Assembly: GCA_003220685.1 (NCBI GenBank)
Contig: QHTE01000053.1
Location: 107,257-171,256, forward strand
DNA: 64,000 nucleotides
DNA from: Candidatus Rokuibacteriota bacterium
GTDB lineage: Bacteria > Methylomirabilota > Methylomirabilia > Rokubacteriales > CSP1-6
Direction of reading: 5' to 3'
This document shows positions 1 to 64,000 of this stretch, piece after piece. A model generated the notes under the pieces. That model was not told the origin of the DNA and did not search any database. It saw only the letters and a list, made by a program, of their open reading frames with translations. The translations under genes and the position numbers were made by a program. How positions within the stretch are numbered: position 1 is the first letter of the stretch; the number at the start of each line of letters is the position of its first letter.

Positions 1-122
1 ATCTTGCCGCTCGTATCGACGCTCTTGATCGTGCCCTGGACCTCGCCGGCCCACACGACCGGTGCGAGCATCATGACGACCGCGATCACGGCCAGTACCA
101 GAAGAGCACCCGCCTTCTTCAT
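1..122 (-). CDS. Small secreted protein, N-terminal part (DUF1344-like), cut by window edge
   Basis: The reverse strand reads an ATG at 122 followed by a classic signal peptide (MKKAGALLVLAVIAVV, then a hydrophobic stretch ending near VWAGE). The mature start is GEVQGTIKSVDTSGK. A GAGGAGG ribosome site lies about 9 bases upstream. The 'G-x-I-K-S-V-D' strand resembles DUF1344-type small periplasmic proteins, but only 40 codons are visible, so the family call is tentative. The start and export signal are convincing. It is divergent from the protease gene at 325. Confidence 0.6.
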   Translation of the reverse strand, partial: MKKAGALLVLAVIAVVMMLAPVVWAGEVQGTIKSVDTSGK

Positions 123-324
123 CGGCCTGCCTCCTCGGGAGTGGGTAATTTCTACGCGGGGGCCGGCGCGGCGACACGCCGCGCGGCGTACCCGACCGCT
201 CGAGAGAGCAATGGCCATGCCCGCAAATCGCAATAAAGGTGTAGACGCCCAAGTCGTGGCAAGCGTTAACATGGACCTCGGTGCATCTCCAACATTCCGC
301 GCTCGCCACCGTCAGCGAGCGAAC

Positions 325-1104
325 ATGCGGGTAACTCTTACATGCCGACGAGCGGCGGCGCTTCTCGCGATCGCGCTCGTGAGCGCGGGTTGCGCGATCA
401 CCAGGCCCGAGCCCACTCGTGAGGACCTGCTCCGGAAGATCTTGCCGTCAGCGGTCCAGATCGTCGTCGAGCAGCGCGAGGGGCGCCGTATCAAGAGCGG
501 ATCGGGCGTGGTGATCGCCTCGCGCCGGACAGCGGACGGCGCGTCGTGCTTCGTCCTCACGACCGGGCACACCTTTTCCGGCCTCGCGGGCAAGACGGAC
601 ATCTTCGCTGTGTTCGATCGCCACGCCGGAGACGGGAGGAAGGCGCGCGCGCTCCTGGTCGCGTCGCGCGACGACAACGTGACCGACCTGGCGCTCCTGC
701 GCGCCGAGGTCGACGGCTGCGCCCCGGCGCGGCCGGCTCCGGCGCCGGCGCTCGGCAAGCCCATCTGGGTCGTCGGCTTTCCGCTCGGGCGCCACATCAT
801 GCTCTCGAGTGGCGTGGTGAGCCAGGTCGCGATCGATGGCCCGAACGATCCGGGGGTCGTGGCCCGCCTCATCGTCGATGCGCCCGTGAACTACGGCGTG
901 AGCGGCGCCGGGGTCTTCGACGTGCGCACCGGCGGGCTCATCGGCGTGGTCGAGGGCTTCAGCACCGCGCGCGTGATGGGCCAGGGCCTCACGCCGCCGT
1001 GGTACATCGACGTGCCGGTCCCCGGCCAGACGCTCGTGACGCCGCTGACCGATATCCGGAGATTTCTCGGCGAGGTCGAGCAGGGCGGTCTGCTGCCGCC
1101 CTGA
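325..1104 (+). CDS. Trypsin-like serine protease lipoprotein
   Basis: A 259-residue protein. The chosen ATG gives a short basic start, a hydrophobic segment and a lipobox-like 'LVSAGC', so it is probably a lipoprotein acting in the periplasm. The body is a chymotrypsin-fold (S1C/HtrA-like) domain. The catalytic triad is visible: His in 'LTTGHTF', Asp in 'NVTDLALL' and Ser in 'YGVSGAGVFD'. No PDZ domain follows, so it is a minimal protease domain rather than a full DegP. The frame is open upstream to the window edge, but only this start gives a sensible export signal. Natural substrates cannot be told from sequence. Confidence 0.82.
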   Translation: MRVTLTCRRAAALLAIALVSAGCAITRPEPTREDLLRKILPSAVQIVVEQREGRRIKSGSGVVIASRRTADGASCFVLTTGHTFSGLAGKTDIFAVFDRHAGDGRKARALLVASRDDNVTDLALLRAEVDGCAPARPAPAPALGKPIWVVGFPLGRHIMLSSGVVSQVAIDGPNDPGVVARLIVDAPVNYGVSGAGVFDVRTGGLIGVVEGFSTARVMGQGLTPPWYIDVPVPGQTLVTPLTDIRRFLGEVEQGGLLPP

Positions 1105-1216
1105 GCGAGCGGCCGGCGACTATGAATCATTGTCCTGGCTTTTCCGCGACCCCTGGCGTAACCTGCCTGGACAGGCACAGGGACGGGGCTCGAACCACCT
1201 CCACAGGAGAGACAGC

Positions 1217-1642
1217 ATGCCGAAGATCAAGCACATCGCCCTCTCGACCCAGGACGTGGACAAGACCGCGAAGTTCTACATCGACGTGTTCGGCATGAAG
1301 GAGATCGCCAAGATCGATAGCCCGGGCGCCCGCGGCTACTACCTCAGCGACGGCGACCTCAACCTGGCGATCCTGAACTTCAAGAACGACGCGGTCGCCG
1401 GCGTCGAGCGCGGCGCGGGCTGGAGCGGCATCCATCACATCGGCTTCCAGGTCGAGAGCCTGGAGGCGATCACCGAGAGGCTGAAGAACGCGGGGTCCGA
1501 GCCGCGCGACGACATCAACAAGGCTCTCGGCGTGGGCCAGCATGGTCACCGCTACGGCAACGTCGAGGTGAAGTACACCGGGCCCGACGGCGTGACTGTC
1601 GACGTCTCCGAGACCGGCTGGGTCGGCACCTCGGGGCTATAA
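1217..1642 (+). CDS. VOC/glyoxalase-family protein (methylmalonyl-CoA epimerase-like)
   Basis: A 141-residue single vicinal-oxygen-chelate domain. It opens with 'IKHIALSTQDVDKTAKFYIDVFGM', typical of glyoxalase/bleomycin-resistance folds. A metal-ligand-type His lies in 'GIHHIGFQVE' and a Glu in the 'NVEVKYTGPDG' strand. 'CACAGGAGAG' precedes the ATG. The family binds a divalent metal and acts on small oxygenated substrates; the actual reaction is not deducible. It stands alone and ends in a strong intrinsic terminator. Confidence 0.85.
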   Translation: MPKIKHIALSTQDVDKTAKFYIDVFGMKEIAKIDSPGARGYYLSDGDLNLAILNFKNDAVAGVERGAGWSGIHHIGFQVESLEAITERLKNAGSEPRDDINKALGVGQHGHRYGNVEVKYTGPDGVTVDVSETGWVGTSGL

Positions 1643-1668
1643 CCCGGAACGCCCGGTCCCGCATCCGA

Positions 1669-1701
1669 ACGGGGGAGCGACCGTCGCTCCCCCGTTTTTT
1701 T
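1669..1701 (+). terminator. Intrinsic terminator after the VOC gene
   Basis: A perfect 12-bp stem (ACGGGGGAGCGA / TCGCTCCCCCGT) closes on a 3-base loop CCG and is followed directly by a run of seven T. It lies 27 bases after the VOC stop codon and ahead of the next gene, a textbook rho-independent terminator on the plus strand. Confidence 0.93.
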
Positions 1702-1738
1702 GTCCGGCCGACCCCGCTCGATTCCACTATAGAGTATT

Positions 1739-2398
1739 ATGTTCGCTATGGCGGATCCGCGCGACGGGGCGAAGCCGAGGCTCTCCTCCGGGCTCGACAT
1801 GGTCGGGCTCGGGGCGCGCCTGCGCCTCGAGCGTCTCCGCCGCCGGCTCTCGCTCCACGACCTCGAGACGCGCACCGGCGTGAGCCGCAGCATGCTCTCG
1901 GAAGTCGAGCGGGGGAGCAAGGTGCCCACCGTCCTCGTGCTCGATCGGATCGCGACCGGCCTCGACACCAGCATCGCCAGGCTGCTCGGCGACGAGCGCG
2001 CCGCGCGCGTGGTCGTGATCCGCCGCGGCGAGCACGACACGGCGCACGACCCGTCGGGCTGGGAGCGGCGGATCCTCTCGCCGGTCCTGCCGGGTGTGGA
2101 GTTCGAGCTGATGCGGACGACCATCCCGGGCGGCGTGGACGCCGGCGAGTTCGCCCCACACGCCCCGGGCTCGCGCGAGTACCTGGCGATGGAGCGCGGC
2201 ACCTTGCGGCTCACGCTCGACGGTGTCGAGCACGTGCTGCGCGTCGGCGACAGCATCTATTACGCCGGCGACTGCCGCCACGGGTTCGCCAACGCGGGAC
2301 AAGAGCCGTGCGTGTACTACCTGGCCATGGAGCTCGGCCGCCATCGCGCCGCCGGACGACCGCGCCGCCGTCATCCGGGCGGCAGGAGACGCAGATGA
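1739..2398 (+). CDS. XRE-family regulator with C-terminal cupin domain
   Basis: A 219-residue protein. Residues about 22-80 form an XRE helix-turn-helix ('LGARLRLERLRRRLSLHDLE', then 'TGVSRSMLSEVERG'). Residues about 120-200 form a small-ligand cupin domain ('FELMRTTIPGG', 'REYLAMERGTL', 'VGDSIYYAGDCRHGFAN'). This architecture is common in regulators of amine and amino-acid metabolism. Its stop overlaps the start of the downstream decarboxylase (ATGA), so the two are translationally coupled and it probably regulates that gene. The start is uncertain: ATG at 1739 or at 1748, neither with a clear ribosome site. Confidence 0.85.
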   Translation: MFAMADPRDGAKPRLSSGLDMVGLGARLRLERLRRRLSLHDLETRTGVSRSMLSEVERGSKVPTVLVLDRIATGLDTSIARLLGDERAARVVVIRRGEHDTAHDPSGWERRILSPVLPGVEFELMRTTIPGGVDAGEFAPHAPGSREYLAMERGTLRLTLDGVEHVLRVGDSIYYAGDCRHGFANAGQEPCVYYLAMELGRHRAAGRPRRRHPGGRRRR

Positions 2399-3876
2399 CC
2401 GGACGTCCCGACAAGAGCGCGCCGCCCGCTCTCGACCCCGAGCACTTCCGCCGGCTCGCGCACGAGGCCGTCGATCTCGTGGCCGACTATCTCGCCGGCA
2501 TCGACGCGGCGCCCGTCTTCCAGCCGATGAGTCCCGCCGAGCGCGCCGCCTTGATGCAGGAGCCCCTCGGCTCCGCCGGCGTCGCGCCAGAGGCCGTGCT
2601 CGAGCGATTCCGGTCCGCCGTCCTGCCCCACGCGATGGGTAACGGCCATCCCCGGTTCTTCGGCTGGGTGAACTCGCCACCGGCCCCCATCGGCGTCGTC
2701 GCCGATTTTCTCGCGGCCGCGCTGAACCCGAGCTGCGCGGGCGGAGACCATGCCGCGATCTATGTCGAGCGCGCCGCCGTGCGCTGGCTGATGGAGCTAA
2801 TCGGGTTTCCCACCGAGGGCAGCATGGGGTTGCTGGTGAGCGGCGCCTCGGCCGCGACCCTGATCGCGCTCGCGGCCGCCCGCCACCGGGCCGCGCTCCA
2901 GGATGGCTGGAACGTGCGGGCCGAGGGGCTTCAGCACGCGCGCCCGGCGCTTCGGATCTACGTGTCCCCCGACGGCCACAGCTGCATCCAGAAGGCCGCG
3001 GAGGTCCTGGGCCTCGGCGTCCAGGCGATCCACCGGATCGCCGCCGACGAGCGCCACCGGATGGACGTCGGCTCACTGCGCGCCGCCGTCGCCGCCGACC
3101 GCGCTGCCGGCAAGCGCCCATTCTGCGTCGCGGCCAGCGCCGGCACGGTCGGCACCGGCGCGATCGACCCGCTCGACGGACTCGCCGATGTGTGCTCCGC
3201 CGAGCGCTTGTGGCTCCACGTCGACGGCGCGTACGGCGCGGTCGGCGCCGCGCTCCCGTCGCAGCGCGCGCGCTACGCCGGTCTGGCGCGGGCGGACTCC
3301 GTCGCCCTCGATCCTCACAAGTGGCTCTCGGTCCCCGTCGAGTGCGGGGCCGTCCTCGTCCGGGACGGGCGGCTCTTGCGCGAGGCGTTCAGCCTCGTGC
3401 CCGACTATCTCCGCACCGAGGCCGACCGCGGCTTCGGGGGCCTGCCGTGGTACTCGGAATACGGCATCCAGCAGACCCGGGGCTTTCGCGCCCTCAAGCT
3501 CTGGATGACGCTCCAGCACCTGGGACGCGACGGCGTGCGCGATCTCGTGGCGCGCCACCTGTCGCTCGCTCAGCGTCTGGCCGGGCTCGTCGACGCCGCG
3601 CCCGATCTCGAGCGCCTCGCCGAGGTCGAGCTGTCGATCGTCTGCTTCCGCTACGCGCCGGCGGGCCTCAGGGGAAACGATCGCGCCCTCGACGCGCTCA
3701 ACAAGCGCGTGATGGAGGAGGTGCAGGCCTCGGGCGCCGCGTTCTTGACGCAGACGACGCTCCGCGATCGCTTCGCGCTGCGCGCCTGCGTCCTGCACTA
3801 CGCGACGACGGAGTCGGACCTCGCCGCGCTCGTGGACGCCGTGCGCGAGACCGGCGCTCGGCTCGCCGCAGGCTGA
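2395..3876 (+). CDS. PLP-dependent decarboxylase (aromatic-L-amino-acid decarboxylase family)
   Basis: A 493-residue group II PLP decarboxylase. The PLP-binding lysine is in 'DSVALDPHKWLSVP', the cofactor Asp region in 'LWLHVDGAYGA', and the substrate-side segment in 'MGNGHPRFFGWVNSP'. Length and layout match aromatic-L-amino-acid/tyrosine decarboxylases, which release CO2 from an amino acid to give an amine. The start was chosen because it overlaps the regulator stop and follows 'GGCAGGAGAC'. Substrate specificity cannot be assigned. Confidence 0.88.
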   Translation: MTGRPDKSAPPALDPEHFRRLAHEAVDLVADYLAGIDAAPVFQPMSPAERAALMQEPLGSAGVAPEAVLERFRSAVLPHAMGNGHPRFFGWVNSPPAPIGVVADFLAAALNPSCAGGDHAAIYVERAAVRWLMELIGFPTEGSMGLLVSGASAATLIALAAARHRAALQDGWNVRAEGLQHARPALRIYVSPDGHSCIQKAAEVLGLGVQAIHRIAADERHRMDVGSLRAAVAADRAAGKRPFCVAASAGTVGTGAIDPLDGLADVCSAERLWLHVDGAYGAVGAALPSQRARYAGLARADSVALDPHKWLSVPVECGAVLVRDGRLLREAFSLVPDYLRTEADRGFGGLPWYSEYGIQQTRGFRALKLWMTLQHLGRDGVRDLVARHLSLAQRLAGLVDAAPDLERLAEVELSIVCFRYAPAGLRGNDRALDALNKRVMEEVQASGAAFLTQTTLRDRFALRACVLHYATTESDLAALVDAVRETGARLAAG

Positions 3877-4003
3877 TCCCGCAAATCCCCGACGCCGACC
3901 GGCACGCGGCGTCAGCTCGTACCGCGCATGGCACGGCCCCTGCGCATCTGCATTAGAGCGCGTCGCCCTGCAGTCCGGCGGCGGCGCGCAGGGGAGGAGC
4001 GCG

Positions 4004-4180
4004 ATGAAGCGACGAGTGATTCACTCGCGGCTCGGCGTGTGGCCCGCAGCCTTCGCGATGGGCTGGCTCGCGGTCGGCCCGATCGCCGAGGCGGCCACGG
4101 CGCGAGTCGATCTGAAAGGCGCGAGCGGCGTGAAGGTTTTCTCTACGCCTCCGTCGGGAGAATCCCGCGTGGACGTCGCG
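4004..4180 (+). pseudogene. Signal-peptide-bearing ORF, probably a gene fragment
   Basis: After 'GGGGAGGAGCGCG' an ATG opens a clear Sec signal peptide (MKRRVIHSRLGVWPAAFAMG, then hydrophobic to 'AEAATARVDL'). About 55 codons later the frame runs into the reverse-strand P-loop gene and becomes its antisense, staying open by chance to 4579. I read it as the 5' remnant of an exported-protein gene whose body is gone. A short real peptide cannot be excluded. Confidence 0.3.
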
Positions 4181-5023
4181 CTATGTCTCCCACCAGCGGG
4201 CGATCTCGCCGTCCAGCACGCGTGGATCCGGATACCGGCGCTCGACCTCCCAGATGAACCGCTCGGCCACCGTCTCCGTCGGCACCAGCTCGCGCGGCGT
4301 GACGGCGAAGTCGTAGACCGAGAGTCGCTCGGTCGGCAGGATCACGTCGAGAGCCACGACCTCGGTGTGGCGGTGACGAAGCACCCTCCGATAGACGCCC
4401 GCGTAGACGGCCGGATCGTATGGCGCGGCCCCGCCGGCGTTGCCGCGGGCGACCGCCGCGAGGCCCTGCCAGAGATCGCGCAGCACGTGGGGCGGCGCGT
4501 CCTCGCGCTCGCGCGGGTGCAGGGGAGTGCGGGCGCGGCGCTCGCGCTGAGCCTCGAGGAAGCGACGGACCTCGCCTGACGGCACGGCGATCGCGAACCG
4601 GCACGACGCCGCCGTCAGCATGGCCTCGGCCCGGTCGTCGATCCGGCGCGCGAGCTCGACGAATCGATTGCCGACGAAGGGCACCTCACCGACCAGGAGG
4701 TGCTCGGGGTCGTGGTATCGCGCGTTCCAGTCGACCAGCGCGTCGCGAACCCACAATCCGGCCGCGCGCCGGATGACTGCATGCGTCACCCCGTCGGCCA
4801 GCGGATATCGGCGGCCCGCCGGGCTCGCCTCGAATACCGGCCGCGCGACGTCCCACTGGAGGAGATGGATCCGGCGTCCGGCGCCGCCCGCCACGTGCAC
4901 GAGCTGGTGAACGAGCAGGCTCTTGCCCGTGCCGGGAAGCCCGGCGACGAAGACCAGCCGCCGCTCGGCGAGAAGCCCAGTCCTCGCGCATCCGCGACCG
5001 CTCAGCCGCCGTAGCCCAGCCAC
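4181..5023 (-). CDS. P-loop ATP/GTP-binding protein of unknown role
   Basis: About 280 residues from a GTG start at 5023, which is internal to the overlapping small TctA-like ORF. A Walker A motif 'GLPGTGKS' lies at about residue 30, directly after a hydrophobic strand 'RLVFVA'. A later acidic strand 'HLLVGEVPFVGN' could supply the Walker B role. Such proteins phosphorylate or sense small molecules, but I do not recognise the subfamily. The frame is open to 5149, but the extra N-terminal residues are Arg-rich antisense-like sequence. Confidence 0.6.
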   Translation of the reverse strand: MAGLRRLSGRGCARTGLLAERRLVFVAGLPGTGKSLLVHQLVHVAGGAGRRIHLLQWDVARPVFEASPAGRRYPLADGVTHAVIRRAAGLWVRDALVDWNARYHDPEHLLVGEVPFVGNRFVELARRIDDRAEAMLTAASCRFAIAVPSGEVRRFLEAQRERRARTPLHPREREDAPPHVLRDLWQGLAAVARGNAGGAAPYDPAVYAGVYRRVLRHRHTEVVALDVILPTERLSVYDFAVTPRELVPTETVAERFIWEVERRYPDPRVLDGEIARWWET

Positions 5024-5130
5024 GCGAACAGCTGGACGAAGCCGAGCGCCATGCCGAGCAGCATCAGAGCGAACGTCGGCCAGGCGAAGACCTGCACGAG
5101 CCCCGTGACGCTGGCGTGGAGAAAGTCCAC
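5002..5130 (-). pseudogene. TctA-like N-terminal fragment (42 codons)
   Basis: The reverse strand reads from a GTG at 5130: a short amphipathic start (MDFLHASVTGLVQVF), a membrane segment 'WPTFALMLLGMALGF', then a stop. This resembles the first helix of tripartite tricarboxylate transporter membrane subunits (TctA), which normally run to about 500 residues and continue into a 'GxLPG' loop. Here the frame ends before that loop. It overlaps the start of the P-loop gene by 22 bases. It may be a remnant whose translation now feeds the P-loop gene, or an unrelated small membrane peptide. Confidence 0.4.
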
Positions 5131-5157
5131 TGGGCGGCGATGCTATCACGCGAGCAC

Positions 5158-5186
5158 TTGACAGGCGCGCCGGCGCCGGTTACATA
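5158..5186 (+). promoter_or_regulatory. Sigma-70-like promoter of the TetR operon
   Basis: TTGACA (5158-5163), a 17-base spacer and TACATA (5181-5186). The -35 is perfect and the -10 weak (3 of 6). Transcription would start near 5193, just upstream of the TetR start codon. The -10 overlaps the palindromic operator at 5185-5200. Confidence 0.6.
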
Positions 5187-5200
5187 ACGAACGTCCGTTA
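5185..5200. promoter_or_regulatory. Putative TetR operator
   Basis: TAACGAACGTCCGTTA is a 16-base near-perfect palindrome (TAACG-n-ACGT-n-CGTTA) seven bases upstream of the TetR start codon and overlapping the promoter -10. TetR-family repressors that autoregulate usually bind such sites. The site fits autorepression of the operon at 5207-7305. Confidence 0.65.
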
Positions 5201-5206
5201 GGTACC

Positions 5207-5803
5207 ATGGCCGCCACGATCGTCGCCACGCACGAGCGCGCCACGGCCGCCGAGCGCATCCTGCGCGCGGCGGGTGTCCTCTTCCGCGAGCGCGGCTACC
5301 ACGGCAGCTCGATGCGCACCCTGGCTCGCGCGCTCCGGATGGAGGCGGCGAGCCTCTACTATCACTTCCGGTCCAAGCAGGAGATCCTCTTCGCGATCCT
5401 CGACCGCACGCTCGACGACCTCCTGGCCGGCGTGGGGCGCGCCGTCGCGTCGGCCGACGGCCCCGAGGCGCGCCTGCGCGCGGCCGTACGCTTCCACGTG
5501 CTCTTCCACACCGACAGCCAGCACGAGGCGTTCCTGAGCCATAGCGAGCTGCGCTCGCTGACGCAGGCCAACCTCCGCCTTGTCCTGACCCGGCGCGACG
5601 AGTACGAGCGCGTGTTCCGCGGCCTCCTCGCGTCCGGCGTCCGCGCCGGGGTCTTCCAGGTGGCGGACGTGCGGCTGACGGCGATGGCCGTCCTCACGAT
5701 GTGCACCGGCGTGGCGACGTGGTTCGCCGAGGGCGGCCGTCTGTCGCCCGAGGCGATCGCGGACCGCTACGTCGAGATGATCATGAAGAGCGTCAAACGG
5801 TGA
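5207..5803 (+). CDS. TetR/AcrR-family transcriptional regulator
   Basis: A 198-residue TetR protein. The helix-turn-helix is at residues about 12-60: 'AAERILRAAGVLFRERGYHG', then 'SMRTLARALRMEAASLYYHF' and 'SKQEILFAI'. The C-terminal ligand domain is helical and diverse. It precedes the diiron protein and aldolase genes by 13 and 770 bases on the same strand and has a palindromic site in its own promoter, so it probably represses the operon and responds to an acyl or aromatic metabolite. The ligand is a guess. Confidence 0.9.
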   Translation: MAATIVATHERATAAERILRAAGVLFRERGYHGSSMRTLARALRMEAASLYYHFRSKQEILFAILDRTLDDLLAGVGRAVASADGPEARLRAAVRFHVLFHTDSQHEAFLSHSELRSLTQANLRLVLTRRDEYERVFRGLLASGVRAGVFQVADVRLTAMAVLTMCTGVATWFAEGGRLSPEAIADRYVEMIMKSVKR

Positions 5804-5816
5804 ACGAGGGACCGCC

Positions 5817-6545
5817 ATGATCGACGACAGGCCGTTCAGCGACAAGGTCGAGGCGCACGAGGCTCCCAAGATGCCGGCGGAGTATCAATCGCTCCTCAAG
5901 CGGGTGCTGCGCATCCAGGCCGACTGCGAGATCGGAGGACCACACCTCTACGTCGGCGAGTGGCTCCTGGCGGCGCCGTCGGCGGACGACCAGTGGATGC
6001 TGGCCAAGGTCGCCGGCGAGGAGATCGACCACTTCCGCAAGATCAACCGGCTCCTCAACGAGCTCGGCGACGACGCCTCCGAGCTGATGTACGTGGAGAA
6101 GTCCCGGCGCGACCTCGAGGCGTTCCGACAGGCGATGCCCACGTGGGCGGACGTCGCCGCGTTCGGGTTCCTCATCGATCGCGTCGGACAGTATCAGCTC
6201 GAGGAATTCGTCGGCTGCTCCTACCTGCCCCTGGACCGCGCGCTGCCGAAGATCCTCTCGGAGGAAAAGACGCACGTGGGCTACGGCCACGTGAAGCTCC
6301 GCGACATGGTGCGCACCGAGGAGGGCCGCGCCGCTGCCCAGGCCGCGATCGACCGCTGGTACCCGCGCGGCCTCGACATGTTCGGACGCTCGAACTCGCG
6401 GCGCGCGGCGCGTTATCGGTACTGGGGGCTCAAGCGCCGCGCGAACGAGACCGCGCGCGCCGAGTACGTGGCCGAGGTGACACCGCTGATCGAAGGGCTC
6501 GGGCTGGCCGTGCCCGACGCCGCGTCCGATCGCCACTTCGTTTGA
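5817..6545 (+). CDS. PaaA/PaaC-like ferritin-fold diiron protein
   Basis: A 242-residue helical protein of the phenylacetate-catabolism (PaaA/PaaC) ferritin-like family. Metal-ligand-type motifs are 'AGEEIDHFRKI' and 'SEEKTHVGYGHVKL' (E..H), spaced as in a four-helix diiron bundle, with 'DCEIGGPHLYV' near the N-terminus. True PaaA needs PaaBCDE partners, which are absent here, so this may be a stand-alone oxygenase or a structural paralogue. The ATG follows GAGGGACCGCC, 13 bases after the TetR gene. Confidence 0.75.
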   Translation: MIDDRPFSDKVEAHEAPKMPAEYQSLLKRVLRIQADCEIGGPHLYVGEWLLAAPSADDQWMLAKVAGEEIDHFRKINRLLNELGDDASELMYVEKSRRDLEAFRQAMPTWADVAAFGFLIDRVGQYQLEEFVGCSYLPLDRALPKILSEEKTHVGYGHVKLRDMVRTEEGRAAAQAAIDRWYPRGLDMFGRSNSRRAARYRYWGLKRRANETARAEYVAEVTPLIEGLGLAVPDAASDRHFV

Positions 6546-6573
6546 GGTACTCTGCGACCGGGGAGGACCAACC

Positions 6574-7305
6574 GTGACAGACCTCGAGCGCGCCGTCCGA
6601 GACGTGGTGATCGCCAACCGAATCCTCGCGAACGAGGGCGTGGTCGACGCGTACGGCCACGTCAGCGTGCGGCACCCGGGCGACCCGACCCGCTTTCTGC
6701 TGTCGCGCTCGCTGGCGCCCGCCCTCGTCGAGCGCGGCGACGTCGTCGAGTTCGACCTCGAGGGCAAGGCGGTCGGCGGCGACGGGCGCCCGCCGTACCT
6801 CGAGCGGTTCATCCACGGCGCGATCTACGAGGCGCGTCCCGAGGTCCAGGCGGTGGTGCACGCCCACGCCGAGGCGGTTCTGCCCTACACGATCTCGACG
6901 ACGCCGCTCCGGCCCGTCGTGCACATGGCGAGCTTCATCGGCGCGCGCATTCCGGTGTGGGACATCCGGGACAGCTTCGGCGACACGAACCTGCTCGTCG
7001 TGAACATGGCACAGGGGCGCGACCTGGCACGCGGGCTCGGCGGCGAGCGCGTCGTCCTGATGCGCGGGCACGGCTTCTCCGCCGCCGGCCGGTCGCTGCC
7101 GGAGGCGATCCGCATCGCGGTCTACCTGCCGCTCAACGCCCGCGTGCTCAGCGAGGCGCTGCGTCTGGGCGAGGTCAAGCCGCTCTCGCGCGGCGAGATC
7201 GAGGCCCACGCCTCGATGCGCCCCGACGAGCCCTCGATGTATCGCGCCTGGGAATACTGGGCGGCGCGCGCGGGCTGCCGCGACCTGCTTACTGGCCGGA
7301 CCTGA
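6574..7305 (+). CDS. Class II aldolase/adducin family protein
   Basis: A 243-residue class II aldolase-type protein starting at a GTG after 'GGGGAGGACC'. The Zn-binding histidines lie in 'AVVHAHAEAVLPY' and in 'MRGHGFSAAGRS'. The N-terminus has 'DAYGHVSVRHPGD'. Family members include L-fuculose-phosphate aldolase and decarboxylases of hydroxylated acids; this long-branch type is common beside aromatic or short-chain acid catabolism genes. It is the last gene of the TetR operon and overlaps the convergent amidohydrolase 3' end by 17 bases. Confidence 0.85.
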   Translation: MTDLERAVRDVVIANRILANEGVVDAYGHVSVRHPGDPTRFLLSRSLAPALVERGDVVEFDLEGKAVGGDGRPPYLERFIHGAIYEARPEVQAVVHAHAEAVLPYTISTTPLRPVVHMASFIGARIPVWDIRDSFGDTNLLVVNMAQGRDLARGLGGERVVLMRGHGFSAAGRSLPEAIRIAVYLPLNARVLSEALRLGEVKPLSRGEIEAHASMRPDEPSMYRAWEYWAARAGCRDLLTGRT

Positions 7306-8347
7306 TCGGCGCGACCGGCCTGAGCTCGTAGAGCCGCCGGGTGTTCTCGTAGAGGATCTTGCGCTTCGACTCGGCGCTCAGGTCCTCGCGGGTCGCCAGC
7401 TCGCGGATGTTGTCGGGGAAGTCGTGGTCCCAGTGGGGCACGTCGCTCGCGTAGAAGATGATGTCGTTGCCGAGCCGCCGGATCACTTCCGGCACCGATT
7501 TCTCGTCGCCTTCGGCCGCGAAGAAGAGCTGGCCGGAGCGCAGGTAGTCGCTGGGCTTTTTGCGGCAGAGCGGCGCCTCGACCTTGCGCTTGGACCATTC
7601 CTCGTCCATGCGGTCCATCCAGAACGGGAGCCAGGAGCAGCCGGCTTCCATGAAGCCGATTCTCAGACTGGGATACTTCTCGGGCACGCCCTCGAAGATC
7701 ATGCCGGTGAGCTGGATCATCTGGGCGACCGGGTGCGACAGGGTGTGCACCTCGACGAACTTGTCGAACCCGTCGGCGCCGAAGAAGTGCGGGCCGCGCA
7801 CGGTCGCGTGGCAGGCGACCATCGAGCCCAGACGCTCGGCCTCGGCGTAGATCGAGTGGAAATCCGGGTGGCCGAGCGGCCGCCGGAGCCCGACCGCAGG
7901 GGCGAAGGCGCCGGACATCCCGAGCTCGGTGACCGCGCGGCGCAGCTCCTTCACGGCCTCGGGCGGGTGCTGGAACGGGAGCAGCGCGACGGCCCGGAGC
8001 CGCGGGCTCACCGTGAGGAATTCCTGATGGACGAAGTCGTTGTACGCGCGGCAGAGCGCGACGGCGAAGTCGGGCTCGCGCACCCACCCGATGGCGAGGC
8101 CGCCGGTCGGGTAGAGGATCGCCGTCTCCATGCCGCCCTTGTCCATGATCGAGAGCCAGCTCTTCGCGTCGTTCACGCTGCCGCCGAGCGTGCCGCCGAG
8201 GGAGCGGTCCCAGCCGTCCTCGGGATAGTAGGAACGACGGCCGGCCCAGGCGCCGCGCTCGCCCGCCTTGCCCTCGAAGTAGGGGCGGAGCTGCTCGGTC
8301 GACTCGGTGATGTGGCCGTCGGCGTCGTTCACGGGGAAATCGACCAT
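7289..8347 (-). CDS. Amidohydrolase family protein (ACMSD-like metal hydrolase)
   Basis: About 352 residues. The ATG at 8347 follows 'GGTGGAGGGAGCG' and gives 'MVDFPVNDADGHITES', with the first metal motif in a D-x-H form (DADGHI). Further motifs are 'ACHATVRGPHFFG' and 'ASDVPHWDHDFPDNI'. These fit amidohydrolase_2 (ACMSD/decarboxylase-like TIM barrels) acting on carboxylic acids. It is divergent from the hydroxyacid dehydrogenase gene, with a palindrome and a promoter between them. Confidence 0.87.
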   Translation of the reverse strand: MVDFPVNDADGHITESTEQLRPYFEGKAGERGAWAGRRSYYPEDGWDRSLGGTLGGSVNDAKSWLSIMDKGGMETAILYPTGGLAIGWVREPDFAVALCRAYNDFVHQEFLTVSPRLRAVALLPFQHPPEAVKELRRAVTELGMSGAFAPAVGLRRPLGHPDFHSIYAEAERLGSMVACHATVRGPHFFGADGFDKFVEVHTLSHPVAQMIQLTGMIFEGVPEKYPSLRIGFMEAGCSWLPFWMDRMDEEWSKRKVEAPLCRKKPSDYLRSGQLFFAAEGDEKSVPEVIRRLGNDIIFYASDVPHWDHDFPDNIRELATREDLSAESKRKILYENTRRLYELRPVAPIRSGQ

Positions 8348-8359
8348 CGCTCCCTCCAC

Positions 8360-8382
8360 CGGTGGACCGTCGCGGTCCACCG
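8360..8382. promoter_or_regulatory. Perfect palindrome in a divergent promoter region (operator candidate)
   Basis: CGGTGGACCG, three bases TCG, then CGGTCCACCG: a perfect 10-bp inverted repeat. It lies 13 bases upstream of the amidohydrolase start (minus strand) and directly before the -35 of the plus-strand operon. The position suits a regulator controlling both directions, but the 5' leader of the amidohydrolase could also fold it as a hairpin. Confidence 0.5.
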
Positions 8383-8383
8383 C

Positions 8384-8413
8384 TTGACAGCTCGGTCCCG
8401 CGCCCGGTACAAG
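8384..8413 (+). promoter_or_regulatory. Sigma-70-like promoter of the dehydrogenase-CMD-MaoC operon
   Basis: TTGACA (8384-8389), an 18-base spacer and TACAAG (8408-8413). The -35 is perfect and the -10 matches 4 of 6. It would give a leader of about 85 bases before the ATG at 8508. The adjoining palindrome could place it under operator control. Confidence 0.55.
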
Positions 8414-8507
8414 CGGTCAGCCCGTCGGGTCTCGGAGCCGAACCCACCGGGATTCTGGCCGACGCGACGGGCATTGGCAAGCAGACCGAACGAGGAGGAT
8501 CCGTGAG

Positions 8508-9572
8508 ATGAGCTCGCCGAAGGTATTCATCTTCGCGCCGGTCGAGGAGGCGCGCGACAGTCACACGCGGTTCGAGGCGGAGGGCTGCGAGCTGCGCCTC
8601 GGGAAGGCTGCCTGGGACACGCCCCAGGCGAACAGCGAGCCCGAGCTGATCCGCATGGCGCAGGGCGTCCACGCGCTCATGGGGACCTCGATCCGTAACG
8701 TGCCGATCAGCCGCAAGATCATGGAGAGCTCGCCCGAGCTGCGAGTCGTCGCGAAGTACACGATCGGCGTCGACGACGTCGACGTCGAGGCGGCCACCGA
8801 GATGGGCATTCTCGTGTGCCATGGGCCGACCGAGTCGAACTGGGGCGGCGTCGCCGAGGGCACGATCACGATGATGCTCACGATGCTGAAGAAGGTGCGG
8901 GAGCGCGACCGGCACCTCAAGGAGGGCGGAGCCTGGCGGGAACCGAAGCTGCAGGGGACCTACCTCGGCTCGCGCGCCGACGGCTACGCCGGGATCACGC
9001 TCGGGCTCATCGGTCTCGGCCGGATCGGCAGCCGGATCGCGACCCTACTGAGGCCGTGGAACATGCGGATCCTCGCCACCGATCCCTACGTGCCCGAGAG
9101 CAAGTTCGCCGAGCACGGCGTGACGCGCGTGGATCTCGCCACGCTGCTGCGCGAGTCGGACGTGGTGAGTCTGCACGTCGTCCTGACGCGCGAGACGCGG
9201 CACATGATCGGCGCCAGAGAGCTCGCCCTGATGAAGCGCCACGCGATCCTGATCAACACCTCGCGCGGCCCGTGCGTGCACGAGCCCGCGCTGATCGAGA
9301 CGCTCCTGAAGGGCGAGATCGGCGGCGCCGCCCTCGACGTCTTCGAGCAGGAGCCGCTGGCGCTCGACAGCCAACTGCGCAATCTCGGTGACCGGGCCCT
9401 GCTCTCGCCGCACGTGGTGTCCAACAACGTGGGGAGCGGGCTCGGTCCGGGCATCGCCTGGGCGACCGACGCGGTCCTGGCCGCGCTGCGCGGCCAAGTT
9501 CCCGACCACGTCTACAACAAGGAAGTCATCCCGCGCTGGGAGCGCCGCTTCGGCGGCAAGAGCGTCTGGTAG
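8508..9572 (+). CDS. D-isomer-specific 2-hydroxyacid dehydrogenase
   Basis: A 354-residue NAD-dependent dehydrogenase of the phosphoglycerate/formate dehydrogenase fold. The Rossmann motif is 'GLIGLGRIGSRIA'. Catalytic residues fit the family: Arg in 'LINTSRGP', Glu in 'LDVFEQEPL' and His in 'LLSPHVVSNN'. It reduces 2-oxoacids to D-2-hydroxyacids or the reverse. It heads an operon with the CMD selenoprotein (36-base gap) and a MaoC hydratase, suggesting degradation of a hydroxy- or enoyl-acid. The substrate is unknown. Confidence 0.88.
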   Translation: MSSPKVFIFAPVEEARDSHTRFEAEGCELRLGKAAWDTPQANSEPELIRMAQGVHALMGTSIRNVPISRKIMESSPELRVVAKYTIGVDDVDVEAATEMGILVCHGPTESNWGGVAEGTITMMLTMLKKVRERDRHLKEGGAWREPKLQGTYLGSRADGYAGITLGLIGLGRIGSRIATLLRPWNMRILATDPYVPESKFAEHGVTRVDLATLLRESDVVSLHVVLTRETRHMIGARELALMKRHAILINTSRGPCVHEPALIETLLKGEIGGAALDVFEQEPLALDSQLRNLGDRALLSPHVVSNNVGSGLGPGIAWATDAVLAALRGQVPDHVYNKEVIPRWERRFGGKSVW

Positions 9573-9608
9573 TGCGAGCCGAGGCGAGCCGGGCAACAGG
9601 AGAGATCC

Positions 9609-10187
9609 ATGCCCCACATTCCCTACGTCGATCCCGCGACCGTGACCGACCCGGAGATCCTGGGCTATCTCGAGCGCGCGCGCCGCGAGGGGACTCCGCG
9701 TCCGGAGAGCCAGGCGATTCGCGCCAACAACCCGAGCGTGATCCGCGCCTTCTCGCAGGCGTGGGAGCTGACGTTTCGCCAGGGCGTCTGCGATCACGCG
9801 ATCAAGGAGCTCTGCCGGGTGTACGTCTCGAAGTCGATCGAGTGCGAGTACTGAGGCGTGCAGCGCTCCGTCCAGGCCGGACGGAAAGGGCTGACGGAAG
9901 ACAAGTACGACGACCTGCTGAACTTCACCGAGTCGCCCAGGTTCACCGAGCGCGAGAAGGTGGCGCTGACGTACGCGAGCTCGATCGTCTGGAACGCGGA
10001 GATCGCCGACGAGGCGCTGTGGACGCAGCTCCGGCGGCATTTCTCGAACCCGGAGCTGGTCGAGCTCGGCTTTTTCATCGCGCTGACCCTGGGCCAGCAG
10101 CGATGGATCAAGACGCTCGGCATCGGACATCTCGAGGTGCTGGCCGACACGAGCGCCGGCCTCGCGCCGTCGAAAGGAGCCGTGTGA
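9609..10187 (+). CDS. Carboxymuconolactone decarboxylase/AhpD-like selenoprotein with in-frame UGA (CxxU)
   Basis: Read conventionally the frame stops at TGA 9852-9854, but it continues in the same frame to 10187. This gives a 192-residue CMD-domain protein. The TGA is codon 82 in 'IECEY-U-GVQRS', where homologues carry the CxxC redox cysteine pair (CEYCG), so the protein has a CxxU pair. A SECIS-like hairpin follows at 9867-9885. The second half ('FTEREKVALTYASSIVW', 'VELGFFIALTLGQQRW') is a normal CMD helical domain, showing that the reading frame is maintained. AhpD-like CMD proteins are peroxidase or thiol-disulfide enzymes. The stop overlaps the MaoC start. Alternative: a sequencing error of TGC/TGT to TGA. 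Confidence 0.85.
9867..9885 (+). promoter_or_regulatory. Bacterial SECIS-like hairpin of the CMD selenoprotein
   Basis: Starting 12 bases after the UGA, UCCGUCC pairs perfectly with GGACGGA (7 bp) around the loop AGGCC (9874-9878). The loop begins 19 bases after the UGA and has G as its second base. That meets the usual bacterial SECIS criteria: a stem-loop just 3' of the UGA, apical loop about 16-37 nt away, and a G in the first two loop positions. Confidence 0.7.
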
Positions 10188-10687
10188 TGGTCGTCGTCCC
10201 CGGGTGGGAGGGGCGCTACTTCGAGGACTTCAACGTCGGCGACGTCTACCGGTGCCGCCTCGGCCGGACGGTGACCGAAGCCGACAACATCTGGTTCACC
10301 CTGCTCACCAGCAACACCAACCAGATCCACTTCAACAACGACTTCGCCCGGCGCACCGAGTTCGGCCGATGCCTGATCAACAGCACGCTCACCCTGGCGA
10401 TCGTGACCGGGATGGGCGTGGCCGACGTCAGCGAGAACGGCGTGGCGCTCGGGTGGGACGAGGTGAAGCTGCCCCATCCGCTCTTCGCCGGCGACACGCT
10501 CTATTCTGAGTCGCGCGTGCTCGAGAAGCACGAGTCGCGGTCGAACCCGAAGCGGGGCGTCGTCAAGGTCCGCACGCGCGGGATCCAGCAGGAGGGCAAG
10601 GTCGTCATCGATTACGTGCGGAGCGTGCTCGTGTGGAAGAAGGCCCACGCGCCCACGCGCGATCTGTTTCCGGAGGTCCGCGAGTAG
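10187..10687 (+). CDS. MaoC-like dehydratase
   Basis: A 166-residue hot-dog-fold protein. 'YFEDFNVGDVYRCRLGRTVT' and 'TSNTNQIHFNNDFARRTEFG' carry the typical MaoC/R-hydratase D/N..H site (N-Q-I-H-F-N). Members hydrate enoyl-CoA or a related acyl thioester. Its ATG overlaps the CMD stop (TGATG), so all three genes from 8508 form one tightly coupled operon. Confidence 0.87.
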   Translation: MVVVPGWEGRYFEDFNVGDVYRCRLGRTVTEADNIWFTLLTSNTNQIHFNNDFARRTEFGRCLINSTLTLAIVTGMGVADVSENGVALGWDEVKLPHPLFAGDTLYSESRVLEKHESRSNPKRGVVKVRTRGIQQEGKVVIDYVRSVLVWKKAHAPTRDLFPEVRE

Positions 10688-10710
10688 CGCCGGCTCGAGG
10701 GCTTTGACGG

Positions 10711-11382
10711 TCAGCCGCGGGTCGATTCGACCCAGAAGTCGTAGTCGCGACAGCTCCGCGTCGCGTAGACGAAGGCCCGACTCCCCCTCCGGAGCACGTA
10801 GACCCTTCCGAAGGTCCGGTAGCCCATGCGGGCCACCGAGCGCAAGGACGCGAAATTGTTGGATTGCACGTAGGAGATCAGCCCGGCCTTGCCCTCCGTG
10901 GTGAAGGCGCGTAGCGCCTGGCACATCCCGACGGCGTGAAGACGCGCGCCGCGATACGCCGGCACAGTGTAACCCTTGTACATGTACGTGTAGGCCGGAT
11001 CGAAATGGAGAACGAGATGCTCGATCTCGATCTCGCAGGGCAGGTCGGAATACCAGCCGTAGGACGCGAGCACGTCGCCATCGAACATCGCATAGCAGCG
11101 ATCTCCGCGGCGCCCCGCTTGCCGCAGGAACGCGGACGACAGCTCGTGGCTGTTCTCGACCGTCCTGCTGAGCTCATCCACGGAGACGAATCGACCGCGG
11201 AACCCCGGGGCCTCGAACAAGCGAGGGTCGCTCACGTCGCCCAGCCGAGCGGTCATACCGTTCAAGATCTGGAAGTCCGCTACGAGGTTGACGGCGCGAC
11301 ATCCGACATCGTGCAGCGCGGCGCGCGCGCCGTATCGCGTGAGGTTGTCGTAGACGTGCCGGACGATCCGCAGCGCATCCAT
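10711..11382 (-). CDS. GNAT-type acetyltransferase-like protein
   Basis: About 223 residues from the ATG at 11382, after 'GGAGGTCCG'. The C-terminal half looks like a GNAT fold: a strand 'YTYMYKGYTVPAYRGARLH', a helix 'VGMCQALRAF', then 'LISYVQSNNFASLRSVARMG', where N-x-x-S and the following 'RMGYR' mimic the acetyl-CoA-binding end. The N-terminal 60 residues are unfamiliar. Acceptor unknown; possibly cell-envelope or polysaccharide related, as in FemAB/CelD relatives. It converges on the MaoC gene. Confidence 0.6.
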   Translation of the reverse strand: MDALRIVRHVYDNLTRYGARAALHDVGCRAVNLVADFQILNGMTARLGDVSDPRLFEAPGFRGRFVSVDELSRTVENSHELSSAFLRQAGRRGDRCYAMFDGDVLASYGWYSDLPCEIEIEHLVLHFDPAYTYMYKGYTVPAYRGARLHAVGMCQALRAFTTEGKAGLISYVQSNNFASLRSVARMGYRTFGRVYVLRRGSRAFVYATRSCRDYDFWVESTRG

Positions 11383-11556
11383 CGGACCTCCAGGGACGGT
11401 CGACCGAGCCGCCGGGCGAAACGCTCCCAATTTATAACCACCGACCCGACGATGCTGTTCCCGAAGGCAGCGCGTGGGTCCGGACGTGCGAGTCGGGTCG
11501 TCTGGCGGGCCGGCGGGCAGGCCCGTCGAGTGGCGCCGCTCGGCGAGGGCCTGACG

Positions 11557-12615
11557 TTACGACGCGAACTTCGGCATGACGCGGTCGGCGAGGAGCTCGA
11601 GCGTTCTGAGGGCCTCGGCCTCGCCGATGCCGCCGAAGTTGATCTGCAGAGACGGCTCGATCTCGCCGAAGACCTCGACCTGATAGGCGAGCTGCTCGAC
11701 GACTTCCTCGGGCGAGCCGATGAGCGCCTGGTGCCCCTCGAGCATCGACTCGATGGTGGTCCCGGCGATCGAGGCCACGACCTTTCCATAGTCCGCGTAC
11801 TGGGAGGCCTGGTGGGCCGACCAGGAGCTGACCGCCTCACCGAATACCTCGATGTAGCGCTCGACGCGCGGTCGGGCGCCCTCGATCGCCTTCGCGTGCG
11901 TCTCGGCAACGTAGCAGTGCAGTGAGGTCTGGATCTGCTCCTCACCGGGCGGGTGCCCGGCTTCGCGCCAGGCCTCCCGGTAGGCACGGACCATGCCGCG
12001 CACCTTCTCGATGCCGCCGACGTACGGCACGATCATCACGTTGTAGCCCTGCCGTCCGGCCCAGACGAACGACTCGATCGACGCCACCGCGGCGACCCAG
12101 ATCGGGGGGTGGGGTTTCTGCACGGGCCGCGGGTTCAACCGGACGTCGCGGAAGCGGTGGAACTTGCCGTCGTAGGAGACGCGCTCCTCGGTCCAGAGCC
12201 GCTTGACGATGTCGAGGCCCTCCTCGAAGCGGGCCCGGCTCTCCTCCATGCTGACGCCGAAGACCTCGAACTCCTTCGGGATGAACGCGCGTCCGAAGCC
12301 GACGTCGAGGCGGCCGTTGCTGATGTTGTCGAGCGCGGCCAGCTCGGCGGCCAGCTTGACCGGATTGTTGAAGGCCGGAATCACCGCGCCGGTGATCGGG
12401 CGGATGCGCCGCGTGCGGGCCGCCACGGCCGCGAGGAAGACGACGGGATTCGGCGAGTGGCCGCCGTAGTCGTAGAAGTAGTGCTCGACGGCCTTGACCG
12501 AGTTGACGCCCAGCCGGTCGGCCCGCTCGGCCAGGCGCAGGCACTGGGCGAAGTACTCCGCGGTCGAGTAATCGCGCGCACGGAACGACGGGAAGAAATT
12601 GAGGCCGAACTTCAT
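11557..12615 (-). CDS. LLM-class flavin-dependent oxidoreductase (copy 2 of the pair)
   Basis: A 352-residue luciferase-like monooxygenase. 'MKFGLNFFPSFRARD' starts the TIM barrel. 'GRLDVGFGRAFIPKEFEVFG' is the usual flavin/phosphate segment and 'VQKPHPPIWVAA' the conserved barrel strand. Such enzymes use FMNH2 or F420H2 with oxygen or a substrate carbonyl. It overlaps the end of the upstream LLM gene by 4 bases, so the two are translationally coupled and may act on one pathway. Confidence 0.9.
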   Translation of the reverse strand: MKFGLNFFPSFRARDYSTAEYFAQCLRLAERADRLGVNSVKAVEHYFYDYGGHSPNPVVFLAAVAARTRRIRPITGAVIPAFNNPVKLAAELAALDNISNGRLDVGFGRAFIPKEFEVFGVSMEESRARFEEGLDIVKRLWTEERVSYDGKFHRFRDVRLNPRPVQKPHPPIWVAAVASIESFVWAGRQGYNVMIVPYVGGIEKVRGMVRAYREAWREAGHPPGEEQIQTSLHCYVAETHAKAIEGARPRVERYIEVFGEAVSSWSAHQASQYADYGKVVASIAGTTIESMLEGHQALIGSPEEVVEQLAYQVEVFGEIEPSLQINFGGIGEAEALRTLELLADRVMPKFAS

Positions 12616-13697
12616 CGGCCGGCGGCGAGCGACTGGGGGCGCTCGGCGAAGTACGGCATCACCTCACGAGCGAACCGCTCCATCGCCTTCAGCGTGTCCC
12701 GGTGGCTCAGCTCGCCGAAGTTGAAGTAGAGGATCACCTCGGAGATGCCGCCCTCCTCGCACCGCTTGAGCACCTCGACGCAGTGCTCGACGTCGCCGGT
12801 GACGATGCTTCGATCGCTCACCTGATCCGGCTTCATCGCGCGCAGCCGCTCGACGATGTCGACGAAGTACGCGATGTGCGGCGGGGCCGTGCGCCGATCG
12901 CTCGGGAAGACCGGCAGGATGCTGTGCAGATAGTGCAAGAGGCGCACCCGGGCGCGGTCGGTCTCGTCGCTGCTGTGCGAGACCGAGACGAAGTAGCTGC
13001 ACATCACCTTGGGATCGGGGTGGCCGGCCTCGCGGGCCATACGCTTGCTCTCGCGGGCCGCCTCCTGGACGGAGCCGAACAGCATCGCGGCGGCGAACGG
13101 GGCGAAGATCGTGTTCACGCGCAGGCGTGCCGCCAGCTCGATCGAAGGCTTGGAGAAGCACGCGACGTAGACCTCGGGGTGAGGCAGCTGCACCGGGCGC
13201 GGAACCACGGTGATGGGCTCGGGCGTCGAGTAGTAGCGGCCGTGGAACTCGAACGGTGACTGCCGCCAGGCCGCCATCATGTACTCCATCTGCTCGTCGA
13301 ACACCGCGCGGCTGTCCGCGAACGAGGCGCCGAACGGCGTGTACTCGCCCTGATCGTAGCCGCGCCCGGCGGAGAACACCGCGCGCCCGTCGCTCAGGAG
13401 GTCGAGGAGGTTGAACTCCTCGACCATCCGGAGCGGGTGGTTGATCGGGAGCACGACGGTCGCGGGGCCGAGCTTGAGCTTGCGCGTGCGGTTGGCGATG
13501 TGGGCCAGGAACATCGTCGGCGACGGTAAGATGCCGAAGCGACCGAAGTGGTGCTCCGGGACCCAGGCGCTCGCGTATCCCATCGCCTCGGCCTCGACGC
13601 ACTCCTCGACCACCTCGAGGAGGAATCGATTCGGATCGCGCCGATTCGCGCCGTACGCCGGCGGGTTGTCGGTGAGCGTGAAGTAGCCGAAGTTCAC
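12612..13697 (-). CDS. LLM-class flavin-dependent oxidoreductase (copy 1 of the pair)
   Basis: A 361-residue luciferase-like protein. It shows 'YASAWVPEHHFGRFGILPSP', 'GRAVFSAGRGYDQGEYTPFG' and 'VQLPHPEVYVACFS', the same three landmarks as the next gene, but the two are only distantly similar. It lies 10 bases downstream of the double VOC gene on the same strand, in a putative DoxX-VOC-LLM-LLM operon. Role inferred: oxygenase or dehydrogenase for an organic compound; the substrate is unknown. Confidence 0.9.
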   Translation of the reverse strand: MNFGYFTLTDNPPAYGANRRDPNRFLLEVVEECVEAEAMGYASAWVPEHHFGRFGILPSPTMFLAHIANRTRKLKLGPATVVLPINHPLRMVEEFNLLDLLSDGRAVFSAGRGYDQGEYTPFGASFADSRAVFDEQMEYMMAAWRQSPFEFHGRYYSTPEPITVVPRPVQLPHPEVYVACFSKPSIELAARLRVNTIFAPFAAAMLFGSVQEAARESKRMAREAGHPDPKVMCSYFVSVSHSSDETDRARVRLLHYLHSILPVFPSDRRTAPPHIAYFVDIVERLRAMKPDQVSDRSIVTGDVEHCVEVLKRCEEGGISEVILYFNFGELSHRDTLKAMERFAREVMPYFAERPQSLAAGR

Positions 13698-13706
13698 GGC
13701 GCGATC

Positions 13707-14927
13707 CTAACCGAGCGGGCCCTGGAAGACCTGGTCGACGTAGGTATCCGAGAGCGGCTCCAGGGTCTCCGGCCAGGTCCCGTTCGCGGCGCGCCGCTGC
13801 GCCGCCGGCCGCACCGCGCCGTCCCAGCCCACCTGTTCCATGTAGTAGTAGAGCTGGACGCAGTGCCCGTCGGGATCGAGCGCGAAGGCCGAGTAGTCGA
13901 TGCCGGGATAGAGCTCGGGCGGGATCGAGTCGACGAATTTCACGCCGCGCGACTTCAAGAACGAGACGGCGTTGCGCAGCTGGGTGTAGCTGCCGACCTC
14001 GACGCCGAACGACATGCACGTGGTGTGCTCGGATAGCCCGAGCGCGCGCCGCAGCTCGCGCGGGAAGAGGCCGACGCTGTGGTGCTCCGCGCTGGCGCGC
14101 AGGAACACGCACCGCGCGCCGCGATACGTGGTCTCCTCGCTCTTCACGAAGCCGAGGTGCCCGGTGTAGAAGGCTTCGGCGCGCGCGACGTCCGCGACGA
14201 ACAGCCCCACCGGACCGATCTTGGTGATCTTGAACGGGCGCGGCAGCAACACCCCCTCGACGTCGTAGGTCTCGCTCAAGGTCTCGCGCGTGCGGTTGCC
14301 CGCGAACACGTCGATCCCCTTGTCGAGCGCCTCGGCCACCTCGGTGATCTCGGAGACCTGGGGCAGCGACGGCCTCTCGCGGAAGCCGCGGTAATACATC
14401 TCGGTGGGCTTGCTGAGCTGATTCCAGCCGATCTGCTCGATGCCGTAGTAGAGCTCGATCGTGTGGCCGTCGGGATCGTACACATAGACGTGCCAGTTGC
14501 TGCCGGGCATGTCGCGGCCCACGCGCTGGATCGGCACGCCCTGATCCTGGAAGTACGTGTGGGCGTCCATGATCTCCTTCAGGCTGCCGCACTGCCAGGT
14601 GATCTGGTTGATCGTCACCTCCGACGCGAATTTTCGATCCGGCCGGTGGTCGAGCACCTTCTTGTTGAAGAGCACGAATGCGTGATGGTCGGTCCCGTAG
14701 CGCATGAAGTATCCGCGCGTGTCGCCGAGGTCGTCGCGCTTGGGCGCCCAGGGCATCTTGCCGAAGTCCAGGATGTCGGAGTGCTTGAAGCCGAGGAGGT
14801 CGCCGTAGAAGTCGCGCGACTCGTTCATCCGGACCGCGTTGAAGCCGAAGTGGCCGAGCCGCCGGATCTTGAAGGGCCGGTCCAGGAGCACCCCACCCAC
14901 GTTGAAGCGATTGCCGTTCGACGCCAT
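13707..14927 (-). CDS. Two-domain VOC protein (extradiol dioxygenase-like)
   Basis: A 406-residue protein with two glyoxalase/VOC modules. The first runs about 22-170 ('RRLGHFGFNAVRMNESRDFY' ... 'VYVYDPDGHTIELYYG'), the second about 225-385 ('KIGPVGLFVADVARAEAFYT' ... 'FALDPDGHCVQLYYY'). The DPDGH-x-x-x-L-Y-Y endings carry the metal-ligand glutamate position in the first domain (IELYY) but Gln (VQLYY) in the second. It resembles catechol 2,3-dioxygenase relatives. A metal dioxygenase or ring-cleavage role is plausible beside the LLM oxidases but not proven. Confidence 0.85.
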   Translation of the reverse strand: MASNGNRFNVGGVLLDRPFKIRRLGHFGFNAVRMNESRDFYGDLLGFKHSDILDFGKMPWAPKRDDLGDTRGYFMRYGTDHHAFVLFNKKVLDHRPDRKFASEVTINQITWQCGSLKEIMDAHTYFQDQGVPIQRVGRDMPGSNWHVYVYDPDGHTIELYYGIEQIGWNQLSKPTEMYYRGFRERPSLPQVSEITEVAEALDKGIDVFAGNRTRETLSETYDVEGVLLPRPFKITKIGPVGLFVADVARAEAFYTGHLGFVKSEETTYRGARCVFLRASAEHHSVGLFPRELRRALGLSEHTTCMSFGVEVGSYTQLRNAVSFLKSRGVKFVDSIPPELYPGIDYSAFALDPDGHCVQLYYYMEQVGWDGAVRPAAQRRAANGTWPETLEPLSDTYVDQVFQGPLG

Positions 14928-14955
14928 GATCCGTCCCTCCCGCCTTGTTGTCGAG

Positions 14956-15396
14956 CTAGCCTGCGCCGCCTTTTTCGATTCCGGTGGCCCGGTCGACCGA
15001 GGGCGAGCCGGGTCCGGTCAGCACGATGACCAGCGCCATCACGCCGAGAGCGAGCGGCAGCTCGAAGCCGTTCTTTCCGGCGAAGAAGCCGTTGGGCATG
15101 TGCACCTTGAGTATGGCGACCGCCATGTCGATGACGAGGCCGGCCGCCCAGAACCGGGTCAGGAACCCGAGGAACACGCACACGCCGCCGACGAACTCGG
15201 TGATCGAGAGCACCCATGCCCAGATGTGGGCCGGCTCGACGCCGAGCTTCGAGAGCATGCCGTGCACGCCTGCGATCCCGCCACCGCCGAACGCGCCCAG
15301 GAGCTTCTGCGATCCGTGCATCACGAAGGTGAAGCCCAGGAACAGCCTCAGGATCAGGACGGCCAACCGCTCCAACCCCTCGAGCCGTTGTGGCAC
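14956..15396 (-). CDS. DoxX family membrane protein
   Basis: A 146-residue protein with four predicted membrane segments ('LAVLILRLFLGFTFVMHG', 'WVLSITEFVGGVCVFLG', 'GLVIDMAVAILKV', 'ALGVMALVIVLTG') and the DoxX signature 'FVMHGSQKLLGAFGG'. DoxX proteins accompany oxidoreductases and thiosulfate:quinone reductase subunits; their exact function is uncertain. It is 28 bases upstream of the VOC gene and probably the first gene of that operon. Confidence 0.88.
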   Translation of the reverse strand: MPQRLEGLERLAVLILRLFLGFTFVMHGSQKLLGAFGGGGIAGVHGMLSKLGVEPAHIWAWVLSITEFVGGVCVFLGFLTRFWAAGLVIDMAVAILKVHMPNGFFAGKNGFELPLALGVMALVIVLTGPGSPSVDRATGIEKGGAG

Positions 15397-15470
15397 GGGC
15401 GACCTCCCTTTCTCTCGAGCCCGTCAGGCCCCGAGACCTCATTGCTGGGAGGATGCCTGGATGCGGGCCC

Positions 15471-15725
15471 TCACCGCAAGATTCTGTTTCGCTCCGGCTC
15501 GGACGGGCCGCAGAGCTCGTCGGCCCGCGCGGTGCCGTGGTGCCGGCGCTGCCAGAGCCGGTAGCCGACGATCGCGAGGACGGCGGCGGGCACGATCAAG
15601 AGGGGAGCCCGCTGCCGTCCCAGCCATTCGAGCATCACCTCGACCTCTCCGCTGAAGACGTGGCCGAGGACGACCCACAAGGCGGCGTACACCAGCGATC
15701 CGCCCAGATCATAGGCCGCTTCCAC
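15471..15725 (-). pseudogene. DedA family C-terminal fragment
   Basis: An 84-codon frame whose content ('SLVYAALWVVLGHVFSGEVE', then 'LLIVPAAVLAIVGYRLWQRR') matches only the last two membrane helices of DedA/SNARE-associated proteins, which are normally about 200 residues. The start would be a GTG at 15725 right behind the alpha/beta hydrolase stop. It looks like the truncated 3' end of a dedA gene, and it might still be read by coupling. Confidence 0.55.
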
Positions 15726-15735
15726 CCGCCGACCC

Positions 15736-16617
15736 TTAGCGGCCCAGGAAGCTCCGCACGATGCGCAAGAACTCCGCGAGCCGGTCGTGGTGGAGCCAGT
15801 GGCCGGCCCCGTCGACCCCGATCACCTCCGCATGACGGAAGTGCCCGATCCGGCCGTCCTCGGCCGGATTACCCGCGCGGCTCTCCTTGCCGTAGAGCAG
15901 CAAGGTCGGGCACGTGATCCGCGACCAGAGCAGCTGGATGTCACGGCCCGGCATGTCGTACGGCGGCCACGCGCGAACGTAATTGTCGAACTTCCAGCTG
16001 TACGTCCCGTCCTCGTTCTGGTTCGCGCCGTGCACCGTCAGGTGCCGGGCCTGCTCGGCGGTGAGGTGCGGATTTTCTTCTTGCATGCGACGGAAGGCGT
16101 CCTCGATCGAGTTGTAGCGTCGCGGCAACCGGCCGGCCAGACTGCGCTGCTCGCTGATCCACTCGTCCATGCGCTCGACGATCGTCCTCGTCTTGAACCT
16201 CGCGAGCTGGGCGGGAGAGGGCCCGAGGCCTTCGATGGCCACGAGCCGGGCGACGGTGCCGGGATAGAGGCCGGCATAGCGCAGCGCGATCTGGCCGCCG
16301 AGCGAGTGGGCCACGATCGTCACCGGGGCCAGGCGCTGCTGATGGACGAGCTGCGCCAAGTCGTAGATGTAGCCGGCGATGGTATAGCTGCCGTCGGTCG
16401 ACCAGGCGCTGTCGCCGTGACCCCGCAGGTCGGGCGCCAGGATGTGCCAGTCGTCGCGCAGCGCCTCGGCGGACCAGTCCCAGTTGCGACAGTGGTCGCG
16501 GCCGCCGTGCAGCATCACCAGCGGGGGCTTCGCCGGACTGCCCCAGTCGACGTAGTGCAGGCGCAGGCGCTGCGAAAAGTACGTGTGGGAGGTCGGTCCC
16601 GGCATGCGGCCGGTCAT
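15736..16617 (-). CDS. Alpha/beta hydrolase
   Basis: A 293-residue alpha/beta hydrolase. The oxyanion strand is 'PPLVMLHGGRDHCRNWD' (HG), the nucleophile elbow 'IVAHSLGGQIA' has the Ser, the acid lies after 'CPTLLLYGKESRAG', and the His is in 'GVDGAGHWLHHDRLAEF'. All catalytic parts are present. It could be an esterase, C-C hydrolase or epoxide hydrolase; the substrate is not deducible. Divergent from the cupin gene over a 49-base gap that contains the palindrome ATGCTAGCAT (16629-16638). Confidence 0.9.
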   Translation of the reverse strand: MTGRMPGPTSHTYFSQRLRLHYVDWGSPAKPPLVMLHGGRDHCRNWDWSAEALRDDWHILAPDLRGHGDSAWSTDGSYTIAGYIYDLAQLVHQQRLAPVTIVAHSLGGQIALRYAGLYPGTVARLVAIEGLGPSPAQLARFKTRTIVERMDEWISEQRSLAGRLPRRYNSIEDAFRRMQEENPHLTAEQARHLTVHGANQNEDGTYSWKFDNYVRAWPPYDMPGRDIQLLWSRITCPTLLLYGKESRAGNPAEDGRIGHFRHAEVIGVDGAGHWLHHDRLAEFLRIVRSFLGR

Positions 16618-16666
16618 GGGTCCTATCTATGCTAGCATCCCCCCGACGATCGACACGGAGGGTGCG

Positions 16667-17002
16667 ATGGGGACATTTCGGATGTACGCGGGCGCGGATC
16701 AGCAGGCGCACGTCGAGTGGATCGAGCTCAAGGCGAAGCCCGACTGGCTCACGGGGCTTCCCGCGACCCAGATCTCGTTCCGCGAATGGCCCGCCGGCCA
16801 GTTCCTCGACTGGCACCCGGCGCCGCGGCGTCAGTTCGTGATCATTCTCTCCGGACAGCTCGAGATCGGCCTGGGCGACGGATCGAAGCACGTGTTTGGG
16901 CCGGGTGACGCGCGGCTCGTCGAGGACACGACGGGCAAGGGGCACACCACGCGCGTGATCAGCGACCAGATCTGCGTGACGGCGACCGTCCCGCTGGCGT
17001 AA
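16667..17002 (+). CDS. Cupin-domain protein
   Basis: A 111-residue single cupin. The start ATG follows 'ACGGAGGGTGCG'. Motif 1 is degenerate ('GQFLDWHPAPRRQFVIILSG', one His and no second His-x-His). Motif 2 is 'GPGDARLVEDTTGKGHTTRV' with a His. Small cupins of this type act as isomerases, lyases or sensory proteins. It opens the cupin-dehydrogenase-SDR-amidohydrolase cluster. Confidence 0.85.
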   Translation: MGTFRMYAGADQQAHVEWIELKAKPDWLTGLPATQISFREWPAGQFLDWHPAPRRQFVIILSGQLEIGLGDGSKHVFGPGDARLVEDTTGKGHTTRVISDQICVTATVPLA

Positions 17003-17033
17003 CCGCCTCGTCACACCCCACAAGGAGCCGCAC

Positions 17034-18017
17034 ATGGCGACCAAGATCGTCTTCATTCCCAAGCAGCCCGACGCGATCCTCGACATGGCGAGAAAGCTAA
17101 CGCCTCCCGGTTTCGAGCTCATCGTGGTCGACCAGGACACGCCGGAGTTCTACGAGGCGATCAAGGACGCGGAGTACGTCATGGGGCTCGGCCGCCCGAT
17201 CGCCGGCGAGTTCTTCCGGTCGGCGCCCAAGCTGAAGCTGGTGCAGCTGCTGAGCGCCGGCTACGACCGCGTCGACATCGAGTCGGCGAGGAAGGCGAGG
17301 GTGCCGATCGCGAACAACGGCGGCGCCAACGCGATCGCCGTCTCCGAGCACGCGGTCATGCTCATGCTCGCGGTCCTCAAGCGCCTGGTCGTGTTCCACA
17401 ACGACGTGGTCGCCGGCAAGTGGCGGGTGGGCAACCACTTCGACTCGCGCGTGTTCGAGCTCCACGGCAAGACGCTCGGCATCGTCGGCCTCGGCAACAT
17501 CGGCAAGAAGGTCGCGCGCCTGGCGCACGCGTTCGCCATGAACGTCCTCTATTACGACATCGCGCGGCTCACCGAGGACCAGGAAGACGCCCTCGGCGTC
17601 CGATTCGTCCTCTTCACCGAGCTCTTGCAGGCCGCGGACATCGTCAGCCTGCACGTGCCGCTCGACGAGAGCACGCGTAATCTCATCGGCGCGCGCGAGC
17701 TCGGGATGATGAAGAAGACCGCCATCCTCATCAACACCTGCCGCGGGCCCGTCGTGGACGAGGCGGCGCTCCACAAGGCGCTGACGAGCGGACAGATCCT
17801 GGCGGCCGGGCTCGACGTGCTGGTCGAGGAGCCGGCGAAGCCCAATCACCCGCTCTACGCGCTGAAGAACGTCACCCTCACGCCGCACTCGGCCGGCCCG
17901 ACCTGGGAGAACTGGACGGCGCGGTTCCGCAACGGGTTCGACAACATCCAGCGCGTCGCCGCGGGCCGCCCGGCCAAGTGGGTGATCCCGGAGCTCCTGA
18001 CGCCGCCCGGAGTGTAG
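17034..18017 (+). CDS. D-isomer-specific 2-hydroxyacid dehydrogenase (second copy)
   Basis: A 327-residue dehydrogenase with Rossmann motif 'LGIVGLGNIGKKVA' and catalytic Arg ('LINTCRGP'), Glu ('LDVLVEEPAKP') and His ('LTPHSAGPTWEN'). Clearly a different subfamily from the enzyme at 8508. 'CACAAGGAGCCGCAC' precedes the ATG, and the stop is 2 bases before the SDR start, so the two are co-translated. Confidence 0.9.
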   Translation: MATKIVFIPKQPDAILDMARKLTPPGFELIVVDQDTPEFYEAIKDAEYVMGLGRPIAGEFFRSAPKLKLVQLLSAGYDRVDIESARKARVPIANNGGANAIAVSEHAVMLMLAVLKRLVVFHNDVVAGKWRVGNHFDSRVFELHGKTLGIVGLGNIGKKVARLAHAFAMNVLYYDIARLTEDQEDALGVRFVLFTELLQAADIVSLHVPLDESTRNLIGARELGMMKKTAILINTCRGPVVDEAALHKALTSGQILAAGLDVLVEEPAKPNHPLYALKNVTLTPHSAGPTWENWTARFRNGFDNIQRVAAGRPAKWVIPELLTPPGV

Positions 18018-18019
18018 CG

Positions 18020-18814
18020 ATGGCCGACCTGGAGCAGTCGCTCGCCGACCGGGTCGCGATCGTCACCGGCGCCGCGCGCGGAATCGGCCGCGCCACGGCG
18101 CTGGCGCTGGGACGCGCGGGCGCGCACCTGATCGCCGTCGACCTCGAGGAAGGGGCCGCCAAGTCGACCGCCGACGCCGTCAGCGCGCTCGGCCGCAAGG
18201 CGCTGGCGCTGGCCGCCGACGTCGGGGACCTCAAGAGCATCGATGCGATGACCCGCCGGACCATGGACACGTTCGGCCAGATCGACGTCCTCGTGAACAA
18301 CGCCGGGGTCACGCGGCGCGCCTACATCATGGATCTCACCGAAGAGGATTGGGATCGCATCATGCGCGTCAACGGCAAAGGCGTGTTCTTCTGTCTCCAG
18401 CGGGTAGCGCGCGAGATGATCCCGCGCCGCCGCGGGGTGATCGTCAACATCGCGTCGATCGCCGGCAAGGGGTTCGCCGGCGCCTCGAACGTGATCTACG
18501 CGGGCTCCAAGGGCGCCGTCATCAGCATGACCCGCATGGCGTCGCTCCAGCTCGCCCAGCACAACATCAACGTCAATGCGATCTGCCCCGGGACCACGCT
18601 CAGCGCGCTCTCGGAGGCGAATCTCCGGGTGCGCGCCGCCTCGGAAGGCGTGACCGTCGAGGAGATGGAGCGGCGGCGCAACGCGGCGATTCCGCTCGGG
18701 CGGCCGAACGAGCCCGAGGACGTCGCGGCGCTGGCGGTGTTCCTCGCCTCGCCCGGCGCCCGCAACATCACCGGGCAGTCGTTCAACGTCGACGGCGGGA
18801 TCATCTTCGACTGA
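18020..18814 (+). CDS. SDR-family oxidoreductase
   Basis: A 264-residue classical short-chain dehydrogenase: 'VTGAARGIGRATALALG' (TGxxxGxG cofactor loop), 'LVNNAGVT', catalytic Ser in 'IASIAGKGF', and Y-x-x-x-K in 'VIYAGSKGAV'. 'NVDGGIIFD' ends the protein in the usual way. NAD(P)-dependent oxidoreduction of a hydroxyl or keto group. The start is the ATG at 18020, directly after the dehydrogenase stop. Confidence 0.92.
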   Translation: MADLEQSLADRVAIVTGAARGIGRATALALGRAGAHLIAVDLEEGAAKSTADAVSALGRKALALAADVGDLKSIDAMTRRTMDTFGQIDVLVNNAGVTRRAYIMDLTEEDWDRIMRVNGKGVFFCLQRVAREMIPRRRGVIVNIASIAGKGFAGASNVIYAGSKGAVISMTRMASLQLAQHNINVNAICPGTTLSALSEANLRVRAASEGVTVEEMERRRNAAIPLGRPNEPEDVAALAVFLASPGARNITGQSFNVDGGIIFD

Positions 18815-18896
18815 GCGGCGACTGGGGGTACGCGACCCGGAACGGGAGAACGTTCGAGCGATCATCACGGTCCGCAACTCGATCGGGAGGTTGGAC

Positions 18897-20009
18897 ATGA
18901 CCGACTACAAGCTGATCTCGGCCGATTCTCACGTCAGCGAGCCGCCCGACCTGTGGGCCGAAAGCGTCGACCGGCGCTACCGCGACCGCGCGCCGCGGCT
19001 GGTCGTGAACCCTCCCGGGCTCGAGGGCGCCTACTTTCTCTACGAGGGCTACGCGCCGCATCCGATCGGCATCGGCCTGGCGGCCGGCAAGTCGCCCCAG
19101 GAGCTGGCGGAGTTTCTCACCAAGGGCACGTACGCCGACGCGAGGCCTGGCGGATGGGATCCGGCCGAGCGCCTGAAGGACAACGCGCAGGACGGCGTCG
19201 AGGCGGACGTGCTCTACACCACGCTCGGCTTCCGCATCTTCTGGCTCAAGGACGCCGGGCTCCAGCAGGAGTGCTTCCGCGTCTACAACAACTGGCTGGC
19301 GGCCTACTGCCGCCATGCGCCCGAGCGCATGGCGGGCCTGGCCATGATCTCGCTGTACGAGCCCAAGGCCGGCGCCACGGAGCTGGAGCGCTGCGTGAAG
19401 CTCGGGCTCCGGGGCGCGATGATCTGGTGCTCGCCGCCCGCCGAGCAGCCCTACAGCTCGGAGATCTACGATCCGTTCTGGGCCCGCGCCCAGGAGCTCC
19501 GCACGCCGATCAGCCTGCACGCGATCACGGGCATGGGTTGGGAGAGTCAGTGGAACTTCGGTGACCGCTACATGCGAGCCACGGTCCTGCCGCACGAGAT
19601 CGAGCGCTCCTTCAGCGTGCTGATCTTCTCCGGCGTGCTCGACCGTTTCCCGGATCTGCAGATCGTGTCGGCCGAGAACAACTGTGGGTGGCTCCCGTAC
19701 TACCTGCAGCGCATGGACCGCACCTTCGAGCGCGGCCGCTATGCGGCCGGCTTCAAGCTCCGGCTGAAGCCCAGCGAGTACTTCCAGCGGCAGATGTACT
19801 GCACCTACATCGACGACTACGTCGGCGTCGCCAACCGCCACTTCATCGGCGTCGACAAGCTCATGTGGTCGTCCGACTACCCGCACCAGGCCTCCTCGTG
19901 GCCCCATTCGCAGGAGGTCGTCGCGCGCGACTTCAAGGACGCCAGCGCGGAAGACCGGTTCCGGATCACGCGCGGCAACGTCGCCAAGCTCTACGGCTTC
20001 AAGCTCTGA
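18897..20009 (+). CDS. Amidohydrolase family protein
   Basis: A 370-residue amidohydrolase_2 protein. The ATG at 18897 is 6 bases behind GGGAGG. Metal motif 'ISADSHVSEPPDLW' (D-x-H), 'LHAITGMGW' and 'LMWSSDYPHQASSWPHS' (the conserved Asp-Tyr-Pro-His end). Related to ACMSD-type decarboxylases and hydrolases. Last member of the cluster from 16667. After its stop, at 20028, a good ribosome site drives an abortive frame of only five codons (ATG to TGA), perhaps the stump of a lost next gene. Confidence 0.88.
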   Translation: MTDYKLISADSHVSEPPDLWAESVDRRYRDRAPRLVVNPPGLEGAYFLYEGYAPHPIGIGLAAGKSPQELAEFLTKGTYADARPGGWDPAERLKDNAQDGVEADVLYTTLGFRIFWLKDAGLQQECFRVYNNWLAAYCRHAPERMAGLAMISLYEPKAGATELERCVKLGLRGAMIWCSPPAEQPYSSEIYDPFWARAQELRTPISLHAITGMGWESQWNFGDRYMRATVLPHEIERSFSVLIFSGVLDRFPDLQIVSAENNCGWLPYYLQRMDRTFERGRYAAGFKLRLKPSEYFQRQMYCTYIDDYVGVANRHFIGVDKLMWSSDYPHQASSWPHSQEVVARDFKDASAEDRFRITRGNVAKLYGFKL

Positions 20010-20147
20010 GCGCCGGGAGGCGAGACCATGACCGAGCAAGCCTGAAGCTCGTTCAAGGTCCGCGCGACGTCAACGTTCTGGACATCGGCCGGTCGAGTCT
20101 TGATAAGCTGAACGTATTGGGAAGATGGCCGCGGTAGGAGGCCATGT

Positions 20148-20576
20148 GTGGAAACAATTTTGCTGGTGGACGACGAGGCCGACGTCCTGGCCGCGACCCG
20201 CGAAATGCTCGAAGGGCACGGCTACGAGATCCTGGACGCGCTCAACGCCGAAGAGGCGGTGCGCGTCGCGGCGGCGCACCCGGGACCCATCGAGCTGCTG
20301 CTGACCGACATCGTGATGCCCGGCGCGAGCGGCCAGGATCTGGCGCTGCTGCTAGGGCTTCAACGGCCCGACCTCAGGGTCCTCTACATGTCGAGCTTCG
20401 CCATCATCAAGGGCCAGCGGCAGTTCGCGGAAGTCGAAAATGGCCTGGAGCTCGGCGTGCCGATCATCCTCAAGCCGTTCACTGCGGAGCGCCTCATGGA
20501 GAAGGTGCAGGAGGTGCTCGCCGCCAAGCCGCCGTCCCCGTTCGACCAGCCGCCCGACCCCTGGCGGAACGTCTAG
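20148..20576 (+). CDS. Stand-alone response-regulator receiver domain
   Basis: A 142-residue single REC domain with no output domain. 'TILLVDDEADVLAATREML' has the acidic pair, 'LLLTDIVMPGASGQDLALLL' the phospho-acceptor Asp, and 'GVPIILKPFTAERL' the conserved Lys-Pro. The start is a GTG 6 bases after AGGAGG. Such CheY-like proteins act by protein contact. No partner kinase is in the window. Its 3' end overlaps the convergent molybdoenzyme by 4 bases. Confidence 0.9.
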   Translation: METILLVDDEADVLAATREMLEGHGYEILDALNAEEAVRVAAAHPGPIELLLTDIVMPGASGQDLALLLGLQRPDLRVLYMSSFAIIKGQRQFAEVENGLELGVPIILKPFTAERLMEKVQEVLAAKPPSPFDQPPDPWRNV

Positions 20577-22900
20577 GGTTTCGCGAGGTCCGGCCGCTCC
20601 TCGGTCGGCGGCGGATCGTACGCGCGGACCGGCGGGAGCGGCCCCGTCCAGCGCTCGACTTCCACGAGCGCGTGCTGGCCGGAGCAGCCCTGCGCCAGCT
20701 TCGACGTGCCTCGGTCGAAGGTGAGGACGTTCGGGTTGCCGTGAACGCACATCGCGTTCGGATCGGCCGGCTCGAGCGGATCGTACCAGGCGCCCGTCGA
20801 GAGCTGCACGACCCGCGGGCGCACGGCGTGAGTCACGACGGCGCCGGCCAGGCAGCTCCCGCGCTCGTTGAACACGCGCACCACGTCCCCGCTGCGGATG
20901 CCGCGCGCCGCGGCGTCGGCGGGATGCAGGCGGATCGGCTCACGACCGCGCACCTTCGCGGATTGGCTGAACGCGCCCACGTCGAGCTGGCTGTGCAGAC
21001 GCGTCGTCGGATTGTTCGCGATCAGCTGGAGCGGGAAGCGCCGCGCGAGCGGCGCGCCCAGCCATTCCGTGGGCTCGAGCCAGGTCGGGTGGCCCGGGCA
21101 GTCGTCGTAGCGGTATCCGTCGATCGTCGCCGAGAAGATCTCGAGCTTGCCGCTCGGGGTGCCGAGCCGCGTCACGTCCGGATCGGCCCGGAACCGCTCG
21201 AGCAGCACCAGGTCGTCGTCGGCACCGCCGACCTCGAGGAAGCCGGCCTCCCAGAACTCGTCGAACGTCGGCGCTGAGCCGCCTTCGTCCGCCACCCGCG
21301 CGCGCCACTCCTCGTAAAGGTGCCGCAGCCAGGCCCGCTCGTCGCGGCCCTCGGTGAAGCGCTCGGCCACTCCCAGCGGCCGCGCCAGGTCGGCGAAGAT
21401 CGCGAAGTCGCTCCGCGCCTGGCCCCACGGCTCGACCGCCTGGCGCATGGCGACGAGGCACGTATCGTTCGGCGAGCCGCCGATGTCGTTGCGCTCGAGC
21501 GTCATCGTGGCCGGAAGCACGACGTCCGCGTGACGCGCCATCGGCGTCCAGAACGAGTCGTGGACGACGACCGTCTCTGGCCTGGCGAGCGCGCGGCGCA
21601 GGCGCGCGATGTCCTGATGGTGGTGGAAGGGATTGCCGCCGCACCAGTACACGAGGCGGATGTCCGGGTAGGTGAGGCGCTGTCCGTCGAAGTCGAACGG
21701 CTCGCCCGGCCCGAGCAGCATGTCGGCCACCCGCGCGAAGGGGATGAACGCGCTCACCGGATTGCGCCCCTGCGGAAGAGTCGGCGGGCCGACCCGCAAC
21801 GGCCCGCGGCCGATGTAGCCCAGCGAGCCGTAGCCTTGGCCGAAGCCGCCGCCGGGCAACCCGATCTGGCCGAGCATCGCCGCTAAGGTGACGGCGAGCC
21901 ACGGCGCCTGCTCGCCGTGCTCGACTCGCTGGAGCGAGTAGTTCACGTTGATGAGCGTTCGCTTCGCCGCCATGCGCCCCGCCAGCGCCCGGATACTCGC
22001 CGCGGGGATCTCGGAGAGCCGCTCGGCCCACTCGGGCGTCTTGGGGCAGCCGTCGGCGACGCCGAGCACGTAGGCTTCGAAGCGCTCGTAGCCGACGCAG
22101 TAGCGTGCGAGGAACGCGCGGTCGTGCAGCCCCTCGCGGACGAGCGTGTGCGCGATCGCCAGCATCACGGCGACGTCGGTGCCCGGCGCGATCGCGAGCC
22201 ACTCGGCGCTGACGAATCCGGGCAGGTCGTCGCGTATGGGGCTCAGCAGCACGAATTCGGCGCCCCGGGCGCGCGCCGCGCGCAGGTGGTCGCGCGCCGG
22301 ATGCCGGCTGGCCCCGCCCGGGCTCACCATCGTGTTCTTGATCGGGATGCCGCCGAAGCAGACGAACAGCTCGGTGTGCCGCTCGAGCACCGACCACGCG
22401 GTCGCCCGGTCGAGGAACTCGCGCATGGAGCCCACGACGTGCGGCATGATGACCGACTGCGCGCCGTTACTGTAGCTGTGCTCGCCGCGCACGTAGCCGC
22501 CCAGGCAGTTGAGGAACCGGTGGAGCTGGCTCTGCGCGTGATGAAAGCGTCCGGCGCTGCTCCAACCGTACGAGCCGCCGTAAACGCTCGAGCTTCCGTG
22601 CCGGTCGTAGACGCGGCGGAGCTCGCGCCCCAGACGGTCGATCACCGTGGTCCAGCTGACCGGTACGAAGGGCTCGGCTCCGCGCCGCGCATCGGCTCCC
22701 GGGCCCCGGTCGAGCCACCCGCTGCGGATCATCGGCTGCGTGATCCGGGCGCGATGGCGCAGGCTGTCGACGATGTTGCCGAGGAGCGGAGAGGGATCGG
22801 GATCGTTCCGATAGGGATGGATCGCGACGACCGTGCCGTCGGCCACCTCGGCCTCGAAGGCCCCCCAGTGAGACGAATGCGGCACGAAGACGCGCGCCAT
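20573..22900 (-). CDS. Molybdopterin oxidoreductase, DMSO/TMAO/biotin-sulfoxide reductase family
   Basis: A 775-residue bis-MGD enzyme. It starts at the 'HWGAFEAEV' strand without an N-terminal Cys cluster, so there is no 4Fe-4S site, as in DorA/TorA/BisC. The Mo-ligand region is 'YGGSYGWSSAGRFHHAQSQL' with a Ser ligand position; 'LVYWCGGNPFHHHQD' and 'SFWTPMARHADVVLPATMTL' are MGD-binding; 'LQLIANNPTTRLHSQLDVG' begins the C-terminal MGD domain. No Tat signal is visible, favouring a cytoplasmic, BisC-like role reducing S- or N-oxides. No electron-donor gene is adjacent. Confidence 0.9.
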   Translation of the reverse strand: MARVFVPHSSHWGAFEAEVADGTVVAIHPYRNDPDPSPLLGNIVDSLRHRARITQPMIRSGWLDRGPGADARRGAEPFVPVSWTTVIDRLGRELRRVYDRHGSSSVYGGSYGWSSAGRFHHAQSQLHRFLNCLGGYVRGEHSYSNGAQSVIMPHVVGSMREFLDRATAWSVLERHTELFVCFGGIPIKNTMVSPGGASRHPARDHLRAARARGAEFVLLSPIRDDLPGFVSAEWLAIAPGTDVAVMLAIAHTLVREGLHDRAFLARYCVGYERFEAYVLGVADGCPKTPEWAERLSEIPAASIRALAGRMAAKRTLINVNYSLQRVEHGEQAPWLAVTLAAMLGQIGLPGGGFGQGYGSLGYIGRGPLRVGPPTLPQGRNPVSAFIPFARVADMLLGPGEPFDFDGQRLTYPDIRLVYWCGGNPFHHHQDIARLRRALARPETVVVHDSFWTPMARHADVVLPATMTLERNDIGGSPNDTCLVAMRQAVEPWGQARSDFAIFADLARPLGVAERFTEGRDERAWLRHLYEEWRARVADEGGSAPTFDEFWEAGFLEVGGADDDLVLLERFRADPDVTRLGTPSGKLEIFSATIDGYRYDDCPGHPTWLEPTEWLGAPLARRFPLQLIANNPTTRLHSQLDVGAFSQSAKVRGREPIRLHPADAAARGIRSGDVVRVFNERGSCLAGAVVTHAVRPRVVQLSTGAWYDPLEPADPNAMCVHGNPNVLTFDRGTSKLAQGCSGQHALVEVERWTGPLPPVRAYDPPPTEERPDLAKP

Positions 22901-22934
22901 GCGCGTCAGGATACCAAGCGCTCCGCGCGAGAGG

Positions 22935-23543
22935 CTAGAGGACGGCCACCGTCGAGCGATCGAGCTTCTTGACGATGCGCTGCACGTAGGCGCGGGTTTC
23001 GCGGTAGGGCGGGACGCCGCGATGCTTGATGACCGCGACCTCGCCGGCGTTGTAGGCCGCGAGGACGAGCGGAAGATCGTTGCCGAATATGTCGATCATC
23101 GCGCGAAGGTGTCTGACGCCGGCTTCGATGTTCGCCCGTGGATCGAAGGGATCGTCGACGCCCAGGCGCGCCGCGGTCTTGGGCATGAGCTGCATCAGGC
23201 CTCGCGCGCCACGTCGCGAGACGGCGCGCGGGTTCCTGGATGACTCGGCTTCGATGACCGCCGCGACGAGATCCGCCGGCACGTCGTACCGGGCGGCCAC
23301 TTGCTTGATGTACCTGTCGAGGTCGACTTCGCCCTCGGGCTCCGGCGCCGCCGGGGGGCTCTCCACTGGGGCCGCCTCGACGCGCGCCGCCGGCGCGACG
23401 GCCCGCACCTCGCGTGAACCCGAGAGGCTGGACAGGAAGTACCCCGCGCTCACCGTCACGAAGAGCACGCCCAGACCGAGTAGATGGCGCTCGATGATCC
23501 AGTCGCGGCCTTGGATTCTGGAAGCGCGTCCAACGGTATCCAT
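22935..23543 (-). CDS. Membrane-anchored lytic transglycosylase (SLT domain)
   Basis: About 202 residues from the ATG at 23543 (an in-frame TTG lies 18 bases further out). There is a single membrane anchor ('HLLGLGVLFVTVSAGYFLSS'), a Pro/Ala-rich linker and a C-terminal SLT domain with catalytic Glu in 'VIEAESSRNPRAVS', then 'GARGLMQLMPKTA' and 'LVLAAYNAGEVAV'. It cleaves peptidoglycan glycan strands in the periplasm. Ends 34 bases after the molybdoenzyme start on the same strand. Confidence 0.92.
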   Translation of the reverse strand: MDTVGRASRIQGRDWIIERHLLGLGVLFVTVSAGYFLSSLSGSREVRAVAPAARVEAAPVESPPAAPEPEGEVDLDRYIKQVAARYDVPADLVAAVIEAESSRNPRAVSRRGARGLMQLMPKTAARLGVDDPFDPRANIEAGVRHLRAMIDIFGNDLPLVLAAYNAGEVAVIKHRGVPPYRETRAYVQRIVKKLDRSTVAVL

Positions 23544-23884
23544 GCCACTCTGGAGGGGCAAATCCGATACCGAAATCGAGTGTGCAGAGAGATTAGCCAG
23601 TTGGGGCCGGATTGGTCAGGTCTGGGCCGCTCAGAGCCTAGCCAAAACAGCCCGTCTCGGACCACTGCCCTTCCGGAAAGTGATTGAAGCCACTCCATCG
23701 AGTAGGACAGCCCCGCCTCGTCGCGTCCCTTCGGGACCAGATCGAGAAGGTGATAGGCGCCGTTCAGCACGGCGGTGCCCTTACAGGTGAGGATACTTGA
23801 CAAGTCGGGGCGGCCCCGGATAATGGGCCAACTTCGTCCGGCTGCTCGAGAGTGACGACCTTGATATCGCGCTTGGAGGAGCCC
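23544..23884. other. Intergenic region without a recognised gene
   Basis: 341 bases between the divergent transglycosylase and the ABC operon. GC is lower than average, and several short frames cross it without homology that I recognise. 'CTTGGAGGAGCCC' at its right end is the ribosome site of the binding-protein gene. I see no tRNA, terminator or clear promoter. Confidence 0.5.
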
Positions 23885-25525
23885 ATGACCCGTGGACTTC
23901 TGCCCCTGCTCGTGGCTCTGACGCTCGTGGCGACATCGTGCGGCGAGGCGGCCGCCCAGCAAGCCCCGATCCTGAGCGGGGCGCTGACGAAGCTCGACAT
24001 CAAGCCCGCTCAGATCGAAGGGCGAGGCACGCCCAAGGGCACGCTGACGATTGCCATGCACTTCGCGCTCGATCCCGGGTGGCTGGATCCGCTCGAGCAT
24101 TCCTACGCCATCACGCAGATGATGTACGACTACCTGGTCCACGACACGATGATCAAGCCGATGCCGTACGGGTACGTCACCTACGGGTTGGCCGAGCACG
24201 CAGAGCTGTCGGCCGACTTCAGACGTGCCGCTTTCCGACTGCGCCCAGGCCTCAAGTTCCACGACGGGCAGCCGCTGACGACCGCCGACGTGAAGTGGAC
24301 CTACGAGAACTTCACGGGCGCGTACGCGAAGGTCTTCCACGACAAGCTCGAGCACGTCCAGGTGATCGACGACCGCACGATCGTCTTTCACTTCAAGGAA
24401 CCGTTCATCGACTTCATGGACCTCTACAACGGCGGCGTCAGCGGCATCGGATGGATCGTCCCGGCCCGGTACTACGACAAGGCCGGTCGCGACGGGTTCA
24501 AGGCCAAGCCGATCGGTGCCGGACCGTACAAGCTCGTCGGCCAGCAGGCGGGCGTTCAGATGGTGTTCGAGGCCTTCGAGGACTACTGGCGGCGCACGCC
24601 GGCCACCAAGACGATCGTGGTCAAGGGCATCAGAGATGGGGCGGCGCGCATGGCCGGCTTGCAGACCGGAGAGCTCGATGTGGCGTTCGGGATGACCGGC
24701 AAGCTCCTCCCGCGCCTCATGTCGGATCGGAATCTCCGGTGGGATCCGAACTTCACAGGACCGTGGTGGCTCATGTTCCCCGGCTATAACGAGCAGGGGA
24801 GCCCCTTCCGTGACAAGCGTGTGCGACAGGCCGTCAGCCTCGCGATCAATCGCTCATTTCTCGTGAAACAGGAAACGCAGGATATCAGCAAGCCCTGGGG
24901 GAACTGGATCAGCGGCGAAAATCGCGACGCGCTCCAGGGGCCTGAGGCGCCGGTGCCGGAATACAACGTCGAGAAGGCCAAGCAGCTGATGAAGCAAGCC
25001 GGCTTCCCCGATGGCTTCGAGGTCGAATACTTGCCCTTCCCGCCCTACTTCGACATGGGCGAGCGGATCCTGACCGATCTGCGGGCGATCGGAATTCGCG
25101 GGAAGCTCCAATCGCTGGAAGGGCCGGCGTTCAGGGCGAAGATCGGCCAGGGCCGCAAGGGCGTTCCCGGCAACAGGACGATCGTGCAGAACATCGATCC
25201 GCGCGCCGGCGGCTCCAAGGCCAACATCGCCGTCTACGCCGTCTGCGGAAGCACGGCGTCATTCGTCTGCGAGCCGTCGATCGAAGCGCTCTGGGCCAAG
25301 CACCAGGCGAGCCTCGATCCGGTCGAGCGTGAGCGACTCGTCAAGTCGATCCAGCGGATTCTCCTGGACGACTACTACTTCGTGCCGATCTACTTGAACT
25401 CGTTCGTCCACGGGATCGGCCCGCGCGTGCTACCGGAGGGTAAGGCGGTCACTAAGTACTGGGACACGCTGAATGCGCCATACCCCTGGCCGTGGGAGGT
25501 GTGGGAGGTCAAGGCCGACCGGTGA
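23885..25525 (+). CDS. Peptide-type ABC transporter substrate-binding protein (family 5)
   Basis: A 546-residue SBP_bac_5 protein. Signal peptide 'MTRGLLPLLVALTLVATSCG' with a possible lipobox. The mature part has 'KGTLTIAMHFALDPGWLDPL', 'RPGLKFHDGQPLTTADVKWT' and 'PIGAGPYKLV', the usual DppA/OppA landmarks. The ATG at 23885 follows GGAGGAG. It delivers a peptide or other organic compound to the permeases at 25665 and 26785. It is the full-length parent of the shortened copy at 27743. Confidence 0.92.
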   Translation: MTRGLLPLLVALTLVATSCGEAAAQQAPILSGALTKLDIKPAQIEGRGTPKGTLTIAMHFALDPGWLDPLEHSYAITQMMYDYLVHDTMIKPMPYGYVTYGLAEHAELSADFRRAAFRLRPGLKFHDGQPLTTADVKWTYENFTGAYAKVFHDKLEHVQVIDDRTIVFHFKEPFIDFMDLYNGGVSGIGWIVPARYYDKAGRDGFKAKPIGAGPYKLVGQQAGVQMVFEAFEDYWRRTPATKTIVVKGIRDGAARMAGLQTGELDVAFGMTGKLLPRLMSDRNLRWDPNFTGPWWLMFPGYNEQGSPFRDKRVRQAVSLAINRSFLVKQETQDISKPWGNWISGENRDALQGPEAPVPEYNVEKAKQLMKQAGFPDGFEVEYLPFPPYFDMGERILTDLRAIGIRGKLQSLEGPAFRAKIGQGRKGVPGNRTIVQNIDPRAGGSKANIAVYAVCGSTASFVCEPSIEALWAKHQASLDPVERERLVKSIQRILLDDYYFVPIYLNSFVHGIGPRVLPEGKAVTKYWDTLNAPYPWPWEVWEVKADR

Positions 25526-25527
25526 TC

Positions 25528-25638
25528 ACCGCGCGCCGAGCGTGGGGGGGACCGGGGGGCGGGTTGACCGCGCGCCGAGCGTGGGGGGGACCGGGGGGCG
25601 GGTTGACCGCGCGCCGAGCGTGGGGGGGACCGGGGGGC
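25528..25638 (+). repeat. 39-nt tandem repeat, about 2.8 copies
   Basis: Units at 25528-25566, 25567-25605 and 25606-25638 (partial) begin ACCGCGCGCCGAGCGTGGGG and end with a G-run and GGGTTG; the first two are identical. It directly follows the binding-protein stop codon. The period is divisible by 3 but lies outside the gene. The array merges into the hairpin at 25627-25659. Confidence 0.92.
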
Positions 25639-25659
25639 CATGTCGGGGCCCCCCGGTCC
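25627..25659 (+). promoter_or_regulatory. Strong GC hairpin between binding protein and permease genes
   Basis: GGACCGGGGGGCC and GGCCCCCCGGTCC form a perfect 13-bp stem around the 7-base loop ATGTCGG. It has no T-run, so it is not a classical terminator. The place, five bases before the permease ATG at 25665, fits an mRNA stabiliser that keeps binding protein levels above permease, or a structure that hides the permease ribosome site. Confidence 0.7.
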
Positions 25660-25664
25660 AACAG

Positions 25665-26639
25665 ATGAAGCGGTACGTCCTCGTCCGAGCGCTCTACAGC
25701 GTCGTGACCCTATGGCTCCTCGTTACGATCATCTTCGGGCTCGTCCGGCTGACCGGCGATCCCGTCGCGATGAAGGCCGAAGCCGGCGCGGACCCCGCGT
25801 ACGTCGCGCAGCTCAGGCACCGCTGGGGCCTGGATCAGCCGCTCTATCGGCAGTATGTGGGCTTCGTCGGCCAACTGCTCCGAGCCGACTTCGGCCACTC
25901 GTTCGAGAAGTCGCTGCCGGTGCGGGACATCTATTTCGAGCGGTTGCCGAACTCCCTCAAGCTCGGCTTCGCGGCATTCCTGATCTCGCTCGCGCTCGGC
26001 GTACCGTTCGGGATGCTCTCGGCCTTGAAAGTGAACTCGATGTGGGACAACGCCGGCAAGGTGGTGGCCTTGCTCGGGCTCTCGATGCCGGGCTTCTTCG
26101 TCGGGCTAGTTCTGATCATCGTCTTCGGCATCGAACTCGGCTGGCTGCCGGTGCTCGGCAAGGGCTCGAGCGCGTTGGTCGGGAGCGCGCCGTCGACCTG
26201 GGTGACGTTCTGGTTCAGGGACTGGGGGCATCTCGCGATGCCGGCGTTCGCGCTGGGCTGGTATTTCTCCGGCGCGATGCTGAGGATCACGCGCTCCGGC
26301 ATGCTCGACGTCCTCGGGAGCGACTACATCAAGCTCGTGCGCCTCAAGGGCGTCCCCGAGCCTATGGTCGTCGCGAAGCACGCGCTGAAGAATTCCTTGA
26401 TCCCCGTGCTGACATTCGCCGGGCTCAATCTCCTGGTCATGGTGAATGTGTCCGTCGTGATCGAGGTCATCTTCAACTGGCCGGGTGTGGGGCAGCTCCT
26501 CTACGACGCGCTGAGCAACCGCGACTTCCCGATGGTGCAAGGCGTGGTGCTCATGTCCGGGCTCTTGATCGTGCTGCTCAACTTCACGATCGACGTCCTG
26601 TACGGGTACGTCGACCCGCGAATCAGGCTGTCGCGGTAG
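25665..26639 (+). CDS. Peptide-type ABC transporter permease (DppB-like)
   Basis: A 324-residue inner-membrane permease: N-terminal helix 'MKRYVLVRALYSVVTLWLLV', 'HRWGLDQPLYRQY', and the EAA cytoplasmic loop 'YIKLVRLKGVPEPMVVAKHA' with 'NWPGVGQLLYDALSNRDFPM', all standard for DppB/OppB. Six transmembrane segments are expected. The upstream frame is open through the tandem repeat, but the ATG at 25665 gives the family start. No clear Shine-Dalgarno precedes it because the hairpin occupies that position. Confidence 0.93.
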   Translation: MKRYVLVRALYSVVTLWLLVTIIFGLVRLTGDPVAMKAEAGADPAYVAQLRHRWGLDQPLYRQYVGFVGQLLRADFGHSFEKSLPVRDIYFERLPNSLKLGFAAFLISLALGVPFGMLSALKVNSMWDNAGKVVALLGLSMPGFFVGLVLIIVFGIELGWLPVLGKGSSALVGSAPSTWVTFWFRDWGHLAMPAFALGWYFSGAMLRITRSGMLDVLGSDYIKLVRLKGVPEPMVVAKHALKNSLIPVLTFAGLNLLVMVNVSVVIEVIFNWPGVGQLLYDALSNRDFPMVQGVVLMSGLLIVLLNFTIDVLYGYVDPRIRLSR

Positions 26640-26641
26640 AG

Positions 26642-26764
26642 GCGGTGCGCGCTGCAGGCCGTCGCGGGGCTGGGGCCCCGCCGGCCGAGGCGCGCCTATA
26701 AGTGAGGCGGTGCGCGCGGCAGGCCGTCGCGGGGCTGGGGCCCCACCGGCCGAGGCGCGCCTAT
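26642..26764 (+). repeat. Two tandem copies of a dispersed intergenic repeat (family A)
   Basis: Copy 1 at 26642-26700 and copy 2 at 26707-26764 share 'GGCCGTCGCGGGGCTGGGGC' and end 'CCGGCCGAGGCGCGCCTAT'. They differ at only a few positions. Other copies are at 48523-48580 (inverted) and 52122-52170. The core is rich in GC inverted repeats (GGGGC/GCCCC, CCGGCC), like REP/BIME elements. Here it fills the whole gap between the two permease genes. Confidence 0.9.
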
Positions 26765-26784
26765 GAGAGGGAGGAGGCGAAGGC

Positions 26785-27732
26785 ATGGCGACGATCCCGA
26801 TCGGGGCCGATCGGACGACGGCGGTCGTCAGCGCCGCCCGACGCAGCTACCGCGCCCTCCAGACCCTTCCGATGATTCCCCTCCTCATCCTCGGTGTCCT
26901 CGCATCGATGGCCGTCCTGGCTCCGGTCGTGGCGCCGCACAGCAAGCTCGATCCCGTGAAACCGACTCGCGAGCAATGCCTGGCGAAGTTCAACATCCCC
27001 GACTGTCCCTATGTCGACAACGCCCCGCCCTTCTGGGCCGCCGGCGGGACGCTCGACACGCCGCTCGGCACCGACTCTCTGGGCCGCGACGTGCTGAGCC
27101 GGCTGATGCACGGCGCCCGCATTTCGCTGATCGTCGCGCTCACCGGCACGCTCTTCGCCGGCGCGATCGGCACCGTGCTCGGTGTCCTGGCCGGCTACAT
27201 GGGCCGGTGGTGGGACGAGATCATCATGCGGATCACCGACGCCTGGCTCACCTTGCCCTCGCTGGTCTTCGCGATCCTCTTGTCGAGCGTTCGTGAGCCG
27301 AGCCTCTGGAACGTGGTGCTCATCCTCGCGCTGGTGTTCTGGAGCCGGTACTCGCGCGCCGTCCGCGGCGAGGTGCTCACGCTCCGCGAGCGCGACTTCG
27401 TGAAGCTCGCGGAGATCAACGGCATCGGCAAGCTCACGATCATCCGGCGGCACCTGATCCCCAACGTGATGAACACCGTCATGGTGTTGTTCAGCTTGCA
27501 GGTCGGTGTGGCCGTGATCATCGAGGCGTCTTTGAGCTTCCTCGGCTTCGGCGTCCCGCCGCCGGAGCCGTCGTGGGGCCTCATGATGGCCCAGGAGCGG
27601 GAGTCGTTGATGGAAGGGCGGTGGTGGCTCGAGGTCTTCCCGGGCCTCTGCATCACGATGCTGGTGCTCTCGGCCAACATGCTCGGGGACTGGCTGCGTG
27701 TCCGCCTCGATCCACAGCTTCGAAACCGGTAG
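26785..27732 (+). CDS. Peptide-type ABC transporter permease (DppC-like)
   Basis: A 315-residue permease. 'MIPLLILGVLASMAVLAPVV' is the first helix, followed by a periplasmic loop with 'HSKLDPVKPT' and 'LGTDSLGRDVLSRLMHGAR', the DppC signature. The EAA loop is 'RDFVKLAEINGIGKLTIIRR' and the end 'GFGVPPPEPSWGLMMAQ'. It pairs with the 25665 permease. GGGAGGAGGCGAAGGC precedes the ATG. Confidence 0.93.
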   Translation: MATIPIGADRTTAVVSAARRSYRALQTLPMIPLLILGVLASMAVLAPVVAPHSKLDPVKPTREQCLAKFNIPDCPYVDNAPPFWAAGGTLDTPLGTDSLGRDVLSRLMHGARISLIVALTGTLFAGAIGTVLGVLAGYMGRWWDEIIMRITDAWLTLPSLVFAILLSSVREPSLWNVVLILALVFWSRYSRAVRGEVLTLRERDFVKLAEINGIGKLTIIRRHLIPNVMNTVMVLFSLQVGVAVIIEASLSFLGFGVPPPEPSWGLMMAQERESLMEGRWWLEVFPGLCITMLVLSANMLGDWLRVRLDPQLRNR

Positions 27733-27742
27733 GTGCAAGAAC

Positions 27743-28276
27743 ATGCGCAAGACGGCGGCCGTCATCTTCTCGGCGCTGGCACTCACGTGCGCAGTGGCCT
27801 GGGGTCAGGGCGCTCCGTCCTCTCCCAAGCCGATCCTCTCGGGGCCGCTCGCGAAGCTCGAGATCAAGGACGCCCGGGTCGAGGCAGTGAGGGGCAAGCC
27901 CAAGGGGACCTTGAACATCGGCCTGCACTTCGGCATCGACCCGGGCTGGTTCGACCCGCGGCCCGGCGGCGCCAGGGCGGTGATTCGGCTCTACGCCGTC
28001 TGCGCGGGGCCGGCTTCCTACATCTGTGAGCCCAAGATCGAGGCGCTGTGGACGAAGCACGAGGCCAGCATCGATGTGGCCGAGCGTGACCGCCTGTCGA
28101 AGGAGATCCAGCGCCTCCTCGTCGAGGACTACCATCTCGTGCCGCTCTATCTTCAGCCGTTCGTGCACGCCGTCACCCAGAAAGTGCTGCCGGAGGGCGA
28201 GGCCGTTCACCACTATTGGGATACCGTCAACGCGCCCTTCCCGTGGCCGTGGGAGGTCTGGGAGGTCAAGGGATAG
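27743..28276 (+). CDS. Internally deleted substrate-binding protein (mini-SBP)
   Basis: A 177-residue protein with an intact signal peptide (MRKTAAVIFSALALTCAVAW), the N-terminus up to 'LHFGIDPGWFDP', then straight into the C-terminal part 'RLYAVCAGPASYICEPKIEA' to 'PFPWPWEVWEVKG'. Compared with the 546-residue protein at 23885, about 370 central residues are missing, yet the frame is kept. The join sits at a short repeat (GAYCCGC) found at both corresponding points of the full gene. It cannot bind ligand like a normal SBP. Either a relic, a functional short protein, or an assembly collapse. Confidence 0.75.
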   Translation: MRKTAAVIFSALALTCAVAWGQGAPSSPKPILSGPLAKLEIKDARVEAVRGKPKGTLNIGLHFGIDPGWFDPRPGGARAVIRLYAVCAGPASYICEPKIEALWTKHEASIDVAERDRLSKEIQRLLVEDYHLVPLYLQPFVHAVTQKVLPEGEAVHHYWDTVNAPFPWPWEVWEVKG

Positions 28277-28278
28277 GC

Positions 28279-29265
28279 GTGGCGCCGCTCCTCGACGTTC
28301 GCGACCTCCGCACCTACTACGTCGGTTTTGGCGGCACGCGTGTCGTGAAAGCCGTGGACGGGGTGAGCTTCTCCGTCGACGCCGGAGAGACCTTCGGGCT
28401 CGTCGGCGAATCCGGCTGCGGCAAGACCACGACCTGCCACTCGATCGTGCGCCTGCTCGCGCCGAGTGCCCGGATCGTGAGCGGCGCCATCGAGCTCGAG
28501 GGCGAGGATCTGGTCCCGAAGAGCCAGGCGGAGATGCGCCGGATCCGCGGGCGCCGGATCGCGACGATCTTGCAGGACCCGATGGCGTCACTGGATCCGT
28601 TGTTCTCGATCTACGACCAGGTGGCCGAGCCGGCCTACTACCACCAGTCGCTGCGCGGACAGGCTTTGCGGCAACGGGTGAGGCAGCTGCTGAGCGCCGT
28701 GCGGATTCCGTCGCCCGAGCTGCGGATGAAGGACTACCCGCATCAGATGAGCGGCGGGATGCGGCAACGCATCGTCGGCGCCATCTCCCAGGCCGGCGGG
28801 CCGCGGATCATCATCGCGGACGAGCCCACCACGAACCTCGACGTCACCATCCAGCTCCAGTACTTGAATCTGCTCAAGGATCTCCAGCGCGCGACGGGCG
28901 TCGCGCTCATCTTCGTCACGCACAACCTCGGCATCGTGGCCAAGATGTGCGACCGGGTCGCGGTGATGTACGCCGGGAAAATCGTGGAGATGCAGTCGGT
29001 ACGGGGCCTGTTCTACCGGCCCCGGCATCCGTACACCAAGGCGCTGCTCGATTCGATCCCGAAGCTCGGCGTCAAAGAGCCGCTCTGCGGCATCCCGGGA
29101 CAGCCGCCCGATCTCTCGGACCTCCCGACCGGCTGTAGCTTCCATCCTCGCTGCGGGCGGGCGATGGACCGCTGCCGGGTCGAGGAGCCGCGGCAAGACG
29201 ATCTGGACGGCGCCGGCACCGTCCGGTGCTGGTCACCGGTCGAGGAGCTCGCGGCGCGTGGCTAA
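28279..29265 (+). CDS. Oligopeptide ABC transporter ATPase (DppD/OppD-like)
   Basis: A 328-residue ATPase starting at a GTG 2 bases after the mini-SBP stop. Walker A 'LVGESGCGKTTTCHS', Q-loop 'ILQDPMASLDPLF', signature 'QMSGGMRQRIVGA', Walker B 'RIIIADEPTTNLDVT', and switch His in 'LIFVTHNLGI'. The C-terminal OppD/F extension has Cys-rich 'GCSFHPRCGRAMDRC'. Complete and probably active. The signature reads SGGMRQ as in peptide importers. Confidence 0.95.
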   Translation: MAPLLDVRDLRTYYVGFGGTRVVKAVDGVSFSVDAGETFGLVGESGCGKTTTCHSIVRLLAPSARIVSGAIELEGEDLVPKSQAEMRRIRGRRIATILQDPMASLDPLFSIYDQVAEPAYYHQSLRGQALRQRVRQLLSAVRIPSPELRMKDYPHQMSGGMRQRIVGAISQAGGPRIIIADEPTTNLDVTIQLQYLNLLKDLQRATGVALIFVTHNLGIVAKMCDRVAVMYAGKIVEMQSVRGLFYRPRHPYTKALLDSIPKLGVKEPLCGIPGQPPDLSDLPTGCSFHPRCGRAMDRCRVEEPRQDDLDGAGTVRCWSPVEELAARG

Positions 29266-30223
29266 GCCGCTCCTCGAGGTGCGTGATCTGCAAAAGCATT
29301 TCGCGATCGGCGGGTCGTTCTTCGGCCGGCGACGGGCTCTGGTCAAGGCCGTCGACGGGATCAGCTTCACGATCAACGCCGGCGAGACGCTCGGGCTGGT
29401 CGGAGAGTCCGGGTGCGGCAAGACGACCACGTCGAAGCTCGTGCTGGCGGCGGAGGCGCCGACGGGCGGCACCATCGAGTTCGAAGGACGCGCCGTCGCG
29501 GCGCTGCGGGGGGCGGAGCTGCAGGATTACCGTCGCAAGGTCCAGGTCGTGTTCCAGGACCCGTACAGCTCGCTCAGTCCTCGCATGCGTGTGGGTGAGA
29601 TCATCGGCGAGCCGATCAAGGCGCACGAACGTCTTTCCTCGGCCGATGTGCGAGCGCGAGTCGCCCAGCTCCTGGAGCTGGTCGGCTTCCGGCCCGATGT
29701 CGCGCGTCTGTTCCCTCACGAGTTCAGCGGAGGGCAGCGACAACGGCTCGCCATCGCCCGGGCGCTCTCGACCAGCGCGCGCCTCGTCGTGCTCGACGAG
29801 CCCGTCTCGGCCCTGGACGTCTCGATTCGTGCGCACATCATCAGCCTGCTCGAGGAAATCCAGCAGCGGCTCGCGGTGAGCTATCTGTTCATCGCGCACG
29901 ATCTGGCGGCGGTCGCGCACCTGAGCCAGCGCACCGCCGTGATGTACCTGGGAAAGATCGTCGAGGTGGCCGAGAGCCTCGAGCTGTGCGCCAAGCCGCT
30001 GCATCCCTACACGAAGGCGCTGTTCGCGGCCTCGCTCCCGTCTCATCCCGACGAGCTGCGGGAGGAGATCGTTCTTACCGGCGAAGTGCCGAGCGCCGTC
30101 GATCCGCCGCGGGGCTGTCACTTCCACCCGCGCTGCCCCTTCGTCATGCCTCGCTGCGCCGAGCACGAGCCCCCTCTGGTCGAGCTGGCGGCGGGTCACA
30201 GCGTCGCCTGTCACCTCTACTGA
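29258..30223 (+). CDS. Oligopeptide ABC transporter ATPase (DppF/OppF-like)
   Basis: A 321-residue partner ATPase. GTG start overlapping the previous gene by 8 bases. Walker A 'LVGESGCGKTTTSKL', Q-loop 'VFQDPYSSLSPRM', signature 'EFSGGQRQRLAIA', Walker B 'RLVVLDEPVSALDVS', switch 'LFIAHDLAAV', C-terminal 'GCHFHPRCPFVMPRC'. With the 28279 gene it forms the heterodimeric motor of the importer whose operon starts at 23885. Confidence 0.95.
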   Translation: MAKPLLEVRDLQKHFAIGGSFFGRRRALVKAVDGISFTINAGETLGLVGESGCGKTTTSKLVLAAEAPTGGTIEFEGRAVAALRGAELQDYRRKVQVVFQDPYSSLSPRMRVGEIIGEPIKAHERLSSADVRARVAQLLELVGFRPDVARLFPHEFSGGQRQRLAIARALSTSARLVVLDEPVSALDVSIRAHIISLLEEIQQRLAVSYLFIAHDLAAVAHLSQRTAVMYLGKIVEVAESLELCAKPLHPYTKALFAASLPSHPDELREEIVLTGEVPSAVDPPRGCHFHPRCPFVMPRCAEHEPPLVELAAGHSVACHLY

Positions 30224-30274
30224 GCCCGTCGCACGTCGCGGCATCGATAGCCCGCCCTGGGGTACGCTTCGCCC

Positions 30275-31351
30275 GTGAGGATCATCGCGCACGTGGACAT
30301 GGACGCCTTCTACGCCTCGGTCGAGGCGCGCCACAACCCGGCGCTGCGTGACAAGCCCGTCGTCGTCGGCGCCGACCCGAAGGAGGGACGAGGGCGTGGC
30401 GTCGTAGAGGCCGCCAGCTACGCCGCGCGGCGCTACGGCATCCGCGCGGCGATGCCCATCTCGCGCGCCTGGAAGCTGGCCGAGGCGGCCCGCCGCAAGG
30501 GCGAGGAGCCCGTGGTCTTCGTCCACGGCAACCGGCGGCTCTACGTCGAGATGTCCGAGCGGGTCATGGCGATCCTCGCGCCGGAGGGCGACGCGTTCGA
30601 GGAGGCGAGTATCGACGAAGCCTACCTGGACCTGTCGTCGCTCGGGAGCTTCGAGGCCGCCGTGGAGCGCGCGCGAGCGCTCAAGGGCGAGATCGCCGAA
30701 CGCGAGGGGCTCACGTGCTCGGTCGGCCTCGGCCCCAACAAGCTCGTGGCGAAGATCGCCTCGGACTTCAAGAAACCCGATGGCTTGACGGTGGTCACGC
30801 CCGACGCGGTTCAGACGTTTCTCGATCCGATGAGCATCCGCGTCATCCCCGGGATCGGCCCCAAGACCGAGGCGGAGCTGAACGAGCGGAACATCCGTAC
30901 CGTCCGCGACCTTCGTGGGCTCGAGGTCGGCCAGCTCGTCGAGTGGTTCGGCCGCTGGGGCGAGGATCTCCACGCCAAGGCGCGCGGGCTCTCCGACAGC
31001 GTCGTCTCGAACGACTGGGAGCCGAAATCGGTCGGCGAGCAGGAGACCTTCGAGGTGAACACGCTCGACACCGACTTCATCCTGCAGCGGGTTCGGGCTC
31101 TGGCGGGCGAGGTCTTCGCGCGACTCCAGCGGCAGGGCTTCCGCGCCTGCCGGACTGTCACGATCACCGTCCGGTTCGCGCACTTCCGGACGTTGACTCG
31201 CGCGCACACGTCCCGCGGGGAAATCGCGAGCGCGGACGCGCTGTACGCGGGCGCCGCGCAGCTCTTCTCGCCGTTCTTCGATGCGCGCGAAAACCCGCGC
31301 GGCACGAGAATCCGGCTCATCGGAGTGAGAGCCGAGAAGCTCCTGAGGTAG
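30275..31351 (+). CDS. dinB: DNA polymerase IV (Y-family, DinB)
   Basis: A 358-residue translesion polymerase with GTG start. Catalytic acids are in 'IAHVDMDAFYASVEARHNP' (first Asp) and 'EEASIDEAYLDLS' (S-x-D-E). The helix-hairpin-helix region is 'VIPGIGPKTEAELNERNI', and the little-finger domain covers residues about 235-355. It extends mismatched or lesion-blocked primers during DNA damage. No LexA-like box is evident upstream. Confidence 0.95.
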   Translation: MRIIAHVDMDAFYASVEARHNPALRDKPVVVGADPKEGRGRGVVEAASYAARRYGIRAAMPISRAWKLAEAARRKGEEPVVFVHGNRRLYVEMSERVMAILAPEGDAFEEASIDEAYLDLSSLGSFEAAVERARALKGEIAEREGLTCSVGLGPNKLVAKIASDFKKPDGLTVVTPDAVQTFLDPMSIRVIPGIGPKTEAELNERNIRTVRDLRGLEVGQLVEWFGRWGEDLHAKARGLSDSVVSNDWEPKSVGEQETFEVNTLDTDFILQRVRALAGEVFARLQRQGFRACRTVTITVRFAHFRTLTRAHTSRGEIASADALYAGAAQLFSPFFDARENPRGTRIRLIGVRAEKLLR

Positions 31352-31510
31352 GGGCCGGACTGGGACTTTCGTCCCAAGACGCTCATGCCGAAGGCGTATC
31401 TTTACGTCGCGGGCTCGCTGCCCGTAGACTGCCCGCCGAGGCAGCTGCGCTGCGATTGGCTCCAGACGTTCGTTTGGCCACGTGAACCCGGGCTCGCCCG
31501 AGGAGAACGT

Positions 31511-32917
31511 ATGATCGGCACGCGTGTCGCGCTCGCCCTCGTGGGCGCCCTCTTCCTGACCGGATGCGCAAGCGCTCATTACTACACCGTGAAGCCCGTG
31601 GACGCACCCGGGCCGTGTATGACGACCGTCGCCGACCGCGACATCTTGCTGGGCGTCGCGCTGTCGGGCGGTGGGAGCCGTGCCGCGCTCTTCGCCGCGG
31701 CGGGGCTGGAGGCGCTGGCTGGGCTGCGAACGGCGGACGGCGCCTCGCTCATCGACAAGATCGCGCACATCTCGAGCGTGTCTGGAGGCAGTCTCTCCGC
31801 GAGCTACTACGTTCTGAAGAAGCCGGGCCGCGGCGTACCCGTGCTGAACCCAGATGGAAGCCTCTCCGACGCCTATCGAGCGTTCTTCGATCAGTATCGG
31901 ACCCAGCTCAGCCAGGACTTCGAGACGTCCCTGATCTGGCGCCAGCTCCTGTCGTTCCGCTGGATCAACTCCGCCCTCGCCGCGAAGACCCTCGTCGAGA
32001 TCCTCGAGAAAAAGCTCTACGGCCAGGCCCGCCTCGAAGACCTGGCCGCGCGTGAGAGGGCCGGCGACACCCCCGGCCTGATCATCAACACCACGCTCTA
32101 CAACAACGGCCGGCGGCTGGCGATGACCTGGTTGCCCAGGGAGGCGTTCCAATACGATTTCTTCAGCGACCTGGAGCGCGACCTCAAGCGGGAGGGGCGC
32201 GTGTTGGAGGCGTCGCCCTATATCCGCGAGCGCTACAAGCTTCTCCAGCCGATGACGCCGCTCGAGCTCCATGCCGACCCCTGCAAGATTCCCGTGGCCG
32301 GAGCGGCCACGGCGTCGGCCTCCTTCGCACCGCTCATCGGCCCCTCCACGATGCGGATCGGCGACCGGGAGGCGTACTGGCACATCGGAGACGGCGGCCT
32401 CTACGAGAACTCGGGGATCGAATCGCTCCTGTTCCTCTACCTCAAGCAGTTTCAGGCCAAGCGGACGAAGCGCGTCCTCATCATCGCGCTCGACAGCTCG
32501 TTTCCCTTCTCGGTCGGCGAGGAGCGGCTTCTTCGTCGCTCCCTACCGTTCAATCTGTTCAACTTCGACTTCACCCGCATTCCCAGCATCATGGAGGAGC
32601 GGGCCATCTCCTATCAGGCACTCTTCTTCCGCACGCTCCAGCTCGAGGGCGTGTTCCCCGACTCGAAGACCTTCACCGTCATCGCGCTCCGTCATACCGA
32701 TGCGAAGTTTGCCGCGGACATGAGCGATCTGCCGCCGGCCTGCAAGGCCGAGTCGGTGCCGCTCAAGACGCCGGAAGAGGTGAGCGACCGTATCGCGCAG
32801 ATCCCGACGCGGCTCGGCTTGAGCTCGGAGTGCGACCGCCAGCTCATCTACGTCTCGGCGACCAAGCTCGTGGCGGAGCACCGCAACGAGATCCTGGAGT
32901 ACTTGAACCGGCCCTAG
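31511..32917 (+). CDS. Patatin-like phospholipase lipoprotein
   Basis: A 468-residue exported protein. Lipoprotein signal 'MIGTRVALALVGALFLTGCA' with lipobox LTGC. Patatin parts: oxyanion 'GVALSGGGSRAALFAAAGLE', nucleophile Ser in 'ISSVSGGSLSASYY', and catalytic Asp in 'HIGDGGLYENSGIESLL'. All elements of a Ser-Asp dyad lipid acyl hydrolase are present. The ATG at 31511 follows AGGAG. It probably acts on phospholipids at the inner face of the outer membrane or in the periplasm. Confidence 0.92.
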   Translation: MIGTRVALALVGALFLTGCASAHYYTVKPVDAPGPCMTTVADRDILLGVALSGGGSRAALFAAAGLEALAGLRTADGASLIDKIAHISSVSGGSLSASYYVLKKPGRGVPVLNPDGSLSDAYRAFFDQYRTQLSQDFETSLIWRQLLSFRWINSALAAKTLVEILEKKLYGQARLEDLAARERAGDTPGLIINTTLYNNGRRLAMTWLPREAFQYDFFSDLERDLKREGRVLEASPYIRERYKLLQPMTPLELHADPCKIPVAGAATASASFAPLIGPSTMRIGDREAYWHIGDGGLYENSGIESLLFLYLKQFQAKRTKRVLIIALDSSFPFSVGEERLLRRSLPFNLFNFDFTRIPSIMEERAISYQALFFRTLQLEGVFPDSKTFTVIALRHTDAKFAADMSDLPPACKAESVPLKTPEEVSDRIAQIPTRLGLSSECDRQLIYVSATKLVAEHRNEILEYLNRP

Positions 32918-32991
32918 GATCGCCGATGCAGCGAGGCCGGGCGTGGCGAACTCGTCGCCTCCCTCGTCCACTCGGGGTAGACTCTAGCCCG

Positions 32992-33291
32992 ATGCCCTCC
33001 GACGGCCCCAAGAGTGCGTACGAGCTGGCGATGGAGCGCCTCCGGCAGAAGGATCGGGAGGCCGGAGTCGAGGAGCGCCCGCTGACTGATCCGCAGAAGG
33101 CGGCGATCGCCGAGGCGCGCCAGGTCTACCAGGCGAGGACGGCCGAGCGCGAGATCCTGCATCGGGACGCGATGCGGAAAGCGCAGAGCCGGGAAGAGGT
33201 CGAGAAGCTCGAGAGCGAGCTGGCGCGCGATCGCGATCGGCTGGCGAGCGATCGCGACCGCAAGATCGCCGAGATCAAGCAGTCGACGTAG
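32992..33291 (+). CDS. Small charged coiled-coil protein
   Basis: A 99-residue hydrophilic protein, almost entirely helical and charged ('AMERLRQKDREAGVEER', then 'REEVEKLESELARDRDRLAS'), predicted as a coiled coil from about residue 35 on. No known domain. Its codon use matches its neighbours, and similar proteins are common as uncharacterised genes in related genomes. Converges on the hypothetical gene ending at 33310. Confidence 0.7.
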   Translation: MPSDGPKSAYELAMERLRQKDREAGVEERPLTDPQKAAIAEARQVYQARTAEREILHRDAMRKAQSREEVEKLESELARDRDRLASDRDRKIAEIKQST

Positions 33292-33309
33292 TCGCCCGAC
33301 GGCCTACGC

Positions 33310-34872
33310 CTAGCGCGCGTCCAGCCCCATCGCGTCGGCGAAGCGCCGGTATGCCTCCAGCGGATCACCGTACTTGCGATGCCCCGCCGTGTGCTGCGCG
33401 CTCGCCAGCAAGAGCCGGTCGCGGTCGTGAGCCTGCGTGTGCAGGTAATCCTCGAGCGTGCAGAGGCCGAGCTCCTGGTTGTGCGGATCGTTGCCGATGA
33501 TGCTGGCCGCGGTCGCCAGGGTCTGCACGAGCAGCGCGCGGTCGTAGCCGGCCTGCAGGTACGCGGCGGTCAAATCCACCGACTCGTCGGCGCGAAGCGC
33601 GAGCAGCGCCTGCTCCAGCTTCTCGAGAAGCTTGCGCGGCGACCACGCCTGGGAGGCGGCCGGCGGCACGATCGCGCGCCGCCCGTTGCCGGGGGTATTG
33701 GCCTGGTGCTCGGAGCCTCGATTGATGAAGAGCGCGGCGACGAACAGAAGCTTCAGGCGGTGCGGGTGCTCGAACGTGTCGTAGAACCAGCCGACCGTGT
33801 TGCAGTACTCGTAGCCGTGCTGCGCCATCGAGTAGTTGTTGGGCTCGCCGGTCTCGAGAATGACCTGGGCCGCCGCGATCTGGATTGCGTCGAGGATGCG
33901 GCGCGGGCTCCGGCCGGCTTTGAGCAGGGCCACCAGCGCGTCCACGACGGAGAACTCGCGCTGGCGGGTGATGACGTCGACCAGCATCGCTTCTTCGGAC
34001 GACGTGAGCGGCGCGGTCTGGGCGAGCAGCGCCTGATCGCGCCCGTCGAGCAGATTCTGCACGACGTTGCAGCCGAGCTCGTAGCCGGAGTACCAGCGCG
34101 GGCCCACCGCGATGTCCGGCACCCCGGCATAGAGCACGTCGTGCGCGTGGTCCCAGCCGATGGCCTCGCCGAGCTCGATCGTGGCGCGCGCGCGATAGCC
34201 CTTGTGGCCGGTGGTGTAGGAGCGGTTGTGCCACATGCGGTCCTGCACGTCGATGAGCCCCGCGAACGCGAGATGCGCGAGGACGTGCCGCCGGTTCGGC
34301 ACGTCCTGCATCAGTCCGAGGAAGACGCGATACGATTGAAGCACCTCGCCGCGTTGCACGAGCGTGAGCCAGTGATTCAGGCGCTCGCGCAGGGTGCCAT
34401 CGACCTGCAGCGGCTCCTGGTCCGGCCAGTGCCGCTCGGGCATCGGCGGCGACGTGTTCACCTCGATGTCGTAGAGGCGGGTGTAGTGGCCCGGAGCCTT
34501 CCCGAGGAGCTGGTTCCAGGGATCGAGGCCCGTCGGCATGTACCAGACGGTCTGGGCCATCGGCAGATACCGGAGCTCCGGGCGGACCATCGAGGCGAGC
34601 GGCAGACCGACCCGCTCGCTCAGAAAGCAATGGTCGTTGTTCACGAACTTCACGATGCCGTCGTCGAGCCGCTGGTGATACGGCACGTGCGTGTAGGGCG
34701 CGTGGATCCGCACGGTCTCACGCGTGATCTCGGTGAGGGGGCGGCCCTGCTTCATGAGCCGGTAGACCACGTCGCTGGCGCCATTCTGATCGCGCGCGAG
34801 GATGCGCTCCTCGAGACGCGCGTACTCGGAGGCCGGCGCCGATTCGTTCAGGACCGCGGCTCGAGTCGCCAT
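33310..34872 (-). CDS. Large conserved protein of unknown function
   Basis: A 520-residue soluble protein that I do not recognise. It is alpha-helical and rich in His, Trp and Tyr ('AQHGYEYCNTVGWFYDTFEH', 'NNDHCFLSERVGL', 'MWHNRSYTTGHKGYRARA'). No membrane segments, no signal peptide and no nucleotide-binding motif are visible. Many conserved-looking His (HxxY, DHAHD) could bind metal. It starts 8 bases after the metallo-hydrolase stop, so it is co-translated with it and may share its pathway. Start ATG preceded by 'GAGGATCCC'. Confidence 0.7.
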   Translation of the reverse strand: MATRAAVLNESAPASEYARLEERILARDQNGASDVVYRLMKQGRPLTEITRETVRIHAPYTHVPYHQRLDDGIVKFVNNDHCFLSERVGLPLASMVRPELRYLPMAQTVWYMPTGLDPWNQLLGKAPGHYTRLYDIEVNTSPPMPERHWPDQEPLQVDGTLRERLNHWLTLVQRGEVLQSYRVFLGLMQDVPNRRHVLAHLAFAGLIDVQDRMWHNRSYTTGHKGYRARATIELGEAIGWDHAHDVLYAGVPDIAVGPRWYSGYELGCNVVQNLLDGRDQALLAQTAPLTSSEEAMLVDVITRQREFSVVDALVALLKAGRSPRRILDAIQIAAAQVILETGEPNNYSMAQHGYEYCNTVGWFYDTFEHPHRLKLLFVAALFINRGSEHQANTPGNGRRAIVPPAASQAWSPRKLLEKLEQALLALRADESVDLTAAYLQAGYDRALLVQTLATAASIIGNDPHNQELGLCTLEDYLHTQAHDRDRLLLASAQHTAGHRKYGDPLEAYRRFADAMGLDAR

Positions 34873-34879
34873 GGGATCC

Positions 34880-35983
34880 TCAGGCCTTCTGGACCACCTT
34901 CTTGTGGACCATCTCGACGTTCTGTCCGACGCGATCGCGATACCGTCCGAGCGGATACTTCGACATCCCGGCCTCGTATTTCGCCGCGAGCTGGTCGCCG
35001 ATCTTGGTCTGCATCTCGGCCAGGGTGGCGCCTTCGGCCGAGGCCTTCTTCACCGCCGCGATCAGGTCGCTGAGATAGCCGCGGAAGAACGCAAGATGGC
35101 TCTTGGGCCGGACCTCGCCGTGCCCGGGAATGATCGACGCGAAATCGAGCTTCTCGACGGCGGTCAGCGTCTGGACCCAGTCCTCGGGGTAGCCGTCGTT
35201 CAGGAACGGCATCCAGTCGATCAGCGCGTCGCCGGTGGCGATGACCTTCTCCTTCGGCAGGTAGGTGTAGAGGTCGCCGTTGGTGTGGCCCCGGCCGAGC
35301 ACGTGCAGCTGGATCTCACGGCCGCCTTCCTTCAGGGTCAACGTCGTAGCGACCGTGCGCGTCGGCAGGGTCGGCTTCATCGACTTGAGCTCTTGCAAAA
35401 AGGACTCGGCCTGCCGCAGGTTGGACTCGAGGTTCTGCTTCTTCTGCGGATCCGCTTCCTTCTGGATATCGGCCTTCAGCTTGTCGATCTCACCGGGCAT
35501 GTTCGCGATCTGCTTCTCGATGTAGGGGACGCCGCCCACGCCGGCGTCCGGTTTGCCCAGGTTCTCCTTGGTCTTGTCGCTGGCGATGATCTCGAGCTTG
35601 GGGTTCGTCGCCGCGTACGACTCGTTGCCCTGCCAGTGGTCCCAGTGGAAGTGCGTGTTGATGACCTTGACCACCGGCTTCTTGGTGAGCCCCTGGATCT
35701 GCTGGTACATCACGCGCGACGCCGACGGCTTGGAGTGCGAGTCGACGACCACGACGCCGTCGTCGGTCAGGATCACCGCCGCGTTGCAGTTCACCTTGTA
35801 CCGGGTGGCCGCGATGGCGCCGTAGACGCCGTCGGCGACTTTCTTGAGCTCGAAGAGCTCCTTGTCGGCGGTCTGAGCGTGGGCGGCCACGGTACAGCAG
35901 AGCTCGTGGGGATCGAGAGTGTGCACCGCCGCGGCCGCGAGACCCATCTGGGCGAGAACCTGTCGACGCGTCCATGTCGCCAT
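34880..35983 (-). CDS. Tat-exported MBL-fold metallo-hydrolase
   Basis: A 367-residue metallo-beta-lactamase-fold enzyme. ATG at 35983, after 'GGAGGAGGACGTC'. 'TRRQVLAQMGLAAAAV' is a twin-arginine signal. Metal motif 'NTHFHWDHWQGNE' (HxHxDH), 'GRGHTNGDLY', 'IATGDALID' and 'IIPGHGEV' are all present. Between the second and third motifs lies a charged helical insert of about 60 residues ('KLKADIQKEADPQKKQNLE'), shared with the truncated gene at 63523. A quinoprotein relay or hydrolase role in the periplasm is possible. Confidence 0.9.
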   Translation of the reverse strand: MATWTRRQVLAQMGLAAAAVHTLDPHELCCTVAAHAQTADKELFELKKVADGVYGAIAATRYKVNCNAAVILTDDGVVVVDSHSKPSASRVMYQQIQGLTKKPVVKVINTHFHWDHWQGNESYAATNPKLEIIASDKTKENLGKPDAGVGGVPYIEKQIANMPGEIDKLKADIQKEADPQKKQNLESNLRQAESFLQELKSMKPTLPTRTVATTLTLKEGGREIQLHVLGRGHTNGDLYTYLPKEKVIATGDALIDWMPFLNDGYPEDWVQTLTAVEKLDFASIIPGHGEVRPKSHLAFFRGYLSDLIAAVKKASAEGATLAEMQTKIGDQLAAKYEAGMSKYPLGRYRDRVGQNVEMVHKKVVQKA

Positions 35984-36004
35984 GACGTCCTCCTCCTTTT
36001 GATG

Positions 36005-36120
36005 ATGGGGGGGCCTCGAAGGGCCCCCCAAGCCCCCGCGCTCGGAGACGGCCCAGCCAAGCTGGGACGCCCCTCGAGATCGCTTCGCGGTTTGGGGCCC
36101 TCGAAAATCCCCCAAGCCCG
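36005..36120. repeat. Dispersed intergenic repeat (family B), copy 1
   Basis: Between the FMN dehydrogenase and metallo-hydrolase genes. It holds G-run/C-run hairpins (GGGGGGCC-TCGAAG-GGCCCCCC) and the blocks 'CCCCGCGCTCGGAGACGGCC', 'CCCCTCGAGATCGCTTCGCG' and 'TTTGGGGCCCTCGA'. The same blocks occur in reverse order and orientation at 44650-44744. It also forms the 5' leader of the metallo-hydrolase gene. Confidence 0.85.
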
Positions 36121-36134
36121 CTCACTCCACGGTG

Positions 36135-37187
36135 CTAATCCGCCCTGAAGATCAGGTCGGGCTTGAGGTCGGAGATTTTGGTGCGACCGCAGAGACCCAT
36201 CGCGACGTGCAGCTGATCGCGCAGAATCTCGAAGACGCGCGCGACGCCCTCGGCGCCGTCGGCGGCGAGGCCCCAGAGCGCGGTCCGGCCGAGCAGGACG
36301 ACCTTGGCCCCGCGCGCCAGGCCCTTGATCACGTCGGTGCCCTTCGTGAAGCCGCCGTCGATGACGATCTCGGCGCGGCCGGCGACCGCGTCGACGATGG
36401 GTGGCAGCGCCTCGATGGACGACTGCGTGTGATCGAGCTGGCGGCCGCCGTGGTTCGAGACCCAGATGAGCTTCACGCCCATCTCGGCGGCCCGGCGCGC
36501 GTCCGCGACCGTGAGAATGCCCTTGAGCCCGACCGGGAGCTTCGTCGTCTTCATGAGCCACTCGACGTCGGCCCAGGTCAGACGCATCTGATAGTCGGGC
36601 ATCGGGCCGCGCGGGTTCGGCGCGATCTCCATGGCCTTGCGCGGGCTCCAGCGCGCGAGGGTGTCGCGCTCGCGGCGGCTGTAGTGCTGGGTGTCGACGG
36701 TCAGCGCGACGGCCTTGTATCCCGACATCTCGACGCGCTTGAGGAGCTCAGCCACCCAGCCGCGGTCGCCGTGGTGATAGAGCTGGAACATCTGCGGCGC
36801 TCCGCCCGCGCGCGCGACGTCCTCGACGGGCCAGCCGGTGGCGCCGGAGAGCCACTGCAGAATGTCCCCCTTGCCGGCGCCGCGGGCCATCTCCACATCG
36901 CCCTCGGGATGGAAGAGCACAAGGCCGCCCATCGGCGCGATGCCGACCGGTGCCGAGAGCGGCACGCCGAGAAGGCTCGTGCGCAGGTCGATATCGCGCA
37001 CGTCGACGAGGACGTTCTGCGCGATGGCGAGTCGGTCCAGATGGCGCTTGTTGCGGCGCAGGGTCGCTTCCGACTCGCTGCCGCCGTCGCCGAAGTTCCA
37101 CGCTTCACGGGCGAGCCGCGCCCGGGCGGCGCGGCGAATCTCGGGGAGTGTCGCGAACGGACGGGGGAATTCCCGGGTCTGGCTCAT
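36135..37187 (-). CDS. FMN-dependent alpha-hydroxy-acid oxidase/dehydrogenase
   Basis: A 350-residue TIM-barrel flavoprotein of the L-lactate dehydrogenase/glycolate oxidase family. The active-site His/Arg is in 'WVSNHGGRQLDHTQSSIEAL', FMN phosphate binding in 'EIVIDGGFTKGTDVIKGLA' and 'VVLLGRTALWGL'. It oxidises an L-2-hydroxyacid to the 2-oxoacid. The start follows no strong ribosome site. Divergent from the LVIVD gene at 37262. Confidence 0.9.
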   Translation of the reverse strand: MSQTREFPRPFATLPEIRRAARARLAREAWNFGDGGSESEATLRRNKRHLDRLAIAQNVLVDVRDIDLRTSLLGVPLSAPVGIAPMGGLVLFHPEGDVEMARGAGKGDILQWLSGATGWPVEDVARAGGAPQMFQLYHHGDRGWVAELLKRVEMSGYKAVALTVDTQHYSRRERDTLARWSPRKAMEIAPNPRGPMPDYQMRLTWADVEWLMKTTKLPVGLKGILTVADARRAAEMGVKLIWVSNHGGRQLDHTQSSIEALPPIVDAVAGRAEIVIDGGFTKGTDVIKGLARGAKVVLLGRTALWGLAADGAEGVARVFEILRDQLHVAMGLCGRTKISDLKPDLIFRAD

Positions 37188-37261
37188 GGCGCAGTACTAT
37201 ACGCCAGTCGCTGACCCGAGTCTTGGTACACTGCAGCGACTTCCGCAGGAAGGGAGACGGC

Positions 37262-38421
37262 ATGAGTGGCAACGGCACTAGCGCCAGAGGCGTGCGGCAG
37301 GTCGGCTACTTCGATTGCGCCGGCGGCGGGCAGGTGGTCGTCGACGGACGGGTGGCGTTCGTCGCGCACATGAAGGCACCGCACGGCACCACCGTCGTCG
37401 ACGTCAGCGATCCATCGCGGCCGCGCCAGCTCGCCTCGATCGAAGTGGAGCCCGGCACGCACTCGCACAAGGTGCGCGCGGGCAACGGTCTCATGCTCGT
37501 GAACCGGGAGGCGCACGGTGGCCCGGCGCGTCGCCCAACGCGCCGCGCGGCCTCGGCATCTACGAGGTGTCGAACCCGAGCTGGCCGCGCGAGATCACGC
37601 TTTGGAAGAGCGGCGGGACCGGCGTGCACCGCTTCACCTTCGACGGCCGCTACGCTTATGGCTCACCGGAGATGGACGGGTATGTCGGCAACATCGTGAT
37701 GATCCTCGACCTCGCCGACCCGAGCCGTCCTCAGGAAGTCGGACGCTGGTGGATGCCCGGGCAGTGGACGGCCGGCGGTGAGACGCCCACGTGGTCGGGG
37801 CGCCAGCACCGCTGCCATCATCCGATCCGTGAGGGCAACCGCCTCTACGTCAGCTACTGGCACGGCGGCTTCGTCATCCTCGACATCGAGGACATGGCCA
37901 AGCCGCGCTTCGTCTCCGGACTCGATTGGAGCCCGCCGTTCCTGACGCCGACCCACACGGCGCTGCCGGTACCGTTTCCGCTCCACGGCCGCAAGGTGAT
38001 GCTGGTCGCCGACGAGGACGTAGCCAAGCTCGCTCAGGGGCCGCCCTCGTTTCTCTGGCTGGTGGACATCTCCGATGAAAAGAAGCCCGTGCCCTTCGCG
38101 AGCTTCCAGGTGGACACCGACGGGCAGCCGCAGCCGGAGTTCACGGGCTGCCACCAGCCGTGCGAGAAGATCACCAGCACTGAGATTCCCGTGGCGTGGT
38201 TCGCCCACGGCCTGCGCATCGTGGACATCGCGAACCCGCACGCGCCGCGCGAGGTGGGCCACTTCCTGCCGCCGGTGCCCGAGGGATCGTCGCGCGTCTG
38301 CAGCAACGACGTGTGCGTGGACGAGCGCGGTCTAATGTACCTGGTGGACCGCGGCCGCGGTGTGCACATCCTCGAGCGCGTGCGCGATGACGGTGGCCGC
38401 GAGGCGCCTGATGCCCGATAG
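37262..38421 (+). pseudogene. LVIVD/beta-propeller protein with a single-base frameshift
   Basis: The frame from the ATG at 37262 ('QVGYFDCAGGGQVVVDG', 'VDVSDPSRPRQLASI', 'HSHKVRAGNGLMLVNRE') is continued after about 37515-37540 in another frame ('NAPRGLGIYEVSNPSWP', 'VMILDLADPSRPQEV', 'HGLRIVDIANPHAPREVG'). Length is one base short of a multiple of three, so one base is missing near 'GGTGGCCCGGCGCG'. The repeated V-D-[IV]-[SD]-x-P units are LVIVD repeats of a beta-propeller. About 386 codons when repaired. It overlaps proS by 11 bases. Could be a sequencing error rather than decay. Confidence 0.75.
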
Positions 38422-39850
38422 CCTGCCGACGCGCCAGCAGGACTTCAACGAGTGGTACAACCAGCTCGTGCTGCGCGCGGATCTGGCGGACTACGCGCCC
38501 GTGCGCGGCTGCATGATCGTCAAGCCGTACGGCTGGGCGCTCTGGGAAAACATCCAGGGTGCGCTCGACCGGCGCTTCAAGGCCACCGGCCACGTGAACG
38601 CGGCGTTCCCGCTGTTCATCCCGAAGTCGTTCCTCGAGAAGGAGAAGCAGCACGTCGAGGGATTCTCGCCCGAGCTGGCCGTGGTCACGATCGGCGGCGG
38701 CGAGGAGCTGACCGAGCCCCTGGTGGTGCGGCCGACCTCGGAGACGATCATCGGCCACGCGTACGCCCAGTGGATCAAGTCGTATCGCGACCTGCCGGTG
38801 CTGATCAATCAGTGGAACAGCGTCGTGCGCTGGGAGCTCCGCACCAAGCTCTTCCTGCGCACGCTCGAGTTCTGGTGGCAGGAGGGCCACACCGCGCACG
38901 CGACCTACGAGGAGGCCGAGGCCGAGACGCGCCAGATGCTCGACGTCTATACCGACTTCGCCGTCAACGAGGCCGCGGTGCCGGTCATCCCGGGCGTCAA
39001 GTCGCCGTCCGAAAAGTTCGCCGGCGCGCTCCACTCCTACACGATCGAGGCGATGATGGGCGACAAGCGGGCGCTGCAGGCCGGCACGTCGCACAACCTC
39101 GGCCAGAACTTCGCGAAGGCATTCAACATCCAGTATCTCGACCGCGACAACCAGCTCCAGTACTGCTGGACGACGTCGTGGGGTCTGTCCACGCGCTTCA
39201 TCGGCGCCATCATCATGGTCCACGGCGACGATCAGGGGTTGATCCTGCCGCCGCGCCTGGCGCCGCACCAGGTCGTCGTCGTCCCGATCTACCGGAGCGA
39301 CGCCGAGCGCTCGTCGGTGCTGGAAGCCGCGGGGCGTGTGAAGACTCAGCTGGCGACGGGCGCCGTGCGGGTGCGCCTCGACGAGCGCGAAGGCGTGACG
39401 CCGGGCTTCAAGTTCAACGACTGGGAGATGCGCGGTGTGCCGTTGCGCATCGAGATCGGCCCGCGCGACGTGGAGAAGCGCTCGGTGGTCCTGGCCCGGC
39501 GCGACACGCCGGGGAAGGCCGGCAAGTCGTCCGCGCCGGAAGAAGGGCTCATCGGCGCCGTGACGGCCGCCCTCGAGTCGATCCAGAAATCGATGTACGA
39601 GCGCGCCCAGTCGTTCCTGCACGCCAACACCGCCGAGCCGAGGAGCTACGACGAGTTCAAGCAGGCGGTCGAGGCCGGGCTGTTCTGTCGGGTCTGGTGG
39701 TCGGGCGACGACGAGCGCGAGGCGACGATCAAGGAGGAGACGAAGGCGACGATCCGCTGCATCCCGCTCGAGCAGCCGGGCGGCGAAGGGATCTGCATCG
39801 GCACCGGCCGCCCGGCCAAGCAGGTAGCGATCTTCGGTCGGGCGTACTGA
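38411..39850 (+). CDS. proS: Proline--tRNA ligase, archaeal/eukaryotic-like type
   Basis: A 479-residue class II synthetase. Motif 1/2 region 'PLVVRPTSETIIGHAYAQWI' and 'NSVVRWELRTKLFLRTLEFW', proline pocket 'WWQEGHTAHATYEEA', motif 3-like 'IIMVHGDDQGLILPPRLAPH'. A C-terminal anticodon domain and an extra C-terminal region (to 'IFGRAY') follow. The layout lacks the INS editing domain of ordinary bacterial ProRS, so it is the short ProRS type 3. ATG at 38411 overlaps the preceding gene. Essential: charges tRNA-Pro. Confidence 0.93.
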   Translation: MPDSLPTRQQDFNEWYNQLVLRADLADYAPVRGCMIVKPYGWALWENIQGALDRRFKATGHVNAAFPLFIPKSFLEKEKQHVEGFSPELAVVTIGGGEELTEPLVVRPTSETIIGHAYAQWIKSYRDLPVLINQWNSVVRWELRTKLFLRTLEFWWQEGHTAHATYEEAEAETRQMLDVYTDFAVNEAAVPVIPGVKSPSEKFAGALHSYTIEAMMGDKRALQAGTSHNLGQNFAKAFNIQYLDRDNQLQYCWTTSWGLSTRFIGAIIMVHGDDQGLILPPRLAPHQVVVVPIYRSDAERSSVLEAAGRVKTQLATGAVRVRLDEREGVTPGFKFNDWEMRGVPLRIEIGPRDVEKRSVVLARRDTPGKAGKSSAPEEGLIGAVTAALESIQKSMYERAQSFLHANTAEPRSYDEFKQAVEAGLFCRVWWSGDDEREATIKEETKATIRCIPLEQPGGEGICIGTGRPAKQVAIFGRAY

Positions 39851-39913
39851 CCCGACCGCTGTGACTGCTGCCCGGGCGCTCGCAGAGCCGCGCCGCCAGC
39901 TACGACCGCGACG

Positions 39914-40108
39914 CTAGGTCGCGACGGCGACGCGGGTCACCGACGCGAGCGGAAGCCGCACCGACTCGGTGCACGCCAGGCAGGAGAAATGGAGCTCCTG
40001 CGAGTCGCGCGCGGTCAGCACCATCCTCTGAGAGCACTTCGCGTGGTGGATGCCGCCATCGAGCGCCCAGTACACGCTCTCGGTTGCAACGGATGCCGTG
40101 ACGTCCAT
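39914..40108 (-). CDS. Small Cys-containing protein of unknown function
   Basis: A 64-residue protein. ATG at 40108 after 'CCGGAGGCTTGGGA'. Cys and His residues in 'GGIHHAKCSQRM' and 'LHFSCLACTESV' (C-x-x-C) suggest a small zinc-ribbon fold. No known name. A palindrome and a hairpin lie upstream of it. Confidence 0.5.
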   Translation of the reverse strand: MDVTASVATESVYWALDGGIHHAKCSQRMVLTARDSQELHFSCLACTESVRLPLASVTRVAVAT

Positions 40109-40149
40109 TCCCAAGCCTCCGGAAAATGCTCAGGCGAAACTCGTGCCAA

Positions 40150-40164
40150 CGTCACGGCGTGACG
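40150..40164. promoter_or_regulatory. Palindrome upstream of the small zinc-ribbon-like gene
   Basis: CGTCACG-G-CGTGACG, a perfect 7-bp inverted repeat with a one-base centre, 42 bases upstream of the start at 40108 (minus strand). It is a possible operator. No regulator gene is adjacent. Confidence 0.35.
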
Positions 40165-40206
40165 GAAGGCTTCCGCGATCAATAGTTACCGGCGCGCCGC
40201 GACGGC

Positions 40207-40223
40207 CCGCCCTGTAAGGGCGG
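40207..40223. terminator. Small hairpin between the EamA remnant and the small gene
   Basis: CCGCCCT-GTA-AGGGCGG, a 7-bp GC stem with a 3-base loop, downstream of the broken EamA gene (minus strand). No T-run follows on either side, so termination would be rho-assisted at best. Confidence 0.3.
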
Positions 40224-40257
40224 TCACAGAGGCTGGAAATGTTTACTCAGTCCCGGC

Positions 40258-40607
40258 CTACCGTTTGAATCCGAGGATCAGGACCCCGGCGGCGACCATG
40301 AGGATGCCGACCCACTCCCGAGCCGTGGGACGCTCGCCCAGGAACGACGCGTCGCCGACCTCGAGGGCGCGGAAGTAGCAGACCCAGGAGGCGCCGGTAG
40401 CCACCCCGGACAGTACCAGGAAGCCCGGTGTGGGCGCGAGGGCGAGTGGGTCGCTCCACTTGCCGGTGGCGTACACGAAGCCGCCGAGGACGACGATGAT
40501 GACCGCCGTGCGACCCCCTCGAGCCCGAGCTTGGCGAAGATCGCCGTCAGCGCCGCGAACACCGCGGACCAGAGCGCCCAGTAGAACCACTGCGTGTCGC
40601 TCGCCAT
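40258..40607 (-). pseudogene. EamA/DMT transporter with internal deletions and a frameshift
   Basis: The start in one frame ('WALWSAVFAALTAIFAKLGL') and the rest in another ('TAVIIVVLGGFVYATGKW', 'GFLVLSGVATGASWVCYFRA', 'LGERPTAREWVGILMVAAGV') together match a single-EamA-domain exporter of about 140 residues. Two segments are missing: about 8 residues after 'LEGV' (with frame change near 40512) and about 24 after 'LEVGDAS' (in frame). With both lost, a working transporter is unlikely. Confidence 0.75.
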
Positions 40608-40617
40608 GCTGACGGAG

Positions 40618-41514
40618 CTACCGGCGCCGGGCCGGCAGCACGTGAGTCTCGAAATGCCGGGGAAGCACCACCCGAGTCCGCGGTGACACCGCCTTGACCT
40701 CCTTCACGAACAGCGCCGCCTCGCGGAGGCGTTGGTCCTGCGGCGCCCCGTACGGGAGCGACTGTTCGTCCCAGTGCGTCGCGAAGACCAGCCGTGGGCG
40801 ACCCAGCGCCCGCATCAGGCGGCCCGTGTAGTCGTGAATCTCGAGCCGCTGGCGGGCCGCCGCGATGAGCGCAACGTCCGGTCGGAGCCCCTCGACCTCG
40901 CGCTCGATGTAGTTCATCGAGCCGAACCATAGAATGCGGTGGCCGGCCAGGCGGATCAGATAGGCGAGCGTCCCGCCCTCGACGTCGTTGCTCATGCGCC
41001 GCGGCCCGCTGAAGTCGCGCGGCACGACGCGGCCGTCGTAGTAATGCTTGCCGTTGAGCGCCGAGTGCAGGCTCGGGATGACCCTGATCGACAGGGCGCC
41101 GAACTCGTAATCCTCGCCTCCCCGCAAGGCGAGGAGCTGCGCCTCCGGCACCCCGCTGGCGCGGGCGAGAATGATCGTGCTCTCCGTGCCGATCACGGTC
41201 GCGCCCGTTTTGCGCGCGATATGCGGCATGTCGAGGCAGTGATTGAAATGCGAGTGCGAGATCAGGATGAAGTCGGCTCGCGTGATGCGCGCGTCGACGG
41301 CGGCGGTGTCCGAGACCAGCTCGTCGTCGGGCCCGAAGGCCCGCCGGGTGTCGCCCGGCAGCTCGGGTGTGTCGAGCAATCCGAAGCGCGAGCGATACCT
41401 GAGGCGCGAGAGATACGGATCGGTCAGGATCACCCGCTGGCCATCCGTGATCTCCCAGCCGGCGGCGCCGAGATGCGTCAGCCGCACCTCGGCGCCACGA
41501 CGCTCACGCTTCAC
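40618..41514 (-). CDS. MBL-fold protein with a degenerate metal site (UlaG/RomA-like)
   Basis: A 298-residue beta-lactamase-fold protein similar to UlaG/NAPE-PLD relatives ('VRLTHLGAAGWEITDGQRVI', 'ILTDPYLSRLRY'). The metal motif is 'ISHSHFNHCLD', with Asn where HxHxDH has Asp. The usual 'GDT' acid is also replaced ('LWFGSMNYIE'), while 'SLHSALNG' and 'FATHWDEQS' keep histidines. It may bind one metal or have lost catalysis. ATG/start is in 'GAGCGTCGTGGCGCC', uncertain by a few codons. Confidence 0.8.
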   Translation of the reverse strand: MKRERRGAEVRLTHLGAAGWEITDGQRVILTDPYLSRLRYRSRFGLLDTPELPGDTRRAFGPDDELVSDTAAVDARITRADFILISHSHFNHCLDMPHIARKTGATVIGTESTIILARASGVPEAQLLALRGGEDYEFGALSIRVIPSLHSALNGKHYYDGRVVPRDFSGPRRMSNDVEGGTLAYLIRLAGHRILWFGSMNYIEREVEGLRPDVALIAAARQRLEIHDYTGRLMRALGRPRLVFATHWDEQSLPYGAPQDQRLREAALFVKEVKAVSPRTRVVLPRHFETHVLPARRR

Positions 41515-41536
41515 GCGCTGCCCTGCTATGACCGCC

Positions 41537-41959
41537 TCAGCAGCAGCCGCCCGATCCGCCGGCCATCTTCCGCGGCTCGATCAGCTCGACCCGGACGTCG
41601 TCGGGCGCCCACATGAAGGCGATACGCGGCCCGTTGGGAACCTGTATCGGCCCTTCCAGCAGGCGGGCGCCGAGGCCCTCGAGCCGCGTGATGTCGGTCT
41701 CGAGGTGCGTCGAGTCGAAGCCGAAGTGCTCGAGCCCGTGGTGGGCGCTCGCGTCGCCCGGGCCCAGGCGCTCGCCGGTGCGCGCGCCGGAGATGTTCAC
41801 GGCCATCCCGCCGTCCTCGCTCTGGCAGCGGACGAAGCGATCGCCGAACACGCGCGTCTCGTCGCTCATGATCTTGAAGTTGAAGGCTCTCACGTACCAC
41901 TCGGCCGTCTTCCGCGGATCGGACGCCTTCAGGTGGATGTGGTTGATGCGGAACGCCAT
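41537..41959 (-). CDS. VOC/glyoxalase-family protein
   Basis: A 140-residue single VOC domain. ATG at 41959 after 'GAGAGGAGGCACC'. 'RINHIHLKASDPRKTAEWYV' starts it, with 'GLEHFGFDSTHLETDITRLE' and 'FMWAPDDVRVELIEPRKM' giving His and Glu ligands. It ends in Gly/Cys-rich 'GGSGGCC', an unusual tail. Substrate unknown. Probably one unit with the MBL gene downstream (22-base gap). Confidence 0.85.
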   Translation of the reverse strand: MAFRINHIHLKASDPRKTAEWYVRAFNFKIMSDETRVFGDRFVRCQSEDGGMAVNISGARTGERLGPGDASAHHGLEHFGFDSTHLETDITRLEGLGARLLEGPIQVPNGPRIAFMWAPDDVRVELIEPRKMAGGSGGCC

Positions 41960-42015
41960 GGTGCCTCCTCTCGTCGCTGACGCTATGAGCTGCTGCCGCG
42001 GGCACGATATTCCTC

Positions 42016-42078
42016 TCAGTACTCCTCGAAGCCGGCTGGATCGGTCACTTCGACCTCGGCGATGATGTAGGCGGGCAT
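42016..42078 (-). pseudogene. DUF1330 N-terminal remnant (20 codons)
   Basis: Reverse strand 'MPAYIIAEVEVTDPAGFEEY' is the exact opening of DUF1330 proteins (normally about 95 residues), with a ribosome site 'GGGAGACGAC'. It stops at TGA after FEEY, and the frame does not resume, so the body of the gene is missing. The VOC gene starts 57 bases further on. Confidence 0.65.
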
Positions 42079-42149
42079 GTCGTCTCCCTTCGGGTGATGA
42101 CGTCCAGGACCTCTCATATACACCGAAACCGAACAGAAAGGTGGCGGCG

Positions 42150-42938
42150 ATGGGACAGCTCGACGGACGGACGGTGCTCATCACCGGTGCGGCCCGTGGT
42201 ATCGGCGCGGCCTGCGCGCGGCGTCTCGCGGCCGACGGCGCCAGGCTCGTGCTGGCCGACCTCGATCCGGGCGTGGAAAAGGTGGCCGCCGAGCTCGGTC
42301 AGGTCGCGATCCGCGCGGATGTCACTCGGCGCGAGGACATCGAGCGCATGGTCGAAGAGCCGTACCGGCGCTGGGGTCGGCTCGACGTCCTCTTCAACAA
42401 CGCCGGCGTCATCCGCGTGCAGCCGATGCTCGACGTGACGGAAGACGAATGGGACCGCGTGATGACCGTCAATCTGCGCGCCGTGTTCTTCGTGCTGCAG
42501 TCGGTGAGCCGTCGCATGCTGCGCCAGGATCTGATCAAGGGCTCGGAGGTTCGCGGCAAGCTCGTCCAGACCGCGTCGATCGCCTCGTACCGCGGGGGCA
42601 ACCACCTGACGACACCGTACTTGGCCTCGAAGGCCGGAGTCGTGAGCCTCACGCGCTCGGCGGCCCAGGCGCTGGCGGGCGAGCGTATCACCTCGAATTG
42701 CGTCTGCCCCGGCGCGGTCGACACGGCCATGTGGGAGCAGATCGACCGGGAACTGGGCGCCCTCGAGGGACTGGCTCCGGGCGAGGCCTGGAAGCGTCGG
42801 ATTCGTGGCATCCCGCTCGGTCGAGCAGAGCGGCCCGAAGACGTCGCGAAGGTCGTCGCGTTCCTGGCCGGGCCCGACTCCGACTACATGACCGGCCAGG
42901 CGATCAACGTCGACGGCGGGCTGGTGATGGGCAACTGA
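42150..42938 (+). CDS. SDR-family oxidoreductase
   Basis: A 262-residue classical SDR. Cofactor loop 'LITGAARGIGAACARRLA', 'VLFNNAGVI', catalytic Ser in 'TASIASYRGG' and YxxxK in 'TPYLASKAGV'. End 'QAINVDGGLVMGN'. The start ATG at 42150 follows 'GAAAGGTGGCGGCG'; an in-frame GTG lies 9 bases before. Similar to, but not the same as, the SDRs at 18020 and 44752. Confidence 0.9.
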   Translation: MGQLDGRTVLITGAARGIGAACARRLAADGARLVLADLDPGVEKVAAELGQVAIRADVTRREDIERMVEEPYRRWGRLDVLFNNAGVIRVQPMLDVTEDEWDRVMTVNLRAVFFVLQSVSRRMLRQDLIKGSEVRGKLVQTASIASYRGGNHLTTPYLASKAGVVSLTRSAAQALAGERITSNCVCPGAVDTAMWEQIDRELGALEGLAPGEAWKRRIRGIPLGRAERPEDVAKVVAFLAGPDSDYMTGQAINVDGGLVMGN

Positions 42939-43133
42939 GGCAAATCGAGGCCCCCCATCCACACCGTCAAACTGTCCGACACGTTGTGACTCGCTGTCTC
43001 CGCCGCCCTGGCCGCGAGCGCGCGCACTCGTTGAAACGCTCGAAAATCTCGACGGCCGCTATTCCCGTGAATCTGGCATGCGGGCTGCTGTCTTCTTCTC
43101 CGTTTCGAGCCGCCAGATGGATAGGAGGGCGTC

Positions 43134-44627
43134 ATGAAGAGTCGGCCAACACGACGCGCGTTCATGGTGGGGATGCTCGCCCTCGCCCTGCCCGCTCGCG
43201 CCGGCGCCGATGGATTCCCCGGCGGTCTCGGTGAGGTGTTCGGGCCCCGCTTCGGAGCCCGACCGAACCTGCAAGATCTGAGACCGCGTCGACGTCCCGG
43301 GCCGGGAGCGATTGACCGGCTCCGCCACTGGAACGAGATCGCCGTCGACGCCAGCGGCCTCGACCATACGCCAGTGCCACCCGGCGACCCTCGCGTCTTC
43401 GGGGAGCAAGTGGGCCCCGGGCGATCGAGTCGCGCGATGGCCATCGTGCACATCGCGGTCTTCGACGCCCTGAATGCCATCGTCGGCGGCTACCAGGGGT
43501 ACACGGGCCTTCGCCCCGCTCCCGATGGCGCCTCGGTGGAGGCCGCGATCGCGCTGGCGGCGCACGACACGCTCGTCGCCCTCTTTCCCTCGCAGAAAGC
43601 CGATCTGGACGCGGAGCTCGTCGATGACCTCGCCGTCGTGCGCGATGGGCGCGCCAAGACCAACGGGATCAAGATCGGCCAATCGGCCGCCGCCGCCATC
43701 CTCGGGCGGCGCGCCGACGACGGCGCCCAGCACGCGGAGCCACGCGTCGGCATCGACTTCATCACGGGGGATGAGCCAGGCGAGTGGCGCCAGGATCCGA
43801 TCAGTCAGCACCCGCTCGCGCTGGGCGCTCACTGGGGCGAGGTTGCGCCGTTCGTCCTCAAGTCGGGCGATCAGTTTCGGGTGCCGCCGCCACCCGGGCT
43901 CGACAGCCGCGAATACACCGCCGCCTACAACGAGGTGAAAGCGCTCGGCGGCGACGGGGTGAACACCCGCACCGCGCGCGCCGACGAGCAGACAGTCGCG
44001 GGCATTTACTGGGCGTACGACGGCACGCCGAGCCTCTGCGCGCCGCCTCGGCTCTACAACCAGATCGCGATGCGCATCGCCACGCAGCGGAAGACCGGTC
44101 CCATCGAGCTGGCGCGCCTCCTGGCCTTGATCAACGTGGCGATGGCCGACGCGGGCATCGCGATCTGGGAGTCGAAGTACCATTACGAGTTCTGGCGGCC
44201 GGTGACAGGCATTCGTGAGCCCGACGGCAATCCGCGAACGGTGAAGGATCCCACATACTCACCGCTGGGCGCGCCCGCCAGCAACCTCACGGGCCCGAAC
44301 TTCACGCCGCCCTTCCCGGCCTATCCCTCGGGCCACGCCGGCTTCGGGGGCGCGCTCTTCCAGATCCTGCGCAACTTCTACGGGACCGATCGCATCGCCT
44401 TCACGTTCGTCTCCGACGAGTTCAACGGTGAGACGGTCGACAACCAGGGGCATGTCCGGCCTCTCGTGCCCCGCAGCTTCTCGTCGCTCTCGGACGCCGA
44501 GGAAGAGAACGGCCAGAGCCGCATCTACCTCGGCATCCACTGGGCCTTTGACAAGACGGAAGGAATCGCGCAGGGCCGGCGCGTGGCGGACTACGTCTTC
44601 AGCAAGGCCTTCACCCGCCGCGGCTAA
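43134..44627 (+). CDS. Exported vanadium-haloperoxidase/PAP2-type protein
   Basis: A 497-residue protein with a Tat-like signal ('RPTRRAFMVGMLALALP', ending 'ARAGADG'). The PAP2/haloperoxidase pocket is complete: Lys/Arg in 'ESKYHYEFWRPVTGI', 'AYPSGHAGFGGALFQ' (P-S-G-H) and 'SRIYLGIHWAFDKTEG' (S-R-x-x-x-G-x-H-x-x-x-D). Family members oxidise halides with vanadate or hydrolyse phosphate esters; length and His-rich pocket suit a haloperoxidase. The ATG follows 'ATAGGAGGGCGTC'. Confidence 0.88.
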   Translation: MKSRPTRRAFMVGMLALALPARAGADGFPGGLGEVFGPRFGARPNLQDLRPRRRPGPGAIDRLRHWNEIAVDASGLDHTPVPPGDPRVFGEQVGPGRSSRAMAIVHIAVFDALNAIVGGYQGYTGLRPAPDGASVEAAIALAAHDTLVALFPSQKADLDAELVDDLAVVRDGRAKTNGIKIGQSAAAAILGRRADDGAQHAEPRVGIDFITGDEPGEWRQDPISQHPLALGAHWGEVAPFVLKSGDQFRVPPPPGLDSREYTAAYNEVKALGGDGVNTRTARADEQTVAGIYWAYDGTPSLCAPPRLYNQIAMRIATQRKTGPIELARLLALINVAMADAGIAIWESKYHYEFWRPVTGIREPDGNPRTVKDPTYSPLGAPASNLTGPNFTPPFPAYPSGHAGFGGALFQILRNFYGTDRIAFTFVSDEFNGETVDNQGHVRPLVPRSFSSLSDAEEENGQSRIYLGIHWAFDKTEGIAQGRRVADYVFSKAFTRRG

Positions 44628-44649
44628 TATGAGGCCCGTGGCGGGCCCG

Positions 44650-44744
44650 TCGAGGCCCCCAACCGCGAAGCGATCTTGAGGGGCGGCCCGGCTACGCAGG
44701 GCCGTCTCGAGCGCGGGGGGCTTGGGGGCGCTTCGGGGCCCCCC
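44650..44744. repeat. Dispersed intergenic repeat (family B), copy 2 (inverted)
   Basis: Carries the same blocks as 36005-36120 in reverse complement: 'GAGGCCCCCAACCGCGAAGC', 'GATCTTGAGGGGC', 'GGCCGTCTCGAGCGCGGGGG' and 'CTTCGGGGCCCCCC'. It sits between the convergent haloperoxidase and SDR genes, where it could act as a two-way terminator or a mobile repeat. Confidence 0.85.
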
Positions 44745-44751
44745 ATGTACC

Positions 44752-45518
44752 TCAATGCATGACGAGGCCGCCGTCGACGCTCAGCGCCTGGCCCGTCATG
44801 TAGCCCGACTTGCTCGAGACGAGAAAGCCGATGACGTTGGCGACGTCCTCGGGGCGCTCCATCCGCCCGAGCGGCACCGTGCCGGCGCGCTGGCGCGTGA
44901 ACTCCTCGGGGCTCAATTGCCCTGATCGCGGGCCACGGCGGTCCACATGTCGGTCTCCACGAAGCCCGGGCAGACGCAGTTCACGCGGATCCCGTCGGCG
45001 GCGTGGGCCAGCGCGAGGCTCTTGGTCATGCTGACGACCGCGGCCTTGCTCGCGTTGTAGGGTAGGTTGTTCTTACTGCCGATCTTGCCGGCCATCGACG
45101 CCAGGCTGACGATGGCGCCCCGCTTCTGCGCGATCATCGTCGGCAGCACCGCCTGGCTGGCGAAGAACACCGCCTTGGCGTTCACGTTCATGATCGCGTC
45201 CCAGTGCTCCTCGGTCACCTCGAGCGAGAGCGCCGCGCGGTAGATGCCCGCGTTGTTGACGAGGATGTCGATCCGGCCGAACTCGGCGCGCGCCCGGTCG
45301 GCCATGGCCTTGAGGTCCGAGCGCGACGTCACGTCGGTTCTCACGACGCTCACGCGGCGTCCCACCCCCTTGACCTCGGCGGCCGTGCGCTCGGCTCCAG
45401 CCTGATCCAGCTCGGCGACGACGATGTCGGCGCCCATTCCGGCGAGCTCCAGCGCGGTGGCGCGGCCGATGCCGCGTCCGGCGCCGGTGACGATTGCGAC
45501 CTGTCCTGAAAGCTCCAT
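44752..45518 (-). pseudogene. SDR-family oxidoreductase with a one-base frameshift
   Basis: From the ATG at 45518: 'VAIVTGAGRGIGRATALELA', 'ILVNNAGIYRA', Ser 'LASMAGKIGSKNN', YxxxK 'LPYNASKAAVV'. The frame ends at 'WTAVARDQGN', while the expected continuation 'QLSPEEFTRQRAGTVPLG', then 'ALSVDGGLVMH' is in the next frame. The break is near 44913-44924 ('GGGCAATTG'). The total is one base short of a multiple of three. With one base restored it is a normal 255-residue SDR, so sequencing error is likely. Confidence 0.85.
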
Positions 45519-45578
45519 GAGCGATCTCCTCTATAGGCGATGGCGAACGTTACGTGGCGATGGCGAGGCGGGCCTCCG

Positions 45579-46796
45579 TCAGGTCTTGACGGGCTCGATC
45601 ACACCTGCCGCGTGCAGCGCCGCCAGCTCGTCCTTGCTGAGCCCGAGAATGTCCGCGAGCACGCGGTCGGTGTCCTGACCGAGAAGCGGGGCCGGGCGGG
45701 CGACGGCGGGCTCGGCGCCGTGCAGGCGGATCGGCGAGATCGGGACCTTCGTCTTTCCGCGCCGCGGGTGCTCGATCTCCTTCCAGACGCCGCGCGCGTT
45801 CAGGTGGGGATCGGCGACGACCTCGGCGGCCGTGCGCACCGGCGCGCAGGGCACGTGGGCTTCGGTGAGGATCGCCATCACCTCGTTCTTCGAGCGCTCG
45901 CGCGTCCACGCCGTCACCATCGCGTCGATCTGGTCGACCCTCGCGGCCCGCCCGGGTGTCGTGGCGTAGTCCGGATGCGTGAGCAGATCTTCGCGCCCGA
46001 GTACTTTCGTGATGCTCTCCCAGTGGCGGTCGGACGCGGTGAAGATGGCGATGTGCCCGTCACGCGTCTCGTAGACGTTGTAGGGAGCCATCGCGAGCGC
46101 GGGATGGCGGTTGCCGGTACGCGCCGGCACCGACGTGTCGCCGTCCATGAAGACGCCGAGCGCGCTGGCCAGCGCGATGATCGCGGCGTCGAGCATTGCG
46201 ACCTCGACGAACTGGCCCTGGCCCGTGCGCTCGCGCTGCACGAGCGCGCCCAGGACGCCCGCGAAGAGGTGCACGCCGCCGAGAAAGTCGCACACCGCGG
46301 GGCCGGCTTTCACCGGCGGCCGGTCGGGGTACCCGGTCGCGTTCATGATGCCGCTCATCGCCTGGATCGTGAGATCCATCGCCGGCAGATCGCGGTACGG
46401 GCCGGAGAGGCCGAAACCGGTGCCGCTGCCGTAGACGAGCCGTGGGTTCTCCTTGTGCAGCACCTCCCAGCCGAGGCCGAGACGGTTCATCACGCCGGCG
46501 GCGAAGTTCTCGACGACGACGTCGGCCTTGCGAGCCAGGCCGAGGAAGATCGCCTTGCCGTCGGGATGCTTCAAGTCGAGCACCACCGACTCCTTGTTGG
46601 AGTTCAGCATCACGAGCGGGTAGGGCTCGACTTGCCGTTTCCGGCGCCGCACGATGTCGCCCTCGGGGCCTTCGATCTTGAGCACGCGGGCGCCCATGAA
46701 GCCGAGCAGCAGGCCGCAGTAGGGCCCGTTGTAGATCTGGCCGAGATCGAGCACGAGCATGCCCTCGAGCGGGCGGCGGACGGCGGTCGTCGTCAT
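45579..46796 (-). CDS. CaiB/BaiF-family CoA transferase
   Basis: A 405-residue class III CoA transferase. 'LEGMLVLDLGQIYNGPYCGL', 'GARVLKIEGPEGD', and the catalytic Asp in 'LPAMDLTIQAMSGIM' with 'CDFLGGVHLFAGVLGALVQR' are characteristic. It moves CoA between carboxylic acids, activating an organic acid for degradation. It is 15 bases downstream of the Zn-dehydrogenase gene in a dehydrogenase-transferase pair. Confidence 0.92.
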   Translation of the reverse strand: MTTTAVRRPLEGMLVLDLGQIYNGPYCGLLLGFMGARVLKIEGPEGDIVRRRKRQVEPYPLVMLNSNKESVVLDLKHPDGKAIFLGLARKADVVVENFAAGVMNRLGLGWEVLHKENPRLVYGSGTGFGLSGPYRDLPAMDLTIQAMSGIMNATGYPDRPPVKAGPAVCDFLGGVHLFAGVLGALVQRERTGQGQFVEVAMLDAAIIALASALGVFMDGDTSVPARTGNRHPALAMAPYNVYETRDGHIAIFTASDRHWESITKVLGREDLLTHPDYATTPGRAARVDQIDAMVTAWTRERSKNEVMAILTEAHVPCAPVRTAAEVVADPHLNARGVWKEIEHPRRGKTKVPISPIRLHGAEPAVARPAPLLGQDTDRVLADILGLSKDELAALHAAGVIEPVKT

Positions 46797-46811
46797 CGAC
46801 GTCGGGGCTCC

Positions 46812-47813
46812 TCAGGCGCTCGCCGGCATGATCATGGTCTTCACGCCGCGGCCGGCGGCGGCGTGTGCGAACGCATCGCCGATCCGCTCGAGCGGGAATC
46901 GCGCGGTGACCAGTCGCTTCAAGCCGAGCTTGGGCATCAGCGCGAGGGCGCGCTTGTAGGCGGTACCGCGGCCGAATGCGCCGCCGATCCTGATCTCGCG
47001 GAAGTGCACGTCCCAGAGGTCGAGCGGCAGGACGCTCCCCTTGGGATTCACGCCGACGAGCTGGAAGAAACCGTTGGGACGGGTCAGCGCGATCGCCTCT
47101 CGGACCAGCTCGGGCTTGCCGACCGCCTCGCACACGACGTCGGCGCCGCGCCCGCCCGTGAGCTCCATGATTCGAGCCCTCAGATCTTCGCGCACCGAAT
47201 CGATCACCACGGCGGCGCCCAGGCTCTTCGCCATGCGGCGCCGCTCTTCGATGGGATCCGACATGATCAGGCGCTTCGCTCCCAGACGCCCCGCCAGCAC
47301 CATGGTGACGAGCCCCATGATGCCGCCGCCGATGACGAGCACGCTCGCGCCGCGCGGCATCCGAAAACCCTCGAGCCCGGCCAGACAGCAGGCGGTGGGC
47401 TCCGTCATCGCTGCGGTGGTCGGATCGAGCCCCCGCGGGAGCGCGTGGACGTTGCGCGCGGGCAACGCGACACGCTCGGCAAAGCCGCCGACGCGCACGC
47501 ACTGCGGACACTGGCTCACGCGCCCGGCCGCACACTCCACGCATTTTCCGCAGCCGTAGGAGGGCTCGCAGCCGACCGCGCGTCCGACGAGGCTCTTGGG
47601 AACGCCGCGCCCGACCTCGCGCACAACGCCGGTGTATTCGTGGCCGAGCACGAGCGGCGGCTTCCACGGGAACAGCCCCTGTGTCGCGTGGACGTCGGTG
47701 CCGCAGATGCCCGCGGCGTGCACGTCGACGACGACCTGCCCGGGCCCGGCGACGGGCTCCGGCGCCGTGTCGATCGTGAAGCGGTCCGCGCCTTGCCAGG
47801 TCGCGACTTTCAT
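46812..47813 (-). CDS. Zinc-dependent medium-chain dehydrogenase
   Basis: A 333-residue MDR protein. Catalytic Zn site: 'AAGICGTDVHATQG' (Cys) and 'LGHEYTGVVREVG' (His-Glu). Structural zinc Cys cluster 'GCEPSYGCGKCVECAAGRVS'. Rossmann 'VLVIGGGIMGLVTMVLAG'. Close to threonine/sorbitol dehydrogenases. It oxidises an alcohol or polyol with NAD(P). Confidence 0.92.
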   Translation of the reverse strand: MKVATWQGADRFTIDTAPEPVAGPGQVVVDVHAAGICGTDVHATQGLFPWKPPLVLGHEYTGVVREVGRGVPKSLVGRAVGCEPSYGCGKCVECAAGRVSQCPQCVRVGGFAERVALPARNVHALPRGLDPTTAAMTEPTACCLAGLEGFRMPRGASVLVIGGGIMGLVTMVLAGRLGAKRLIMSDPIEERRRMAKSLGAAVVIDSVREDLRARIMELTGGRGADVVCEAVGKPELVREAIALTRPNGFFQLVGVNPKGSVLPLDLWDVHFREIRIGGAFGRGTAYKRALALMPKLGLKRLVTARFPLERIGDAFAHAAAGRGVKTMIMPASA

Positions 47814-47822
47814 ATCAGTACC

Positions 47823-48447
47823 TCACCTCGCGGGTGTCGCCTCGGCGTGCCGGGAGAATTGCGGCATCACCTCGGTGGCGAGCAGCTCCATCGAGCGGCG
47901 CCAGAGCTTGGGCTGATCGAAGGAGAGCCCGTTCTCCGGGTCCGACAGGTAGTCCTCCGCTTCGGCGTCGGTCTCGGCGACGAGCATGGTGCGCGACACG
48001 CGCCAGACGTCGGGGTCCGGCCGCCGGCCGACCTTTTCGCAGCCTTCGATGTAGCGCTCCCAGTGGCCGCGCAGATACCGGCGGTGGAAGAACTGCCCGG
48101 AGATCGGGATCCAGCCCAGCTCGCCGGCCGTGCGCGCGCTCGACGAGTTGGGCGTCAGGATCGAGAGCGCGATCGGCGGATGCGGCTGCTGGAACGGCCG
48201 GGGCATGTAGCCCACCTTGAACTCGGGCCAGATGGCCTGCTCGAGCGCAATCTTCCAGAAGCGGCCGTCCATCCGGTAGGGCGGATCCTGGGACCAGAGC
48301 TTCAGCACCATGTCGATGGACTCGAGCACCATCTGCTTGCTCGCCGACGAATGCCTCGGAAAGGCCGAGCCGATCCGCGAGGACGATCGCCTCCTGGTCC
48401 TCTTCGAGCAGGGCGGCGTAGTCGCGCGCGGGGTGGTGGAAGGCCAT
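47823..48447 (-). pseudogene. LLM-class flavin oxidoreductase with a large internal deletion
   Basis: It starts normally from the ATG at 48447 ('FHHPARDYAALLEEDQEAIV', 'LGLSEAFVGE') and then, near 48335-48345, jumps frame and position to 'VLESIDMVLKLWSQDPPYR', 'MPRPFQQPHPPIALSILTPN' and 'WERYIEGCEKVGRRPDPDVW'. About 100 residues of barrel are missing. The 3' part reads on to the stop at 47823. A functional enzyme is not expected. Third broken gene in this 10-kb stretch. Confidence 0.8.
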
Positions 48448-48522
48448 CGCCGGACGCTCCTTTCGATCTCCGGTGAGGCTATCACACGCTGCGGAATGAC
48501 ATACAATCCGCCCAATCTCTTT

Positions 48523-48580
48523 TATAGGCGCGCCTCGGCCGGGCGGGGCCCTAGCCCCGACGGCCTGCAGCGCGCACCAC
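48523..48580 (-). repeat. Dispersed intergenic repeat (family A), inverted copy
   Basis: TATAGGCGCGCCTCGGCCGG through 'GACGGCCTGCAGCGCGCACC' is the reverse complement of the elements at 26642-26764. It fills the gap between the broken LLM gene and the CMD gene. A few bases differ from the tandem copies. Confidence 0.85.
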
Positions 48581-48598
48581 CGAAAAGGAGCCCCCACC

Positions 48599-48991
48599 AT
48601 GGCCGTGAGCGAGACCTACGAGAAGGGACGCGAGATGCGTCGCCAGCTGCTCGGCGACGCCTACATCGAGCGCATCAACCAGACCGCGTACGCCGATCCC
48701 CACATGAAAAAGTTCCTCGACGTGGCGACCGAGAACGTGTTCGGCGCCCTGTGGACGCGGCCGGGATTGGATCTCAAGACTCGTACCTTGATCTGCGTCG
48801 TGTCCGACGCCGCGACGGCGCGCACGCCCGAGCTCGCCCTCCATGTCCGAATGGCGCGCCGACAGGGCTGGAGCGAGGACGAGCTGATCGAGGTGCTCCT
48901 GCACCTCTCCGGCTACGTGGGAGTGCCGCTGATCCGCGAGGCGATGCTCACGGCGAAGGAGGTGTTCGCCGAGATGCGCAAGGAGCGCTGA
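48599..48991 (+). CDS. Carboxymuconolactone decarboxylase family protein (no Cys pair)
   Basis: A 130-residue CMD protein of the PcaC type: 'YEKGREMRRQLLGDAYIERI', 'FGALWTRPGLDLKTRTLICV', 'ARRQGWSEDELIEVLLHLSG'. No CxxC is present, so it is a decarboxylase- or isomerase-type member, not a redox one. This contrasts with the CxxU protein at 9609. 'GAAAAGGAGCCCCC' precedes the ATG. Confidence 0.88.
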   Translation: MAVSETYEKGREMRRQLLGDAYIERINQTAYADPHMKKFLDVATENVFGALWTRPGLDLKTRTLICVVSDAATARTPELALHVRMARRQGWSEDELIEVLLHLSGYVGVPLIREAMLTAKEVFAEMRKER

Positions 48992-49003
48992 CCGCGGCGG
49001 CGA

Positions 49004-49087
49004 TCAGGTGAGGAAGCGCCGGTAAGCCAGCGCGACGATCAACGCCAGGGCGAGCTGGAATAGGTCCAGGGGAGAAATCACGGGCAT
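49004..49087 (-). CDS. Possible 27-residue membrane peptide
   Basis: Reverse frame from the ATG at 49087: a short start, then 'LDLFQLALALIVALAYRRFL' ending in a basic tail and TGA. It is one hydrophobic helix with positive C-terminus. No homologue known to me and no strong ribosome site. Could be a fragment or a chance frame. Confidence 0.25.
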   Translation of the reverse strand: MPVISPLDLFQLALALIVALAYRRFLT

Positions 49088-49372
49088 CACGTTTGGCCAC
49101 CCTCCCACAGGGTGTCTGTATCGTTGTCGGTTTCGACCACTGCCCCGGCGCTCGCGATGGAGCTGCAAGCGATGTACCCGCCGTCCATTCTCCGGAGAGC
49201 GCGCGGGCGAACCGCGCGAAAGGGCTCGGGGACCGTACCGCGACCGTGTGCGGGCGCCAGCGCGGTCGGCGCGGCCCGGTCGTGAAAGCGTAAAGCCTTC
49301 CGACGATGCTGCCGTTCGGGTTCCAGAATTTGCGACAAGCCGGGCGTGCTATCGTCGCCCCGGGAGGTCCTC

Positions 49373-49573
49373 ATGTCCGTCGTCCTCGTCACGGATAGCA
49401 TCACCGGCATCGGCCTCGCCACGGCGCTCCACTTCGGGCGCCTCGGCGACGGAGTGTACGCCGGAGTCCGCAACATCGCCACCGCGACCGAGCTCACCAC
49501 GGCAGTCGAGGTCGAGAAGCTGCCGGATTTCAGTGGTAAACGGACTTCAGTGGCAAGAGGGAGGAATCCATGA
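49373..49573 (+). pseudogene. SDR N-terminal stub
   Basis: 'VVLVTDSITGIGLATALHFG' is the cofactor-binding start of an SDR (TGxxxGIG form), but the frame ends after about 66 codons, its last 20 residues unlike any SDR. The 3' end runs through a direct repeat TTCAGTGG (49529-49536 and 49546-49553) and overlaps the selenoprotein start by 4 bases. Probably a relic whose translation may couple into the next gene. Confidence 0.55.
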
Positions 49574-51216
49574 GCGCTGACAAGATCATGGTGCTGAACC
49601 CGATGGGCTTTCCGCCGAACGTGGTGAACAAGCCGCTGGCGCCTCGTCTGTCCACGCTCGAGGGCAAGACCGTCTATCTCGTCGACTGCCGCTTCGACGA
49701 CTCCGACGTCTTCCTCAAGCAGGTGCAGGCGTGGTTCGGCGAGCACATGCCGGGCGTGCGCACGGTCTTCAAGCCGCTCTCGAGCGTCTATCTGAAGGAC
49801 GATCCCGCGACCTGGGAGGAGATCAAGGCGAGGGGGCACGCCGCGATCGTCGGCGTCGGCCACTGAAGCACCTGCGCGCCGGCGGTCGCCGCGCACGCGA
49901 TGACGATCGAAGCGCAGTACGGAGTGCCCACCGTCGCCATGCACACCGACAAGTTCGACCGCGTGGCCCGCTCCGTGGCCGCGGTCAACGGCATGTCCGA
50001 GCTCCGACAGGTGTTCGTCCCCCAGCCGGTCATGGGCAAGACACAAGCCGAGCTCCGCGCCTACGTCGACGGGCGGGATCCGCTGACCGGGCGCCCGGTC
50101 ATGCAGGAGGTCGTCGAGGGGCTCACGGCGCCGTTCGACGGCCGCGGGGTGGGGACGATCGAGTACGACCGGTCGACGCCACGACTGGTCGAGGCGGACA
50201 CGGAGGAGAACCTGCATCGGTTGTTCATGGAGAGCCGGTGGACGGACTATCTCCCGATCGTGCTCCCGACCGAGGAGCGCGTCGCGGCCATGCTGGCGGC
50301 GACGCGCCGCAAGCCGGACGAGGTCGTCGGGCGCATGCGCCCCACGCACTTCCGCGAGGCGTGGGAGTACACGGTCGAGAAGGTGGCGGTGAACGCCGTG
50401 ATGGCCGGCGCCCGACCGGAGTACTTCCCGGTGATCCTGGCGCTGGCGGCCACCGGCGTCAGCGCCCGCGGCAGCACGACCAGCTCGATGGCCGCGATGG
50501 CCGTGGTCAACGGGCCGATCCGCAACGAGATCAAGATGAACGCCGGGACCGGGGCGCTCGCGCCCTACAACCACGCCAACGCGACGATCGGCCGCGCGTA
50601 CGGTCTGCTCTCGCAGAATCTCCAGGGCGGGTCCGTGCCCGGGCTCACCTACATGGGCTCGCAGGGCAACAACTACGCCTACAACAGCATCACGTTCCCG
50701 GAGAACGAGGAGCGGAGCCCCTGGGAGCCGTTCCACGTCCAGCACGGCTTCCGTCCGACCGACAGCACCGTGAGCGTCTTCAGCGGCTGTCGCGCGACGG
50801 CGTACACGCTCGGCATTCGCGAGAAGCACTGGCGCGAGCACGTCCGCAACATGCTGCGCGGCATGGATCCGCACATCCCGCCCGTGTTCGTGATCGATCC
50901 GATCACCGCGCGCCAGTTCATCGACCGCGGCGGCTTCACGAAGAAGGACGCGCTGATCGACTGGGTGTACGAGAACGCGCGGATGCCGGCCGCCGAGTTC
51001 TGGGACTACCAGCTCGTCCAGAACTATATCTACCCGCGCGCGACGTTCGGCGAGGAGCCCTGGGCGACGAAGCTCAAGGCCGCGCCGGACGAGATGGTCC
51101 AGATGTTCAAGCGCGAGGACATCCACGTGGTGGTCGTCGGCGGGGAGACGAACGGCTACTGGCGGATCGTGGGCGCCACGTACGCGAAGACCGTGTCGGT
51201 CGACGACTGGCGGTAG
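49570..51216 (+). CDS. UGSC-family (seleno)protein with in-frame UGA (UxxC) and a long C-terminal domain
   Basis: Conventional reading stops at TGA 49864-49866, but the same frame runs on to 51216, giving 548 residues. The TGA is codon 99 in 'AAIVGVGH-U-STCAPAVAA', exactly the U/C position of the U-x-x-C motif that gives the UGSC family its name (here U-S-T-C). The N-terminal module ('LSTLEGKTVYLVDCRFDDSD' ... 'YGVPTVAMHTDKF') matches the family. The C-terminal 350 residues ('NAVMAGARPEYFPVILALAA', 'NEIKMNAGTGALAPYNHANA', 'YAYNSITFPENEERSPWEPF') form a second conserved domain of unknown function. GGGAGG precedes the ATG. A SECIS-like hairpin follows the UGA. Function is presumed redox. Confidence 0.9.
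49876..49894 (+). promoter_or_regulatory. Bacterial SECIS-like hairpin of the UGSC selenoprotein
   Basis: GCG (49876-49878), bulged C (49879), CGGC (49880-49883), loop GGUC (49884-49887), GCCG (49888-49891), CGC (49892-49894). The loop starts 17 bases after the UGA. E. coli fdhF has the same plan: a 4-bp upper stem, one 5' bulge, and a GGUC loop 18 bases after its UGA. This is the best SECIS candidate in the window. Confidence 0.85.
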
Positions 51217-51294
51217 GGACGGGCTGGCTCCGCACTAGCTATCGCGTCCGACTGGTTCTTTGGTGGCGATCAGCGGCCGTCTTAAGGTGGTGGT

Positions 51295-52122
51295 ATGCCC
51301 GCACACCATCACCGCTCACGTGCCCGCTGGAACACCAGCGCATCATTGGTCGTCCTGATTGTCGGCCTTCTCGGGGCGGTGCCGCTCGCTGGCACCGGCC
51401 CGGCCCAGGTGACGTTCCCGGCCGCCCCCGCGGGGGGCGCCGCCGTTGTCGACGAAGCGAGGCTGATCGCCCCGCTCCATCAAGTGGATATCGAAGGGCT
51501 TGCCTTAGAGCTCAAGCGCGAGCATGGCTATCCCGTGACCGTGGTCACGATCCAGTCGCTCTCGGCTCACGGTGCCGGCGGTTACACGATCGAGCGGTAC
51601 GCGTCCGAGTTGCTGAAGGCGTGGCCCCCCGACGCGGACCGGCAGGGCTACGGCCTCACGCTGCTCGTCTCGGCCGACGATCGACTCGCGCGCATCGAGC
51701 TCGGGTCCGCGTGGCGTGGAGTGCACGACGGTCGGGCTCGGGAGATCATGGACCATCTGATCCTGCCGGCGTTCCGTCGTGGCGAGCTTTCCAAGGGGAT
51801 CCTGGCCGCCGTAAAGGGATTCGATGCCATGGGCCGCGGGCGTCGGCTGCCGGGCGAGTCCTGGTTCGGGTGGCTGATCCCGGCGGCCCTGGCCCCGGCG
51901 GATCAGCCGTGGTGGCTCATGCCGGCGATCGCCGCGGGCGCCATTGTGCTCGTCGCCGGCATCCTCTCTCTCGCTCGGAGCGGGCGAAAGGGCCTCGCGT
52001 GGGCGGCCGCCGGATTCTTCGGCGCCATCCTCCTCTCGCGGGTGATCGCCATGGCCAAGGGCGACGACTCGGGCGATTCCGGAGGCTCGACGGAGAGCAG
52101 CGGCGCTACTGGGAAATGGTAG
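51295..52122 (+). CDS. TPM-domain membrane protein
   Basis: A 275-residue protein: N-terminal signal/anchor ('ASLVVLIVGLLGAVPLAG'), a TPM domain ('VVDEARLIAPLHQVDIEGLA', 'YPVTVVTIQSLSAHG', 'DRQGYGLTLLVSADDRLARI', 'IMDHLILPAFRRGELSKGIL'), two membrane helices near residues 205-245 and a Gly/Ser-rich tail ('DDSGDSGGSTESSGATG'). TPM proteins have roles in acid phosphatase activity and photosystem repair; in bacteria they are mostly uncharacterised envelope proteins. Its stop lies in a family A repeat. Confidence 0.85.
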   Translation: MPAHHHRSRARWNTSASLVVLIVGLLGAVPLAGTGPAQVTFPAAPAGGAAVVDEARLIAPLHQVDIEGLALELKREHGYPVTVVTIQSLSAHGAGGYTIERYASELLKAWPPDADRQGYGLTLLVSADDRLARIELGSAWRGVHDGRAREIMDHLILPAFRRGELSKGILAAVKGFDAMGRGRRLPGESWFGWLIPAALAPADQPWWLMPAIAAGAIVLVAGILSLARSGRKGLAWAAAGFFGAILLSRVIAMAKGDDSGDSGGSTESSGATGKW

Positions 52123-52170
52123 TGCGCGCCGCAGGCCGTCGCGGGGCTGGGGTCCCGCCGGCCGAGGCGC
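52122..52170 (+). repeat. Dispersed intergenic repeat (family A), fourth copy
   Basis: GTGCGCGCCGCAGGCCGTCG to 'CCGGCCGAGGCGC' matches the copies at 26642-26764. It begins at the last base of the TPM stop codon and ends one base before the stop codon of the amidohydrolase fragment, so it exactly fills the space between two convergent genes. Confidence 0.85.
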
Positions 52171-52387
52171 TTAGATCCCCAGCAGGCGCTCGAGGTTGCG
52201 CCAGAGGATCGCTTCCTTCTCTGCCTGCGTGAGGCTCTCCATCGCCAGAATCCACGAGACGGGCCAGTCGAGCGCCATGTCGTACGGCCAGTCCGTGCCG
52301 AAGACGACGCGATCGGCGCCGACGGTGTCGATGAGAAAGCGCAGCGCCGATTCGGTGTAGACGATGCAGTCGTAGTAGAAGCGCCGG
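52171..52387 (-). pseudogene. Amidohydrolase C-terminal fragment
   Basis: Reverse frame 'FYYDCIVYTESALRFLIDTV', 'VVFGTDWPYDMALDWPVSWI', 'AILWRNLERLLGI' then TAA: the last 70 residues of an amidohydrolase_2 protein with the conserved Asp-Trp-Pro-Tyr. The N-terminal 260 residues are absent. The sequence breaks abruptly at about 52385-52390, where the plus-strand oxidoreductase fragment begins. Confidence 0.75.
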
Positions 52388-53119
52388 GTGCTGGATCAGA
52401 GCTATCCGTTCCTGATGGAAAAGCCGATGGGCGTCGACGCCGAGGAGGTGCGGCGCGTCGCCGACCGCGCCGCCGCCAAGAACGCCTTCGTCGCCGTGCC
52501 GCTCGGCCAGCGCTACCAACCCTTCGTCGCCCGCGCCCGCGCGCTCGTGGCCGAGGCGCGATTCGGGCCGCTGTCGCACGTCTACTTTCGCCTGAATCGT
52601 CCCACCTCGGCGCGGTACGTCGCGTGGGACGCGCCGTGGATGCTGGATCCGAAGCAAGCAGGCGGCGGCTGCCTGCGCAACCTGGGCCCGCACGGCCTCG
52701 ATCTGTTCCTGTTCCTGACGGGAGAAGACGCGCAGGTGACGGGAGCCCAGCTCAGCTCACGGGCGCTCGGTCAGGCGGTCGAGGACTACGCCTCGGTCCT
52801 GCTGCGCTCGCAGAGCGGCGTGCTGGGCACGATCGAGGTCGGGAACACGTTTCCGCGACTCGGCACCGACGGGGAATCGAAGATCGCCTGGCGCGACGCG
52901 ATCCTGGTCCTCAAGGACGACACGCTTCGGCTGACGACGGCGACTGGCGAAGAAACGACGTCGGGCGCGCCCACCGAGCCGCTCGCACTGACGGCGCTGC
53001 GCGACGCCCTCGACCACTGGCGGCGGGGCGCCCCGCCGCCCATCAGCGTGCACGATTGCCTGCGCGCGGTGCGCCTGATCGACCAGGCGTACGCGCTGGC
53101 CGGGCGGCGGCGAGGCTGA
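52388..53119 (+). pseudogene. Gfo/Idh/MocA oxidoreductase lacking its N-terminal NAD domain
   Basis: 243 codons open at the break. 'PFLMEKPMGVDAEEVRRVAD' is the E-K-P motif at the end of the NAD domain; 'GQRYQPFVARARALVAEA', 'GGGCLRNLGPHGLDLFLFLT' and 'PPPISVHDCLRAVRLIDQAY' are the substrate domain. The first 85 or so residues (G-x-G-x-x-G) are missing and no matching upstream piece exists. Either a genomic rearrangement with the opposite-strand amidohydrolase fragment or a chimeric assembly join. Confidence 0.75.
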
Positions 53120-53216
53120 TCGCGCGCGAGAGGTCCGCTGAAAAAACTCGCGGCGCGCCGCGGCGACAATCTTCGTCGCGGCACGCCGCGCGGACCAGCA
53201 CCGCCGATGGGCGGGG

Positions 53217-53813
53217 TTACTTCTTGGCGAGCCCGAGCCGCTGCTCGAGCACGAGCCGAACTTCCTGCGCGGCGGCGCGCCAGAGCGGACCGCCCGGCGT
53301 CGCGTACAGGTCGCCGACCTGCTTGCGCATCTCGTTCATCGCCTCGTCCGCCTTCTCCTTCGGCGCGACGTCGACGGTCTTGGCGCGGATCTGCGCAGCC
53401 TTGCCCGTCGCGGCGTGAGAGCGCTCGATCCAGCGGCCGATCTCGTTCCAGTCCCTGTCGAAGAACGCGATGACCGGAATGGACTGATAGCCGTTGTTGA
53501 GATAGGTGTCGCGCAGATCGGCTTCCTTGTCGCGGAAGAAGACCCGGAGCTCGCAGCCCGGAATCGCCTCGCAGATGTGCGCGAGCAGCGGCGAGTTGCG
53601 ATGCACGTCGCCGCACCAGTTCTCGGCCAGCATCATGGCGTACTTGACCCCATTGACGCTGCCGAAGAACTTCCGCTCGTCGTCGGTCAGCGCCGACTTC
53701 GAGTAGTACTCCTCGGTGCGCGCCCTGGTGTCGGCCATCTGGGCCATGTAGTCCTTCCAGGACAGGCCTTTTGAAAAGCGCTGGGCGTCGAGGGGGATCT
53801 TCAGCTGAGCCAT
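53217..53813 (-). CDS. Thioredoxin-like protein with single-Cys WCGDxxR motif
   Basis: A 198-residue thioredoxin-fold protein. The active-site loop is 'AENWCGDVHRNSPLLAHICE' (one Cys plus Arg, the Thioredoxin_9-type WCxDxxR), with cis-Pro strand 'YQSIPVIAFFDRDWNEIGRW'. N- and C-terminal helices flank the fold. Likely a bacillithiol/peroxiredoxin-like reductase or a monothiol partner; role unknown. ATG preceded by 'AAAGGAGAGACTCG'. Confidence 0.88.
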   Translation of the reverse strand: MAQLKIPLDAQRFSKGLSWKDYMAQMADTRARTEEYYSKSALTDDERKFFGSVNGVKYAMMLAENWCGDVHRNSPLLAHICEAIPGCELRVFFRDKEADLRDTYLNNGYQSIPVIAFFDRDWNEIGRWIERSHAATGKAAQIRAKTVDVAPKEKADEAMNEMRKQVGDLYATPGGPLWRAAAQEVRLVLEQRLGLAKK

Positions 53814-54015
53814 CGAGTCTCTCCTTTGTTGGTGTTCGACTACGGGCCTTTGTTATACACCAAAGCACAAGGCCGCAACAGCGATGCCCCGCCGGCCGAT
53901 GTCCTGACATCCAGACCGACAGTCCGTGGCACCTTCGAGGACGGAAACGGCAAACGAAACGCTGAAAAACCCCCGCTCTGCTTCGTAAGCGCCCAATTTC
54001 TCAAGGCCCCCTTTG

Positions 54016-54031
54016 TGGCACACCGGTTGCT
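54016..54031 (+). promoter_or_regulatory. Sigma-54 (-24/-12) promoter
   Basis: TGGCAC-ACCGG-TTGCT matches the sigma-54 consensus TGGCAC-N5-TTGCW at every fixed base, with GG and GC separated by exactly 10 bases. Transcription would begin near 54042, about 57 bases before the gene at 54099. It would need an activator ATPase; none is in the window. Confidence 0.75.
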
Positions 54032-54098
54032 CGATCCCCAGGCGGCGTATTGCGCCCGGGTTCCGGCGCGCTGAGCTCCCGGAAGGGGAGGGCCGGTC

Positions 54099-55325
54099 AT
54101 GAAGACCGCGGTCGGACTGATTGCGACGACGATCATCACGGCGATGGGGGCCACCGGCGCCTCCGCCGAGTGGCGTCTGTACGTGAATCGCGACAACAGG
54201 GCCTGGTCCCTGGAACGCGCCTACGTATCCAACGATGAGTGCGACCGCGCCGCGCGGACGCTGTACCGTTCCGGCCAGGCGCTCGGCGTCGGCTGCGCGG
54301 AATATCCGGCGCCCAGCTCGGCGCAAGCTCCGCCTCCCCGGCCTGCCGAATACTCGCGTTCGACCACGATCGAGCGGGAAGTCGCGCGAGCCGAGGAGAC
54401 GCGGCGTACGAGCACATCGCGGGCGCCCCGAGTCACCCAGTATTCCGCTCGGCGCGCGCCACGCCCGGCCCCGGTGCCCGAGTCTCACCCCGCGGCGGTC
54501 ATCTTTCCGCCGAGCGGAGGCATCGAGATCCGACAGGAAACGCCGCCGCGCCCGGCCGTCGCGCCTCCGCCGGTGCCGCAGCCGCGCGCTCAGACCACCC
54601 CGGCGGTCGCGCAGCGCAACGCTATCGCGCAGCCCAGTACCGACGACGACAAGAGCTCGGCGGCGGTGACGCTCGCCAAGGCGGCGACCGAAGCCTCATC
54701 CGCTTCAGCGCGCGAGGCGGAGACCGCAGCGGCCAAGCGAGAGCCGGTAGTCGTCATCGACAAGGTCGAGCTTGGCACAACGCTCGCGGTCTTCGGCGGT
54801 GTGGCGCTCGTGATCATGACGGGCGTCGCCTACAGCGTGTATCGAGTCGCCCGCACGAATCCTCTTCGCGGGCTGGCCTTGGGCTTGATGGAAGTCGGCC
54901 TGCTCACCGCCGCGCTCGCGTACCCCATCGTCGAGCTGTGGACGCGGCTCAGGATCTCGGAAGCGATCGTTCTGTCGTGGATGCCCGGCTTGCTCGCCGG
55001 CATCATGATTGCGGGCGTCGGCGTGATCGTGCTCGCGCTGGAGCTCACGCGGAAGCCCGCGCGCGCGACAGCGACCGGTGCGCCGGCTGGCGCCGCCAAG
55101 CGCAAGCCGCAGGCTCCCGTGGCACTGATCAAGCCGGGCGAGTACATCAAGACCGGCGAGCCTGGCAAACCGGTCGAGCCCCTCAGACCTCTACAACCCG
55201 TCCCTCCCCTGGAGTCCGCCAGGCCGCTCGAACCCGTCAAGCCGGCTGAGGCGTCCAAGGCGACCGGGCCCGTCGAGCCGGTGAAGCCTTCAGATGCGCC
55301 TGCGCCGGTGGTCGGGGGCTCCTGA
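54099..55325 (+). CDS. Membrane protein with Pro-rich low-complexity regions
   Basis: A 408-residue protein. Sec signal 'MKTAVGLIATTIITAMGATG', a small extracytoplasmic part with Cys ('NDECDRAARTLYRSGQAL'), a Pro/Ala-rich linker, then membrane segments at residues about 225-250 ('LAVFGGVALVIMTGVAYSVY'), 262-285 and 300-320. It ends in a Pro-Val-Glu-Pro low-complexity tail ('KPVEPLRPLQPVPPLESARP'). I do not recognise the family. The tail DNA shares its CCGGTCGAGCC wording with the blocks after the porin genes. Preceded by a sigma-54-type promoter. Confidence 0.65.
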   Translation: MKTAVGLIATTIITAMGATGASAEWRLYVNRDNRAWSLERAYVSNDECDRAARTLYRSGQALGVGCAEYPAPSSAQAPPPRPAEYSRSTTIEREVARAEETRRTSTSRAPRVTQYSARRAPRPAPVPESHPAAVIFPPSGGIEIRQETPPRPAVAPPPVPQPRAQTTPAVAQRNAIAQPSTDDDKSSAAVTLAKAATEASSASAREAETAAAKREPVVVIDKVELGTTLAVFGGVALVIMTGVAYSVYRVARTNPLRGLALGLMEVGLLTAALAYPIVELWTRLRISEAIVLSWMPGLLAGIMIAGVGVIVLALELTRKPARATATGAPAGAAKRKPQAPVALIKPGEYIKTGEPGKPVEPLRPLQPVPPLESARPLEPVKPAEASKATGPVEPVKPSDAPAPVVGGS

Positions 55326-55365
55326 GCAGGAAGACTCCGCGCCGCCGACTGCGCTTACGCGGCCC

Positions 55366-56166
55366 TCACCGCGAGCACACTTCGAGCACGGGCTCCGCGC
55401 TGCGTACGGCCGCGAGCACGACTGCCTCGATGGCCGACTCTCGCAGGAGGCTGACGGCCGTCTCGCGCGCCAGCTCGCGGTCCGCGGGAGTCTCGACCTT
55501 GTTGATCAGCGCGACGACGCGCGCCCCGTCGGGCACGTTCTTGCAGCCGCCCGAGGGATGAGCGAGGAGCCGCGCGACGATCCCGGGCGTGATCTTGACG
55601 CCGAGGGGCGCGCCGCTGAGCGTGCTGACGAGCTCGGGACGGTGGACGTGTTCGACATCCAGAGGCTTTCCGAAGACGTCGGCGCCGACGACCGGAACGA
55701 CCAGGGTCGTCTCGATCGGGATCACGGGCTCGTGATCGGCCGGGGCCTTGAACGGGCGCGTGCGGGAGCCGTCGGCTTCGTTCAGGAGGCACACGCGCGG
55801 ACACCAGGCGCGCAGGCGACTGAAGAGATCGAGCGAGACGCCCGTGACTTTGCCGGTTCCGTCGGGGTCGCCGATCACGAGCACATGCCGGTGGGCGGCG
55901 AGCGCCGCCGTGACGCTCTCCCGTGTGGCATCCGGGGCGGCGACGTGAGCTGGCGCCAGCGCGATCTGCGCCGCGAAGATGCGGGTGGTCGTCGTCGTGA
56001 GCGCGCACCCACCCCGCTCGGTGAGCTCGCGCGCCAGACGGAACATCGCCGTCGTCTTCCCACCGCCTCCGACCAGCGCGACGACGTCGTTGCCGGAGAC
56101 GCCGAGCGCTTCAACCAGCGTCAATCCGCACGCTCTCCGGCCTTCCCATTCCTGCGACGTTAGCAC
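55366..56166 (-). CDS. yqeC: YqeC, selenium-dependent hydroxylase accessory protein
   Basis: About 266 residues. Family signature: 'DVVALVGGGGKTTAMFRLAR' (P-loop), 'GGCALTTTTTRIFAAQ', 'LNEADGSRTRPFKAPADHEP', 'VINGADVF'-like 'VVPVVGADVFGKPLDVEHVH' and 'ARVVALINKVETPADRELAR'. YqeC is a marker of selenium-dependent molybdenum hydroxylases and of labile-selenium cofactor use. The start is unclear: GTG at 56166, or a TTG after 'GGAGAGCGTGCGGA'. It follows the first porin on the same strand; a deleted copy follows the second. Confidence 0.85.
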   Translation of the reverse strand: MLTSQEWEGRRACGLTLVEALGVSGNDVVALVGGGGKTTAMFRLARELTERGGCALTTTTTRIFAAQIALAPAHVAAPDATRESVTAALAAHRHVLVIGDPDGTGKVTGVSLDLFSRLRAWCPRVCLLNEADGSRTRPFKAPADHEPVIPIETTLVVPVVGADVFGKPLDVEHVHRPELVSTLSGAPLGVKITPGIVARLLAHPSGGCKNVPDGARVVALINKVETPADRELARETAVSLLRESAIEAVVLAAVRSAEPVLEVCSR

Positions 56167-56260
56167 GGCTCGTGCAGAGCCGCTCGGGCCCAGCGAGCCG
56201 GACCGGCCGGTCGACCAGCTCAAACCGGTCGAGCCGGCCAGACCGGTAGAGCCCGCGCCG

Positions 56261-57919
56261 CTAGAAGGCTAGTCGCACGCGCGCCGACAACAGGTAGGCA
56301 TCGTTGGCGTCCCGACGAGTGTGCGCTCCGCTGAGCACCTCGGCTGTGTCGAGCGCGTGCCCCGCCTTGAGGTACGCGCCCTGGAGATCGAACGCGGCAT
56401 TCGGCGCAAACCTCCACGTCAAGCCGAGATCCATCTCGGTGCCGATGTAGTTGGAATCGCCTTTCACCCAGCTCTGATCGTCCACCGTCTGGCGGGCTGT
56501 GAAGTTCGTTTGCGGAGCGAGGGGAATGGTCGTGTCGGTATCGACCGACTCCGCGGTCCACGTAGGGCTCACCATCCCGTACACGGCGAACGCCGGCGTG
56601 ATGTTGTACGTCGCCCGGGCGCCGAATTGCCCGCGACCGTACCGATCGTAGCCGATGTTGGTCGCCATGCCGACGTTAGGCCCGCCGCCGCCGTTGAAAT
56701 AATCGACGCCCGAGCCGAGGATCGCGGCCCAGCCGTTGTAGTAGCCCGCATCCTGATCGAGCGGCTCGAAGTAGCGCTTGCTTAGGGAGAGGTTGTCGCG
56801 CGCCTTGTTGCCCGGGCTATAGATGCCACGGAACTCGAGGAGCAGCGGACCGAGTTGATAGCTCAGGATCGCATCGAAGAGCCAGGCCGAGGCGTTACCC
56901 TCGACACGCCCGACCGTACCGTTCGTTCTGTTCGCCTGCGTGTCGTACTTACCCCACTGGTAGGCAAACGTGGGGTCGAGACCGAAGGGCCCGACGCGCC
57001 AGCGCGCGTCCAGACCGATCGTGTAACGTTCTTCGTGCATCGCGGCGTCGCCGCCAGAGAGGGTGTTGGTGGCGGTGTTGTTGCCGAGCGCCAGGGAGCT
57101 GTTCATCGCGCCACCTATCGTGCGGCGATTCACCGCGTTACGCCTCGCCGCACCGGCCGTCACACCGTCCGCGTGGAACCACGAGAACATCGGCTTCAGA
57201 TCCAGCCCTTTGAAAGGCGTGAACTCCGGGCTGATGATGAACGCATAGTCCTCGCCGCGGTTAGTCCTGGCGGTTGTCGCCGCCCGGTTACCGCCGGCCA
57301 GCTGATCCTCGACGATCACGAAGGCGAAGTGGTTCTTGATGTCCGGGGTGAACGTCGAGTAGAGGTCCAACCCCGCGAAGTCGCCGTTCGCGTAGTACAC
57401 CTTGTAGTTGGCAATGGTGCCGAAGGGCTGACCGCCCGCCCGAGCCACCGTCAAGAACGGGATGAACGGCAGCAGGCTGTCCTTGCCGGTCAGATCGAAC
57501 TCGGTGTAGATCCACTTGATCTCGAACAGGCCCGCCACGTCGGTGTTGATGTCGAGGCCGCCACCGGTGCCGAACTTGCAGCCTTGCAAGAAGCCACAGA
57601 CCTGGCCGCTGCTGTTGCCTGGGAACCCGCCGTCGTTCGACCCGCCCTGGCCGTACATCAAGTCGAGCTCGATACCGAGCACGGCCTTGGTTCGCCCGAC
57701 GGCGAACTCGAAGTCGGGGCGGAAGCGCGTCCGGGCGTACCACTCACGATCGTTGTCTCGGGCGTAGTTGGCGTCGTAGAAGTTCCGGCCCATCGAGGTG
57801 ACCTGATCGAAGAGTCCGCTGATCGTCACTTTCGGCGCCGGCGCCTGCGCCCGCGCATGCGGTGCCGCCGCGAGAAGGGTCACGAAGGCGAAGAGTGCGA
57901 GGACCAGTCGTTTCCTCAT
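56261..57919 (-). CDS. Outer-membrane porin-like beta-barrel protein, copy 1
   Basis: A 552-residue protein. Signal peptide 'MRKRLVLALFAFVTLLAAAP' ending 'ARAQAP', then 'KVTISGLFDQVTSMGRNFYD' and long beta-strand-rich sequence, ending with the terminal Phe 'AYLLSARVRLAF' typical of barrels. Two Cys in 'GQVCGFLQGCKFG' may form a loop disulfide. Length and style fit a large outer-membrane porin of unknown substrate. Nearly the same as the protein at 58422. Translation is coupled to the leader ORF 57919-58032. Confidence 0.85.
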   Translation of the reverse strand: MRKRLVLALFAFVTLLAAAPHARAQAPAPKVTISGLFDQVTSMGRNFYDANYARDNDREWYARTRFRPDFEFAVGRTKAVLGIELDLMYGQGGSNDGGFPGNSSGQVCGFLQGCKFGTGGGLDINTDVAGLFEIKWIYTEFDLTGKDSLLPFIPFLTVARAGGQPFGTIANYKVYYANGDFAGLDLYSTFTPDIKNHFAFVIVEDQLAGGNRAATTARTNRGEDYAFIISPEFTPFKGLDLKPMFSWFHADGVTAGAARRNAVNRRTIGGAMNSSLALGNNTATNTLSGGDAAMHEERYTIGLDARWRVGPFGLDPTFAYQWGKYDTQANRTNGTVGRVEGNASAWLFDAILSYQLGPLLLEFRGIYSPGNKARDNLSLSKRYFEPLDQDAGYYNGWAAILGSGVDYFNGGGGPNVGMATNIGYDRYGRGQFGARATYNITPAFAVYGMVSPTWTAESVDTDTTIPLAPQTNFTARQTVDDQSWVKGDSNYIGTEMDLGLTWRFAPNAAFDLQGAYLKAGHALDTAEVLSGAHTRRDANDAYLLSARVRLAF

Positions 57920-58032
57920 CACAAACCTCCCTCGAAGGACGCTAGAGGCACCTCAGTGCAGACGACCACGTCGGCCATTTGTATGGTGAGCGGGCGTGGA
58001 AGGGCTGTCCGGAGCCACTGAGCCAGGGGCAT
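57919..58032 (-). CDS. Leader ORF (37 codons) upstream of porin copy 1
   Basis: Starts MPLAQWLRTA and ends with EGGL, where codons GGA-GGT double as the porin Shine-Dalgarno. Its TGA overlaps the porin ATG by one base (TGATG). The counterpart before porin 2 has identical length and 31 of 37 residues the same. Base changes between copies are mostly non-synonymous, so peptide selection is not shown; the ORF may matter as a translation coupler. Confidence 0.5.
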   Translation of the reverse strand: MPLAQWLRTALPRPLTIQMADVVVCTEVPLASFEGGL

Positions 58033-58071
58033 CTCTGTCTCCCTGAGGGCCGGACGATCAGATCGAGCAGC

Positions 58072-58097
58072 GCGCGCGAGAGCGATCTCTCGCGCGC
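58072..58097. promoter_or_regulatory. Long GC hairpin in the porin 1 leader
   Basis: GCGCGCGAGAG and CTCTCGCGCGC form a perfect 11-bp stem with a 4-base loop CGAT, between the promoter (58118-58147) and the leader ORF on the minus strand. The second porin copy lacks it. It may attenuate or stabilise the transcript. Confidence 0.5.
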
Positions 58098-58117
58098 AGC
58101 GGTGTCACCAGAACGGC

Positions 58118-58147
58118 TTTATACCAGGATTAAGGAAAATTAAGCAA
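58118..58147 (-). promoter_or_regulatory. Sigma-70-like promoter of porin copy 1
   Basis: Reverse strand TTGCTT (58147-58142), 18 bases, TATAAA (58123-58118). The corresponding bases upstream of porin 2 give TTGATT-18-TATAAG, so element and spacing are conserved between the duplicates. Confidence 0.65.
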
Positions 58148-58162
58148 GCCCTTACGTAATCT

Positions 58163-58402
58163 TCAGATTTGCTGAGTGCACACCTCGAGCACGGGCTTGA
58201 CGGGCGCCACCATCTCCAGCACCCGCCCGGGGATCGACTGGACTTTGTACCAGAGGGCGCGTAACGCGAGGACCACGGCGGCCGTACCGCTTGGAGACCC
58301 TGCCTTGGCCGAGCGGAAGCGTCGGCCGCCTGTGGGGCCGCTGGGGCCCGGGAAGCCGGTCCAGCCGGTCGAGCAGCAGCTCGAACCGGCTGGGCCGGCC
58401 AA
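58163..58402 (-). pseudogene. Deleted yqeC copy after porin 2
   Basis: The end of this frame, 'APVKPVLEVCTQQI', and the earlier 'TAVVLALRA' echo the YqeC C-terminus ('AVVLAAVRSAEPVLEVCSR'). The start is the same Gly-x-x low-complexity block ('GWTGFPGPSGPTGG') seen before yqeC. The 230-residue P-loop core is missing. It shows that the duplicated unit was porin plus yqeC, with the second yqeC largely lost. Confidence 0.55.
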
Positions 58403-58421
58403 ACCGGTAGAGCCGGGACTG

Positions 58422-60098
58422 CTAGAAGGCCAATCTCACGCGCGCGGAGACCAGGTAGGCGTCGTTCGCGGCCCGCCGCGTGTGCACCCCGTTGAGGACC
58501 TCGGCCGTGTTGAGCGCGGAACCGGCGAAGAGATACCCGCCCTGCAGATCGAAGGCGGTGTTCGGGGCGAACCGCCACGTCAGCCCGAGCTCCAGCTCGG
58601 TGCCGAGATATCGAGAATCGCCCTCCACCCAGCTCTTATCGTCCACGGTCGCGCGGTTCGTGAAGGTTTGCTGGGGAGCGAGGACGACCGTCGTGTCCGT
58701 GTCGACCTTCTCCGCCGTCCATGTCGGGCTCGCGATCCCGTAGAACGCGAGCGCCGGCGTGAGGCTGTACGTCGCCCTGAAGCCGAGCGAGGCCCGACCG
58801 TAGCGGTCATATCCGATATTGGTCGCCATGCTCTGGCTGGGACCGCCGCCTCCGTTGAAATAGTCGACGCCGCTGCCGACGAGAATCGCCCCCCAACCGG
58901 TGTTGTAGCTGCCGTCCTCGTCGAGCGGATCGTAGTAGCGCTTGCTCAGGGAAAGGTTGTCGCGGGCCTTGTTGCCGGTGCTGTAGATACCGCGGGCCTC
59001 GAGGAGCAGCGGCCCGAACTGGTAGCTGGCGATCACGTCGACGAGCCAGGCCGACGTATCACCCCGCACCTTCCCCGGGGTTCCGTTGGTTCTGCTGGCC
59101 TGCGTGTCATAGGCGCCCCACTGATACGAGATCGTCGGGTCCAGGCCGAACGAGCCCACGCGCCAGCGCGAGTCTAGACCGACCGTGTAGCGCTCCTCGT
59201 GCATCGACGGGTCGCCGGGGGCGGTGGTCCCGGTGCCCGCGCCAACGAGCGGGATCCCAGCGAACGCGCCCGCGCCGTTCATCGAGCCTCCTACGGTACG
59301 ACGGTTGGTCGCGTTGCGGCGCGAGTTGTTCGTTGTCACGCCATCGGCGTGGAACCACGAGAACATCGGTTTCAGGTCCAACCCCTTGAACGGCGTGAAC
59401 TCCGGGCTTTCGATAATGGCGAAGTCCTTACCGCGGTCCGTTCGTGTCTGTGCGTTCGCGTACCTGTTACCACCGGCCAGCGTGTCCTCGACGTCCACCC
59501 ACGCGAGATGGTTCTTGACGTTCGGCGTGAACGTCGTGTAGAGGTCCAGGCCCGCAAAGTCACCGTTGGCGTAGTAGACCTTGTAGTTCGCGATGGTCGC
59601 GAACGGCTGGCCACCGGCGCGGGCCACGGTCAGAACCGGGATGAACGGCAGCAGGCTGTCCTTGCCGGTCAGATCGAACTCCGTGTAGATCCACTTGATC
59701 TCGAAGAGGCCCGCCACGTCGGTGTTGATATCCAGGCCGCCTCCGGTGCCGAACTTGCAGCCTCCGACGAAGCCGCAGACTTGGCCGGAGTTGTTGCCGG
59801 GAAAGCCACCGTCGTTGGACCCGCCCTGGCCGTACATCAGATCGAGCTCGATGCCGAGCACGGCCTTGGTCCGCCCGACCGCGAACTCGAAGTCGGGGCG
59901 GAAGCGAGTCCGGGCGTACCATTCATGATCGCCGTCGCGAGCGTAGTTGCCGTCGTAGAAGTTCCGGCCCGCCGAGGTGATCTGATCGAAGAGCCCGCTG
60001 ATCGTCACTTTCGGCGCGGGCGGCTGGGCGCGCGCCGATGGCGCCAGCGTGAGAAGGGTCAGGAAGGCGAAGAGGGCGAGGACAAGTCGTTGCCTCAT
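58422..60098 (-). CDS. Outer-membrane porin-like beta-barrel protein, copy 2
   Basis: A 558-residue paralogue of the 56261 gene. Signal 'MRQRLVLALFAFLTLLTLAP', ending 'ARAQPP', with 'KVTISGLFDQITSAGRNFYD' and the same 'DINTDVAGLFEIKWIYTEFD' stretch and terminal 'RVRLAF'. Differences cluster in presumed surface loops (for instance 'GAGAFAGIPLVGAGTG', absent in copy 1). This is consistent with tandem duplication and divergence of loop specificity. Confidence 0.85.
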   Translation of the reverse strand: MRQRLVLALFAFLTLLTLAPSARAQPPAPKVTISGLFDQITSAGRNFYDGNYARDGDHEWYARTRFRPDFEFAVGRTKAVLGIELDLMYGQGGSNDGGFPGNNSGQVCGFVGGCKFGTGGGLDINTDVAGLFEIKWIYTEFDLTGKDSLLPFIPVLTVARAGGQPFATIANYKVYYANGDFAGLDLYTTFTPNVKNHLAWVDVEDTLAGGNRYANAQTRTDRGKDFAIIESPEFTPFKGLDLKPMFSWFHADGVTTNNSRRNATNRRTVGGSMNGAGAFAGIPLVGAGTGTTAPGDPSMHEERYTVGLDSRWRVGSFGLDPTISYQWGAYDTQASRTNGTPGKVRGDTSAWLVDVIASYQFGPLLLEARGIYSTGNKARDNLSLSKRYYDPLDEDGSYNTGWGAILVGSGVDYFNGGGGPSQSMATNIGYDRYGRASLGFRATYSLTPALAFYGIASPTWTAEKVDTDTTVVLAPQQTFTNRATVDDKSWVEGDSRYLGTELELGLTWRFAPNTAFDLQGGYLFAGSALNTAEVLNGVHTRRAANDAYLVSARVRLAF

Positions 60099-60211
60099 CA
60101 CGGACCTCCCTCGACGAACGCTAGAGGCACCTCTGTGCAGACGACGCCGTCTGCCATGTGTATGGTGAGCGGGCGTGGAAGAACTGTCCGGAGCCACTGA
60201 GCCAGGGGCAT
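60098..60211 (-). CDS. Leader ORF (37 codons) upstream of porin copy 2
   Basis: Starts MPLAQWLRTV and ends VEGGP; same length and same TGATG overlap with the porin start as the copy at 57919. GGA-GGT near its end supplies the porin ribosome site. An in-frame Met occurs at codon 19 in both copies. Confidence 0.5.
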   Translation of the reverse strand: MPLAQWLRTVLPRPLTIHMADGVVCTEVPLAFVEGGP

Positions 60212-60297
60212 CCCTGTCTCCTCGAGGGCCGGACGATCGCATCGAGCAGCGCCGGCGCGAATCGTTTTCTCGCCGAGGCGCGACGGCGACAGACCGA

Positions 60298-60327
60298 CTT
60301 ATAGCAGGATCAAAGAAAAGTAATCAA
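60298..60327 (-). promoter_or_regulatory. Sigma-70-like promoter of porin copy 2
   Basis: Reverse strand TTGATT (60327-60322), 18 bases, TATAAG (60303-60298), the direct counterpart of the promoter at 58118-58147. It lies about 90 bases before the leader ORF. Confidence 0.65.
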
Positions 60328-60339
60328 CTTAAGTTAAGT

Positions 60340-61311
60340 TCAGGTTGCGATGGCCTCGCCATCCCCGCCGCGATCGGCCGAGCGGTACGCGGCATCGACG
60401 ATGGCGACCGCTCGCAGCCCGTCCTCGACGGAGATGGGAAAGTCGGTACCCTCGCGCAGAGCCCGCACGAAGGCGCGCAGGGTCTCTCGCACGGTCGGCA
60501 CGGGAGCGGGGACAGACAGCGCGAGGCGCTCGGAGCCACGCACCAGATGGACGAGCCCGTGAACGTGATCCGCCAGTAGTTGCCCGCGGGCGCCAGCCAG
60601 CTCGACCACACCCGCCCGGCCGCCCATCGCTCGCGAGCCCGCAATGACGGCGACGAGTGAAGGGTCGCTGAGCTGGCAGGTCAGGGCAAAGCTGTCCTCC
60701 GTTTCGCGCGTGATGAGCCGAGCTGTCTGGCACCAGACGCGGGTGACCTCGCTTCCCGTGAGACAGCGGAGCAGGTCGAAGCTGTGGACGCCGATATGAA
60801 GGAGAATCCCGCCGCCGCTCTCCGCCCGGCGGTCGAGCCAGGCCAGCCGGGCGGGTTCGAATCGATGGCTCAGGTAGAGGGCATGCAACGGAGCGATCTC
60901 GGGAAGGTACGCCTGGAGTGTTTGCACCGTGCTGTTGAAGCGCAGAGTGTGAGCGACCATTGCCCGGACACCGCTGGCGGACACTGCGCGCGCAATGCGC
61001 TGGGCTGCCGCGAGGCTCGTCGCCAGTGGCTTCTCGACCAGCAAGGGCTTACCGGCCCGGCACGTCGCGTCCACGATCGCGGGGTGGAGCGTCGGCGGCA
61101 CCGCCACGACCACGGCCTCCACGTTCGGGTCAGCCACGAGGTCGCGGTAGTCGTCGTGAAACGCGCAGCGATACTCCGCAGCGATCTGTGCCCCTTCAGT
61201 CCGGCTTCGCCGACAGACAGCAACAAGCGCCGCGTCCGTCAGGTCGTCTACGATGTGGCGGGCGTAGCGCGAGCCGTGCTGACCGAGGCCGATCAACCCG
61301 ATGCCGAGCAT
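60340..61311 (-). CDS. Gfo/Idh/MocA-family oxidoreductase
   Basis: A 323-residue NAD(P)-dependent oxidoreductase. 'GIGLIGLGQHGSRYARHIVD' (Rossmann GxGxxG), 'KPLLVEKPLATSLAAAQRIA' (EKP) and 'SGGGILLHIGVHSFDLLRCL' (catalytic GxxxDxGxHxxD variant) are all present. The ATG at 61311 gives the standard family start; the open frame upstream has no family sequence. It probably oxidises a sugar or inositol-type polyol. Unlike the 52388 fragment, it is complete. Confidence 0.92.
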   Translation of the reverse strand: MLGIGLIGLGQHGSRYARHIVDDLTDAALVAVCRRSRTEGAQIAAEYRCAFHDDYRDLVADPNVEAVVVAVPPTLHPAIVDATCRAGKPLLVEKPLATSLAAAQRIARAVSASGVRAMVAHTLRFNSTVQTLQAYLPEIAPLHALYLSHRFEPARLAWLDRRAESGGGILLHIGVHSFDLLRCLTGSEVTRVWCQTARLITRETEDSFALTCQLSDPSLVAVIAGSRAMGGRAGVVELAGARGQLLADHVHGLVHLVRGSERLALSVPAPVPTVRETLRAFVRALREGTDFPISVEDGLRAVAIVDAAYRSADRGGDGEAIAT

Positions 61312-61613
61312 TGATCGAGCGTGCGGGGTGCGAGGGAGAGCATCGAGTGAAAGCCGAGAATAGATGATGGTCGGGTCGGGAGCAAGGGGGCGAAGCGAGG
61401 CTCGAGGGAGACGCCAGCCGCCCGCCTTCGCGCGCGATTTCTTCGTTCTCGTGAACTCGTACGCCAACGCGTACGTTGATGGGCCCTTGAGGGTAATTCA
61501 CGCTTTGCCTCAAGACAAACTGCCCGAGCCGGCACGCAGGAAAATCCAGGTCAATCGCAGCTCCAGCTAGAATCAGCACGTGCGCCGTGATCCCCATTTG
61601 TCGGAGCCCTGTG
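61312..61613. other. Intergenic region without a recognised gene
   Basis: 302 bases between divergent oxidoreductase and DUF1801 genes. A 68-codon open frame and the self-palindromic pair CGTACG...CGTACG (near 61460-61475) are seen, without homology or a good promoter that I can name. Confidence 0.4.
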
Positions 61614-62042
61614 ATGCCTAACGTGCGCCGCAAGAAACAAAAGGAACGGAAGAGCGGGTCTCAGAAAGGAAAGTCTCCATCTCGGATGATAGACGAGAGG
61701 ATCAAGGAGCTGGGCGACTGGCGGGGCAAGATGCTCTCCCGGCTCCGCACTTTGATCAAGCAAGCCGACCCCGAGGTGGTCGAGGAGTGGAAGTGGAGAG
61801 GGGTTCCGGTGTGGTCTCACGACGGATTGATCTGCACCGGCGAGACGTACAAGAACGTCGTGAAGATGACCTTTTCCAAGGGGGCCGCACTTGAGGACCC
61901 GTCAGGCCTCTTCAACTCCAGCCTCGATGGCAACACCAGGCGTGCCATCGACCTCCACGAGGGCGAGAAGATTGACGAGGAGGCATTGAAGGCTCTTATT
62001 CACGCGGCCGTAACGCTGAACGCGTCCCGCGCCCACGGCTGA
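61614..62042 (+). CDS. DUF1801 family protein
   Basis: A 142-residue protein with a very basic N-terminus ('RRKKQKERKSGSQKGKSPS') and a DUF1801 (YdhG-like) domain: 'RLRTLIKQADPEVVEEWKWR', 'GVPVWSHDGLICTGETYKNV', 'MTFSKGAALEDPSGLFN'. Function of the domain is unknown. ATG at 61614; an in-frame GTG is 27 bases upstream. Confidence 0.85.
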   Translation: MPNVRRKKQKERKSGSQKGKSPSRMIDERIKELGDWRGKMLSRLRTLIKQADPEVVEEWKWRGVPVWSHDGLICTGETYKNVVKMTFSKGAALEDPSGLFNSSLDGNTRRAIDLHEGEKIDEEALKALIHAAVTLNASRAHG

Positions 62043-62283
62043 TCGAGCTGAAGGGGTAAGACGCCTAAGAGCGGATTATGGTCAATCGCACCTTCAGCGA
62101 TGCCAAATGCGAGGCTGATCATCCGGCTGCGAGGCGAGCTCTTTTGGTCGGAGCGCCGTGCGAGACTGGGTCTGCCTAACTTAACGGCGGTTGCTCGGTT
62201 GTGACAGGGTGGAACGCCAGCGATCGGCCGTCCTCTGCTAGTGTCCCGCCAGCCATTTGGAGTCTTGTGATAGAAGTCTCAGG

Positions 62284-63480
62284 GTGCGCCCGGCCCCGCG
62301 TCGCTGGCTGATCGTCGCCGCGCTCTTCACGGTCACCTACGGAGTCTCGACCCCGCTCGCGGCCTACGGCGTGTTCCTGCCGGTCTTCGCCGAGACCTTC
62401 GCGTGGAGCCGGGGGGCGATCTCGACCGCGCTGTCGGTGAATCTGCTGCTCGGTGGCGTCGCCGGCTTCGGCATCGGCGCGCTCGCCGATCGTCACGGGC
62501 CTCGCGTGATGCTCGTCGCCACGGTGATCCTCGCGGGCTCCGCCTTCGCGCTGGTCTCGACGGTCCATGCGCTGTGGCAGCTCTATCTGCTCGTCGGCGT
62601 GCTGGGCGGGATCGGGATGTCGAGCTTCTACCTGCTCTCCACGACGACCGTCACACGCTGGTTCGACGGGCATCGCGGTCTGGCGCTGGCCCTCGTTCTC
62701 GTGGGCTTCAATCTCGGCTACATCACGGCCGGCCCCCTGTCGGCGTGGCTCATCGGGAAGGTCGGCTGGCGCGCCGCCTACGCGCTGCTCGGGACCACCA
62801 GCGGGCTCGTCACGATGCTCGCGGCCCTGACGGTGCGCTTGCCGCGCGGTCGCGAGAGACCCGACCCGCGCGCGCAGGATCCGCGCGTGGCGGCCGCCAG
62901 TGGCCTGACCCTGGCCCAGGCGCTGGGCGACGCGCGGCAGTGGGTCCTGAACCTCTCGTGGCTCCTGCTCGGCGCGCTCTCGCTGATGGTCTCGGTGCAC
63001 ATCGTGCCGTTCGCCCACGACCAGGGGATGAGCCTCGCCGGCGCCTCCCTCGCGCTCACGGCCTACGGCCTCGGCGCGGTCAGCGGGCGGGTAGCGTCCG
63101 GCATCGTGTCCGATCGGATCGGCACCTTCACGACGATCCGGCTCGGTTACGCGCTGCAGCTCGTGGCGCTGCTGGCGCTGCTCGGTCTCTCCTCGCGCGA
63201 GGCCCTCCTGGGCTCGCTCGTCGCGCTCGGGATCGGCTTCGCCGCGGCCGACACGATGCTCGCCAAAGCCGTGCCCGACGTGTTCGGGACGCGGGCGCTC
63301 GGCGCGATCCTGGGCGTGCTCAACCTCGGCTGGCGCTGCGGGGCGGCGCTCGGTCCGGCCGCCGCCGGCTTCCTGTACGATCTGACCGGCTCGTACACGA
63401 TCCCGTTCGGCGCCGCGCCGCTCGCGGTGCTGGCAAGCTGGGGGCTGTTCGCGCTAGGCTCATCGCGCCGGCGCGCCTGA
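62284..63480 (+). CDS. Major facilitator superfamily transporter
   Basis: A 398-residue MFS protein with 12 predicted helices. 'TYGVSTPLAAYGVFLPVFAE' (helix 1), the A motif 'GIGALADRHGPRVMLVA', and 'RVASGIVSDRIGTFTTIRLG' (second A motif) are present. Similar to oxalate/formate or monocarboxylate-type carriers. The start is uncertain: GTG at 62284, or TTG at 62257. Substrate unknown. 43 bases before a metallo-hydrolase. Confidence 0.88.
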   Translation: MRPAPRRWLIVAALFTVTYGVSTPLAAYGVFLPVFAETFAWSRGAISTALSVNLLLGGVAGFGIGALADRHGPRVMLVATVILAGSAFALVSTVHALWQLYLLVGVLGGIGMSSFYLLSTTTVTRWFDGHRGLALALVLVGFNLGYITAGPLSAWLIGKVGWRAAYALLGTTSGLVTMLAALTVRLPRGRERPDPRAQDPRVAAASGLTLAQALGDARQWVLNLSWLLLGALSLMVSVHIVPFAHDQGMSLAGASLALTAYGLGAVSGRVASGIVSDRIGTFTTIRLGYALQLVALLALLGLSSREALLGSLVALGIGFAAADTMLAKAVPDVFGTRALGAILGVLNLGWRCGAALGPAAAGFLYDLTGSYTIPFGAAPLAVLASWGLFALGSSRRRA

Positions 63481-63522
63481 GCGCCGGCGCTGCGCTGAAC
63501 GTCAGAGACAAGGAGAGTCCCG

Positions 63523-64000
63523 ATGGATTGCTGCGCTCACGAAGGACCCGGGGGCGGAGACGCGCGGTTCGACATCCACAAAGTCGCCGACGGCGTGTGG
63601 GCGGCCGTGGCGTCGCCCGCGTACAAGGTGAACTGCAACACCGTCATCATCGAGAGCTCCGACGGCGTCATGGTCGTCGACACGCACTCGAAGCCGTCGG
63701 CGGCCCGGGTGATCGTGGAGCGGCTGCGGGACATGACGAAGAAGCCCGTCCGCTACGTGGTCAACACGCACTTCCACTGGGACCACTGGCACGGCAACGA
63801 GGTTTACCCGACGGCGTATCCCGACGCCGAGATCGTGAGCAATAGCATTACGCGCGAGGCCATGGTGAAGAAGGGGCTCAAGCGCATCCAGGACCACGTG
63901 CGCCAGGTGCCGAACGAGATCGCGAAGCTCAAAGCCGACATCCAGGCGGCGAGCCCTGCCCAGCGCGGCAAGCTCGAAGCCGACCTCAAGCTCGCCGCGT
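63523..64000 (+). CDS. MBL-fold metallo-hydrolase, N-terminal part (cut by window edge)
   Basis: The open frame from the ATG at 63523 (after 'AAGGAGAGTCCCG') runs off the window. 'DIHKVADGVWAAVASPAYKV', 'VVNTHFHWDHWHGNEVYPT' (HxHxDH) and the helical insert 'QVPNEIAKLKADIQAASPAQ' make it a close paralogue of the Tat-exported enzyme at 34880. Unlike that one it starts with a short Cys-containing leader ('MDCCAHEGPGGG') and no signal peptide. Confidence 0.88.
   Translation, partial: MDCCAHEGPGGGDARFDIHKVADGVWAAVASPAYKVNCNTVIIESSDGVMVVDTHSKPSAARVIVERLRDMTKKPVRYVVNTHFHWDHWHGNEVYPTAYPDAEIVSNSITREAMVKKGLKRIQDHVRQVPNEIAKLKADIQAASPAQRGKLEADLKLAA

Follow-up and report, generated by a model that had tools for sequence, protein, structure and literature searches.

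The 64,000-nucleotide stretch of Candidatus Rokuibacteriota DNA analysed here (the window) contains a long reading frame interrupted by a single in-frame TGA. The locus raises the question of whether this codon ends one protein or is read as selenocysteine (Sec) within a longer one and, if the latter, what kind of protein results.

A UGA-interrupted gene of the UGSC family

The frame in question comprises 548 codons on the forward strand (49570-51216), opening with ATG at 49570, closing with a TAG stop at 51214-51216 and having the TGA at 49864-49866 as its sole interruption, in agreement with a preliminary description of two frames in the same register separated only by this codon. A GGAGGA sequence is visible by eye close upstream of the ATG. 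Read through, the TGA corresponds to residue 99 of a 548-residue protein and lies in a U-S-T-C motif, which bears out the earlier observation that this motif replaces U-G-S-C.

The Pfam UGSC family (PF24696) matches the joined protein at residues 8-167 with 88.1 bits (gathering cut-off 25 bits) and recognises each piece separately, with 28.8 bits before the TGA and 37.1 bits after it; the claim that a single family extends across the codon is therefore sustained. The Pfam match and the predicted structure delimit an N-terminal UGSC domain (49570-50139), followed by a C-terminal domain of approximately 350 residues (50167-51213). The NCBIfam UGSC equivalog model (NF041046) scores the protein at 64.4 bits, under its cut-off of 125 bits. 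Because it passes the Pfam cut-off, falls below the equivalog cut-off and carries U-S-T-C, the window protein is, on sequence criteria, a diverged member of the UGSC family, which qualifies the family assignment first proposed. The window protein shares with UGSC selenoproteins (PF24696; NF041046) the family match across the Sec codon and the placement of Sec in a UxxC motif, but differs from them in its U-S-T-C motif and its score below the NCBIfam cut-off. The other seven UGSC genes of the same genome encode U-G-S-C.

UGSC selenoproteins, including a fusion termed UGSC/Unknown_1, have been published since 2008 (PMC2398784, Figure S1A), and few prokaryotic selenoprotein families are more abundant in aquatic metagenomes (PMC2398784). 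The available portions of that paper assign it no function. The family is also listed or mentioned in PMC13188914, PMC9312934, PMC5029168, PMC7539508, PMC9402790, PMC7435645 and PMC5330540. The genome of the window harbors eight UGSC genes, each with one TGA (8/8), and the family is present in 72 of 95 genomes of the phylum, a single genome carrying as many as 12 copies; among the matches listed, every gene contains one TGA. Sec in UGSC genes is thus ordinary for this group and not peculiar to the gene in the window.

The surroundings of the gene were also inspected. A short frame of 66 codons (49373-49573) overlaps the selenoprotein ATG through an ATGA overlap and resembles, by eye, the start of a short-chain dehydrogenase; it has no Pfam match and is perhaps a gene relic. 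Neighboring genes encode a carboxymuconolactone decarboxylase-family protein (48599-48988) and a TPM-domain protein (51295-52119). Two very long overlapping frames, of 679 codons on the reverse strand (49087-51126) and of 833 codons on the forward strand (49731-52232), were disregarded because they look like shadow frames, as GC-rich DNA produces them. A scan of positions 49300-51400 against Rfam returned a single irrelevant match, below the gathering score. When the frames neighboring 35 homologous loci and the window were clustered, the largest clusters held 6 of the 36; a PF04909 amidohydrolase appears in a cluster of five loci (L030, L050, L063, L064 and L074), the Pfam assignment having been checked in L064 only.

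Conservation of the UGA codon among homologues

Scanning the GTDB r220 genomes identified 50 homologous loci. Two of these (L076 and L077) do not reach residue 99 and were left out of the codon count; among the remaining 48, the codon at this position is TGA in 46 and TGC in two (L053 and L055, from records titled Rhizobiales and Roseiarcaceae). Homologues with Sec or Cys at residue 99 had been proposed as support for a selenoprotein, and all 48 loci carry one or the other codon, presenting the conserved in-frame UGA with Cys variants by which bacterial selenoproteins are recognized. The TGA is shared down to approximately 41% identity, in records titled with several phyla. The titles of the homologous loci include Rokubacteria, Chloroflexi, Deltaproteobacteria, Gammaproteobacteria, Acidobacteria, Poribacteria and Latescibacterota, and one homologue in a record titled Rokubacteria is 95% identical. 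One homologue (L058, 67% identical, with TGA) comes from a bin titled Bordetella parapertussis whose genome has a strong selA match (G029); we suspect that this title is wrong.

Given 50 homologous loci with 46 TGA and two TGC codons, a chance match is excluded by sequence comparison and the frame is real. A sequencing error at 49864-49866 is very unlikely, since 46 other loci have TGA at this position too. The same counts argue against a pseudogene, in which a nonsense mutation or sequencing error would have broken a UGSC-like gene and left its two halves as relics. In translation table 11, TGA is indeed a stop, and a second frame could begin farther downstream, from the ATG at 49900; against this stand the persistence of the TGA across several phyla, as titled, down to the lowest identities, the retention of the family match by both halves, and silent sites past the TGA that are the most conserved of 135 compared. 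We consider this explanation extremely improbable.

The distribution of codons also modifies one element of the preliminary description, which saw in residue 99 a redox Cys replaced by Sec. With 46 TGA against two TGC codons, Sec prevails among these homologues and Cys is exceptional, so that residue 99 is not a Cys site newly turned to Sec. In this predominance of Sec the gene again resembles other UGSC selenoproteins, for which 255 Sec and 21 Cys homologues were reported in the ocean samples of GOS (PMC2398784).

Selenocysteine machinery

The genome of the window (6.09 Mb in 137 contigs, 87.6% complete) encodes selA (500 bits), selB (363 bits) and tRNA-Sec (69.8 bits, anticodon UCA) together within 5 kb of contig C73 (approximately 34776-39513), and selD (335 bits), a gene itself broken by one in-frame TGA, on contig C19. 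Each match is above its curated cut-off, and the search for selA, selB, selC and selD suggested beforehand thus found all four in the same genome.

Of the 48 genomes behind the homologues, 46 have TGA, and a selA match passes the cut-off in 39 of these; the two TGC genomes, a small number for this comparison, lack any match. The remaining seven TGA genomes, all of unstated completeness, show partial selA matches below the cut-off (G010 and G025), weak matches only (G020 and G027) or no selA match (G006, G033 and G041).

These results bear on the alternative that the genome is recoded and UGA specifies Trp or Gly. Such a genome would be expected to hold several genes with in-frame TGA codons, as this one does, but those examined all belong to Sec families (SelD, UGSC and GrdB-like), in which Sec is known at these sites. 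Together with the presence of all four sel genes and the finding that neither genome with a Cys homologue has a selA match, this renders recoding almost vanishingly improbable.

Constraint on the RNA downstream of the UGA

We folded the RNA downstream of the UGA as stretches of 46, 52 and 62 nt. The 46-nt fold alone contains a SECIS-like hairpin with bulges that starts 7 nt past the UGA (49874-49898) and presents the apical loop GGUC 17 nt past it (49884-49887). In bacterial SECIS elements, the apical loop begins with G. The 52- and 62-nt stretches form a longer hairpin with the loop GCAC. In a scan of 52 TGA rows, from which one further piece (of L078) was dropped as too short, the best SECIS-like element is GGUC at 17 nt in 30; the gene in the window is among the rows where another hairpin, here that with loop GCAC, outscores it, and L071, L072, L073 and L075 score best with a GUC loop 21 nt away. 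The stability of the hairpin is not above that of dinucleotide shuffles (z of 0.52, 1.11 and -0.38). A synonymous-recoding test was weak, as 29 of 150 recodings equalled the gene in the window and 11 of the 52 TGA rows fell in the lowest 5%, with the paralogue L029 faring worse than most synonymous recodings.

The strong evidence comes from silent sites, whose conservation was ranked over 135 fourfold-degenerate columns in 25 TGA sequences, after dropping the four most distant and the two Cys rows from a 31-row alignment. Residues 105, 106, 107 and 104 rank 1, 2, 3 and 5, respectively. The silent positions of residues 105 and 106 lie in the loop and are invariant among the TGA homologues compared; in the stem, the silent positions of residues 104 and 107 form a base pair (columns 18 and 27). 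In all 46 TGA genes with Ser after Sec the codon for residue 105 ends in G, and residue 106 is either Val, invariably encoded by GTC (43/43), or, in the remaining three, Thr encoded by ACC. Three of the four pairs at the tip of the hairpin have substitutions in both partners, and across 31 distinct sequences 92.7% of cells are paired; with the partner slid by -3 columns, 90.3% of cells still pair, and the covariation score is lower, at 0.130 versus 0.207. The Cys homologue L055 keeps the same three loop codons, and RNAalifold proposes a different, shorter pairing. A constraint at the RNA level just after the UGA is shown by this comparison of sequences.

A partner domain fused to or adjoining UGSC

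From approximately residue 200 onward, the window protein matches no Pfam or NCBIfam family. The C-terminal domain occurs nine times among the stretches read in this genome. Five copies are fused behind UGSC (in the gene of the window and in four more), three form a frame of their own ahead of UGSC (L080, L081 and L082, on contigs C98, C19 and C90), with 5 to 14 bases between the matched stretches, and one has no UGSC within the 9 kb read. Overall, this partner domain is fused to five and adjoins three of the eight UGSC genes of the genome. The order is reversed between the two arrangements, with UGSC preceding the partner in the fused genes and following it in the split loci, which argues that the partner domain and UGSC form a working pair. 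The UGSC/Unknown_1 fusion reported in GOS likewise joins a UGSC domain to a domain without a known family, and Unknown_1 may be the C-terminal domain described here.

The predicted structure of the partner domain has a pLDDT of 86.5. A Foldseek search with this model against solved structures returned nothing at E 0.001; the best rows, Leishmania fumarate hydratases at E 9.2e-3 and an rmsd of approximately 17, were not used. A profile of the domain had no match among PDB sequences up to E 10, and comparison with the PrdB-like profile gave no match (0.2% probability).

The existence of the partner as a separate gene in three other loci, together with the ATG at 49900, would be compatible with two proteins, the first stopped by the UGA and the second a 438-residue frame translated separately from that ATG. 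However, this ATG lies within the UGSC domain and not at the domain border near 50167, the residues just past the TGA are conserved, and the split loci present the opposite order, with the partner before UGSC. A separately translated second frame is accordingly very improbable.

The UGA at 49864-49866 is instead very likely read as Sec to yield one 548-residue selenoprotein, a reading to which we assign a probability of about 0.93 on the combined grounds of the family match, the TGA in 46 of 48 loci, the sel genes of the genome, the lack of selA in the TGC genomes and the silent-site conservation. SelB with Sec-tRNA would decode the UGA, assisted by the RNA hairpin just downstream.

Predicted fold and possible relationship to GrdB and PrdB

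An AlphaFold2 model of the whole protein, computed from 31 rows, has a pLDDT of 89.6 and places Sec between a strand (residues 91-97) and a helix (residues 102-117), in a domain of alternating strands and helices. Judged by eye on this model, the UGSC domain looks Rossmann-like, with Sec after the third core strand. Foldseek with the whole model returned nothing at E 0.001 (best E 1.4e-3, rows unused).

A thioredoxin-like fold has been guessed at for UGSC (PMC2398784); the domain would then be an oxidoreductase acting on general disulfides, and the UxxC motif would suit such a protein. The strand-helix alternation of the model, the absence of any thioredoxin title among the 50 best Foldseek rows (none of them significant) and the profile matches to GrdB/PrdB-like sequences described below all speak against it, and we regard it as unlikely.

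Pairwise comparison of profiles with hhalign aligned the Sec positions of UGSC with those of GrdB (94.7% probability) and of PrdB-like proteins (93.0%) taken from related genomes. The corresponding scores of 55.9 and 51.0 compare with maxima of 22.0 and 24.1 in 150 column shuffles each. When the UxxC motif was masked, scores of 35.1 and 35.9 still exceeded the masked-shuffle maxima of 21.8 and 23.8, with probabilities of 52% and 58%; aligned end to end with the motif masked, the probabilities were 6.5% and 7.2%, and the scores of 18.4 and 18.7 were above the maxima of 11.4 and 12.1 in 100 unmasked shuffles. When the GrdB/PrdB-like sequences were compared one by one, all 25 scored at least 24.0, and 250 random neighboring frames scored at most 23.9. 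The profile similarity is thus concentrated around the Sec site but not confined to the motif, moderate when masked (52-58%) and weak end to end; these statistics are pairwise rather than calibrated against a database, and their controls are column shuffles and neighboring frames.

Genes of the GrdB/PrdB-like type (PF07355) are present in 32 of 39 genomes, including that of the window. We fetched 30 such loci (L098-L127) and left out L111; in 29 of the 29 read on, a TGA lies within a few codons past the Pfam GRDB match, at the Sec position. Three copies are found in the genome of the window (C131:157671, C101:4682 and C23:189028), of which only that on C131 was read on. UGSC and GrdB/PrdB-like proteins have in common a TGA after a strand-like stretch, mostly in UxxC, a likely helix and then a G-[IL]-P/S-T-like stretch. 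The motif is U-G-T-S in L098-L105 and U-G-S-G in L106. In contrast, the window protein has no match to PF07355 up to E 1 or E 5, and its N-terminal part and partner domain are different.

Searches of PDB sequences gave no match to the protein itself up to E 1, 18 rows for the UGSC profile (best E 0.25), three for the GrdB profile (best E 0.13) and three for the PrdB-like profile, the best of which (E 2.3e-4) is a de novo designed protein; no glycine or proline reductase appears among the rows shown. On the profile evidence, the chances are roughly even that the selenoprotein reductases of the GrdB/PrdB type include the UGSC domain as a distant branch. In the accessible text of the literature mentioning both families we found no statement of such a kinship, and the profile alignment of UGSC with GrdB and PrdB, together with the finding that the fused domain occurs as an adjacent gene elsewhere, is perhaps new.

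Discussion

The alignment of UGSC with the GrdB and PrdB profiles, together with the occurrence of the partner as an adjacent gene, points to a Sec-dependent reductase or reductive lyase that is made of two parts and would act on a small substrate. Sec, located after a strand and paired with Cys in U-x-x-C, would be the nucleophile, would be oxidized to a selenenylsulfide during the reaction and would be reset by a thiol reductant. Judging from fusion and gene order, the substrate site is probably formed or held by the C-terminal domain or, in split loci, by the product of the neighboring partner gene. Reductive cleavage by the UGSC protein is itself only inferred, since the whole model and the C-terminal domain have no significantly similar solved structure.

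The identification of the gene as a selenoprotein adds one more copy to a family that was in the literature by 2008 at the latest; the greater interest would lie in the function of UGSC. In our estimate there is an even chance that UGSC constitutes a third branch beside glycine reductase GrdB and proline reductase PrdB, and that UGSC proteins and their partners make up a large, unrecognized set of two-part Sec-dependent reductases, expanded to as many as 12 copies in a genome of this phylum, each perhaps with a substrate of its own. The link to GrdB and PrdB and the recurrent partner give the search for that function a testable direction.
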